From the NCBI GenBank assembly GCA_013003535.1, contig JABDIY010000029.1:1-36814 (forward strand): DNA of 36,814 nt, in the 5' to 3' direction. Of the stretch, positions 1 to 36,814 are shown one piece after another (position 1 is the stretch's first letter; each line of letters begins with the position of its first letter). The notes below the pieces were generated by a model. It did no database searches, was not told the DNA's origin, and saw only the letters and a list, made by a program, of their open reading frames with translations. This DNA comes from Acidimicrobiales bacterium. Lineage in GTDB: Bacteria; Actinomycetota; Acidimicrobiia; Acidimicrobiales; SZUA-35. The position numbers were made by a program, and so were the translations under genes.

Positions 1-2
1 TT

Positions 3-488
3 CTGGTAAACAACGCCGGCATTCTTCACAAGCTCGAGCGGCTCGAAAATTTCAGCGTCGACCGACTCAACGAAGTCGTGAATGTCAACATCGTGGGTGC
101 GTTCCTGTGCGCTCGAGAGGCGGTGAAAATCATGTCAACCCGCAACGGTGGGAGGGGCGGATCCATCGTCAACATCTCCTCTGATGCTTCCTATCTGGGC
201 GGAGCCAACGAATACATCGATTACGCAGCAACGAAGGGAGCAATCGACACGATGACTATCGGATTGGCGGTGGAAGTGGCAACCGAAGGAATTCGCGTCA
301 ACGCCGTTCGGCCAGGCCCGATCGAGACCGACATTCACGAGGGTGATCGCCTGGAGCGCGTAGCTCCTCGGATCCCGATGCAACGAGCCGGGCGTCCCGA
401 TGAGGTGGCCGAGACGATTCTCTTCCTCGCCTCCGACGCGGCCAGCTACGTGAGCGGTGCCCTGGTCAACTGCTCAGGGGCCCGATAG
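3..488 (+). CDS. Short-chain dehydrogenase/reductase (SDR), 5'-truncated by the window edge
   Basis: NAD(P)-dependent oxidoreductase of the classical SDR family; substrate not predictable. The open frame runs in from base 3, and its first residues include the NNAG motif that stabilises the central sheet of the Rossmann fold. Downstream are an INISS-type segment carrying the catalytic Ser, then YAATK, which gives the catalytic Tyr-x-x-x-Lys pair, then the RVNAVRPGPIETD segment that follows it in SDRs. The C-terminus, with the FLASDAASYVSG motif, is complete. The Met at 78 is internal to the domain, so the true start and the GxxxGxG cofactor loop lie upstream of the window. About 160 residues of a usual 250 are visible. 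The next gene is convergent and only 42 bp away. Confidence 0.9.
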   Translation: MVNNAGILHKLERLENFSVDRLNEVVNVNIVGAFLCAREAVKIMSTRNGGRGGSIVNISSDASYLGGANEYIDYAATKGAIDTMTIGLAVEVATEGIRVNAVRPGPIETDIHEGDRLERVAPRIPMQRAGRPDEVAETILFLASDAASYVSGALVNCSGAR

Positions 489-530
489 GGGCCGCTAACA
501 TCGCTACTGCAACGTCTCGGGTACGAGTGT

Positions 531-1391
531 CTAGCGGGCGCCCCGCACCTGAGTTGCGGCAGTGCCGGCCGCAACGGCAAATTGGACGTCGGCCACCGTG
601 GGAATTGCCCGATGAGCGGCGAGCCGAACCGCCAACGCACCGCAAAATGCGTCCCCGGCACCAGTGGTGTCCACAACGTTCACTGCCGGAGCGGGGATCT
701 GAGCTACTTCGCCTTCACTGACGAGAAGCGCTCCTTCTGACCCCAAGGTGACCACGACCGCGGCAATTCCTGAGGCCGCAGACCACTTTGCGATTTCGCC
801 GGTTGGGGGCATAGTCGTGCTACCCATCACTGCCCGTAGTTCAGGTTCGTTCACCACCAGCACATCGACGAACGGAAGCAGATCAGCCGTCCACGACGGA
901 ACCGGGGCGACGTTCCAGACAAACAGCCCTCCACAAGTTGACGCGGCAGTCAAAACGGCTTCGCGGGGAACCTCCGCCTGGGCGAGCACCACATCAGCGT
1001 TGGCAACCATTGCCGACTCTCGGACATCTTGAGCGGACAAGCGAGCGTTCGCTCCGGGGCTCACAACGATCGCATTGTCACCGTCGGCCTGGACCGCGAT
1101 CAGGGCCGTGCCCGAATTGCAACCTGGGGTTTCCAGCACGCGATCGGTATTGACACCCGCGTCCTCCAAGGAGCGTCGCAGCACCCGGCCTGCTTCATCT
1201 TCGCCGACCCTTCCGACCATGTACACGTCCCCACCGCTGCGGACTGCCGCAACCGCCTGATTGCCTCCCTTCCCACCGGGAATGCGTTCAAGATCACCCC
1301 CAAGCACAGTCTCGCCAACCTCAGGAACACGATCCACGATCATCACGAGGTCCAGATTGACGCTGCCGACCACACAAATCGAAGGCATCAA
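531..1391 (-). CDS. rbsK: Ribokinase (PfkB family)
   Basis: Phosphorylates D-ribose (or a related sugar) with ATP at O5 in the cytoplasm, feeding pentose phosphate metabolism. PfkB/ribokinase signatures are clear: the N-terminal GSVNLDLV substrate-binding strand, PGGKGGNQA at about residues 38-46, and DTTGAGDAF at about 241-249, which carries the anion hole and the catalytic Asp (D247). At 286 aa it is slightly shorter than E. coli RbsK (309 aa). The ATG start overlaps the stop of the upstream nucleoside hydrolase by 4 bp (1388-1391), implying translational coupling. The pairing suggests that ribose released from nucleosides is phosphorylated by the next enzyme. A different PfkB sugar or nucleoside kinase specificity remains possible. 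Confidence 0.88.
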   Translation of the reverse strand: MMPSICVVGSVNLDLVMIVDRVPEVGETVLGGDLERIPGGKGGNQAVAAVRSGGDVYMVGRVGEDEAGRVLRRSLEDAGVNTDRVLETPGCNSGTALIAVQADGDNAIVVSPGANARLSAQDVRESAMVANADVVLAQAEVPREAVLTAASTCGGLFVWNVAPVPSWTADLLPFVDVLVVNEPELRAVMGSTTMPPTGEIAKWSAASGIAAVVVTLGSEGALLVSEGEVAQIPAPAVNVVDTTGAGDAFCGALAVRLAAHRAIPTVADVQFAVAAGTAATQVRGAR

Positions 1392-2332
1392 TGAATCCCG
1401 GGGGGCAGGAGAGACTCCCAGATGAGCGCAGCCAGCGCCGCACCATCGGCCGCATCGACAACGGAGCAGTTGGCCGGAGCCTTCACGCGGTATGGTCTCC
1501 GGTCAACCAAGGTCATCCCACGAGCTGCTCCGGAATCGGTCATGACCTCAACGGCGTACCGCTGAGCTTCGAACAACTGAGGATGGGTAGCAACCGCTAC
1601 CGCAACGGCGTCGTGAACGGCGGCCCCGGCGATGGTAGTGACGGCCCGTTGGCTTCTTTCGTAGTAGTCCAACATCTCTGCGAACACCGCAGTTGAGGAT
1701 CCTGCGACCTCGGCGGTGAACCGATCGATCCAGAGCCGATCGAGGAGCACGGTATGGGTGAGGTGAAGACCAGACATGATCAGGTTGGAGTGTCCGGCGG
1801 CGAAGACGATCTGCGCCGCCTCAGGATCGGTGAAGGCATTGAACTCGGCCCCCGGAGTGGCGTTGCCATAAGTTGCGCTTCCGCCCATCCATGAAATCCC
1901 GTCCAACTTGGCAAAGGCATCGGGTGCGGATGATGCGAGATAGGCCACGTTGGTGAGGGGCCCAGATGCGACCAGCCAAAGCGGTTGGACTCCATCATGG
2001 GAGCGAATTGTCTTCGCCAAGAAGCCCACGGCATCGAGGGAGTCCGGCGCTCTCACCGACCGAGGCAGCTCTATTGAACCGGTGCCGGTCCGGCCGTGGA
2101 ACTCCGTGGCCCGGATCGGGATATCACCTCGAATAGTCTCATCGTGACCGGAATGAACCGGCACATCGGGTCGGCCCAGGAGATCCAGGACGGCTAGTGC
2201 GTTCGCTGTTGTGTGGTCCAACCCCACGTTCCCACCCACCGTGGTGACCGCTAGCAGATTGGAGAATCGAGCGGCAACAGCAATTGCCACCGCATCGTCA
2301 AGGCCCGGATCGCAGTCCAAGAGGATGTCCAC
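1388..2332 (-). CDS. Inosine/uridine-preferring nucleoside hydrolase family protein
   Basis: Hydrolyses the N-glycosidic bond of ribonucleosides to free base plus ribose. The hallmark DxDxGxDD calcium-binding cluster lies at the N-terminus (DCDPGLDD, residues 6-13), followed by a TVGGNVG segment and a central GGN/SG-rich region with the ASGPLTN motif expected for this fold. Length 314 aa is normal for IunH/RihA proteins. The GTG start at 2332 is 3 bp after the stop of the FrnE-like gene, and the stop overlaps the ribokinase start (ATGA), so the three genes are very likely cotranscribed. Purine versus pyrimidine preference cannot be read from the sequence. Confidence 0.88.
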   Translation of the reverse strand: MDILLDCDPGLDDAVAIAVAARFSNLLAVTTVGGNVGLDHTTANALAVLDLLGRPDVPVHSGHDETIRGDIPIRATEFHGRTGTGSIELPRSVRAPDSLDAVGFLAKTIRSHDGVQPLWLVASGPLTNVAYLASSAPDAFAKLDGISWMGGSATYGNATPGAEFNAFTDPEAAQIVFAAGHSNLIMSGLHLTHTVLLDRLWIDRFTAEVAGSSTAVFAEMLDYYERSQRAVTTIAGAAVHDAVAVAVATHPQLFEAQRYAVEVMTDSGAARGMTLVDRRPYRVKAPANCSVVDAADGAALAALIWESLLPPGIH

Positions 2333-2335
2333 GAT

Positions 2336-2995
2336 TCAGCCCTCAGGTGCCTGGTGAAGCTTGGTGAAGACGTTGGCGAACGCGGTGGCATCCAGGGCAC
2401 CGGGAACGGCGTAGGCATGGTTGAAGACAAAGGTGGGAACGGCAGTGATTTCGTGGTCAAAAGCCGCCCGAAGGTCGGCGGCTACTTCGTCCTGCCCACC
2501 GTCGGCTTCCAGATACGCTCTGGCTTCAGAAGGATCGAGACCAACATCGGTCACGAGTTCCAGCAGGACAGGGAGCTGACCGATTGCGGCGCCTTCGGTG
2601 AAGTACGCCTGCATGAGGCGCTCCTTCAATACGAGTTGTCGGCCTTTCGTGAAGGCGAACGCCAGCAAACGATGGCCCAGGATCGTGTTGGACCGCTTGG
2701 CGATGTCCAGCCGGAAATCCAGACCCACTTTGGCTGCCTCGTTGGTCACGTGGGTAATGATCTCTGCCGCCCGCTCGGGGCCGCCGAACTTTCGCTCATA
2801 GACTTCTTGGACCAACTGGTCCTCTCCCACTTTGGCGGTGGGATCGAGTTGGAACGCGTGATAGACAAGCTCCGCCTCGATGTCCGGGTGATCTTGACGC
2901 GCCAATGCCAGGCCGGTCTCCAAGCGACGCTTGCCGATATAACACCAAGGGCAGACGATGTCGGACCAGACGTCAATTCGAATCGGTGAAGCCAC
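2336..2995 (-). CDS. DsbA-family (FrnE-like) thiol oxidoreductase
   Basis: Cytoplasmic thioredoxin-fold protein of the DsbA/FrnE (2-hydroxychromene-2-carboxylate isomerase-like) family. The active-site CPWC is at residues 15-18 in IDVWSDIVCPWCYIGK, the arrangement seen in FrnE proteins, and the C-terminal VPTFVFN segment supplies the cis-Pro loop. No signal peptide is seen, so a role as a cytosolic disulfide isomerase or oxidoreductase is more likely than periplasmic folding. It starts with GTG and is the first gene of the nucleoside hydrolase/ribokinase unit; why a thiol oxidoreductase is linked to nucleoside salvage is unclear. 219 aa, normal length. Confidence 0.85.
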   Translation of the reverse strand: MASPIRIDVWSDIVCPWCYIGKRRLETGLALARQDHPDIEAELVYHAFQLDPTAKVGEDQLVQEVYERKFGGPERAAEIITHVTNEAAKVGLDFRLDIAKRSNTILGHRLLAFAFTKGRQLVLKERLMQAYFTEGAAIGQLPVLLELVTDVGLDPSEARAYLEADGGQDEVAADLRAAFDHEITAVPTFVFNHAYAVPGALDATAFANVFTKLHQAPEG

Positions 2996-3042
2996 GGTTC
3001 AATCCTAGAAGCGAGCGGATGACGCTCCCTGCTCCGGTGTGA

Positions 3043-4695
3043 TCATGCGGTTTCTACTGCGGCGGCCGCCTCGAGACCTAGCTGAATGATCGCCTGATCT
3101 CTCAGTTTGAATTTCTGAATCTTCCCTGTCACCGTCATCGGAAACTCCTCGATCACCTCTACATACCGCGGAATCTTGTAGTGGGCGATCCGTCCATCGC
3201 AGTAGTCGCGAACGTCTTGAGCAGTGAGCGTGGCGCCATCGGCCACCTGCACCCACGCCATGATCTCCTCACCATACTTTTCATCGGGAACCCCGATGAC
3301 TTGTACATCTTTGATTGCTGGGTGGGAGTAGAGGAACTCCTCAACCTCCCGGGGATACACGTTTTCCCCACCGCGAATTACCAGGTCTTTGATCCGGCCG
3401 ACGATGTTGACATACCCGTCGTCGTCCATAACAGCGAGGTCACCGGTGTGCATCCACCCCTCGGAGTCGATCGCTTCGGCTGTCCGTTCGGGATCCTCCC
3501 AGTAGCCCAACATCACCGAATAGCCTCGCGTACAAAATTCCCCGGTTTGGTTGCGTGGCACGGTCGATCCGTTCTCGGGATCGATGATCTTGATCTCGAT
3601 GTGGGGCTGCACCCGACCCACGGTGGCTACTCGTTTTTCCACGGGGTCATCGGTCGCAGTTTGCGTGCTCACCGGCGATGTCTCCGTCATCCCGTAGGCG
3701 ATGGTGACTTCATCCATGTTCATCTCGCTCATCGTCCGCCGCATCACCTCGATGGGGCAAGGCGACCCGGCCATGATCCCGGTACGAAGGCTGGACGTGT
3801 CGAACGTTGGGAACGACTCCTCCGCGAGCTGGGCGATGAACATGGTGGGCACGCCGTAAAGGCTCGTAGCCCGCTCTTCCTGAATCGCCCGCAACGTTGC
3901 CAGCGGTTCGAACGACGGCGCCGGGTAAATCACTGCCGCGCCATGTGTGGTGCACCCGAGGTTTCCCATCACCTGACCGAAGCAGTGATAGAGCGGCACC
4001 GGAACGAGCACCCGGTCCTCGTGGGTGTAACCGCACGCCTCAGCCACAAAGAACCCGTTGTTCAGCACGTTCTTGTGGCTCAGAGTTGCGCCCTTCGGGA
4101 AACCGGTTGTGCCAGACGTGTACTGGATGTTGATCGGATCCTCTGGCGACAGAGTGCCCTCGATCAGCGCCACCGCCCCAGGTTTCACGGCACGTGCGTC
4201 GACCAGTAAGTCATCCCAATCGGCGGTGTCGAGAAAGATCACGTGTTCCAGCGCGGGGACATCAGGCCGGATCTCCTCGATCATTCCCTTGTAGTTCGAA
4301 GACTTGAACGCGGTGGCCGCCACCAGACCTTTACAGCCGGACTGGTTCAGAACATAGGCCACCTCGTGCGTTCGATACGCCGGATTGATGCTGACCTGAA
4401 TGATGCCCAACCGAGCGGTGGCGTACTGCACAAGAATCCACTCACTCACGTTCGGTGCCCAGATTCCTATCCGATCTCCGGTCTGAAACCCCCGAGCGAG
4501 GAGGCCGCTAGCAACGAGATCAATCTGCTCCCAGAGCTCGCGGTAGGTCCAACGAATACCCTGGTGCAGGACGACCAAGGCTTCACGATCGCCGTATTCT
4601 TCCACCGTTCTGGCAAGGTTTTGACCGATGGTCTCGGTCAGCAGCGCCGGTGAGGCCGAGCCCACCGTGTGACTCAGTAGAGATTCGGTTCGCAT
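3043..4695 (-). CDS. AMP-forming acyl-CoA synthetase (FadD/ACSF2-like)
   Basis: Activates a carboxylic acid, probably a medium- or long-chain fatty acid, to acyl-CoA through an acyl-adenylate. All ANL-superfamily motifs are present: the P-loop [11 protein letters not shown] (residues 192-202), an AYGMTETSP adenine-binding motif, GYWEDPERT followed by WMHTGDL, the hinge [16 protein letters not shown], and a C-terminal TVTGKIQKF containing the catalytic Lys. At 550 aa it is full length. The ATG at 4695 starts the conserved N-terminus. No tailoring partner is adjacent; the PlsC-like acyltransferase a few genes away is a plausible acyl-CoA consumer. Exact chain-length specificity is not assignable. 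Confidence 0.9.
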
Positions 4696-4746
4696 GCCCC
4701 AAGAGTAGGTGAAGGCTGCAAACCCCGCCCCATGAGATCTTGCCGG

Positions 4747-5874
4747 CTAGCGCCGGGGGATGACCCGCAGCGTCCGCAGAATGACCTCAGGCACAGGGCC
4801 ACCATGCCACGCCATCACCATCCTGGACTCCACCACATCGGTGTCGGCGGCGGTGTCCCGGGTCAGGTCCACCGACCAGTCACTGAACGATTGTCCAGGT
4901 GTCTCGAGCGCCTCCAATTCTGCGGCAACGAGTGCGGAAACCCGTGGCTCGAATTCGGCCAACACCAATGCCACCTTCTTCTCCAGCGACGACTTTCTGG
5001 TCAATTTGGTGTCAAGCTCCGATGCCACCGCACCCGACAGTTCCTCCCAAGTCCGACCCTGAAGGGCAAACTCGAGGGCCGACGAAGCCTTCCGCCGAAG
5101 TCGGGTGGATTCACCCTGGGTCGCGACCGAAGCCAAGACCTCGATCATGGCAGCATCCCAAAGAGCCCCGAGATGCTGTGCCATTGCTTGGCCAACTGCC
5201 ACGGCCAACTCCACCGTGGCTGTGGCGATCGGGTCCGTTGGCCACTGTTGGGGATTGCCGGAGTCGATGAAACCATCGCCGTGATGCGGCCGCCACCGGG
5301 CTGGCGTCCGGTTGGCCAACCGTTGGACAGCAGGCCACGGGACAACTCCACGCTGGAGCTCGAACAACGTGAACAACACGTCGGTACGAATGTTCACGCG
5401 GTGCCTGTCCAGCCCGCGAATTGCAGCCGCAGCCGTCATGCCAGGATCTCGAACGCAGATGGGACACGTGGAGCGCCCCTCCGTCAGGTTCCAGATCGTG
5501 GAGCGTACGCGCTTGGTGGGTGAACCGGGCAACACTTCGGGGCAGTTCCGGAGCCCGTGAATACGATCCGGCATACCAGACCCGGTTGGACCGACCTCTA
5601 TCCACACCTCCGCACGGTGGTCCGCAGTGGCTGGACGTTCCCACGGGCTGTAGAGCGGGTCCAGAACGCACTCCAGGATTTCCCGGGCCGTTTCGTTCTG
5701 AAGTGATGCGAAATGGGACCGAACCGTGTCAGTCCAGTTCACGAGGGTTGGCGCTTGGGCGGTCCCGGGAGTCGGACCGAATCGATTGACTTCTCGGGCC
5801 GCCAGCACGCGCTTGGCTGCAGGATCCAGCGGGGCTGAAGGATCGATGAACCCGTGTGTGTCAATGGTTGCCAC
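4747..5874 (-). CDS. Hypothetical protein with a single CPIC motif, no recognised family
   Basis: I do not recognise this 375-aa protein. It begins with GTG and has no signal peptide or membrane segment. A mid-protein segment (about residues 110-160) contains a lone Cys, then about 35 residues later a CPIC motif, followed by a His-containing basic stretch, which could bind zinc. The C-terminal half is mostly predicted helical and acidic (an LEKKVALVLAEFEPR stretch, then an AAELEALE run), ending in a basic VILRTLRVIPRR. It sits between the acyl-CoA synthetase and ribonuclease Z on the same strand, 61 bp after rnz. Codon use resembles its neighbours, so it looks like a real gene. A CCGGC-GCTA-GCCGG hairpin overlaps its stop codon (about 4741-4754). 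Confidence 0.7.
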   Translation of the reverse strand: MATIDTHGFIDPSAPLDPAAKRVLAAREVNRFGPTPGTAQAPTLVNWTDTVRSHFASLQNETAREILECVLDPLYSPWERPATADHRAEVWIEVGPTGSGMPDRIHGLRNCPEVLPGSPTKRVRSTIWNLTEGRSTCPICVRDPGMTAAAAIRGLDRHRVNIRTDVLFTLFELQRGVVPWPAVQRLANRTPARWRPHHGDGFIDSGNPQQWPTDPIATATVELAVAVGQAMAQHLGALWDAAMIEVLASVATQGESTRLRRKASSALEFALQGRTWEELSGAVASELDTKLTRKSSLEKKVALVLAEFEPRVSALVAAELEALETPGQSFSDWSVDLTRDTAADTDVVESRMVMAWHGGPVPEVILRTLRVIPRR

Positions 5875-5935
5875 GAGGTTGTATCGACGAAATCCAGATC
5901 AGACTTGAAAGGCCCGGACCTAATACCTGTTGGGC

Positions 5936-6850
5936 TCAGGCCGGGAACGGAATCCTGTCAAGGTCTTCGGCTACCACCACATCGCCGTGGAACTCACTGG
6001 CCTCCTCGGCGAACGCTGCCATGTTGCTGTACCGGGCGGAGAAGTGAGTAAGAACCAACCGCTTGGCACCGGCGGCAGCTGCCAGCCGACCGGCGTCAGC
6101 CGCGGTCATGTGCGCATACGAGTCGGCCAGGCTGCGCTCGGATTCCAGGAACGTGCTCTCACAGACGAGCATGTCGACTCCTCGGGCCAGTAACTCCGCA
6201 CCCGGACAGGATTTGGTGTCCATCACAAATGCAAAGCTGCGGCCCGGAACCTCCTCACTCACCTGGGCCAGATCCACGGGACCGTCCGGTCCGTCAACGG
6301 TGCCCTGGTTCATGAGCTCGCCGACGATCGGGCCGGCGAGTCCTGCAGCCTCCAATTCCTCAGGGATGAACCGACGGCCAGCGGGGCTGCTGATGCGGTA
6401 CCCCTGCGTGCTGACCCGGTGCTGCAGCGCCGCAACTTCCACCGAGAGATCACCCACCGAGCCCACCCGACGCAGCGAAGAGCCGGCTGTGACAGGACGG
6501 GGCTCCAGCAACGGCTGCATGATGCCGGCGGTGCAGGTGCGGAGGCGTTCAAAGTACTGCTCACCAGCGGCCGGGTAGAACACCTGGAGCGGCTCAGGAC
6601 ATCGGTCCAATCCGCGGCGAGCGATGAGGCCCGGGAGCCCCAGGCAATGATCACCGTGGAAGTGTGTCAGGCACACGGCATCGCCCCGGGCGATGGCGAC
6701 GCCTGCGATCGTGCACTGGCGTTGGAAGCCTTCGCCGGGATCGAAAAAGATCATGTGACCACCCCACCGCAGGGCGTAACCGTTGTGATTGCGATGACGG
6801 GTAGGCGCCTGGGACGCGGTCCCGAGCACAACGAGCTCAGCGATACTCAT
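5936..6850 (-). CDS. rnz: Ribonuclease Z (metallo-beta-lactamase fold)
   Basis: Predicted 3'-tRNA endonuclease that removes the 3' trailer from pre-tRNAs, acting as a zinc-dependent phosphodiesterase. The motif THFHGDHCLGLPGL (HFHGDH at residues 63-68) is the metal site typical of RNase Z, preceded by the N-terminal LVVLGTASQAPT and the FDPGEG strand. Later segments (VMDTKSC, VCESTF, HMTAADAGRLA and LTHFSARY) match the remaining ligands and the RNase Z-specific C-terminus. 304 aa is the usual short-form (RNase Z-S) length. Its ATG lies inside the 3' end of the plsC-like gene (14-bp overlap). Confidence 0.88.
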   Translation of the reverse strand: MSIAELVVLGTASQAPTRHRNHNGYALRWGGHMIFFDPGEGFQRQCTIAGVAIARGDAVCLTHFHGDHCLGLPGLIARRGLDRCPEPLQVFYPAAGEQYFERLRTCTAGIMQPLLEPRPVTAGSSLRRVGSVGDLSVEVAALQHRVSTQGYRISSPAGRRFIPEELEAAGLAGPIVGELMNQGTVDGPDGPVDLAQVSEEVPGRSFAFVMDTKSCPGAELLARGVDMLVCESTFLESERSLADSYAHMTAADAGRLAAAAGAKRLVLTHFSARYSNMAAFAEEASEFHGDVVVAEDLDRIPFPA

Positions 6851-7661
6851 GCGGATGCTCTTCAGCCCAGCGCACTGCCTCGTCCTGCAGTTCCTGAAGG
6901 CGAATCGCCAACGCTTCGGTGAATTCTGCCAACTGGTGGCGGGATGCCCTCGCTCCGTTGGTCCCCTGCGGCGGATCGATCGGATTTCCGACGACGATTC
7001 GCACTGTTGTTCGGTGTAGTCGCCTGGAGCCGGCGCTCAATGCTGCCGCCGTCCCGGCAATCCCTACGGGCACGACCGGCGCGTGGGTGCGAGCGGCCAG
7101 CCACGCGGCTCCGTCGAACAGCGGTTGTACGGTGTTGATAGCGGCACGGGCGGAACCCGGTTCCTTCTTGGCTGCCGCCGCAGATATCCGAGCTCCTTCG
7201 GGAAAAACGAACAAGGCCTCGCCCCGGTCCAGGAGTTGTTTGGCTGCTTTCAACGCTTCCCGATCGGCCGTTCCCCTTTTCACCGGAATTGCACCCAGCG
7301 CCGAGCAGAGATACCGAAGACCTCGTCGGGCGAAAAGGCTCTCTTTGCCGAGAGCGCGCAGCCGTCGCTGGCAGACGGTAGCCACAATGACCGAGTCCAG
7401 ATGGCTCCGGTGAACCGGGGCCACCACCAAGGGACCTGGCCGGTCTAACGCTTCCGCATTGCGCACAGCGACTCTCAAATAGGGATGCAGCAGGAGGCGC
7501 GCAAGCCGTCGCACCACCCAGTACAGCACCAGCGACGTGCGGCGGTCACCCACCTCATACGCCCAGTCCCGAAGTGCGCCTGGATCGGCGTAAGTGGGCC
7601 GAAAACGCACTTTGTGGCTCTTCCACCGTCTCTGCAGCCGAGATTTGGTCACATAACCCAT
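6837..7661 (-). CDS. 1-acyl-glycerol-3-phosphate acyltransferase family protein (PlsC-like)
   Basis: Membrane-associated acyltransferase of glycerophospholipid synthesis, expected to move an acyl group to lysophosphatidic acid or a related acceptor. The catalytic HX4D box is HRSHLD (residues 84-89), and the acceptor-binding FPEGAR box is at 153-158, with KRG between them and VPVGIAGT after. The N-terminal 45 residues are strongly basic, followed by a hydrophobic stretch around residues 43-62. 274 aa is normal. It heads the operon with rnz and is divergent from the ECF transporter operon with only about 17 bp between the start codons. Confidence 0.86.
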   Translation of the reverse strand: MGYVTKSRLQRRWKSHKVRFRPTYADPGALRDWAYEVGDRRTSLVLYWVVRRLARLLLHPYLRVAVRNAEALDRPGPLVVAPVHRSHLDSVIVATVCQRRLRALGKESLFARRGLRYLCSALGAIPVKRGTADREALKAAKQLLDRGEALFVFPEGARISAAAAKKEPGSARAAINTVQPLFDGAAWLAARTHAPVVPVGIAGTAAALSAGSRRLHRTTVRIVVGNPIDPPQGTNGARASRHQLAEFTEALAIRLQELQDEAVRWAEEHPHEYR

Positions 7662-7678
7662 TCAATCAGGCTTTGAAG

Positions 7679-8875
7679 ATGGCACGCTTATATATCGCTC
7701 GCACACAGGCCAAGCGGCTTTCACCAACTGAACTTGCAGAGGCTGCGGTCATGGCGGATCTGGCGGTCGGCGTCGTGATCATCGCGCGGCTGACCCCGTT
7801 CGCCTACCTCACCACGGTTTTGGGGGCCATTCCCTTCGCCGTCCTGGCCATGCGTCACCGCCGCCACGTCCTGGTGGTCAGTTTCTGGATCAGCGTGATT
7901 CTGGCATTCCTGTTAACCGGCTTTGCCGCCGCTACCCAAGTACTGGTGATGGCGATCTTCGGCGGTGTGTCGGGCCGAGCCTACGCCCACGGCTGGGGTG
8001 GGTTCCGAACCTCGGTTGCAGCGATCGCGTTTGGATGGACGGTAGTCACAGCTCTCAGCCTCGGGATCCTCGTGGCATTCTCGGGCTTCCGCCGTCTCAA
8101 CCTGGAGGCGGCCGCAATTCAATGGACCGGGAGTAGTCGAGTTCTCCACCGGGTCGGACTCGGCTCAGCGGCAGAGTTTTTGGACCCCATCGTGGTTTGG
8201 AGCATCGAGAACTGGTATCTCTCACTCCCGGCCAGCCAACTCGTCTTCTCGGTGATTGTGGCGTTTCTCATCTCCCGGATCGGCGGCCCCACGATCAAAC
8301 GGGTGGACCGCTCAGTTCGAACTGAGCCGTCGAAACGGCCCATTCCCTCGCCGGAATCGGTTGCGGCCGTGCAAACCGCTACCGGCTTTGTGGCCGTAAC
8401 GGGCCCGAACGGAGCGGGGAAGTCCACCCTTCTACGGGCCGTCGCAGTCGCTGAGCCCGGTGTCCTCGGCGAACGGGGCGGGATCGCCTGGATCGGACAA
8501 CGACCAGACAATCAAATACTCGGGACTCGCGTCCTGGACGACCTTGCGTGGGGACTGAAACCGGTCCCGGAGCTGGAGACCCTTCGTTCCACGTTGGAAG
8601 CGGTTGGATTGGCGGGATTCGACCAGCGTGAAACCGACACCCTCTCCGGTGGGGAGCAGCAACGGTTGGCGATCGCCGCCGCTCTCATCCGTAACCCGAC
8701 ACTTTTGCTCTCGGACGAAACCACGGCAATGCTAGATCCTGATGGTAGGGAGCTGGTCCGGGACGCCTTACGAGCTGCTAGTGACTCGGGTATCAACGTG
8801 ATCCACGCCACCCATCTCGAGTCCGATATCGCCAGCGCCGATCGCCAAATCCAAATCGGCCCGGTGACACCGTGA
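7679..8875 (+). CDS. ECF-type transporter: membrane (DUF2232/S-like) domain fused to an ABC ATPase domain
   Basis: Residues about 1-215 contain some five or six hydrophobic helices that read like a DUF2232/substrate-specific (S) component. After a short basic linker comes an ABC ATPase: Walker A GPNGAGKST (residues 242-250), Q-loop IGQRPDN, signature LSGGEQQRLAIA, a Walker B ending SDETTAMLD (Glu present; Thr where most have Pro), and a switch His in HATH. The ATPase part is short and lacks the usual N-terminal strand pair. I chose the ATG at 7679, as the longer frame from 7574 would run through the start of the divergent plsC-like gene. The stop overlaps the next start (GTGA). Together with the following EcfA and EcfT genes this makes an importer for a vitamin, metal or similar micronutrient. 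The substrate is unknown. Confidence 0.8.
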   Translation: MARLYIARTQAKRLSPTELAEAAVMADLAVGVVIIARLTPFAYLTTVLGAIPFAVLAMRHRRHVLVVSFWISVILAFLLTGFAAATQVLVMAIFGGVSGRAYAHGWGGFRTSVAAIAFGWTVVTALSLGILVAFSGFRRLNLEAAAIQWTGSSRVLHRVGLGSAAEFLDPIVVWSIENWYLSLPASQLVFSVIVAFLISRIGGPTIKRVDRSVRTEPSKRPIPSPESVAAVQTATGFVAVTGPNGAGKSTLLRAVAVAEPGVLGERGGIAWIGQRPDNQILGTRVLDDLAWGLKPVPELETLRSTLEAVGLAGFDQRETDTLSGGEQQRLAIAAALIRNPTLLLSDETTAMLDPDGRELVRDALRAASDSGINVIHATHLESDIASADRQIQIGPVTP

Positions 8876-9522
8876 CCGCACTCGTTCTGGACAATGTCCG
8901 CGTGGATCACGCCGCCGGCACCCCGTGGGAGACCTGTGGACTCCAAAATGTCAACCTGCAGCTGGAAGCGGGCGAAAGAGTTTTGGTAGTTGGCGGAAAC
9001 GGATCCGGAAAGAGCACGCTGGCCTCGGTGATGGCCGGCCTCATCCTCCCCACCGAGGGAACCTGCACGTTGGATGGGATCCCAATTGAAGAGCAGGCCG
9101 CTCAAGTCACGCTCGTAATCCAACACACCCGACTCCAGCTGATGCGCCCCACGGTCAGGGAGGAGCTCGAGGATCTCGCCGACCACACCACCGTCATCAC
9201 CCCAGCCGTGAATCGGTTGGGCCTCAACGGGCTACTTCACCGCCGAATCGATGAACTCTCGGGCGGCCAACAACGACGCGTTGGGTTAGCAGGAGCGCTG
9301 GTCCGCAAGACCCCACTCATCCTGCTGGATGAACCGATGGCGGGTCTCGATCGAGAATCTCGTCACCAACTGGTGCATGCGCTCGAGGAGTTGCCGCACG
9401 ATTCCATCGTGGTCGTGGTAACCCACGATCTTCCCGCCAGCCGCCCGATCCTGCACCAGGGGCTCCGGGGAAGACTGCTCCACATAGACAACGGCAGGGT
9501 TCGCGAAAGCGTCGATCGATGA
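8872..9522 (+). CDS. Energy-coupling factor transporter ATPase (EcfA-type)
   Basis: Cytoplasmic ATPase that would pair with the fused ATPase domain of the preceding gene to drive an ECF importer. Walker A GGNGSGKST is at residues 41-49, the Q-loop lies in LVIQHTR, the signature is LSGGQQRRVGLAGAL, Walker B/D-loop is LILLDEPMAGLD, and the switch His is in VVTHD. It starts with GTG in a 4-bp overlap with the gene before and ends in an ATGA overlap with ecfT, so the three are translationally coupled. 216 aa is at the short end for the family. Confidence 0.87.
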   Translation: MTALVLDNVRVDHAAGTPWETCGLQNVNLQLEAGERVLVVGGNGSGKSTLASVMAGLILPTEGTCTLDGIPIEEQAAQVTLVIQHTRLQLMRPTVREELEDLADHTTVITPAVNRLGLNGLLHRRIDELSGGQQRRVGLAGALVRKTPLILLDEPMAGLDRESRHQLVHALEELPHDSIVVVVTHDLPASRPILHQGLRGRLLHIDNGRVRESVDR

Positions 9523-10274
9523 GGAACTCTCTCCACATCCTGCGTTACGTCGAAGGGGACTCCGTGATCCATCGGATGAATCCCCGAGCCAAAGTGCTGG
9601 CGCTGGTTCTCCTGCTTCTCGTTGTGTCGTTCGATGCTTCGTGGATCTCGGTGGGACTGCTGTGGTTCCTCGTGATCGGTGGATCGATGCTTGCCAGGCT
9701 CCCCCGCCAGGTTGCCCCCCGGCCGCCCCGAATCCTGATCGTCATGATGGTTGCCACCATCACGTTGGCGCTCCTGGCTGGAGGCGAGCCGTACGGACTC
9801 GGTGGAGCCATCCTGCAAACGCGGCTGTTCGCGTTCACCCTTGGGCTTCTGGGGCTGTCACTCCTGGTGGGGTGGACTACTCCTACCGCTGACCTACCGG
9901 TCGCAGCTGCCTGGCTGCTCACTCCGTTGCGATGGCTCCACGTGCCGGTCGACGATGTTGTAGCCGGTTTGGCGCTGGCCACACGGGCCCTGCCACTGGT
10001 GGCGGAAGAATTCACCACGGTCATCTCCCTCTCCCGCTTTCGACCCCAACGCCTCACAGGCCCGCTCTCTCACGGAATGGACCTAGCGGCAACTGCCACA
10101 ACCGCCACCGTGCGACGCGGCCTGGAGATGGGCGAAGCGATCGAAGCTCGGGGTGGCACTCCAACAGCCAAGCAAATTGCCCATTCACCAGGAGTCCCTG
10201 ATGCGTGGGGAATGAACGAGTTGGCCCTCCTGGGAGCTGTTGCCGCCATTATTGCTCTCACTCTGATGACCTGA
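9519..10274 (+). CDS. Energy-coupling factor transporter transmembrane protein EcfT (CbiQ-like)
   Basis: Integral membrane scaffold linking the ATPase pair to the S component. The N-terminal pattern HRMNPRAKVLALV is the conserved EcfT start. Several hydrophobic helices follow (about residues 28-60, 70-85, 95-115), then the cytosolic coupling region with GEAIEARGG, matching the Ala-Arg-Gly coupling motif that docks in the ATPase groove. Only one such motif is clear; canonical EcfT proteins often have two. A final hydrophobic helix ends the protein. 251 aa. Last gene of the operon, convergent with the luciferase-like gene 48 bp on. Confidence 0.87.
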   Translation: MRNSLHILRYVEGDSVIHRMNPRAKVLALVLLLLVVSFDASWISVGLLWFLVIGGSMLARLPRQVAPRPPRILIVMMVATITLALLAGGEPYGLGGAILQTRLFAFTLGLLGLSLLVGWTTPTADLPVAAAWLLTPLRWLHVPVDDVVAGLALATRALPLVAEEFTTVISLSRFRPQRLTGPLSHGMDLAATATTATVRRGLEMGEAIEARGGTPTAKQIAHSPGVPDAWGMNELALLGAVAAIIALTLMT

Positions 10275-10322
10275 ACCTCTGATCCCTTGAACACAACTCT
10301 CTACAGCACCGTGGAGCACTGT

Positions 10323-11171
10323 TCAGAACAGCTGCGGCAAGACATCGATTGCAGCCAGCTCCAGCTGGGATTGCGGATCACCGAACGGAACCAAGACAAT
10401 GCTGTCGACCTCGGTTTCAAGAAGCTCGCCAAGACGGTCGCCAACCTCATTTGGAGACTCACCGATAGCGGCCCACGACGTCATCATCTCCTCTGAGGGC
10501 GGTGGCGGAAGCTCCTCGGTCGGACCGCAGAAGAACCCCACGAAAAGGGTGAGACGGTGCGGACCGGTTTGCCCGACTGCGGCTCGGGAGGCGGCAATTA
10601 CCTCAACGGCGCGGTCGATGTGGTCTGGTCCGTGACCTTCGGGAATGATCGTCCCCTGTGCCACCCGGCCACTGAGGGCCAAGGTCTTCGGACCGATGGC
10701 CCCGATCGAGACGAGTGGGGCCGGCGACGGAGGAAACTCCAGTGCATACCCGCCCACCTCCACGTATCGTCCTTTTACTCCAGGATCGCGTCCTTCAAGC
10801 AGCGCCCGTGTGGCGATTGTGGTCTCCTCGAGAAGTGTCAGCGGCGAGTCAACTCGCTCACCGATGCCGGCCATCCACGACTGCACCCCATGACCAATTC
10901 CACAGCTCAGACGGCCAGGATAAAGCCTGGCCAAGGTGGCCCATTCCATCGCCAAAGCCATCGGGTTTCGAAATGGAGCGGGGGCAATTCCGTGTCCAAC
11001 AGTGCACTCTTCGGTGGAGCGAAGCACCTCGCTCAATTGACTGATCCCGCCAGCAAAGGGCAGATCCTCGACCACCCAGAGTTCTGAGAAGACCGGGGCC
11101 AATGACGCCGCATGCACCCCCACGAACTCCGGTGGGATATCACGTCGAATCATCGCTCCGATAACGGCCAC
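10323..11171 (-). CDS. Luciferase-like monooxygenase (LLM) family oxidoreductase
   Basis: TIM-barrel oxidoreductase using FMN or F420. The fold is recognised from the early ELWVVEDLPFAGG segment, the HGIAPAPFRNPMALAMEWATLARLYPGR block (written here as one region of residues about 70-100 of the protein), GIGHGVQSWM, and LVSIGAIGPKTLALSGRVAQG toward the C-terminus. The resemblance is to F420-dependent LLM proteins common in actinobacteria, but the cofactor is not proven. The frame is open up to 11276, which would overlap the upstream carboxylase gene by 65 bp. I prefer the GTG at 11171, which begins directly at the first barrel strand; an ATG at 11153 is the alternative. 282 aa with this start. 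Confidence 0.8.
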   Translation of the reverse strand: MAVIGAMIRRDIPPEFVGVHAASLAPVFSELWVVEDLPFAGGISQLSEVLRSTEECTVGHGIAPAPFRNPMALAMEWATLARLYPGRLSCGIGHGVQSWMAGIGERVDSPLTLLEETTIATRALLEGRDPGVKGRYVEVGGYALEFPPSPAPLVSIGAIGPKTLALSGRVAQGTIIPEGHGPDHIDRAVEVIAASRAAVGQTGPHRLTLFVGFFCGPTEELPPPPSEEMMTSWAAIGESPNEVGDRLGELLETEVDSIVLVPFGDPQSQLELAAIDVLPQLF

Positions 11172-11211
11172 ACCTAAGAGTAGGGCCAAACCGACGTCTT
11201 GGGCCTCGAGG

Positions 11212-12999
11212 CTACAGCTCCTGCGAGAACAGCAACTGCAACCATTTGGCGGTCTCAGCCGGGGGGATGACGTCATCGATCTCGAAGTGGTCGGCCATAC
11301 TCAGGCCCTTTCCCGCCTCATACATCTTGGCCACCATCTCCTGATACCTCAACTCCCGCTCGCCATCGTCCTCAATAGCGGCAAGCTCGTCCCGAAAACC
11401 CAATTTCACGAAACCCTCCAACCCCATCGCCCCAAACTCGCTGGTAGGCCAACCGATGGTTGCAACCGGCGCTTTGAAACTGCCGCCCGCCAGCGCTTGG
11501 GCACCAAGCCCATATCCTTTGCGGGTTACCACGGTGATGAAGGGAACAGACAACGCGGCCCCGGCAACGAACAGATCTCCAGCCGCCTTGACCAAACCGG
11601 CTCGCTCCTCGTGGGGGCCCACCATGAACCCCGGTGTGTCACAGAAAAACGCCACCGGCAACTCGTACTTCTGGGCGAGCGCGAGCATGCGGGAAATCGT
11701 GCTTGCCGCATCTGCATCGATTGCCCCACCCAGGTGCGCTGAGTTGCTGGCGACCACGACGAGTGGACGTCCATCTAGCCGGGTCATTGCCGTGATAACG
11801 CTCTTGCCGAAGTCCGGCCGTAGTTCCACTGTGGAATCCATATCGAAGACGCCAGCCAGCAGCCGGCGCATATCGTAGACCTGTCGCCGGTTGGCCGGGA
11901 CGGTAAGTGCAAGTCCGGTGGAGTCCGGTCGTTCGAACGAAGGACTGATCTTCCCAGCCGCGAATGCCAAGATCTGTTGGGCGCTTTCCACTGCGGCGGC
12001 GTCGTCAGCTACGACAATGTCGATTACGCCGTTGCGCGTCTGGTCAGCAACGGGGCCAATCTCCCGAGGTGCTACTACGCCCATTCCACCACCCTCGATC
12101 ATGGCCGGTCCTGCCATCCCCACATAGGAATCCTCGGTGGAGATCCGTATGTCGCACATACCAAACAACGCCGCATTGCCGGCAAAGCAATAGCCCGTGT
12201 TGATACCGATTACCGGCAAGGTCAACGTCAGCTTTGCCAAAAGGGCGAAGGCCAGACAATCCAACCCTGCCACCGTGACGCCGTCGGTGTCGCCGGGTCG
12301 GCCGCCCCCTCCCTCGGTCAAGATGACTACGGGCAGTTCGAGGCGCTCAGCCAGTTCGAACAACCGGTCCTTCTTCCGGTGATTTTGATAACCCTGCGTT
12401 CCCGCCAGCACCATGTAGTCATAGGTCATGACCACGCAACGCACGCCCCGTATCGCACCGATTCCGCCGACCAAACCGTCAGCCGGCGTCTTGACAATCA
12501 ACTCGTCTTTCGTCCGACGTTGACGCTGAGCTGCCAGGACGAGCGGGCCGTACTCCACAAAGGTGTCAGCGTCGCAAAGGTGGGCGATGTTCTCTCGGGC
12601 GGTACGACGACCACTGGCATGCCGCTTGGCCACCGCTGTCTGACGATTCTGATCCAATCCGAAGCCTCGGCGGCGCAGAACTTCTTCAACGTGCAGGGCA
12701 CCGCCAGCTTCACCAAGCAGAGCTCCATTGGCGGTTTCCTCGTCGACAAGCGGTGGATGCGCCATCGATCCCACGTACTGCACGCGGACCAGCCCTTGGC
12801 CGTCGGCTACCTGGTCCCCAGCGGCAACGAGGACCGCCGTCACCCGGCACGGCTCCGGGGTAGCCACAACATGCTCCATCTTCATGGACTCGATCACCAC
12901 AACCGGCTGACCGGCCGCAATCGTTTCACCAAGTTCGGGCAGCCGAAGCACGGTTCCTATCAACGGTGCAGTGAGTAGATGGTGGTCGGCGTTCGTCAC
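11212..12999 (-). CDS. Biotin carrier domain fused to acyl-CoA carboxyltransferase
   Basis: Predicted carboxyltransferase of an acetyl-, propionyl- or related acyl-CoA carboxylase. Residues about 1-75 form a biotinyl domain (APLIGTVLRLPELGETI, then VIESMKMEH with the biotin-accepting Lys at 40). After a short spacer, residues about 80-595 are a full PccB/AccD-type carboxyltransferase: GRRTARENIAHLCD, GGIGAIRG, the oxyanion-hole regions around GVTVAGLDC and GTGYCFAGNA-like sequence, then ANSAHLGGAID, FFCDTPGFMVG and RKGYGLGAQA. In most actinobacteria the carrier sits at the C-terminus of the biotin carboxylase subunit, so an N-terminal carrier on the carboxyltransferase is unusual. No biotin carboxylase gene lies in the window. 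The start is 13 bp from the stop of the small membrane protein upstream. Confidence 0.87.
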   Translation of the reverse strand: MTNADHHLLTAPLIGTVLRLPELGETIAAGQPVVVIESMKMEHVVATPEPCRVTAVLVAAGDQVADGQGLVRVQYVGSMAHPPLVDEETANGALLGEAGGALHVEEVLRRRGFGLDQNRQTAVAKRHASGRRTARENIAHLCDADTFVEYGPLVLAAQRQRRTKDELIVKTPADGLVGGIGAIRGVRCVVMTYDYMVLAGTQGYQNHRKKDRLFELAERLELPVVILTEGGGGRPGDTDGVTVAGLDCLAFALLAKLTLTLPVIGINTGYCFAGNAALFGMCDIRISTEDSYVGMAGPAMIEGGGMGVVAPREIGPVADQTRNGVIDIVVADDAAAVESAQQILAFAAGKISPSFERPDSTGLALTVPANRRQVYDMRRLLAGVFDMDSTVELRPDFGKSVITAMTRLDGRPLVVVASNSAHLGGAIDADAASTISRMLALAQKYELPVAFFCDTPGFMVGPHEERAGLVKAAGDLFVAGAALSVPFITVVTRKGYGLGAQALAGGSFKAPVATIGWPTSEFGAMGLEGFVKLGFRDELAAIEDDGERELRYQEMVAKMYEAGKGLSMADHFEIDDVIPPAETAKWLQLLFSQEL

Positions 13000-13012
13000 G
13001 CCTCAATGTTGG

Positions 13013-13264
13013 TCAGTCGCGGCGGCGAATGCGAACCGACGGAACGTCGTGGCCCTGATTTCGCAACCAGACCATGTAGTAGGTCCCGATGGCAACCGTG
13101 AGGGCGAAGCGCACTACGAGACCAACCGGATCGCTATCCTGCACCGCGGTTGCGGTCCACCATGAACCGATGGCAACAGAGACGGCCAGGCCAACCAACG
13201 CCACGATCGAGGCGGTGGTGGCCGGCACGGAACGAGTCCTTCGTCTACTGCCTCCCCACATCAT
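13013..13264 (-). CDS. Small hypothetical membrane protein (two TM helices)
   Basis: Function unknown. With the chosen start it is 83 aa: a basic N-terminus (GGSRRRTRS), a hydrophobic helix TTASIVALVGLAVSVAIG, a short loop with Trp-Trp, a second helix around GLVVRFALTVAIGTYYMV, and an Arg-rich cytosolic tail. ATG codons occur at 13294, 13264 and 13261; the middle pair follows an AGGA and suits translation better, while the 13294 ATG lies within a perfect inverted repeat. Same strand and 13 bp before the carboxylase fusion, so probably cotranscribed with it. Confidence 0.65.
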   Translation of the reverse strand: MMWGGSRRRTRSVPATTASIVALVGLAVSVAIGSWWTATAVQDSDPVGLVVRFALTVAIGTYYMVWLRNQGHDVPSVRIRRRD

Positions 13265-13291
13265 GATCCTGAGAGTACGGAACGCCCCGAC

Positions 13292-13310
13292 CATCGGCGT
13301 AGGGCCGATG
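13292..13310. promoter_or_regulatory. Perfect 7-bp inverted repeat in a divergent intergenic region
   Basis: CATCGGC and GCCGATG are separated by GTAGG. The repeat lies between the minus-strand membrane-protein gene and the plus-strand HAD gene, where a shared operator would be expected. It could also form an RNA hairpin in the minus-strand leader. No matching transcription factor is recognised. Confidence 0.4.
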
Positions 13311-13360
13311 TTCCCGTCAAAGAGGGGCTAAACGCCCTAGCGACCATTACGGTCAACGCC

Positions 13361-13993
13361 GTGACGAACACAGACCGGCCGGCCGCGGTCATATTCGACC
13401 TGGGTGGAGTGATAGTGATGCTGGGTCCGCTCAGCGACCTCCTCGGTTCCTACGCACCTCCAGCGGAGGACTTCTGGCCGCGCTGGCTTCACTCTGAAGC
13501 TGTTCGAGCCTACGAAGGCGGGTACTGCACTACTGATGAATTCGCCGACGCCTTGACCTCCGAGTTCTCCTTGCCCTTTGGTCCTGAGGAACTGCTCCGC
13601 CGATTCGCCGCGTGGCCGAAGGGCCTCTACCCCGGCGCAACCCAACTGCTGGAAGAACTCAGCGAGCAGAACCCCGCGTTAACGGTAGGAGCCCTGAGCA
13701 ACTCCAACCCGCTCCACTGGAGCGAGCAGAACGACGCCGAACAGATCCGGGCGCTGTTCGACACGCCCTTCCTCAGCTTCGAGATGAAGCTGCTCAAACC
13801 GGACCCCGCGATCTATCGCCATGTTGAACGAGCTCTGGGACTGGAACCCCCGGAGATCCTCTATTTCGATGACAACCAGATCAACGTGGACGGAGCCATC
13901 AATGCCGGATGGCGGGCCCACGTTGCACGCCACCCAGACGAGTGCCGCCGATATCTGGCTACCTACCGCTTGGTCGCTACGCTGAAAGCATGA
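13361..13993 (+). CDS. HAD-superfamily hydrolase (subfamily IA, YihX-like phosphatase)
   Basis: Predicted cytoplasmic phosphatase acting on a small phosphorylated metabolite, possibly a sugar phosphate by analogy with YihX. Motif I is FDLGGV with the nucleophile Asp at residue 13; the Gly two residues later replaces the usual second Asp, as in the FDLGNV type seen in E. coli YihX. Motif II is GALSNSN, the Lys of motif III lies in KLLKPDP, and motif IV is YFDDNQIN. Cap residues 20-90 are helical. Starts with GTG and overlaps the next gene by ATGA. 210 aa. Confidence 0.85.
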   Translation: MTNTDRPAAVIFDLGGVIVMLGPLSDLLGSYAPPAEDFWPRWLHSEAVRAYEGGYCTTDEFADALTSEFSLPFGPEELLRRFAAWPKGLYPGATQLLEELSEQNPALTVGALSNSNPLHWSEQNDAEQIRALFDTPFLSFEMKLLKPDPAIYRHVERALGLEPPEILYFDDNQINVDGAINAGWRAHVARHPDECRRYLATYRLVATLKA

Positions 13994-14622
13994 CGTCTTC
14001 CACGTTGCACTGGTCAGATACGGACGTGGAGATCCACAAGATCGTCGTTGGGCCGGTGGAGAACAACGTCTTCGTTCTCCGCTGCCGCCACACCGGCGAG
14101 GCAGTACTGCTGGATGCGGCCAATGAGCACGAGCGTTTACTGGAACTGTGCCAAGCGTTGAACGTGCGGACGGTCTTGGAAACGCACGGCCATTGGGACC
14201 ACATCGGGGCGGTCACCGAAGTCCGCAACGCCGGCTACGAAGTTGGAGTTACCGACGCCGACGCCCACATGCTCCCCAGTTACGACTATTTGCTGGAAGA
14301 CGACACGGTCATTGAAGTAGGTCGACTTCGCCTCCGGACCATCGCCACCCCAGGCCACACACCAGGCTCCATCTGCTTCCGGGTGGAAGAGAAGCCGCTG
14401 CTTTTCAGCGGTGACACGCTCTTCCCGGGTGGTCCTGGATCCACCAAGTTCGGCGACGACAAACTCACGTCGATCGCCAGTTTCGAAACGATCATCGAGA
14501 GCATCGACCGCAAGCTGTTCACCTTGGACAAGAACACCATCGTCATGCCCGGACACGGCTTAGACACCACGATCGCCACCGAACGTCCTCACCTGGACGA
14601 GTGGATCGAACGAGGCTGGTGA
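13990..14622 (+). CDS. Metallo-beta-lactamase-fold hydrolase (glyoxalase II-like)
   Basis: Zinc-dependent hydrolase, probably of a thioester or related small substrate. THGHWDHIGAV gives the HxHxDH metal motif (H66, H68, D70, H71), followed by TPGHTPGSICF with the next His ligand, FSGDTLFPGGPGS with the bridging Asp, and VMPGHGLDT with the last His. This order is that of glyoxalase II and persulfide dioxygenase-type enzymes. The ATG at 13990 overlaps the HAD stop codon; an earlier in-frame Met would run back into the HAD gene. The stop overlaps the MFS start (GTGA). 210 aa. Confidence 0.87.
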   Translation: MTSSTLHWSDTDVEIHKIVVGPVENNVFVLRCRHTGEAVLLDAANEHERLLELCQALNVRTVLETHGHWDHIGAVTEVRNAGYEVGVTDADAHMLPSYDYLLEDDTVIEVGRLRLRTIATPGHTPGSICFRVEEKPLLFSGDTLFPGGPGSTKFGDDKLTSIASFETIIESIDRKLFTLDKNTIVMPGHGLDTTIATERPHLDEWIERGW

Positions 14623-15857
14623 CCGCCACCCACGTGGAGGGAACAACCCGAGACACTCTGGCGATCCCGGCCTTTCGACGGATCTATTTCGCCTCGTTTG
14701 TCAGCAACGCCGGCCGTTGGATGCAAACGGTGGCAGTGGGCGTGCTCGGTTGGGAGTTGACCGGTTCCAACACCTTCCTCGGCCAACTGATCTTCGCCCA
14801 GCTCATTCCCATGGCGTTCCTCAGCCTGTTGGGTGGCAGCTTGGCCGACAGCATGGACCGCAGAATGCTGCTGGTGATCACCCAGGTGTGGCAGATGACG
14901 TTCACGGTCGTTCTTGCGCTACTCCTTTTGGACGATGCGATCAATACCAATCTGCTCCTTCTGATCGTCTTCATCACCGGTTTGGGGCAGGGCATTTATG
15001 CGCCGGTCTTCAACTCGATTCTTCCTACTTTGGTCGGGAAGGAAAACCTGACCGCAGCAGTGTCGTTGAATTCGGTACAAGTGAATGGAGCCCGCGTGAT
15101 CGGACCTGCGATCGGGGGCTATCTCGTTGCCCGTTTCGGCTTCAGCGAAGTCCTGTTTCTCAACGCCGCCTCGTATCTCGCGGTGATCGGCGCGGTCTTG
15201 GTCACCTCATTCCCCGAGCCGATTGCGTCCACTCGCGCTTTTCGCGAACGCATCCTGGGCGGATTCATCGCGGCTTCCCGATCGGCTCAGGTAGGCCGGC
15301 CGCTGCTGCTGATGACGGCGTTCGCAATGCTCTGTCTGCCCTTCATAGGCCAGCTTCCAGCTATCGCCGAACAACAGCTGGGCATCGATGCCCGCTCCAC
15401 CACCTACGGTTACTTCTACGCTGTCTTCGGCGTTGGCGCTTTGGTAGGAGCGGCCATCGTCGGCACTGTGCTCTTGCGCGTGGAGAAGGTGCTGATCTCT
15501 CGAGCGACCCTGGTGCTGTTTGGCGCTTCCCTGGCCTGGCTGGCCACGGTTCGGTCCATCGACGCGGCCTACCCCGCAATCTTCTTTGTTGCCCTATTCT
15601 ATTTCGCCCTTCCCACCACTCTGAATACGATGTGGCAACAACATGTGGATGACAGCATCCGGGGTCGAATCTCGGCACTGTGGGTGTTGAGTTTCGGTGG
15701 AACGGTTCCGGTTGCCAACCTCATCGCCGGCCCGGTGGTTGAACGGGCGGGGCTGACACCGGTGATGCTGTTCGGAAGCTTGGCCGCGATCGCCCTGGCC
15801 ACGGTATTCCGCGTCCCTCCCGGACCGGTGATCAGCGACACGATTCTGACCCGCTGA
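14619..15857 (+). CDS. Major facilitator superfamily transporter (MFS_3/EntS-like)
   Basis: Secondary transporter with about 10-12 hydrophobic helices, probably a drug or metabolite exporter. The N-terminal FRRIYFASFVSNAGRWMQTV pattern and the loop 2-3 motif GGSLADSMDRRMLL (an MFS motif A variant) are typical of the transmembrane secretion effector (EntS-like) branch. The C-terminal half has VDDSIRGRISALWVLSFGG, the second-repeat equivalent. The GTG at 14619 forms a 4-bp overlap with the gene before and is preferred to the ATG at 14601. 412 aa, full length. Last gene of its unit; substrate unknown. Confidence 0.86.
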   Translation: MTATHVEGTTRDTLAIPAFRRIYFASFVSNAGRWMQTVAVGVLGWELTGSNTFLGQLIFAQLIPMAFLSLLGGSLADSMDRRMLLVITQVWQMTFTVVLALLLLDDAINTNLLLLIVFITGLGQGIYAPVFNSILPTLVGKENLTAAVSLNSVQVNGARVIGPAIGGYLVARFGFSEVLFLNAASYLAVIGAVLVTSFPEPIASTRAFRERILGGFIAASRSAQVGRPLLLMTAFAMLCLPFIGQLPAIAEQQLGIDARSTTYGYFYAVFGVGALVGAAIVGTVLLRVEKVLISRATLVLFGASLAWLATVRSIDAAYPAIFFVALFYFALPTTLNTMWQQHVDDSIRGRISALWVLSFGGTVPVANLIAGPVVERAGLTPVMLFGSLAAIALATVFRVPPGPVISDTILTR

Positions 15858-15890
15858 CCGAGCACCGGCGATGTCGTTCTCAGGGGTTGT

Positions 15891-15918
15891 AATTATTCCT
15901 ACGGTGGTAGGAGAAATT
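15891..15918. promoter_or_regulatory. 28-bp imperfect palindrome, candidate operator of the suf genes
   Basis: Two 12-bp arms separated by GGTG. The left arm AATTATTCCTAC and the right arm GTAGGAGAAATT match at 10 of 12 positions, with a perfect inner TCCTAC/GTAGGA. It overlaps the expected -35 region of the suf promoter. Iron-sulfur biogenesis operons are often repressed by Fe-S sensing Rrf2 or SufR-type regulators that bind such dyads. Which regulator would bind here is not known, and none is encoded next to the genes. Confidence 0.6.
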
Positions 15919-15929
15919 CGACGGGCGAA

Positions 15930-15935
15930 TACAAT
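15930..15935 (+). promoter_or_regulatory. Putative -10 element of sufC; probable leaderless start
   Basis: TACAAT ends 6 bp before the sufC ATG, so transcription would begin at or next to the start codon, giving a leaderless mRNA as is common in actinobacteria. A 17-bp spacer puts the -35 at 15907-15912, inside the palindrome's right arm. Inference from spacing only. Confidence 0.5.
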
Positions 15936-15941
15936 GGAGCC

Positions 15942-16703
15942 ATGACCACCCCGCTGTTTGAGATCATCGATCTCCACGCACGAGTCGCATCCGATATCGC
16001 CGAGGAGGCCACGCCCATCCTGAAAGGGTTGTCGCTCACGGTAATGCCCGGCGAAGTCCATGTGATCATGGGTCCTAACGGCTCAGGTAAGAGCACACTG
16101 GCCAATGTGCTCCTCGGGTCTACCGAGTACGAAGTGACCAGCGGGACGGTGAAGTTCAACGGCGATGACATCACCGATTGGGGCCCCGACATTCGGGGTA
16201 AAGCCGGGATCTTTCTAGCCTTCCAGCATCCGATGGCGGTATCGGGCGTGAGCGTCTTGAACTTCCTCCGCCAGGCGTTGAGCGCTCGAAAAGGGATTGA
16301 GATGAGCGTGTTGGAGCTCCGCCTCGAGTTGATGGAGTGGATGGAAAAGCTTGGCATGGATCGCAGCTTCATGGAACGTCACCTCAACGAGGGATTTTCC
16401 GGCGGCGAGCGCAAACGTAACGAAATCCTGCAGATGGCCGTGCTGGAACCGGAGATGGCGATCCTGGATGAAACCGACTCCGGTCTCGACATCGACGCCC
16501 TCCGCACCGTCGGTCAAGGAGTGCAGGCGATTCGAGCAGAGCGACCGACCCTCGGCACGCTGGCCATCACCCACCACGAACGCCTTCTGTCATTCATCAA
16601 GCCTGATGCGGTGCATGTTCTCATGGACGGCGCCATCATCCACAGCGGAGGTATCGAGGTGGCGCAGAAGCTCGACGCCGAAGGCTACGAGGCGTTCCGA
16701 TGA
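15942..16703 (+). CDS. sufC: Fe-S cluster assembly ATPase SufC
   Basis: Cytoplasmic ABC-type ATPase that drives conformational change of the SufBC(D) scaffold during Fe-S cluster assembly. Walker A GPNGSGKST is at residues 44-52; the Q-loop lies in FLAFQHPMAVSGVSVLNFLR, a SufC-specific region; the signature is FSGGERKRNE; Walker B and D-loop give ILDETDSGLDIDAL; the switch His is in THHERLL. The C-terminal DGAIIHSGG is also SufC-typical. 253 aa, normal. It is the first suf gene here: sufB and sufD, which usually precede it, are not in the window. The stop overlaps the sufS start (ATGA). Confidence 0.96.
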   Translation: MTTPLFEIIDLHARVASDIAEEATPILKGLSLTVMPGEVHVIMGPNGSGKSTLANVLLGSTEYEVTSGTVKFNGDDITDWGPDIRGKAGIFLAFQHPMAVSGVSVLNFLRQALSARKGIEMSVLELRLELMEWMEKLGMDRSFMERHLNEGFSGGERKRNEILQMAVLEPEMAILDETDSGLDIDALRTVGQGVQAIRAERPTLGTLAITHHERLLSFIKPDAVHVLMDGAIIHSGGIEVAQKLDAEGYEAFR

Positions 16704-17950
16704 CCGCTACTGCCACCACTGCCACCACCTTCGCGGCACTGAAGAAGGACTTCCCGATTCTCCAAACCCAACGGCACGGCAAGCCGTTGACCTTTTTGGA
16801 TTCGGCCGCCTCATCGCAACGCCCAACCCAGGTTTTGGACGCGATGAACCTGGCATACACAACCGCTTACGCCAATGTTCACCGCGGTGTGTACGGTCTC
16901 GCCGAAGCGGCCACGAACGCCTACGAAACGGCCCGACTGAAAACCGCCCGGTTCATCGGGGCGCCGGATTCCTCCGAGGTCATCTTCACAAAGAACGCCA
17001 CCGAGGCGCTCAACCTGGTGGCCTACAGCTGGGGTCGGACCAACCTTGGGCCCGGTGATGCCATCGTGCTCACAACGATGGAGCATCACGCCAACATCGT
17101 GCCATGGCAAATGGCCGCCGCCGAGAAGGGCTTCGAGATCCGATGGATCCATCTGGGTCAGGATGGCCAACTGGACCTCAGCACGCTCGACCGGCTCCTC
17201 GACGGGGCCAAGATGCTCAGCATCACCTCCATGTCCAATGTGCTTGGCACGATCAACCCACTGGAACACCTCATTCCCGCCGCCCACGCTGCGGGAGCGC
17301 TCGTGTGCGTCGACGCCTGTCAGTCGGTTCCCCACATGCCAACCAATGTGGCCGATATGGGGGCCGATTTCGTTGCCTTCAGCGGTCACAAGATGCTTGG
17401 ACCATCCGGAATCGGAGTCTTATGGGGGCGTATGGAACTGCTTGAGGCAATGCCGCCGTTCTTAGGCGGCGGCGGGATGATCTCCAACGTAACCATCGAA
17501 GGCTTCATGCCAGATGCTGTTCCGTCGAAATTCGAGGCAGGTACGCCGCCGATCGTTGAGGCTGTGGGCTTGGCGGCCGCTATCGACTACCTCGAGGCGA
17601 TCGGCATGGAAAACATTCGCCAACATGAGATCGAACTCACCGCCTATGCCCTTCGTAAGCTTCGCGAAGAACTAGGCGACAACGTAACAATCCACGGGCC
17701 TTCTGAACCGGCCCAACGAGGTGGGGTACTTTCGATCGAACTGAAGGACGTCCACGCCCACGACGTCAGCCAGATTCTCGACAGCCACGGAGTTGCGGTT
17801 CGCCCCGGGCACCACTGTGCCAAACCGCTCATGAAGGAAATGGGCGTCAACGCTACGGCTCGGGCGAGCTTCTACCTGTACAACGACACCAACGACGTGG
17901 ACACGCTGGCGGCAGCCCTCAGCGACGCCCACTCGTTCTTTGCCATCTAG
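16700..17950 (+). CDS. sufS: Cysteine desulfurase SufS
   Basis: PLP-dependent enzyme that removes sulfur from cysteine and holds it as a persulfide for Fe-S assembly. The N-terminal FLDSAASSQRP, the FTKNATEALN and MEHHANIVPW (PLP-contacting His) segments, and FSGHKMLGPSGIG with the Schiff-base Lys (K231) define group II desulfurases. The catalytic Cys is C373 in RPGHHCAKPLM, the short-loop RxGHHCA motif of SufS. 416 aa. Coupled to sufC upstream and followed by sufU after 6 bp, the usual SufS-SufU partner arrangement. Confidence 0.96.
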   Translation: MTATATTATTFAALKKDFPILQTQRHGKPLTFLDSAASSQRPTQVLDAMNLAYTTAYANVHRGVYGLAEAATNAYETARLKTARFIGAPDSSEVIFTKNATEALNLVAYSWGRTNLGPGDAIVLTTMEHHANIVPWQMAAAEKGFEIRWIHLGQDGQLDLSTLDRLLDGAKMLSITSMSNVLGTINPLEHLIPAAHAAGALVCVDACQSVPHMPTNVADMGADFVAFSGHKMLGPSGIGVLWGRMELLEAMPPFLGGGGMISNVTIEGFMPDAVPSKFEAGTPPIVEAVGLAAAIDYLEAIGMENIRQHEIELTAYALRKLREELGDNVTIHGPSEPAQRGGVLSIELKDVHAHDVSQILDSHGVAVRPGHHCAKPLMKEMGVNATARASFYLYNDTNDVDTLAAALSDAHSFFAI

Positions 17951-17956
17951 GACCCC

Positions 17957-18421
17957 ATGTCCGATATTGAAGACCTTTACCGCGAAATCATTCTGGACCA
18001 CTACCGGTCGCCCCGAAACGCTGGCGAACTGGAGACGCCTCCGGCCACCAAGGCCGAAGGCTTCAATCCGCTGTGCGGTGACGAAATCGTGGTGTATCTG
18101 ATCCTCGACGATGCCGGCATCATCACCGATCTCAAAGTTGGTGGCCAGGGCTGCAGTATTTCCCAGAGCAGCGCCTCCATGATGTCTGCCGCGGTGAAAG
18201 GCAAAACCGTGGAGCATGCTCGCGAGGTGATGAAGACCTTCAAGGGTTTGATGAGCATCGCGGAGACCGGGGCCGAGCTCACCGAACCCACCCCCGACGA
18301 GATCAGAAAGCTCGGCGACTTGGCAGCCCTGCGGGGCGTCGTGAAGTTCCCCACCCGAATCAAGTGCGCCACGCTCTCGTGGAACACATTGGACGAAGCC
18401 CTGAACGAAGCCCAGGCGTAA
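17957..18421 (+). CDS. sufU: SufU-type zinc-dependent sulfurtransferase
   Basis: Accepts persulfide sulfur from SufS and passes it on to the scaffold. Zinc ligands fit the SufU pattern: C40 and D42 in NPLCGDE, C66 in GQGCSISQSS and C137 in RIKCATLSW. DHYRSPRNAG near the N-terminus is the family signature, and the roughly 20-residue insertion between C66 and C137 distinguishes SufU from IscU. 154 aa, as expected. Directly downstream of sufS; the transcript probably ends at the hairpin at 18640-18668. Confidence 0.95.
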   Translation: MSDIEDLYREIILDHYRSPRNAGELETPPATKAEGFNPLCGDEIVVYLILDDAGIITDLKVGGQGCSISQSSASMMSAAVKGKTVEHAREVMKTFKGLMSIAETGAELTEPTPDEIRKLGDLAALRGVVKFPTRIKCATLSWNTLDEALNEAQA

Positions 18422-18475
18422 GAACCGCAGAAGCCCTTGGCCGGCGGCGCCATGTGAGCTGGCTTCATGATTGCT

Positions 18476-18572
18476 TTCCCTCCGGGGGCCGTTCGCCGGC
18501 ACGGAGCCTCGCCTACTCGGCGCGGCATTAAATCCCGCGTGACTGGGGGCTTGACTGCGCAGGGGCATCGCT
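18476..18572 (+). repeat. 97-bp repeat copy A (inverted partner at 36718-36814)
   Basis: Noncoding sequence between sufU and the terminator. Hand alignment with the reverse complement of 36718-36814 shows TTCCCTCCGGGGG in both, 18/19 matches over the first 19 bp, about 75% over 60 bp with short indels, and a second strong block (18547-18562 against 36728-36743, 14/16). The scattered one- and two-base gaps argue against coding. Internal stems (GGCG-type arms around a shared ACGGAG...TCGCCT core) hint at RNA structure. Identity unknown: dispersed repeat, small RNA or leader element. Confidence 0.6.
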
Positions 18573-18639
18573 CCGCAAGGCGCCACTTAGCGTGAACTGC
18601 TGCGCGCCAACCCTAAACCATCGATCGAGGCTGAAAACT

Positions 18640-18680
18640 GGAACGGGCGCCCGATGGGCGCCCGTTCCCTACTCGGCTAG
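18640..18680 (-). terminator. Strong bidirectional terminator hairpin between sufU and livK-like gene
   Basis: A perfect 13-bp stem (18640-18652 and 18656-18668) closes a GAT loop. On the minus strand the stem is followed by AGTTTTCAG, a short T-run, and lies 32 bp after the stop of the lipoprotein gene, so it best fits that transcript. It would also block readthrough from suf. A second palindrome, CTCGGCTAGCCGAG, follows at 18672-18685. Confidence 0.8.
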
Positions 18681-18700
18681 CCGAGGTGTGAAGTATCGAT

Positions 18701-20086
18701 TTACAGCTTGGCGAACTGGTAGGTGGTCAGGCTTGCATCGATTTGGTTGTCATTGCCATACTGCAGGATGGCGAAGCTGGCTTCGGTGGGCTCACCGGCC
18801 GGGCCGAAGGCCTGAGGACCGGAGGGACCATCGTAGTCAATGTCGGTGCCAGCCTCGAGGAGAGCCTTGCAGTCAGCAAAGCTGGTGCACTTCTCACCAT
18901 CTCGAGTCACACCGTTCATCACTTTGGCCATCTCCGCTGGGTTGTCAGTGCCGGCGGCCTGAGCTGCGAGCGCCGAGATGATCACGGCGTCGTAGGTCTC
19001 GGGGCCATAGCTGAAGTCAACCAGGGCTGGGTCTACAGCAAGGAGGCGATCCCTGAAGTCGGCCGTGATCTCGGCGGCGGGCAGGGTGCCCTTGATGCCT
19101 TCGAGAACGCCAGGCTCACTGAACTTGGCTCCCAGTGCGTTACCGATGTTGCCGTCTACGAGGTAGATGGTTCCTTCCACGCCAGCCTCGAAGAGGCCGG
19201 TGAGGATGGTGGCAGACTCGTCGAATCCGATGACAACAACAGCTTCGGCGCCGGCGGCGATGACCTTCTGGACCTCAGCGTCGAAGTTCTGAGCGGTGGG
19301 ATCGTAAACAAAGTCTTCTACAACCTCTACGCCCGCTTCTTCCAGCGGCTCCTTGGTGAACCTCAGCAGGCCTTCACCGTAAGGATCCTGGAGAGCCATG
19401 AGGGTGACGGTGGTGTTGCCTTCGTTCACGATGAGGTCCGCAAGCACTCGACCCTGAAGGATGTCCGACGGAGCGGTACGGAAGTACAGATCGTCTTCGG
19501 CGTAGTCGGTGAAGTCGGGACTGGTGTTGGCCGGGCTGAAGTGAATCTTGCAGTTCTGAGTGATCTTGTCGATCACCGTGAACGACACGCCGGAGCTAGC
19601 AGCACCCAAGATGACGTCGACGCCAGAAGCCAGGTGCCGGTCGACGGTTTGGTTGGCCACGTCAGCGTTATCGCTGGAGTCGCCGGGGCTGAACACAACG
19701 TCCGCTCCATTGACACCACCGGCAGCGTTGATTTCTTCAACGGCCAAAGCGGCACCAGCTTCTTCGGGCGGGCCGAGGAATGCAAGGTTTCCGGTCTGGG
19801 GAAGAAGACCGCCGATCTGGAGAACTCCGTCGGAATCCCCGGCGCAGGTCGGGGCGGCTTCGACGGTGGCAGACTCTGTCATCTCGCCGTCGTCTTCGGT
19901 CATCTCGCCGTCGTCCTCGGTTGCCGTGGTTTCGGTCATTTCGCCGTCGTCAGTTGCCGTGGTTTCGGTGGTCGTGGTATCTCCATCGTCAGTTGCGACT
20001 TCTTCGTCGCCACTACCGCACGCGGCAGCGACAAGCGAAAACGCCAGCAACATGGCGAGAAGGCGCCAAATCTTGCTCTTACCCAT
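18701..20086 (-). CDS. Branched-chain amino-acid-type ABC transporter substrate-binding lipoprotein (LivK-like)
   Basis: Extracytoplasmic solute receptor, lipid-anchored. The start at 20086 gives MGKSKIWRLLAMLLAF followed by a lipobox ending AAAC, so the mature protein begins at that Cys. A linker of about 55 residues rich in Thr, Asp and Glu follows, with DDGEMTE repeated three times. Then comes a type I periplasmic-binding fold: IGGLLPQTGNLAFLG, AVEEINAAGGVNGADV, the VDVILGAASSGVSF ligand-binding segment and PETYDAVIISALAAQ. 461 aa. A strong SD (AAGGAG, 20093-20098) sits 6 bp upstream. No permease or ATPase genes are adjacent, so it is a solitary receptor here. The ligand may be an amino acid, urea or an amide. 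Confidence 0.9.
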   Translation of the reverse strand: MGKSKIWRLLAMLLAFSLVAAACGSGDEEVATDDGDTTTTETTATDDGEMTETTATEDDGEMTEDDGEMTESATVEAAPTCAGDSDGVLQIGGLLPQTGNLAFLGPPEEAGAALAVEEINAAGGVNGADVVFSPGDSSDNADVANQTVDRHLASGVDVILGAASSGVSFTVIDKITQNCKIHFSPANTSPDFTDYAEDDLYFRTAPSDILQGRVLADLIVNEGNTTVTLMALQDPYGEGLLRFTKEPLEEAGVEVVEDFVYDPTAQNFDAEVQKVIAAGAEAVVVIGFDESATILTGLFEAGVEGTIYLVDGNIGNALGAKFSEPGVLEGIKGTLPAAEITADFRDRLLAVDPALVDFSYGPETYDAVIISALAAQAAGTDNPAEMAKVMNGVTRDGEKCTSFADCKALLEAGTDIDYDGPSGPQAFGPAGEPTEASFAILQYGNDNQIDASLTTYQFAKL

Positions 20087-20438
20087 TGCACTCTCCTTGT
20101 AAATTCCCCGGACGTCTCCAGGATGGAGACAAGGGATTTGCTTCAGCCAGAGAGCGTAACCCCGCAACAGGGGGTTTTCTGGTCACAGCGCCGCTTCGCA
20201 ACAAAGTGTCGAATTTCAATCCCCAACCCGATAGCGCCCGCGACCGCTAAGGAGTACTGCCTACACGGCGAAGGACGCATCAATGGACAAGCTGGTGTAG
20301 GCTTCAATCACTGGCGAAAACTCATTTTAATTTGAATCAACGCCGCGAACAGGGTTAAGTAGACCCTTGGACATGCCGATAGCAAACCGTGCCGTCGCCA
20401 CGCGACGGCTTGGAACCAGATATACGAAGGATGCCGCC
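20087..20438. other. 352-bp divergent intergenic region with several hairpins
   Basis: Holds the leader of the minus-strand lipoprotein and of the plus-strand small protein. Visible features: a stem GTCTCCA/TGGAGAC (20114-20130) and a stem AACCCC/GGGGTT with 7-base loop (20158-20176), both in the lipoprotein leader; an AT-rich patch around 20325-20340 with a TTGATTCAA dyad; and a perfect 8-bp stem (20391-20409) in the leader of the small protein. No convincing open frame was found. No riboswitch family was recognised. Confidence 0.5.
20391..20409. promoter_or_regulatory. Perfect 8-bp inverted repeat upstream of the RHH-like gene
   Basis: GCCGTCGC and GCGACGGC are separated by CAC, centred about 40 bp before the GTG start. 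It could be an autoregulatory operator for the ribbon-helix-helix-like protein or an mRNA hairpin. Inference only. Confidence 0.4.
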
Positions 20439-20678
20439 GTGACAACTACTACCCAGCAGCGCAAAGCCCTCCACGCCTACCTCAGCGATGACGCCCACGA
20501 GCAATGGCATACGTTCGCAGCCCAGGAGGGCGTAAGTGTCAGCGCAGTGCTCGAGGCACTCGCCACCGAGTTGGACTTCACCGCAGATACCTCTGACGCC
20601 CCAATGAAAGAGCGTCTCAGCGAGGTAGTTGCAATCGCTCGTCGTACCGACGCCACCCGCCGGCGCCGGCGCCGCTAA
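20439..20678 (+). CDS. Small ribbon-helix-helix-like protein with Arg-rich tail
   Basis: A 79-aa protein. An N-terminal strand (KALHAYLS) is followed by helix-turn-helix sequence with EGVSVSAVLEALATEL, the pattern of CopG/RHH DNA-binding proteins, and the C-terminus ends in a run of eight residues that are nearly all Arg (TRRRRRR). Such a tail suggests nucleic-acid binding. The GTG at 20439 is chosen since GAAGG lies about 8 bp upstream and the preceding in-frame Met at 20367 would add a segment unlike the domain. Monocistronic, with its own terminator at 20721. Could be a transcription factor or a nucleoid protein. Confidence 0.65.
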   Translation: MTTTTQQRKALHAYLSDDAHEQWHTFAAQEGVSVSAVLEALATELDFTADTSDAPMKERLSEVVAIARRTDATRRRRRR

Positions 20679-20720
20679 GAGCCGAGGCGCCTTTCACGGG
20701 CGCAAAAAAATCGACAACGG

Positions 20721-20753
20721 CAACCGGCTTTCAGGGCCGGTTGTTCTCGTTTT
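20721..20753 (+). terminator. Rho-independent terminator after the RHH-like gene
   Basis: Stem CAACCGGC/GCCGGTTG with a 7-base loop, followed by TTCTCGTTTT. It lies 43 bp after the stop codon and is convergent with the alpha/beta hydrolase gene. Confidence 0.8.
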
Positions 20754-20782
20754 ACCCTAGGTCCGCGATCGAGGAGTCCTGC

Positions 20783-21577
20783 TCAAGAAAGAAGCTCCAC
20801 GTAGGGCTCGGGTTCGTCGATGATCGAAAGGTGGTGGTGGCCGGAGATGATCTCCGCTCGCCCGTTGGCCAAGGTCCTGGCGAGCTCATCGACCCCCGCC
20901 GCATCAACCTCACGATCCGCATCCCCGGCAGCCACTACTACGGGAGCGCCTATCTCGGGAGCGAACTCGGCGATGAGCGACTCCGAAGTCATAGAGATCC
21001 TGAAAACCAGCCCGAATGTCTTGGCGTCGAGAGATCCCACGCGATCGGCCACCGCCTGTCTTGACCGGTCGCCGTGGCCACACCAGCGATTCCCCAGCTC
21101 TGCGATGACCTCGCTCAGGTTGTCCACGGGGTCAACTGATTCGTCATCGTAAGTTGATCCGGCCTTCATTATTAGATCTAGCCATTCATTGCGCTGAGCA
21201 TCGCTGCGCCCATAGGGCACGCCGATGACGACGACATCGGTAACCACGTCGGGGTGCGTGGCTGCCACGGCCAGAGCGACGAGACCACCGAGTGAGTGGC
21301 CAACCAGCTGGACGGCCCCAACGTTGGTTTGGATGATGAACTTCCGGACCTGGCGGACGTAGTCGTCGATGTGCAGCGGCCTACTGGGCCGGGGGGTGGA
21401 GCCGTGGCCCAGTAGATCGAGTGCATAGATATTTTCGGCGTCAACACCACTCCGCTCCAGAGCAGAACGGAACCCGGCCCACATGGAGGAGTCCATACCG
21501 GTGCCGTGCAGGAGGACGATTGGGCTGGGGTGCGCAGGCATCGTCGTCAAAGGTACCGTCCCATCAGCGTTGTACAC
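20783..21577 (-). CDS. Alpha/beta hydrolase
   Basis: Serine hydrolase of unknown substrate. The oxyanion-hole HGTGMDSSMW segment, the nucleophile elbow GHSLGG (S95), a probable acid in the AAGDADREVDA region, and the catalytic His in SGHHHLSIIDEP complete the triad in the right order. 264 aa. Starts with GTG at 21577; an ATG 12 codons later is possible. Divergent from the gene at 21635 with 57 bp between starts. Esterase, lactonase and C-C hydrolase activities cannot be told apart. Confidence 0.85.
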   Translation of the reverse strand: MYNADGTVPLTTMPAHPSPIVLLHGTGMDSSMWAGFRSALERSGVDAENIYALDLLGHGSTPRPSRPLHIDDYVRQVRKFIIQTNVGAVQLVGHSLGGLVALAVAATHPDVVTDVVVIGVPYGRSDAQRNEWLDLIMKAGSTYDDESVDPVDNLSEVIAELGNRWCGHGDRSRQAVADRVGSLDAKTFGLVFRISMTSESLIAEFAPEIGAPVVVAAGDADREVDAAGVDELARTLANGRAEIISGHHHLSIIDEPEPYVELLS

Positions 21578-21634
21578 CCGTGGCGCTCGTCAACACCTGT
21601 AACGCTCTTCGATACCCGTAACCTCTGAGGACTC

Positions 21635-22348
21635 ATGACCTCTTCAGCAACTCTGATCGAAAGACTTCGTCGTGCGGCGATGACGGCCGAGCCTGAGCGT
21701 GATGTCGCCGTTGTGCTCAGCGAATTCGTTGACGACGGAGGGCTCGAACCGGTTGACAACCCCTTCCACGCCGCCCAGCGAGAACCGAACACCGGACTGG
21801 TTGCAACGATCGCCAGCAACAAGTACATCACCGTGACCCTTATTCGATCCGCTGACGGCGTTTTTGGGCCGCCGCAACGCCACGGCTTACCCATCGCGGT
21901 AGCAGTGCTCGCCGGTCGAGTTGTGTTGGACATCTTCACCGAGATCGAGCCGGAATCGACCGACTCAGTAGACCGACCCACCCTCAACCCTCAGCACGAC
22001 GTTGAGGGTGAGAAGGCCAGCCCTCAAGGCGGTATTGAGGCTTTGCCGGGTCCGAATGATACCACCCAGAGTGAAGGCGTCCATGATCCCGTAGTGCTGT
22101 CGCCATCGCCACCCCCACCCCACAAGTCAGAACTACTGTCGGCTGGATCCAGTGAGGTGCTTCCAGACGAGGTCACGGTTGTGCAGGGTGATGTGGTGCA
22201 CCGCACCACGTTTGCCGCCGGTATCGACGGGCTCGCACTTCACGTCGCAATTGGGGATTTGAGATCAGCCATGCGGGAGCGATGGATCGATGACACAGTT
22301 CATTCCGTAACGGACACCGAGGAATACCCGCTTTCGGGCACGATCTAG
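21635..22348 (+). CDS. Hypothetical acidic protein, possible split cupin-like fold
   Basis: 237 aa without signal peptide or membrane helices. Residues about 1-105 (ERDVAVVLSEFVDDG, KYITVTLIRSADGVFGPPQRHGLPIAVAVLAGRVVLDIF) have the strand-rich pattern and an HGLPIAVAVLAG stretch reminiscent of cysteine dioxygenase-like cupins, but the metal ligands are not clear. Residues about 110-180 form a low-complexity, Pro/Ser-rich linker, and a second strand-rich piece (TVVQGDVVHRTTFAAGIDGLALHVAIGD) follows, so a cupin interrupted by a linker is conceivable. GAGGA precedes the ATG. The linker's DNA contains a perfect 9-bp inverted repeat (21980-22009). Confidence 0.65.
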   Translation: MTSSATLIERLRRAAMTAEPERDVAVVLSEFVDDGGLEPVDNPFHAAQREPNTGLVATIASNKYITVTLIRSADGVFGPPQRHGLPIAVAVLAGRVVLDIFTEIEPESTDSVDRPTLNPQHDVEGEKASPQGGIEALPGPNDTTQSEGVHDPVVLSPSPPPPHKSELLSAGSSEVLPDEVTVVQGDVVHRTTFAAGIDGLALHVAIGDLRSAMRERWIDDTVHSVTDTEEYPLSGTI

Positions 22349-22375
22349 GAAGCCCGCATCGTCCTCGGTGTCTGC

Positions 22376-23407
22376 TCAGGAGTCCAAAGTCGTACTGAAC
22401 GCAGCGATCACCGCCACTATCGCAGCGTCATCCACGTCGAGATGGGTGACTAATCGAAGGTGCGGTCCGCCCCGCAGCTGCACCCCTTGATCGGCCATGG
22501 CCTGCCGGAACCCCGCCCAATCACGAGCACTGCTCCCCCGGGTGGGCTCACCGATAGTTAGAAACACCATGTTCGTAGCCTGTCCGTTGATCTCGATACC
22601 AGGGATTTCTGCCAACCCCGCGGCCAGTTCCGCTGCCCGACGGTGGTCGTCGGCGAGACGGTCGATGTTGTGCTTCAGCGCATACAGCCCTCCGGCCGCT
22701 ATCACGCCTGCCTGCCGCATGCCACCCCCTAGAACTTTGCGCCAACGGCGGGCGGCGTGCACCAAGTCCTGTGAACCCACCAGTACCGACCCAACCGGGG
22801 CGCCCAGTCCCTTGCTGAGGCAAATCGAGACAGTATCAAATCCGGCGGCGATGGCTCGGGGCGCAACGCCGTCAGCCACCGCAGCATTGAACAGGCGGGC
22901 ACCGTCGAGGTGAAGAGCAAGGCCGTGGGTCCTGGCGAGTTGCTGAGCCTGCTCTACATACCCGTGGGGTAGCACTTTGCCATCATGGGTGTTCTCCAGC
23001 GCCAGCAGCTTGGAGTGTGCAAAATGGTTGAGGCTGGGCTGAGGCTTGATGTAGCTCGCTAACACCGCAAGATCCATCGTTCCGTCCGCCTGCATCTCAA
23101 CCGGTTGGGGCTGCACACTCCCGAGGACGGCCGCACCGCCGCCCTCCCACTTGTATGTGTGCGCCAACTGCCCCACCAGGTATTCATCACCCCGCTGACA
23201 ATGAGCGAGGATCCCGCAGAGGTTGGACTGCGTGCCCGAAGAAACAAACATGCCGGCTTCCTTGCCCAAGAGATCGGCGGCGTAGGCCTCGAGTGCGTTG
23301 ACGGTGGGGTCTTCTCCGTACACGTCATCACCCACGGCGGCGTCATGCATGACGTCGCGCATCTCCGCAGTAGGTCTGGTCATCGTGTCGGATCGCAAAT
23401 CGATCAT
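22376..23407 (-). CDS. ltaE: Low-specificity threonine aldolase
   Basis: PLP enzyme that cleaves L-threonine or allo-threonine to glycine and acetaldehyde. The N-terminus [13 protein letters not shown] and [15 protein letters not shown] are family signatures; AHTYKWEGG carries the conserved His (H83) stacking on PLP, HLDGAR the Asp (D168), and [14 protein letters not shown] the Schiff-base Lys (K199). 343 aa, normal length. Divergent from the AAA+ ATPase gene, convergent with the 21635 gene. Physiological role could be glycine supply or beta-hydroxy amino-acid breakdown. Confidence 0.93.
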
Positions 23408-23486
23408 GAGGCGAGGCTAATCGCCGCCTGTGGGCAACACCGCAGAACAACTACAGCCGAAGCCGATTTGCGCCGAAACCGTGCTT

Positions 23487-24950
23487 GTGAGTGATGAGAC
23501 CAATATTCAGAGTGCACCGCCGGCGGAACCGGCGCCAGCACCTATCCAGACTGCCCCGAAACAGGCTGCCCCTAGGGGCGCCGGAGTCGGTCCGGCCTAT
23601 CGCATGCCGGCGCGCCCGGAGGATCTAGGGATCCCCGACAACATGGTGGAAGACCTGTTTTGTCGCCGAGTACTTGCTTCTCGCCGAACGACGATCCGTC
23701 AGGCAGCTCAGGAAATCGGGCTGTCGCAGAGCATTGCGACGATCGTCGCCGAGGATCTCCGTACCAGAAACGAATTGGAGTTTCACGGCCTCGACGGTCG
23801 TGACTACATGGTCGGACTCACCGAACAAGGTCGACAGAACACGATGGAGGCCATGCGAGACTGCAGCTACTCCGACACGCTCCCAGTTCCGCTGAGCCTT
23901 TACATACAGACCGTGAATGCCCAGAAGGCGAAGTTGAAAATCACCCGAGACAATGTGAAGGCGGCATTCAACGACCTCGTAGTGAGCGATGCGCTGCTCG
24001 ATCAGCTCGGCCCAGCCTTTCTGAACGACGGCGCCATTTTCCTTTACGGTCCTCCCGGTACCGGCAAGACTTCGCTGGCGGAACGGATGATAAGAATCCA
24101 TGGTGATGCCATCCTCATTCCCCACGCGATCGAGGTAGACGGCGAGATCATCACGATCTTCGATCCGGCTGTACATCATCCGGTTTCTCCCCAACCCACT
24201 GGCCTTGACCCTCGTTGGGTTCTCTGTGCTCGTCCGATTGTGATCGTGGGCGGCGAACTCACGATGGACATGGTTGATCTGGAACTGGACGCCAAGTCAG
24301 GGGTGTATCGGGCTCCACTTCAAATGCTGGCAAGCAACGGAATCCTCGTTGTGGACGACTTCGGTCGACAGGCGATTCGGCCGTCGGACTTACTCAACCG
24401 CTGGATCATTCCACTCAGTCGCAACGTTGACTTCCTCAAGCTGGCAAACGGATCGAAGTTCACAGTCCCATTTGAACTCAAGCTCGTGTGCTCGACCAAC
24501 CTGAACCCCAACTCCCTTGGCGACGATGCATTCCTACGCCGGCTTCGCAACAAGGTCTTTGTCGGGTCGATCGAAGAAGAAGCCTTCAACTGGATCCTGG
24601 CCCGCGTTGCACAGGCCAAGGGCCTTCAGGTGACCGCCGAAGGAGCCGAGCGCCTTCGTGAACAAGCCCAGCAGCATCTTGGCGAACTTCGCCCGTATCT
24701 TGCCGTAGATTTTTGCGAGCTGGCAATTGGCATTTGCGAATATGAAGGCATAGCCAGGAACCTCGATACGAGAATGATCGATCGCGTCGCCGGCGTCTAC
24801 TTCGTCAACGAACTGGCCGCGGAACAACCGAAGTCGTCAGCAGAACAAGCGGCCGCGCTCGCTCAACAAGCGGCCGCACTTGCTCAGAGCTCGGCGAATG
24901 CGAACCCGCTGGGGTTTGATCCTTTCGAACTCACGCTCCACGGCGGCTAG
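23487..24950 (+). CDS. AAA+ ATPase with N-terminal winged-helix-like region
   Basis: 487 aa with the chosen GTG start; the frame is open from a GTG at 23430, but the later start begins a normal polar tail (SDETNIQSAPP). After a Pro/Ala-rich stretch, residues about 55-115 look like a winged helix (RRTTIRQAAQEIGLSQSIA, then LTEQGR). The AAA+ core has Walker A GPPGTGKTS (188-196), Walker B ILVVDDF (286-292; Asp-Asp rather than Asp-Glu), sensor 1 in CSTNLNP and an arginine-finger region DDAFLRRLRNKV. The C-terminus carries a tandem AEQAAALAQQAAALAQ. It resembles ATPases annotated as chaperone-like and linked to Flp pilus genes, though no pilus gene is near. A role in protein remodelling is an inference. 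Confidence 0.8.
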   Translation: MSDETNIQSAPPAEPAPAPIQTAPKQAAPRGAGVGPAYRMPARPEDLGIPDNMVEDLFCRRVLASRRTTIRQAAQEIGLSQSIATIVAEDLRTRNELEFHGLDGRDYMVGLTEQGRQNTMEAMRDCSYSDTLPVPLSLYIQTVNAQKAKLKITRDNVKAAFNDLVVSDALLDQLGPAFLNDGAIFLYGPPGTGKTSLAERMIRIHGDAILIPHAIEVDGEIITIFDPAVHHPVSPQPTGLDPRWVLCARPIVIVGGELTMDMVDLELDAKSGVYRAPLQMLASNGILVVDDFGRQAIRPSDLLNRWIIPLSRNVDFLKLANGSKFTVPFELKLVCSTNLNPNSLGDDAFLRRLRNKVFVGSIEEEAFNWILARVAQAKGLQVTAEGAERLREQAQQHLGELRPYLAVDFCELAIGICEYEGIARNLDTRMIDRVAGVYFVNELAAEQPKSSAEQAAALAQQAAALAQSSANANPLGFDPFELTLHGG

Positions 24951-24964
24951 GGGTCAACCGCACC

Positions 24965-26695
24965 TCACCCCTTGTTTTTGCTTTTAGAGATCTTGGCCCA
25001 CTCGTCTCGAAGCCCAACCGTTCGATGGAAAACCGTGGGATCATCCAGGTCGACGGCGAAGTAACCGAGTCTCTCGAATTGGACAACCTCGCCAGGCTCG
25101 ACCTCTGCTAACACCGGCTCACCCTTGCCACCGCACACCTCGCGGGATTTCTGATTGATCGAACTCAACGGATCAGAGCCATCGGCTCCCGGGTGACTGT
25201 GAATAAACAGTCGGTCATAGAGGTTCACAGTGATGTCCACTGCGTGGGCCGCCGAGACCCAGTGCATCGTTGACTTGACCTTGCGGCCATCGGGAGCCGT
25301 ACCACCGCGCGATTCGGGGTCATAGGTGGCGTTCACCTGGACCACACTCCCGTCCTCGTCGAGAACGGCGTCGGTAGCCGTAATCAGAAAGGCCGAGCGA
25401 AGCCGAACTTCGCGTCCGGGGCTCAGCCGGTAATACTTCGGTGGCGGCACCAGCTGAAAATCCTCTGCTTCAATCCAGAGCTCACCGGCGAATGGCACGC
25501 GTCGCGTTCCCGCGTCGGGGTTCCCAGGGTGGTTGGCGACGTCGAACCACTCCACGAGGCCCTCGGGCCAGTTGGAAATGACAACCTTCAGCGGCTTGGT
25601 GACCGCCATCCGCCGCATCGCAGAGACATTCAACTCATCGCGAACGAACGACTCGAGCAACTCGACCTCCACCGTGCTGTTGATCTTGGCCACACCGACA
25701 CGGTCAACAAACCTCCGGATTGCCGAGGCGGGGTAGCCCCGGCGGCGAAGGCCTCGAACCGTGGGCATCCGCGCATCGTCCCATCCATCTACATGCCCGT
25801 CGGTGACCAGCTTCCGAAGCACCCGCTTGGACAAAACCGTGTGGGTGATGTTCAGACGGGCGAATTCGGTCTGCTGTGGCGTGTCTCCCGGCAGATCCAA
25901 GTGGCTGAGGCACCAGTTGTAGAGCGGTCGGTGATCGGCGAATTCGAGAGTGCAGAGCGAATGGGTGACCCCCTCGATCGCATCGCTTTGGCCGTGGGCC
26001 CAGTCATAGGTTGGATAGATGATCCAGTCCGAACCGGTCCGGTGATGATCGATGCGACGAATCCGGTAGAGCACCGGATCTCGAAGCCACATGTTGTCGG
26101 CTTGCATATCGATCTTGGCGCGAAGCACTCGTTCACCATCAGCGCTTTCACCATTGCGCATACCGAGAAACAGGGCCTTGTTCTCCTCGACCGTGCGATC
26201 CCGAAAGGGCGATTCCACGCCGGGTTGGCCGTACCCTCCTCGCTGCCAGGAGATCGTGTCGGCGTCTTGGTCATCGACATAGGCAAAACCCTTCTCGATC
26301 AGGGTCACCGCCCATTCGAAAAGTTGCTCGAAGTAGTCGGACGCGTATCGCACAGAGCCCCACGGGGTCACGCCCAGCCATCGAAGGTCCTCCTGAATCG
26401 CCGTCACAAACGAGGTGTCTTCCGTCTCGGGATTGGTGTCGTCGAACCGGAGCATGCAAATGCCATCGAATTCTTCGGCAATCCCGAAGTTGAGGTAGAT
26501 GGATTTCGCATGACCAATATGGAGAAAGCCGTTGGGTTCGGGCGGAAACCTGGTCTGGACTCGGCCTTGGAACTTGCCGGACCGAACATCGTCTCGGACC
26601 AACTCCCGGACGAAGTCCAGCGATTGCGTCTGGCTCTCCACCTCAGCAGCGCCGCTGAGGTTGGCCGAGGGAGAGGATGCAGGCGAATCGGTCAT
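24965..26695 (-). CDS. glnS: Glutaminyl-tRNA synthetase
   Basis: Class I synthetase charging tRNA-Gln directly with glutamine. FPPEPNGFLHIGHAKS contains the HIGH motif (residues 59-62), and VLSKR at 287-291 is the KMSKS-loop equivalent in its GlnRS form. RFDDTNPETED, the GSDWIIYPTYDWAHGQSDAIEGVTHS region (two stretches around residues 220-245) and the C-terminal anticodon-binding beta barrels (FAGELWIEAEDF, then VNATYDPESRGG) match GlnRS rather than GluRS. 576 aa, close to E. coli GlnS (554). Most actinobacteria instead make Gln-tRNA with GluRS plus GatCAB, so this gene may have been acquired. Convergent with the AAA+ gene, 14 bp away. Confidence 0.94.
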   Translation of the reverse strand: MTDSPASSPSANLSGAAEVESQTQSLDFVRELVRDDVRSGKFQGRVQTRFPPEPNGFLHIGHAKSIYLNFGIAEEFDGICMLRFDDTNPETEDTSFVTAIQEDLRWLGVTPWGSVRYASDYFEQLFEWAVTLIEKGFAYVDDQDADTISWQRGGYGQPGVESPFRDRTVEENKALFLGMRNGESADGERVLRAKIDMQADNMWLRDPVLYRIRRIDHHRTGSDWIIYPTYDWAHGQSDAIEGVTHSLCTLEFADHRPLYNWCLSHLDLPGDTPQQTEFARLNITHTVLSKRVLRKLVTDGHVDGWDDARMPTVRGLRRRGYPASAIRRFVDRVGVAKINSTVEVELLESFVRDELNVSAMRRMAVTKPLKVVISNWPEGLVEWFDVANHPGNPDAGTRRVPFAGELWIEAEDFQLVPPPKYYRLSPGREVRLRSAFLITATDAVLDEDGSVVQVNATYDPESRGGTAPDGRKVKSTMHWVSAAHAVDITVNLYDRLFIHSHPGADGSDPLSSINQKSREVCGGKGEPVLAEVEPGEVVQFERLGYFAVDLDDPTVFHRTVGLRDEWAKISKSKNKG

Positions 26696-26727
26696 GGCCG
26701 CTCACGGTAGCAATTGGGACCAGGGAT

Positions 26728-27336
26728 CTACTGCTCTGAGGTTTGACCTCTTACCGCTACGAAGATCCCCGCCACCAGTGCAGCGACGAATGCCAAGGCA
26801 CCGGCGACCCACAAGCCTGGGATCCCAGATTCATCCAACAGCCCAGGGCTCTCCAGTGTCGGTGCCGCCTCGCCCGGTCCGTACTGGGAGACGAGCAGAT
26901 CCAACGTTGTCGCATCGAGTGAAGCCGACGAGCACGAACTACTGCTGAGGCTCTGGCCGTCGGAATAGGCCAACACAGCCATCGGACCGCGTACACCGAT
27001 ACCACAACCGGCCCCAACATCGGTTGGCGCATTCACCACCACTTGAGGCAGAACATCACCCTTGAACACCTGGTCGACATCGAAGAGGAGAGCGGTCTGC
27101 TCTTCACCAAAAAGTCCGACCGCAGATTGTTCGTCAACCACTTGACCGGTGAAGACCAGCGCCGCATCGTCCATTCCGATAGCGGCGTCGAAGCTGACGC
27201 AACTGCATGCCGAAGCCGGTTTGGCCGGCCCCAGCATGACGGTGAGGCACACGACTGCGAAAGAAAGGAGTATCCGGAGAGTGTTCGGGACTCCCTGGAA
27301 CCGTGTTGTCGCTATGGGGACCGGAGTGTCTTGCAT
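26728..27336 (-). CDS. Secreted, membrane-anchored TIMP/NTR-like Cys-rich protein
   Basis: 202 aa with start at 27336, which avoids overlap with the upstream gene. A signal sequence (LRILLSFAVVCLTVML) is cleaved before an ACSCVSFDAA motif; the CSC near the mature N-terminus, the VFTGQVVDE strand, the VFKGDVLPQVVV strand, a Cys in AGCGIGV and a Cys in SSCSSA reproduce the pattern of bacterial netrin/TIMP-like (OB-fold) domains. A C-terminal membrane helix (WVAGALAFVAALVAGIFVAV) and a short cytosolic tail anchor it. Target unknown. Lies between the hydantoinase and glnS genes on one strand, 32 bp from glnS. Confidence 0.75.
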   Translation of the reverse strand: MQDTPVPIATTRFQGVPNTLRILLSFAVVCLTVMLGPAKPASACSCVSFDAAIGMDDAALVFTGQVVDEQSAVGLFGEEQTALLFDVDQVFKGDVLPQVVVNAPTDVGAGCGIGVRGPMAVLAYSDGQSLSSSSCSSASLDATTLDLLVSQYGPGEAAPTLESPGLLDESGIPGLWVAGALAFVAALVAGIFVAVRGQTSEQ

Positions 27337-27359
27337 AATCGATTTGACGACAAGCTTCG

Positions 27360-29312
27360 TCAGTTGGTTCCCGGCTCGGTCATGAGCGTTCCCTCCAGCC
27401 GACATTCCACGAAGAACTCGGTTCCGTCGACTTTGGCAACCTTCTCCTTGCGGACGATCTGAACCTCGGGAGGATCATCGCCTTCCTCGAACAAACCCGA
27501 CTGTGCGTGCCGTTCCAAGAGTGAGGTTCGTAGGCGAGTTTCGGCCTCGATCTCGGCAGTTGCAAGGTTCTCGAACGCCGTAGTGTCACCGGGTCTGTGA
27601 AGGACGAAATCACGACGTTTGGGTTGTGTGATCACCGCAACGTCCTGGATTCGCACCGACCCGACCGCCGCCCCCACCGCATTGGCCACCTCGCTACCGA
27701 ACGGAACCAGCACGGGCGTTGTGAACATCGCCTCGAGCGCCGGATGATATAAGAAGGCTGACGCCCCAATTCCAATGATTGGACGATCGAGCTGCACGCT
27801 GACCCTGGCAATTGAGGGCGTCGCATCTGCAATTGCAGCGGTCCATGCCGCGGGTTGGACACCGACCGCGCCTGCGACGATCTCTCCGGTCCGCAGCTCT
27901 ACCGCTCGCAGAACGGCTTGAGCTGCAGCCGTCGGCGAGGCGTAACGTTCAACGCCCAGCCTGGTGAGGCATCGAGCGAAGATCGCAAGCCCAGCCTGCG
28001 CGGCTTCAGGATCAACAGTTCTCTCCAACCTGGACGCGACCTCAGGAACCGCAACGAGCGCTGCGTCGGTAGGTGTGAGGCCAACAAATCGAAGCTGCCC
28101 CCGAGCGGCGTCTCGACGGGCCGCAATAAGATCCCGACGGGTTGGTAGAGCAGCGGCGGCCTCGAGGAGATCGCCTGCAGCGGTGACCAAGAACAGGCCG
28201 TCGGTGTCGGCTAGGGGCCGGCGGGCCTGCTGCTGCGCCAGGATCTTATTGATCTCCGGGAACGTGATGGCGGCCACGGAAATCGGTAGGACTCGGCCGG
28301 GCCCGAGTAGGAGCCGCCGATCCTGTTCATGCCATGAGACTTCGGAGTCGCCGCCCAAACCCTCGGTGGTGATGAGGGGCGAACGCACCATCGTTGCGGT
28401 TCCGCCCACCACTGCGCCATCATCACTCAACACCGGAATACGGTCAGACACAACGGCCACGTCTGTGGTTGTTCCACCGATGTCGACTACCACTCCCGAG
28501 TCCACGCCGCTCAACTGCACTCCGCCGAGCAACGACGCCGCCGGCCCTGACAGAATGGTGTCCACGGGGCGCTCGCGCGCCTGGTTCAGGGACATCACAG
28601 ATCCGTCAGATCGCACCACGACCAGCGGCGCCCTTATGCCTACCGAATTCGCGCCTGACAGAAACGCATCGAGCAGGTCACTGACCGGCACCGTAAGAAA
28701 TGCGTTGGCCAGGGCCGTGGCGGCCCGGCGAGGCCCGTTCAACCGACCGGTCAAATCGTGGGTACAGGTGACCGGGACGCCGGCGAGCCGGGGATGTGTT
28801 GCGATGGCGTCTCGAACTGCAACCTCATGGGCGCGGTTGCGCACTGCGAACATGCCAGCCACGGCAACAGCATCGATCGCCCCATCTGCGAGTCGATCCA
28901 ATCCCCTGGCTAAGACAGTCGTATCCAGTTCTTGCACCGTTCGACCGTGGGCGTCGTGACCACCAGGAACGTGGAGCACGTCTACCGCGCGTTCCAGTCC
29001 ATCGATTCGGGCGGTTGAGCCGGGGTCGAAACCAACGAGCACGATCGCAGCACCGGACCCGGTGCGCTCAACCATCGCGTTGGTCGCCAAGGTTGTGGAG
29101 AGAGAAACCACCGAAATTTCTGATGGGAAAAACCCATCCAGCGCCGCCTTCTCCAGAATCCCCTCCAAAGCACCGAGGATTCCGGTAATGAGATCATCAT
29201 GGGTCGTTGGCGCCTTCACCCATGCCAGCAACTGCCCGGCTTCATCAACCAGCGCCGCATCCGTAAAGGTGCCGCCGGTATCGATTCCCAAACGGAGGGA
29301 GCGGTTCTGCAT
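27360..29312 (-). CDS. Hydantoinase/oxoprolinase family protein (HyuA-like subunit)
   Basis: ATP-dependent amidohydrolase subunit of the hydantoinase A/5-oxoprolinase family. The N-terminus RLGIDTGGTFTDAALVDE is the phosphate-1 loop of the ASKHA fold; SLSTTLATNAMVER, DGSVMSLNQARERPVDTILSG and VVDIGGTTTDVAVV (each a separate conserved block) follow in HyuA order. The DIGGTTTD block is the second phosphate loop. 650 aa from the ATG at 29312; the frame is open to 29435, but the extra 41 residues are unlike the family. No HyuB subunit gene is in the window, which is unusual. Substrate (hydantoin, oxoproline, N-methylhydantoin or acetone) not assignable. Confidence 0.86.
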   Translation of the reverse strand: MQNRSLRLGIDTGGTFTDAALVDEAGQLLAWVKAPTTHDDLITGILGALEGILEKAALDGFFPSEISVVSLSTTLATNAMVERTGSGAAIVLVGFDPGSTARIDGLERAVDVLHVPGGHDAHGRTVQELDTTVLARGLDRLADGAIDAVAVAGMFAVRNRAHEVAVRDAIATHPRLAGVPVTCTHDLTGRLNGPRRAATALANAFLTVPVSDLLDAFLSGANSVGIRAPLVVVRSDGSVMSLNQARERPVDTILSGPAASLLGGVQLSGVDSGVVVDIGGTTTDVAVVSDRIPVLSDDGAVVGGTATMVRSPLITTEGLGGDSEVSWHEQDRRLLLGPGRVLPISVAAITFPEINKILAQQQARRPLADTDGLFLVTAAGDLLEAAAALPTRRDLIAARRDAARGQLRFVGLTPTDAALVAVPEVASRLERTVDPEAAQAGLAIFARCLTRLGVERYASPTAAAQAVLRAVELRTGEIVAGAVGVQPAAWTAAIADATPSIARVSVQLDRPIIGIGASAFLYHPALEAMFTTPVLVPFGSEVANAVGAAVGSVRIQDVAVITQPKRRDFVLHRPGDTTAFENLATAEIEAETRLRTSLLERHAQSGLFEEGDDPPEVQIVRKEKVAKVDGTEFFVECRLEGTLMTEPGTN

Positions 29313-29485
29313 TCCAGCAGTATGGCGATTGGCAACAAAATCGACCTCAATATCGGCCGAGACCAGAACCCTCAAGTAATTCTCGAGGTCAGCCGATTGG
29401 TTGAAGTAGAGAGTTGCAAGACCTTCAACCATCACTCTAGGGTTTCAGTTAGGAGACTGACCGAGTACTACGGGGGCGACTCGAC

Positions 29486-29560
29486 ATGACTGCATCAACG
29501 AACAACGCACCAACGAGTCGCCAACGAGCGGCTGGTCCTCCCAGCGGACGGGGCCGATGA
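29486..29560 (+). CDS. Possible 24-aa micro-ORF coupled to the next gene
   Basis: ATG at 29486, 24 codons, ending in a TGA that overlaps the next ATG (ATGA at 29557-29560). The peptide is basic and low in hydrophobic residues. No clear ribosome site is seen. It could be a leader peptide or chance. Confidence 0.3.
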   Translation: MTASTNNAPTSRQRAAGPPSGRGR

Positions 29561-29904
29561 ACGGTCCTGATCAGCACCATGGCAGCGCGCCTCGATGGGA
29601 ACCCCTGGCGCGGATGGCAATCCGGCTGAACCGATCAGAAATCGACTCGCCCGCGTCAGAGGCCCTCGCCATCGAGAATTCTGCCGCACAACTCTGCAAG
29701 GCTGCCGAAAACAACGACGTGCTCCTCCGAGAGGCACTTGCCGTCTTTGTCGCCGGAGCGGACCGTGGCCGAATCGGGGCCCGAGCCGCTCAAAGCCTTC
29801 GCTTGGCAATCCGGATGAGCGCTGCGGAGCAGCCTCCCTTCCAGGGTGTGCGTCTGCGCGGCTTGAAACGACGCAAGTCACCAAACACTGTCCACACCTC
29901 CTAA
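29557..29904 (+). CDS. Hypothetical small protein
   Basis: 115 aa, not recognised. Mostly predicted helical in residues 15-85 (LARMAIRLNRSEI, ALAIENSAAQLCKAAENN, LLREALAVFVAGADRG), with a basic C-terminus (VRLRGLKRRK). No signal peptide or membrane helix. Third-codon GC is high, in line with neighbours, which favours a real gene. Its ATG overlaps the stop of an upstream micro-ORF. It lies between the divergent hydantoinase gene and the large secreted protein. Confidence 0.5.
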   Translation: MNGPDQHHGSAPRWEPLARMAIRLNRSEIDSPASEALAIENSAAQLCKAAENNDVLLREALAVFVAGADRGRIGARAAQSLRLAIRMSAAEQPPFQGVRLRGLKRRKSPNTVHTS

Positions 29905-30043
29905 ACGACCGACCTCGCTGTGGACCCATGGGCCCAATATCCCATGACGGGGAGAAATTTTCCTTCTGTACTACCAAACGCATCGTCAGGGGTCTACCCT
30001 CTCCGGCTGTGGGGTGGAGTTTCAGGGCGCTGTAAAGCCAACC

Positions 30044-30058
30044 AAGGAGCATCCATTG
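30044..30058 (+). promoter_or_regulatory. Ribosome binding site deciding a TTG start
   Basis: AAGGAG at 30044-30049 is 6 bp before TTG at 30056. The first in-frame ATG (30071) lacks a Shine-Dalgarno, and the TTG start gives a proper signal-peptide n-region (KSKTMK). Confidence 0.7.
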
Positions 30059-32002
30059 AAGAGCAAGACTATGAAGGCCGCGCTGGCCTTTCTCACCGCT
30101 TCTGCTGCGGTGGTCGGTTTCACCGGCCCAGCCTCAGCAGAGTCGATTGAGGGAGAGACCTACAGCTATCCGCTGACCGAGCAGGGAGCATCCGGGGTCT
30201 CCGGCAATGCGTCCGCCACGGTCAACGGCACCAACCTCGATGTGGTTGTCTTCGCCGACAACATCGACTTCGACGGCGTGGTGATGCACTTCCATACCGG
30301 TGCTACCTGTGACTCCAACGGAGCAATTGCTGTATCCGTCGACGGGTCAACAGTTCCGGTGATCGATGGCCGCTTTGTCTACGAAGTGACCGTACCGATT
30401 GCCGGCGCGGACATGGAGAACGTCTACTTCAACGTGCACGAAGCGGGCAACCTCGCCAACGTGCTGGCGTGTGGTGAACTCGCCCTCGGTGACGATCCCC
30501 AGGTCGACCCAGCCCAGACCACCAGCTTCGACGCCAGCAACCTCACGATCAACGGCACCGACATTGCGGTCACGGGCACGCTGGCCCTGCAGGGCAACAA
30601 GCTCAACGTCGACCTCCAGTACGAGGGCGACGATCTGCTGGAGGCCAACCGCCACCTGCTGATGCTCCGGAACACCAACAGTTGCGACCCCGGTGACTTC
30701 ACCAACATCGCCGACGACATCGTGTTGTCGGTGACCCGTACCGGCAAGACCGATGCGCCCGATCCGGTGAACTACACGCTGCTCGACATCTACCCGAATA
30801 GCTCGTGGGTGCCAGTCGCTGGTGCTGAGGATGATCCCTTGACACCTGTGATTGACGAATCCACGCTCGACACGCTAACGGTCCAGACCGAAGTAATCCT
30901 TTCTGCCGATCAGGCCGCCGCTTTTGGTTCTTACAGCCTGGTGTTGCTTGGCAGTGAGAGCGAAACCGACACCTCCCGTCCGGCCGATCGCCAGGGTCTC
31001 ACCGTTCAAGAAACAATCCCATCGAACTGTGCGTTGTTCACCAACGCACAGACCGGGTCTGGGTCCGAGCAAATGTACAACCTCGACTTTGTCTCCTATA
31101 ACGGCTCCAACATCGCCGGTCCGGCTTTCTTGAAGAACAACGTGAACGGCGTAGTTGGCTCGGTCGAACTCTTCATGCTGACCAGTGCCAACAGCCCTAC
31201 CGACGGCAACGTCTACAAGGTTCGCTTCGCCGCACCGGACTCCATGCAATGCTCGGGCGACATCGCCGAACAAAAAATCCTGCCGGCGGACAATTCCGAC
31301 CTTGGTTCAGGAATCACCGGCGCCAACGGCGTGCTGCGAGCCAATCTGACCAACGCCAGTGGCTACAGCACCACGCTGGAAGCCCTGAACAACGACGAAT
31401 TCACCATCATCATCACCGATGATGTCGTGACGCCGACCACCGTGCATGCCTGCGCCAACATGCGGGCCGCTCGCCTCGCTCCGCCGGAAACACCGGATCC
31501 GCCGGCACCATTCGACGGCACCGTGGCCGAAGCGACCACGATCGATGAGATCTTGGCCGCCTCGGACTACCGGGCAAACGCCTCCAACACCGGCAAGGAC
31601 CAAGAGATCCTGCGCCTCTACACGGCGTTCTTCAATCGGGAGACGCCCGATATCAACGGCGCCAAGTACTGGATTGCAGTGAGCAAGGGTGAAGCGGGAG
31701 ATCCCGCAAACCTACGGGTATACGGCACATTGGAGCTCTCTGGCTTCTTCGCCGCCTCAACCGAGTTCAAGAACACATTCGGCAACGTCAGTGATGCCGA
31801 TTTCGTCGACACGGTGTACCAGAACGTGCTGGGCCGTCCGGGCGAAGCCAAGGGTGTTGCTTACTGGAACGACATCCTGAACGGCACGAACGTGTCAGGC
31901 GACAACCCGACCCTGACCAAGGGCACACGAGCCCAGGTGGTCTACTACGTAGCCATCAACAACGAATTCATCAACCGTCTTCCCTACGCCCCCATTTCGT
32001 GA
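30056..32002 (+). CDS. Large secreted protein with CHRD-like N-terminus and C-terminal DUF4214 repeats
   Basis: 648 aa from the TTG start. A Sec signal peptide (MKAALAFLTASAAVVGF) is cleaved after GPASA. Residues about 30-140 resemble a CHRD domain: VVMHFHTGATCDSNG and VYFNVHEAGN are its two His-containing signatures. The middle, about 140-480, is strand-rich and Asp/Asn/Thr-rich, with paired Cys but no clear family. After a Pro-rich linker (PPETPDPPAP), residues about 525-640 hold two DUF4214-type units (ILRLYTAFFNRETPDINGAKYW and, separately, VYQNVLGRPGEAKGVAYW), a module common on exported surface or S-layer proteins. A role at the cell surface is inferred; expression is probably high given its own terminator and good SD. 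Confidence 0.8.
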   Translation: MKSKTMKAALAFLTASAAVVGFTGPASAESIEGETYSYPLTEQGASGVSGNASATVNGTNLDVVVFADNIDFDGVVMHFHTGATCDSNGAIAVSVDGSTVPVIDGRFVYEVTVPIAGADMENVYFNVHEAGNLANVLACGELALGDDPQVDPAQTTSFDASNLTINGTDIAVTGTLALQGNKLNVDLQYEGDDLLEANRHLLMLRNTNSCDPGDFTNIADDIVLSVTRTGKTDAPDPVNYTLLDIYPNSSWVPVAGAEDDPLTPVIDESTLDTLTVQTEVILSADQAAAFGSYSLVLLGSESETDTSRPADRQGLTVQETIPSNCALFTNAQTGSGSEQMYNLDFVSYNGSNIAGPAFLKNNVNGVVGSVELFMLTSANSPTDGNVYKVRFAAPDSMQCSGDIAEQKILPADNSDLGSGITGANGVLRANLTNASGYSTTLEALNNDEFTIIITDDVVTPTTVHACANMRAARLAPPETPDPPAPFDGTVAEATTIDEILAASDYRANASNTGKDQEILRLYTAFFNRETPDINGAKYWIAVSKGEAGDPANLRVYGTLELSGFFAASTEFKNTFGNVSDADFVDTVYQNVLGRPGEAKGVAYWNDILNGTNVSGDNPTLTKGTRAQVVYYVAINNEFINRLPYAPIS

Positions 32003-32055
32003 GGCGTTGATAGGAGCTGAATTCACACAGCTGAATTGAGAGTTGTGGTGCGGTG

Positions 32056-32080
32056 GGGCCGAGCTAATGCTCGGCCCTTT
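32056..32080 (+). terminator. Rho-independent terminator of the secreted-protein gene
   Basis: Stem GGGCCGAGC/GCTCGGCCC with loop TAAT, followed by TTT, 53 bp after the stop codon. Confidence 0.85.
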
Positions 32081-32100
32081 CGCCGTTATGGGGGTGGGAG

Positions 32101-32259
32101 CTAGATGACGGCCAGCTCACGGATTGCCACCAGATCACCGCAGTTACGGCATTGGCGGAGATCGTCGCCAGTTTCCAGGATGTCGGAACGAATGGGGCGA
32201 AGCAGGCGATGGTCGGTGCTACGGGCGCTCATCGAGCACGTCGGGCACTGCACGGTCAT
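32101..32259 (-). CDS. Small zinc-ribbon protein (52 aa)
   Basis: A short gene found on the minus strand: the ATG at 32259 opens a 52-aa protein with CPTC at residues 5-8 and CRNC at 37-40, an arrangement typical of a zinc ribbon. An in-frame GTG 15 bp upstream (32274) is an alternative start, and a stop codon lies just beyond it. The rest is charged (RSTDHRLLRPIRSDILETGDD and a short tail ELAVI). Such proteins often bind nucleic acid or act as adaptors. Divergent from the charged 523-aa protein gene with about 100 bp between starts, convergent with the secreted-protein gene. The opposite-strand frame has no such pattern. Confidence 0.7.
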   Translation of the reverse strand: MTVQCPTCSMSARSTDHRLLRPIRSDILETGDDLRQCRNCGDLVAIRELAVI

Positions 32260-32359
32260 TACAAAGGGTTCCACCGAGACCTATCGGCCAAAACGTTCTG
32301 ATGTAGAGGACTGCTCCGGGCACGAAACGCCCCTCGTTGCAGCTAACCTCTAGACCCTT

Positions 32360-33931
<1,572 letters not shown>

Positions 33932-33938
33932 ATAATTC

Positions 33939-34409
33939 TCACAACGCCCGATGGGCGGTAAGGAGTCGGGCCTTGAGCCCGAAGCTCTCGAAGAAGTTCT
34001 TCGTCGCTCGATCCCCTGGTAGAGCCCACGCATCCACCCCTACTGCGCCGAGTTCGGTGAGGTGTTCCACGATGATATCCATCATCGCCTCACCAATCCC
34101 TGCATCCCGAGCTTCGGGGTATACGGCAAAATCATGAAGACGCCCAAGTTTGGTTCCGTCATCCAATAACTCGATGAAACAGATGCTGTAGCCGAAAACA
34201 ACGTCGTCGTAGGTTCCCACAACGCAGATAGCGTTCTCGGTTTCCATGGCCCGTAGGAAGCGTTCGCCGGGAGACTCGAATCCGATCTCTCGGTGACTGA
34301 AAATCGAACCTCCCCGCTTGTCCGGCAAGGGCCGGGTGACGGCTTCGCCGATCCACTCGACAGCGGCGAGATCGTCTTCTGTGGCGAGGCGGGCGCTGTC
34401 GTACTCCAC
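33939..34409 (-). CDS. GNAT-family N-acetyltransferase
   Basis: 156-aa acyl-CoA-dependent transferase. The core strands (AICVVGTYDDVVFGYSICFIEL region, residues about 60-85), the acetyl-CoA binding turn in YPEARDAGIGEAMMD (an Ala-rich variant of Q/RxxGxG/A) and the C-terminal DRATKNFFESFGLKAR, with the Asn-Phe-Phe pattern of motif B, fit GNAT. Begins with GTG overlapping the last base of the preceding TAG stop, so it is coupled to the Lys-rich protein gene. Acceptor unknown. Confidence 0.82.
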   Translation of the reverse strand: MEYDSARLATEDDLAAVEWIGEAVTRPLPDKRGGSIFSHREIGFESPGERFLRAMETENAICVVGTYDDVVFGYSICFIELLDDGTKLGRLHDFAVYPEARDAGIGEAMMDIIVEHLTELGAVGVDAWALPGDRATKNFFESFGLKARLLTAHRAL

Positions 34410-35038
34410 TACGCGTCGAGACGATCGAGTTTCGCCAGGATCGTCTTCCGAGAGCGGTGAGCTGTCTCGTGTTTACGAACTCGTTGCCGCTGCGAAGGCG
34501 TCAGATCATCCAGCAGTGCGATTATTTCGCGAGCGGTGAGATCGTCGTACCCAGCGATGGGCATTCTCGGCGCAGCAGGTCCAGACGACTTCGCCTTCGT
34601 GGCCTTGGCCCTGGTGGCTTTGGCTGATGAACGCTTCGAGCTGGCAACCTTCTTGTTGACCTGTTTGCCACCGCTTTTCTTGGCGATCTCCAGCCGGGCC
34701 GCCTCATCGTCGGCGGTTCCAACACGATTTGGATCGGCGATCGTGGACGGCGGGGCATCATCGTCTGGTGGTGCGAGTCCTACGACCTGGCCGAACTCTG
34801 TTATCCCCCGGGCGGTGATCGTGGCAAGCGTGGTCAACACGTCGGCGGTAGCCCTCTCAGCAGTGGACTGTCCCCGAGAAGCCGCCATTCGACCGAGGAA
34901 CAGGCCGAGCTGGACCTGGCTCTTTCCCTTCTTGGCGAGCTGGGGCACAACTTTCTGGAAGTCATAGACCAGGCCAAGCGGCGCGTAAATCACAAGATCC
35001 TTCAGACCGATTTCGTCCTTGTCGTCCTTGGATTCCAT
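34409..35038 (-). CDS. Lys/Ala-rich protein with lipid-droplet-protein-type C-terminal domain
   Basis: 209 aa. The N-terminal 60 residues include hydrophobic KDLVIYAPLGLVYDF and a helical QVQLGLFLGRMA stretch, which could touch membranes. A histone H1-like segment of Lys, Ala and Ser follows (about residues 115-160). The C-terminal YDDLTAREIIALLDDLTPSQ and then HRSRKTILAKLDRL matches a small domain found at the end of many actinobacterial proteins, including lipid-droplet-associated ones. Its function is unclear: DNA, lipid or granule association are all possible. 19 bp downstream of the DUF4193-like gene and coupled to the GNAT gene. Confidence 0.72.
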   Translation of the reverse strand: MESKDDKDEIGLKDLVIYAPLGLVYDFQKVVPQLAKKGKSQVQLGLFLGRMAASRGQSTAERATADVLTTLATITARGITEFGQVVGLAPPDDDAPPSTIADPNRVGTADDEAARLEIAKKSGGKQVNKKVASSKRSSAKATRAKATKAKSSGPAAPRMPIAGYDDLTAREIIALLDDLTPSQRQRVRKHETAHRSRKTILAKLDRLDA

Positions 35039-35057
35039 AGCTCCCCTCTTTACCTCG

Positions 35058-35561
35058 TTATGTGAAGATAAGTGAAATTGAAGGACAATCGGGGTCGCCC
35101 ACAGGGCAGCGCGGGTTCCTGGGAGAACCGAACTGGCTCCGGTTGACCACGAGAAAGCAGCTCTCGCAGACGAATTCGCGGTCGCGCTGGGCGTTCACCT
35201 TCGGAGCATCATCAGGATCGTCTTCGTCCTCGTCGTCATCGTCTGTAGCCATTCGATCTTGAAGGATGTCGCTGAGGTCGGCCTCGATATCGTCCGGATC
35301 GAGGTCATCGTCTTCGTCATCTTCGTCATCCTTGACGACTTTGCGAGCCCGAGGTGCCGGGGTCTCCTCGTCCGCACCTTCTTCCTCTTCGTCTACGACC
35401 TCATCGAGGGAGACTGACTCGAAATCATCGTCTTCCAGGTCGTCGTCGGCGAGATCCTCGTCTATGTCGGCATCGTCGAGGTCTTCGTCGACGAGATCGT
35501 CGTCGTCGTCATCATCATCTATGACTTCCTCGATTTCTTCTTCGTCAAGTTCATCTGCCAT
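35058..35561 (-). CDS. DUF4193-like zinc protein with a long acidic N-terminal region
   Basis: 167 aa from the ATG at 35561; the open frame runs further up, but that part is in the 3' region of the transglycosylase gene on another frame. About the first 120 residues are almost entirely Asp and Glu with some Leu/Val, broken by a basic patch (PRARKVVK). The last 40 residues contain FVCESCFLVVNRSQFG followed by Cys-containing CPVGDPDCP, giving four Cys in the CxxC...C...C order of actinobacterial DUF4193 proteins (usually about 100 aa). The acidic arm is much longer than usual. Function of the family is not established. First gene of a three-gene unit. Confidence 0.78.
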   Translation of the reverse strand: MADELDEEEIEEVIDDDDDDDDLVDEDLDDADIDEDLADDDLEDDDFESVSLDEVVDEEEEGADEETPAPRARKVVKDDEDDEDDDLDPDDIEADLSDILQDRMATDDDDEDEDDPDDAPKVNAQRDREFVCESCFLVVNRSQFGSPRNPRCPVGDPDCPSISLIFT

Positions 35562-35704
35562 GCAACACCTTCTCGGAACGACACCTCTAGGTCGGGCGGA
35601 CTCTACAGACTGCGGAAACAACTCCCACCGTGACCTATGGCGGAATCTTTCGTGAGTTGTCTTTCCCGATAACGAAGGCGGCCGTTGACTGGACCTCGTG
35701 AGGA

Positions 35705-36607
35705 CTATTTCTTCTGGAACATGGCTCGGTGGTTGTTGACGTTGGCCACGTAGGAATGGGTACTGCTGTACCAGCCGTTGGCTCGGACTGAACCCTGGCC
35801 CTGGTAGTAGCTGGCGATCGATTGGTTGACGTCGCCCATCTCGCGCAGCAGCCACCCGAGGTAGGCCGCACTCATTTGTATGTTGTCTTCCGGCTCCACA
35901 CGGGTGAGCGATGGATCGCCGATCAAGGCGCTGGCGATCCACTCCCCCGTCGCTGGCATGATCTGCCCGATGCCGAAGGCGCCGGCGCTGGAGATCTGGT
36001 CATTCCGCCAACCGGATTCCTGCCAGGCGATAGCCATGAGGAGATCCGTCGGAACGCCGTAGTGAGCAGCCCACTTCTCGAGGCTTGGCAGGATTGCGAG
36101 ACGGGCTGGGTCATCGAGTATTCGCTGAGGCAGGTTCGGGTAATCAGCCGCCGAGCCTGGCACCTTTAGAACCTGTCCCACCCGAATCCGATACGGACTG
36201 GCAATATTGTTCTGGCGAGCGATTTCTTGCCATGAGACGCCGAGTTTTGCACCGATGCGGCTGAGACTGTCACCGCTGACGACCGTGTATGAGCCAGCGG
36301 GCAGAGAGCCGGGTACCACCGGCTTGGGCTTCTCGCCACTAGCTACCGGAGCCGATGCCCCGGCGGCCGTGTGGGTTGGGATACTCAATACCTGGCCGAC
36401 GCGGATTCGATTGGGATTGGTGATGCCGTTCTCATCAACAATCTGGGAAACCGTCACGCCGTACTTGCCGGCGATGTGACCCAGGGTCTCGCCTGGAACC
36501 ACGGTGTGGGACTCATGGGCCGAAGCCGGTGAAGCCCAAGCGAACAAAGAAGCACCGATGATCGCCGGAGCAATGAACTTGGGAGATAGCAGAGAATGAA
36601 CACGCAT
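35705..36607 (-). CDS. Secreted LysM-LysM lytic transglycosylase
   Basis: Peptidoglycan-cleaving enzyme acting outside the membrane. The signal peptide ends at ASPASA (residue 30). Two LysM domains follow: HTVVPGETLGHIAGKYG starting at residue 34, and YTVVSGDSLSRIGAKLG starting at 107, each ending IRVGQVL. A goose-lysozyme/SLT-like catalytic domain covers about 174-290, with the catalytic Glu at 197 in AWQESGW, GAFGIGQIMP, and the N-terminal-to-C-terminal order of SLT family 1 (AYLGWLL, then YYQGQGSV). 300 aa. Likely roles are cell-wall turnover or division. 143 bp separate it from the downstream acidic-protein gene. Confidence 0.9.
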   Translation of the reverse strand: MRVHSLLSPKFIAPAIIGASLFAWASPASAHESHTVVPGETLGHIAGKYGVTVSQIVDENGITNPNRIRVGQVLSIPTHTAAGASAPVASGEKPKPVVPGSLPAGSYTVVSGDSLSRIGAKLGVSWQEIARQNNIASPYRIRVGQVLKVPGSAADYPNLPQRILDDPARLAILPSLEKWAAHYGVPTDLLMAIAWQESGWRNDQISSAGAFGIGQIMPATGEWIASALIGDPSLTRVEPEDNIQMSAAYLGWLLREMGDVNQSIASYYQGQGSVRANGWYSSTHSYVANVNNHRAMFQKK

Positions 36608-36717
36608 TCCGGCCTATCGGCCCCCCGTTCGAGCGTTTCAAGGCGATAGGTCGAAATACCTACTCACGCCCCGCCCACTCCCCCGGCCACCACACCACTC
36701 TCCGTGAAAACCAGCCC
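36608..36717 (-). promoter_or_regulatory. Leader region of the transglycosylase gene
   Basis: Noncoding. A 7-bp inverted repeat, CCTATCG and CGATAGG, flanks the start-proximal part of the leader (within about 36610-36655), so the ribosome site may be paired. No confident promoter or riboswitch family could be assigned. Confidence 0.4.
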
Positions 36718-36814
36718 AGCGACGGCGCTGAGCAGTCCAGCCCGACACCACCCAAGATCTGTCGCAGCGCCGAAGGCGAAGCCTCCGTGGCGCCTGAACG
36801 CCCCCCGGAGGGAA
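36718..36814 (-). repeat. 97-bp repeat copy B (inverted relative to 18476-18572)
   Basis: Minus-strand equivalent of copy A, ending at the window edge, so it may continue beyond it. On this strand it lies 110 bp upstream of the transglycosylase start and could be part of its long leader. The GGCGCC/GGCGCTG arms around ACGGAGGCTTCGCCT can form a hairpin. Confidence 0.6.

Follow-up and report, generated by a model that had tools for sequence, protein, structure and literature searches.

Gene organization of the locus

In the 36,814-nucleotide stretch of Acidimicrobiales DNA analyzed here (hereafter, the window), three genes follow one another on the + strand, with an overlap of 4 nt between each pair of neighbors. 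The first gene (7679..8875, +) encodes a single protein of 398 amino acids, in which a six-helix, S-component-like DUF2232 domain is followed by an EcfA-type ATPase. The second (8872..9522, +) encodes a second ATPase, EcfA′, of 216 amino acids, which was assigned to ABC_tran by Pfam, and the third (9519..10274, +) encodes an EcfT/CbiQ membrane subunit of 251 amino acids. A Pfam search of the fusion protein matched DUF2232 (PF09991) at residues 32–241 at a score of 42.2 bits (cut-off, 27.8), covering positions 7–219 of the 290 in the profile, and ABC_tran (PF00005) at residues 238–350 with 62.5 bits in the same open frame. The EcfT of the window matched PF02361 (CbiQ) with 53.0 bits against a cut-off of 25, and this was the single CbiQ match found in the window genome. 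The open reading frame, the coordinates, and the gene order all agree with the claim of a preliminary description of this DNA that one gene joins a DUF2232-like membrane part to an ABC ATPase. The HMM search that it had suggested placed DUF2232 and the ABC ATPase family within one frame, and the separate EcfA and EcfT that it regarded as coupled to the fusion proved to be the products of the second and third genes.

The relatives closest to the window protein align with it from residues 9–12 onward; the start of the fusion gene is therefore likely to lie near 7679. An acyltransferase gene, which starts at 7661 on the − strand, is divergent from the fusion gene, and the gap between the two starts is 17 bases. 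If both starts are right, the promoters overlap the neighboring gene; otherwise, one of the starts is misplaced.

Predicted fold of the membrane domain

AlphaFold2 modeling of the whole chain with 31 fusion proteins as input gave a pLDDT of 89.7. When the full model was used for a structural search, all matches were ATPases; the membrane domain was therefore modeled alone (residues 1–214, with 37 membrane domains as input), which gave a pLDDT of 91.5 and a pTM of 0.82. The S-component-like domain (residues 14–214; 7718..8320, +), delineated from the Pfam match, the model, the structural match, and the charge distribution, is predicted to consist of six membrane helices and two short helices in the loop preceding the last one.

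In a VIA structural re-alignment of the membrane domain alone, rows 1–13 were all ECF S-components, aligned over 150–175 residues. The top match was RibU (Z 11.5, rmsd 3.3, 152 residues), although a Z of about 11 can be reached by helical bundles through a common arrangement. RibU from two species gave Z values of 10.9–11.5, and S-components for folate, thiamine, pantothenate, biotin, and related transporters appeared at Z 7.3–9.8. The first unrelated row had a Z of 7.0 across just 94 residues. Foldseek by itself was weaker (best E 0.06, probability 1.00, TM 0.40–0.51), and a profile of the membrane domain searched against the sequences of solved structures gave no match, and hence none to any solved S-component. 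The preliminary description had allowed that the N-terminal half might be an ordinary permease domain, and had proposed structure prediction and comparison with S-components as a check; in the lone-domain model it is not such a permease domain, and S-components head the structural list.

In helix 1, an AXXXA motif (A22–A26; 7742..7756, +) sits in a conserved EAAVxAD context, and most of the 31 fusions have Ala at both positions. AXXXA is the motif through which S-components dock on EcfT, and MreD and 5TMR proteins, which share the fold, lack it (PMC11109136). Based on the clean ordering of the VIA matches, their coverage, and the AXXXA motif taken together, the membrane domain is predicted to have the six-helix S-component fold. 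In addition, its charge distribution is compatible with six membrane helices with both the N and the C terminus inside; the ends of S-components are likewise both inside (PMC12075633). P40, G81, R138, G151, and W179, whose conservation is complete or almost complete, are located within or next to the outer loops of the domain and likely mark a putative ligand site. The presence of P40, G81, R138, and W179 in this predicted location is at most suggestive of high-affinity micronutrient binding on the outer face.

The fused ATPase domain

The closest relatives of the fused ATPase domain (approximately residues 225–398; 8351..8872, +) are EcfA/CbiO and similar ATPases, including solved ones. Walker A, GPNGAGKS (8402..8425, +), was identified from the sequence and the alignment, and the alignment also located the Q-loop with the ECF Q-helix motif QRPDNQI (8498..8518, +), the ABC signature LSGGEQQR (8642..8665, +), and Walker B LLLSDE with the catalytic glutamate (8702..8719, +). 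The Walker A sequence, Q274, LSGG, D346–E347 of Walker B, and H379 are invariant across the fusion alignment, confirming the earlier claim that all core motifs are present. The Q-helix motif of ECF ATPases is xPD/ExQ-phi (PMC6828968), and the fused domain has RPDNQI. EcfA′ has just the variant HTRLQL of this motif. Both EcfA-type ATPases have complete ATPase motifs. On the other hand, the Walker B tail SDETTAMLD, which had been called atypical, was found to be the norm of the family, whose members mostly have SDE[STA]T[AS]M[LVI]D.

The actual oddity of the window lineage is a fused ATPase that lacks the A-loop/ABC-beta region and keeps its catalytic motifs. The RYP-type A-loop that is usual in relatives is missing from the window protein and nine close relatives, as is the stretch of N-terminal ABC-beta strands that would precede Walker A (window 8320–8500). 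The distance from W179 to Walker A is 58–64 residues in 10 of the 31 proteins, including that of the window, versus 87–119 in the rest, and the distance from Walker A to the Q-loop is 25–32 residues in the same 10 proteins versus 32–37 in the rest. In the window model, no strands are predicted ahead of the Walker A strand. Owing to this loss, adenine may be held differently in one of the two ATPase halves.

A proposed three-chain ECF-type transporter

We propose, with a probability of roughly 0.8, a dedicated (group I-like) ECF-type ABC transporter as the product of the operon, built from the three chains S-A, A′, and T. Downstream of the fusion lie separate genes for A′ and T, and this EcfT is the sole one found in the genome, which leads to the reading of a complete importer. 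The earlier view of such an importer with its S subunit welded to one ATPase is thus the best reading of the predicted system, supported by the S-component match and by the A′ and T genes. One motor is encoded together with one S, as in group I, with the S lying within the ATPase chain. Of the two Ala-Arg-Gly-type motifs of EcfT, the second is present (EARGG) and the first is weakly conserved (SRF). An independent-looking S-A fusion (PF07456) beside A′-T in Collinsella speaks for the three-chain transporter, whereas the weak Foldseek result, the poorly conserved first x-R-x motif of EcfT, and the location of stand-alone DUF2232 relatives among ribosomal-protein genes, with no ECF genes in the cluster, speak against it.

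In the proposed mechanism, the N-terminal six-helix domain would capture a small molecule at the outer face and dock on EcfT via the AXXXA motif of helix 1. The A domain, which follows the last helix on the cytosolic side after a short linker, would pair with A′ for ATP binding and hydrolysis. We infer the A/A′ pairing, the toppling, the tethered cycling, and the direction of import from relatives. In group II transporters, ATP binding drives S off the motor, and in group I transporters S has been proposed to remain near the motor (PMC10368641); a covalent S-A link would suit tilting without the release of S.

An unlikely alternative is that the DUF2232 domain, in spite of its S-component fold, is a mere membrane anchor or sensor, and that an unrecognized S protein brings the substrate. 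In MreD and 5TMR kinases, the same fold serves purposes other than transport (PMC11109136), and DUF2232 also occurs as a stand-alone protein outside any ECF context. However, the AXXXA motif that those two groups of proteins lack is conserved in the fusions, and neither a PF12822 nor a BioY S-component, the two S families covered, was found in the window genome. Furthermore, a CbiQ match lies on the contig of the fusion in all 16 genomes of the window's bacterial family that carry one, some of which have a second CbiQ elsewhere.

We consider it very unlikely that the complex works in the opposite direction, exporting or flipping a cytosolic compound that the tethered S domain would present on the outside. 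ECF subunits have been tied to extracytosolic flavin trafficking in Listeria (PMC9973259), and the Collinsella S-A fusion adjoins an ApbE flavin transferase gene; nevertheless, characterized ECF transporters with S-components import their substrates (PMC10368641), and neither an ApbE gene nor an export gene adjoins the operon of the window.

Searches for the substrate

The riboswitch or pathway gene that the preliminary description had hoped would reveal the substrate of the importer was not obtained: no riboswitch was matched by Rfam in the window or in seven related loci, and no conserved pathway gene was found in the neighborhoods of the fusion loci. The genes beside the operon, which encode an acyltransferase, a beta-lactamase-fold protein, a luciferase-like monooxygenase, and a carboxylase, were rejected as indicators of the substrate because they are common only to close relatives. 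Missing biosynthesis genes were rejected as well, because the absence of genes for making thiamine, riboflavin, or biotin does not match the presence of the fusion. The window genome has both RibH and BioB, and neither tracks the fusion. ThiC was found in just one of the 39 genomes of the family, irrespective of the fusion, which suggests a widespread dependence on external thiamine precursors.

Distribution and history of the fusion

The fusion was found in 16 of the 39 genomes of the window's bacterial family. In 15 of these it is a single open frame across both domains, and the sixteenth (G021) is represented by a fragment of the ATPase at the end of a contig. The 31 aligned fusion proteins share 32–63% identity with the window protein, and this conservation indicates that the fusion is neither a chance event nor a sequencing join. 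In a sample of 296 Acidimicrobiia genomes, PF09991 matches were obtained in 23 genomes, 13 of them within open frames of 690–826 amino acids; these loci, when read, had the order DUF2232-ABC-ABC on one chain (S-A-A′). The S-A-A′ chain was also present in six genomes of another family (f78) in the phylum sample, with EcfT adjoining in several. In a tree of 37 fusions, the distribution of S-A and S-A-A′ requires three changes, of which at least two are demanded by branches with strong support. The second ATPase was therefore gained by the chain or separated from it on more than one occasion. Sequence matches in Chloroflexi were set aside, since the ATPase part alone aligned, mostly with double-EcfA proteins.

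The fusion is thus old and common to many actinobacteria, and the sequencing or assembly artefact uniting two genes that had been envisaged as a pitfall, for which nothing speaks except that the parts stay separate in standard ECF systems, can be dismissed: many independent genomes carry the fusion as an open frame, and the tree has many well-supported branches.

Significance and comparison with known systems

In most ECF transporters, the capture subunit and the ATPase are separate proteins. Among the papers covered by a literature search, none names DUF2232 and none reports an S-ATPase fusion; an earlier description may exist. ECF subunits are "sometimes fused" (PMC12075633). A Mycobacterium plasmid protein that is 67.9% identical to the fusion of locus L148 is annotated as "DUF2232 domain-containing protein", so that the architecture is already in databases. 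A broader proposal, which we offer tentatively and with the odds against it, is that DUF2232/YybS is an unrecognized S-component family that is permanently tethered to the motor in these actinobacteria. The result would be a natural ECF transporter that operates without the release of S and in which, in the window lineage, one of the ATPases has no ABC-beta region to stack on adenine. Single-molecule work on a group II transporter showed that the S-component leaves and rejoins the motor in an ATP-dependent manner, and the study itself notes that this is no formal proof that expulsion is essential for transport (PMC12075633). Since a natural S-ATPase fusion cannot release S, the need for S expulsion becomes directly testable.

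Group I ECF transporters (BioMNY, CbiMNQO) resemble the window system in that a single S is dedicated to the motor, the genes form one operon, and EcfT is combined with two ATPase sites. Their S is a separate chain of another sequence family, whereas that of the window is covalently joined to the ATPase. RibU, ThiT, BioY, PanT, and HmpT share with the window domain the predicted fold (Z 7.3–11.5), the AXXXA motif of helix 1, and the cytosolic ends. However, they have no fused ATPase, and the window domain has no detectable sequence similarity to the solved ones.

The stand-alone DUF2232 proteins of the YybS type are homologous to the window domain (hhalign 97.1%, E 5e-11, 197 columns), but are longer (approximately 330 amino acids), lack an ATPase, and lie in an rpsF-ssb-rpsR-rplI-dnaB cluster. 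The window protein falls outside the YybS subfamily, whose members stand alone, span all 290 profile positions, and belong to the ribosomal-protein/dnaB cluster; it is fused, shorter, and in another context. In other Actinomycetota (loci L118–L131), stand-alone DUF2232 proteins are encoded in an rpsF-ssb-(rpsR)-rplI-dnaB cluster without ECF genes, and several of them keep an AXXXA-like helix 1 (EAGKLAAL). The fusion of DUF2232 to an ECF ATPase hints that the YybS-type proteins also have the S-component fold, and domain-fusion logic thus points to this fold for the uncharacterized DUF2232/YybS family as a whole. As the homology is seen by profile and the genes nevertheless lie in a ribosomal-protein cluster, YybS may be regarded as a hypothetical S-component.

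In Collinsella aerofaciens (locus L006, 6274–10459), a membrane domain of the S type, PF07456, is fused to EcfA, and an EcfA′-EcfT fusion and the ApbE flavin transferase gene adjoin it. As in the window, an S-type membrane domain is carried on EcfA with EcfA′ and EcfT adjacent, whereas PF07456 is another S-type family without profile similarity to the membrane domain of the window. The PF07456-EcfA fusion is probably independent of the window-type fusion, and a link of the former to flavin is possible in view of the ApbE gene.

The mycobacterial system of S-A-A′ and EcfT (family f78), which probably corresponds to Rv2326c/Rv2325c of M. tuberculosis, has the same order of DUF2232, ATPase, and then EcfT as the window. 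Rv2325c/Rv2326c have been reviewed as an ECF system with T and NBD parts, with the S part treated unclearly (PMC7761784); the fusion supplies a likely S-component for this system. In the mycobacterial chain of approximately 700 amino acids, A and A′ are joined and the A-loop is kept, whereas in the window A′ is encoded by a separate gene and the A-loop has been lost.
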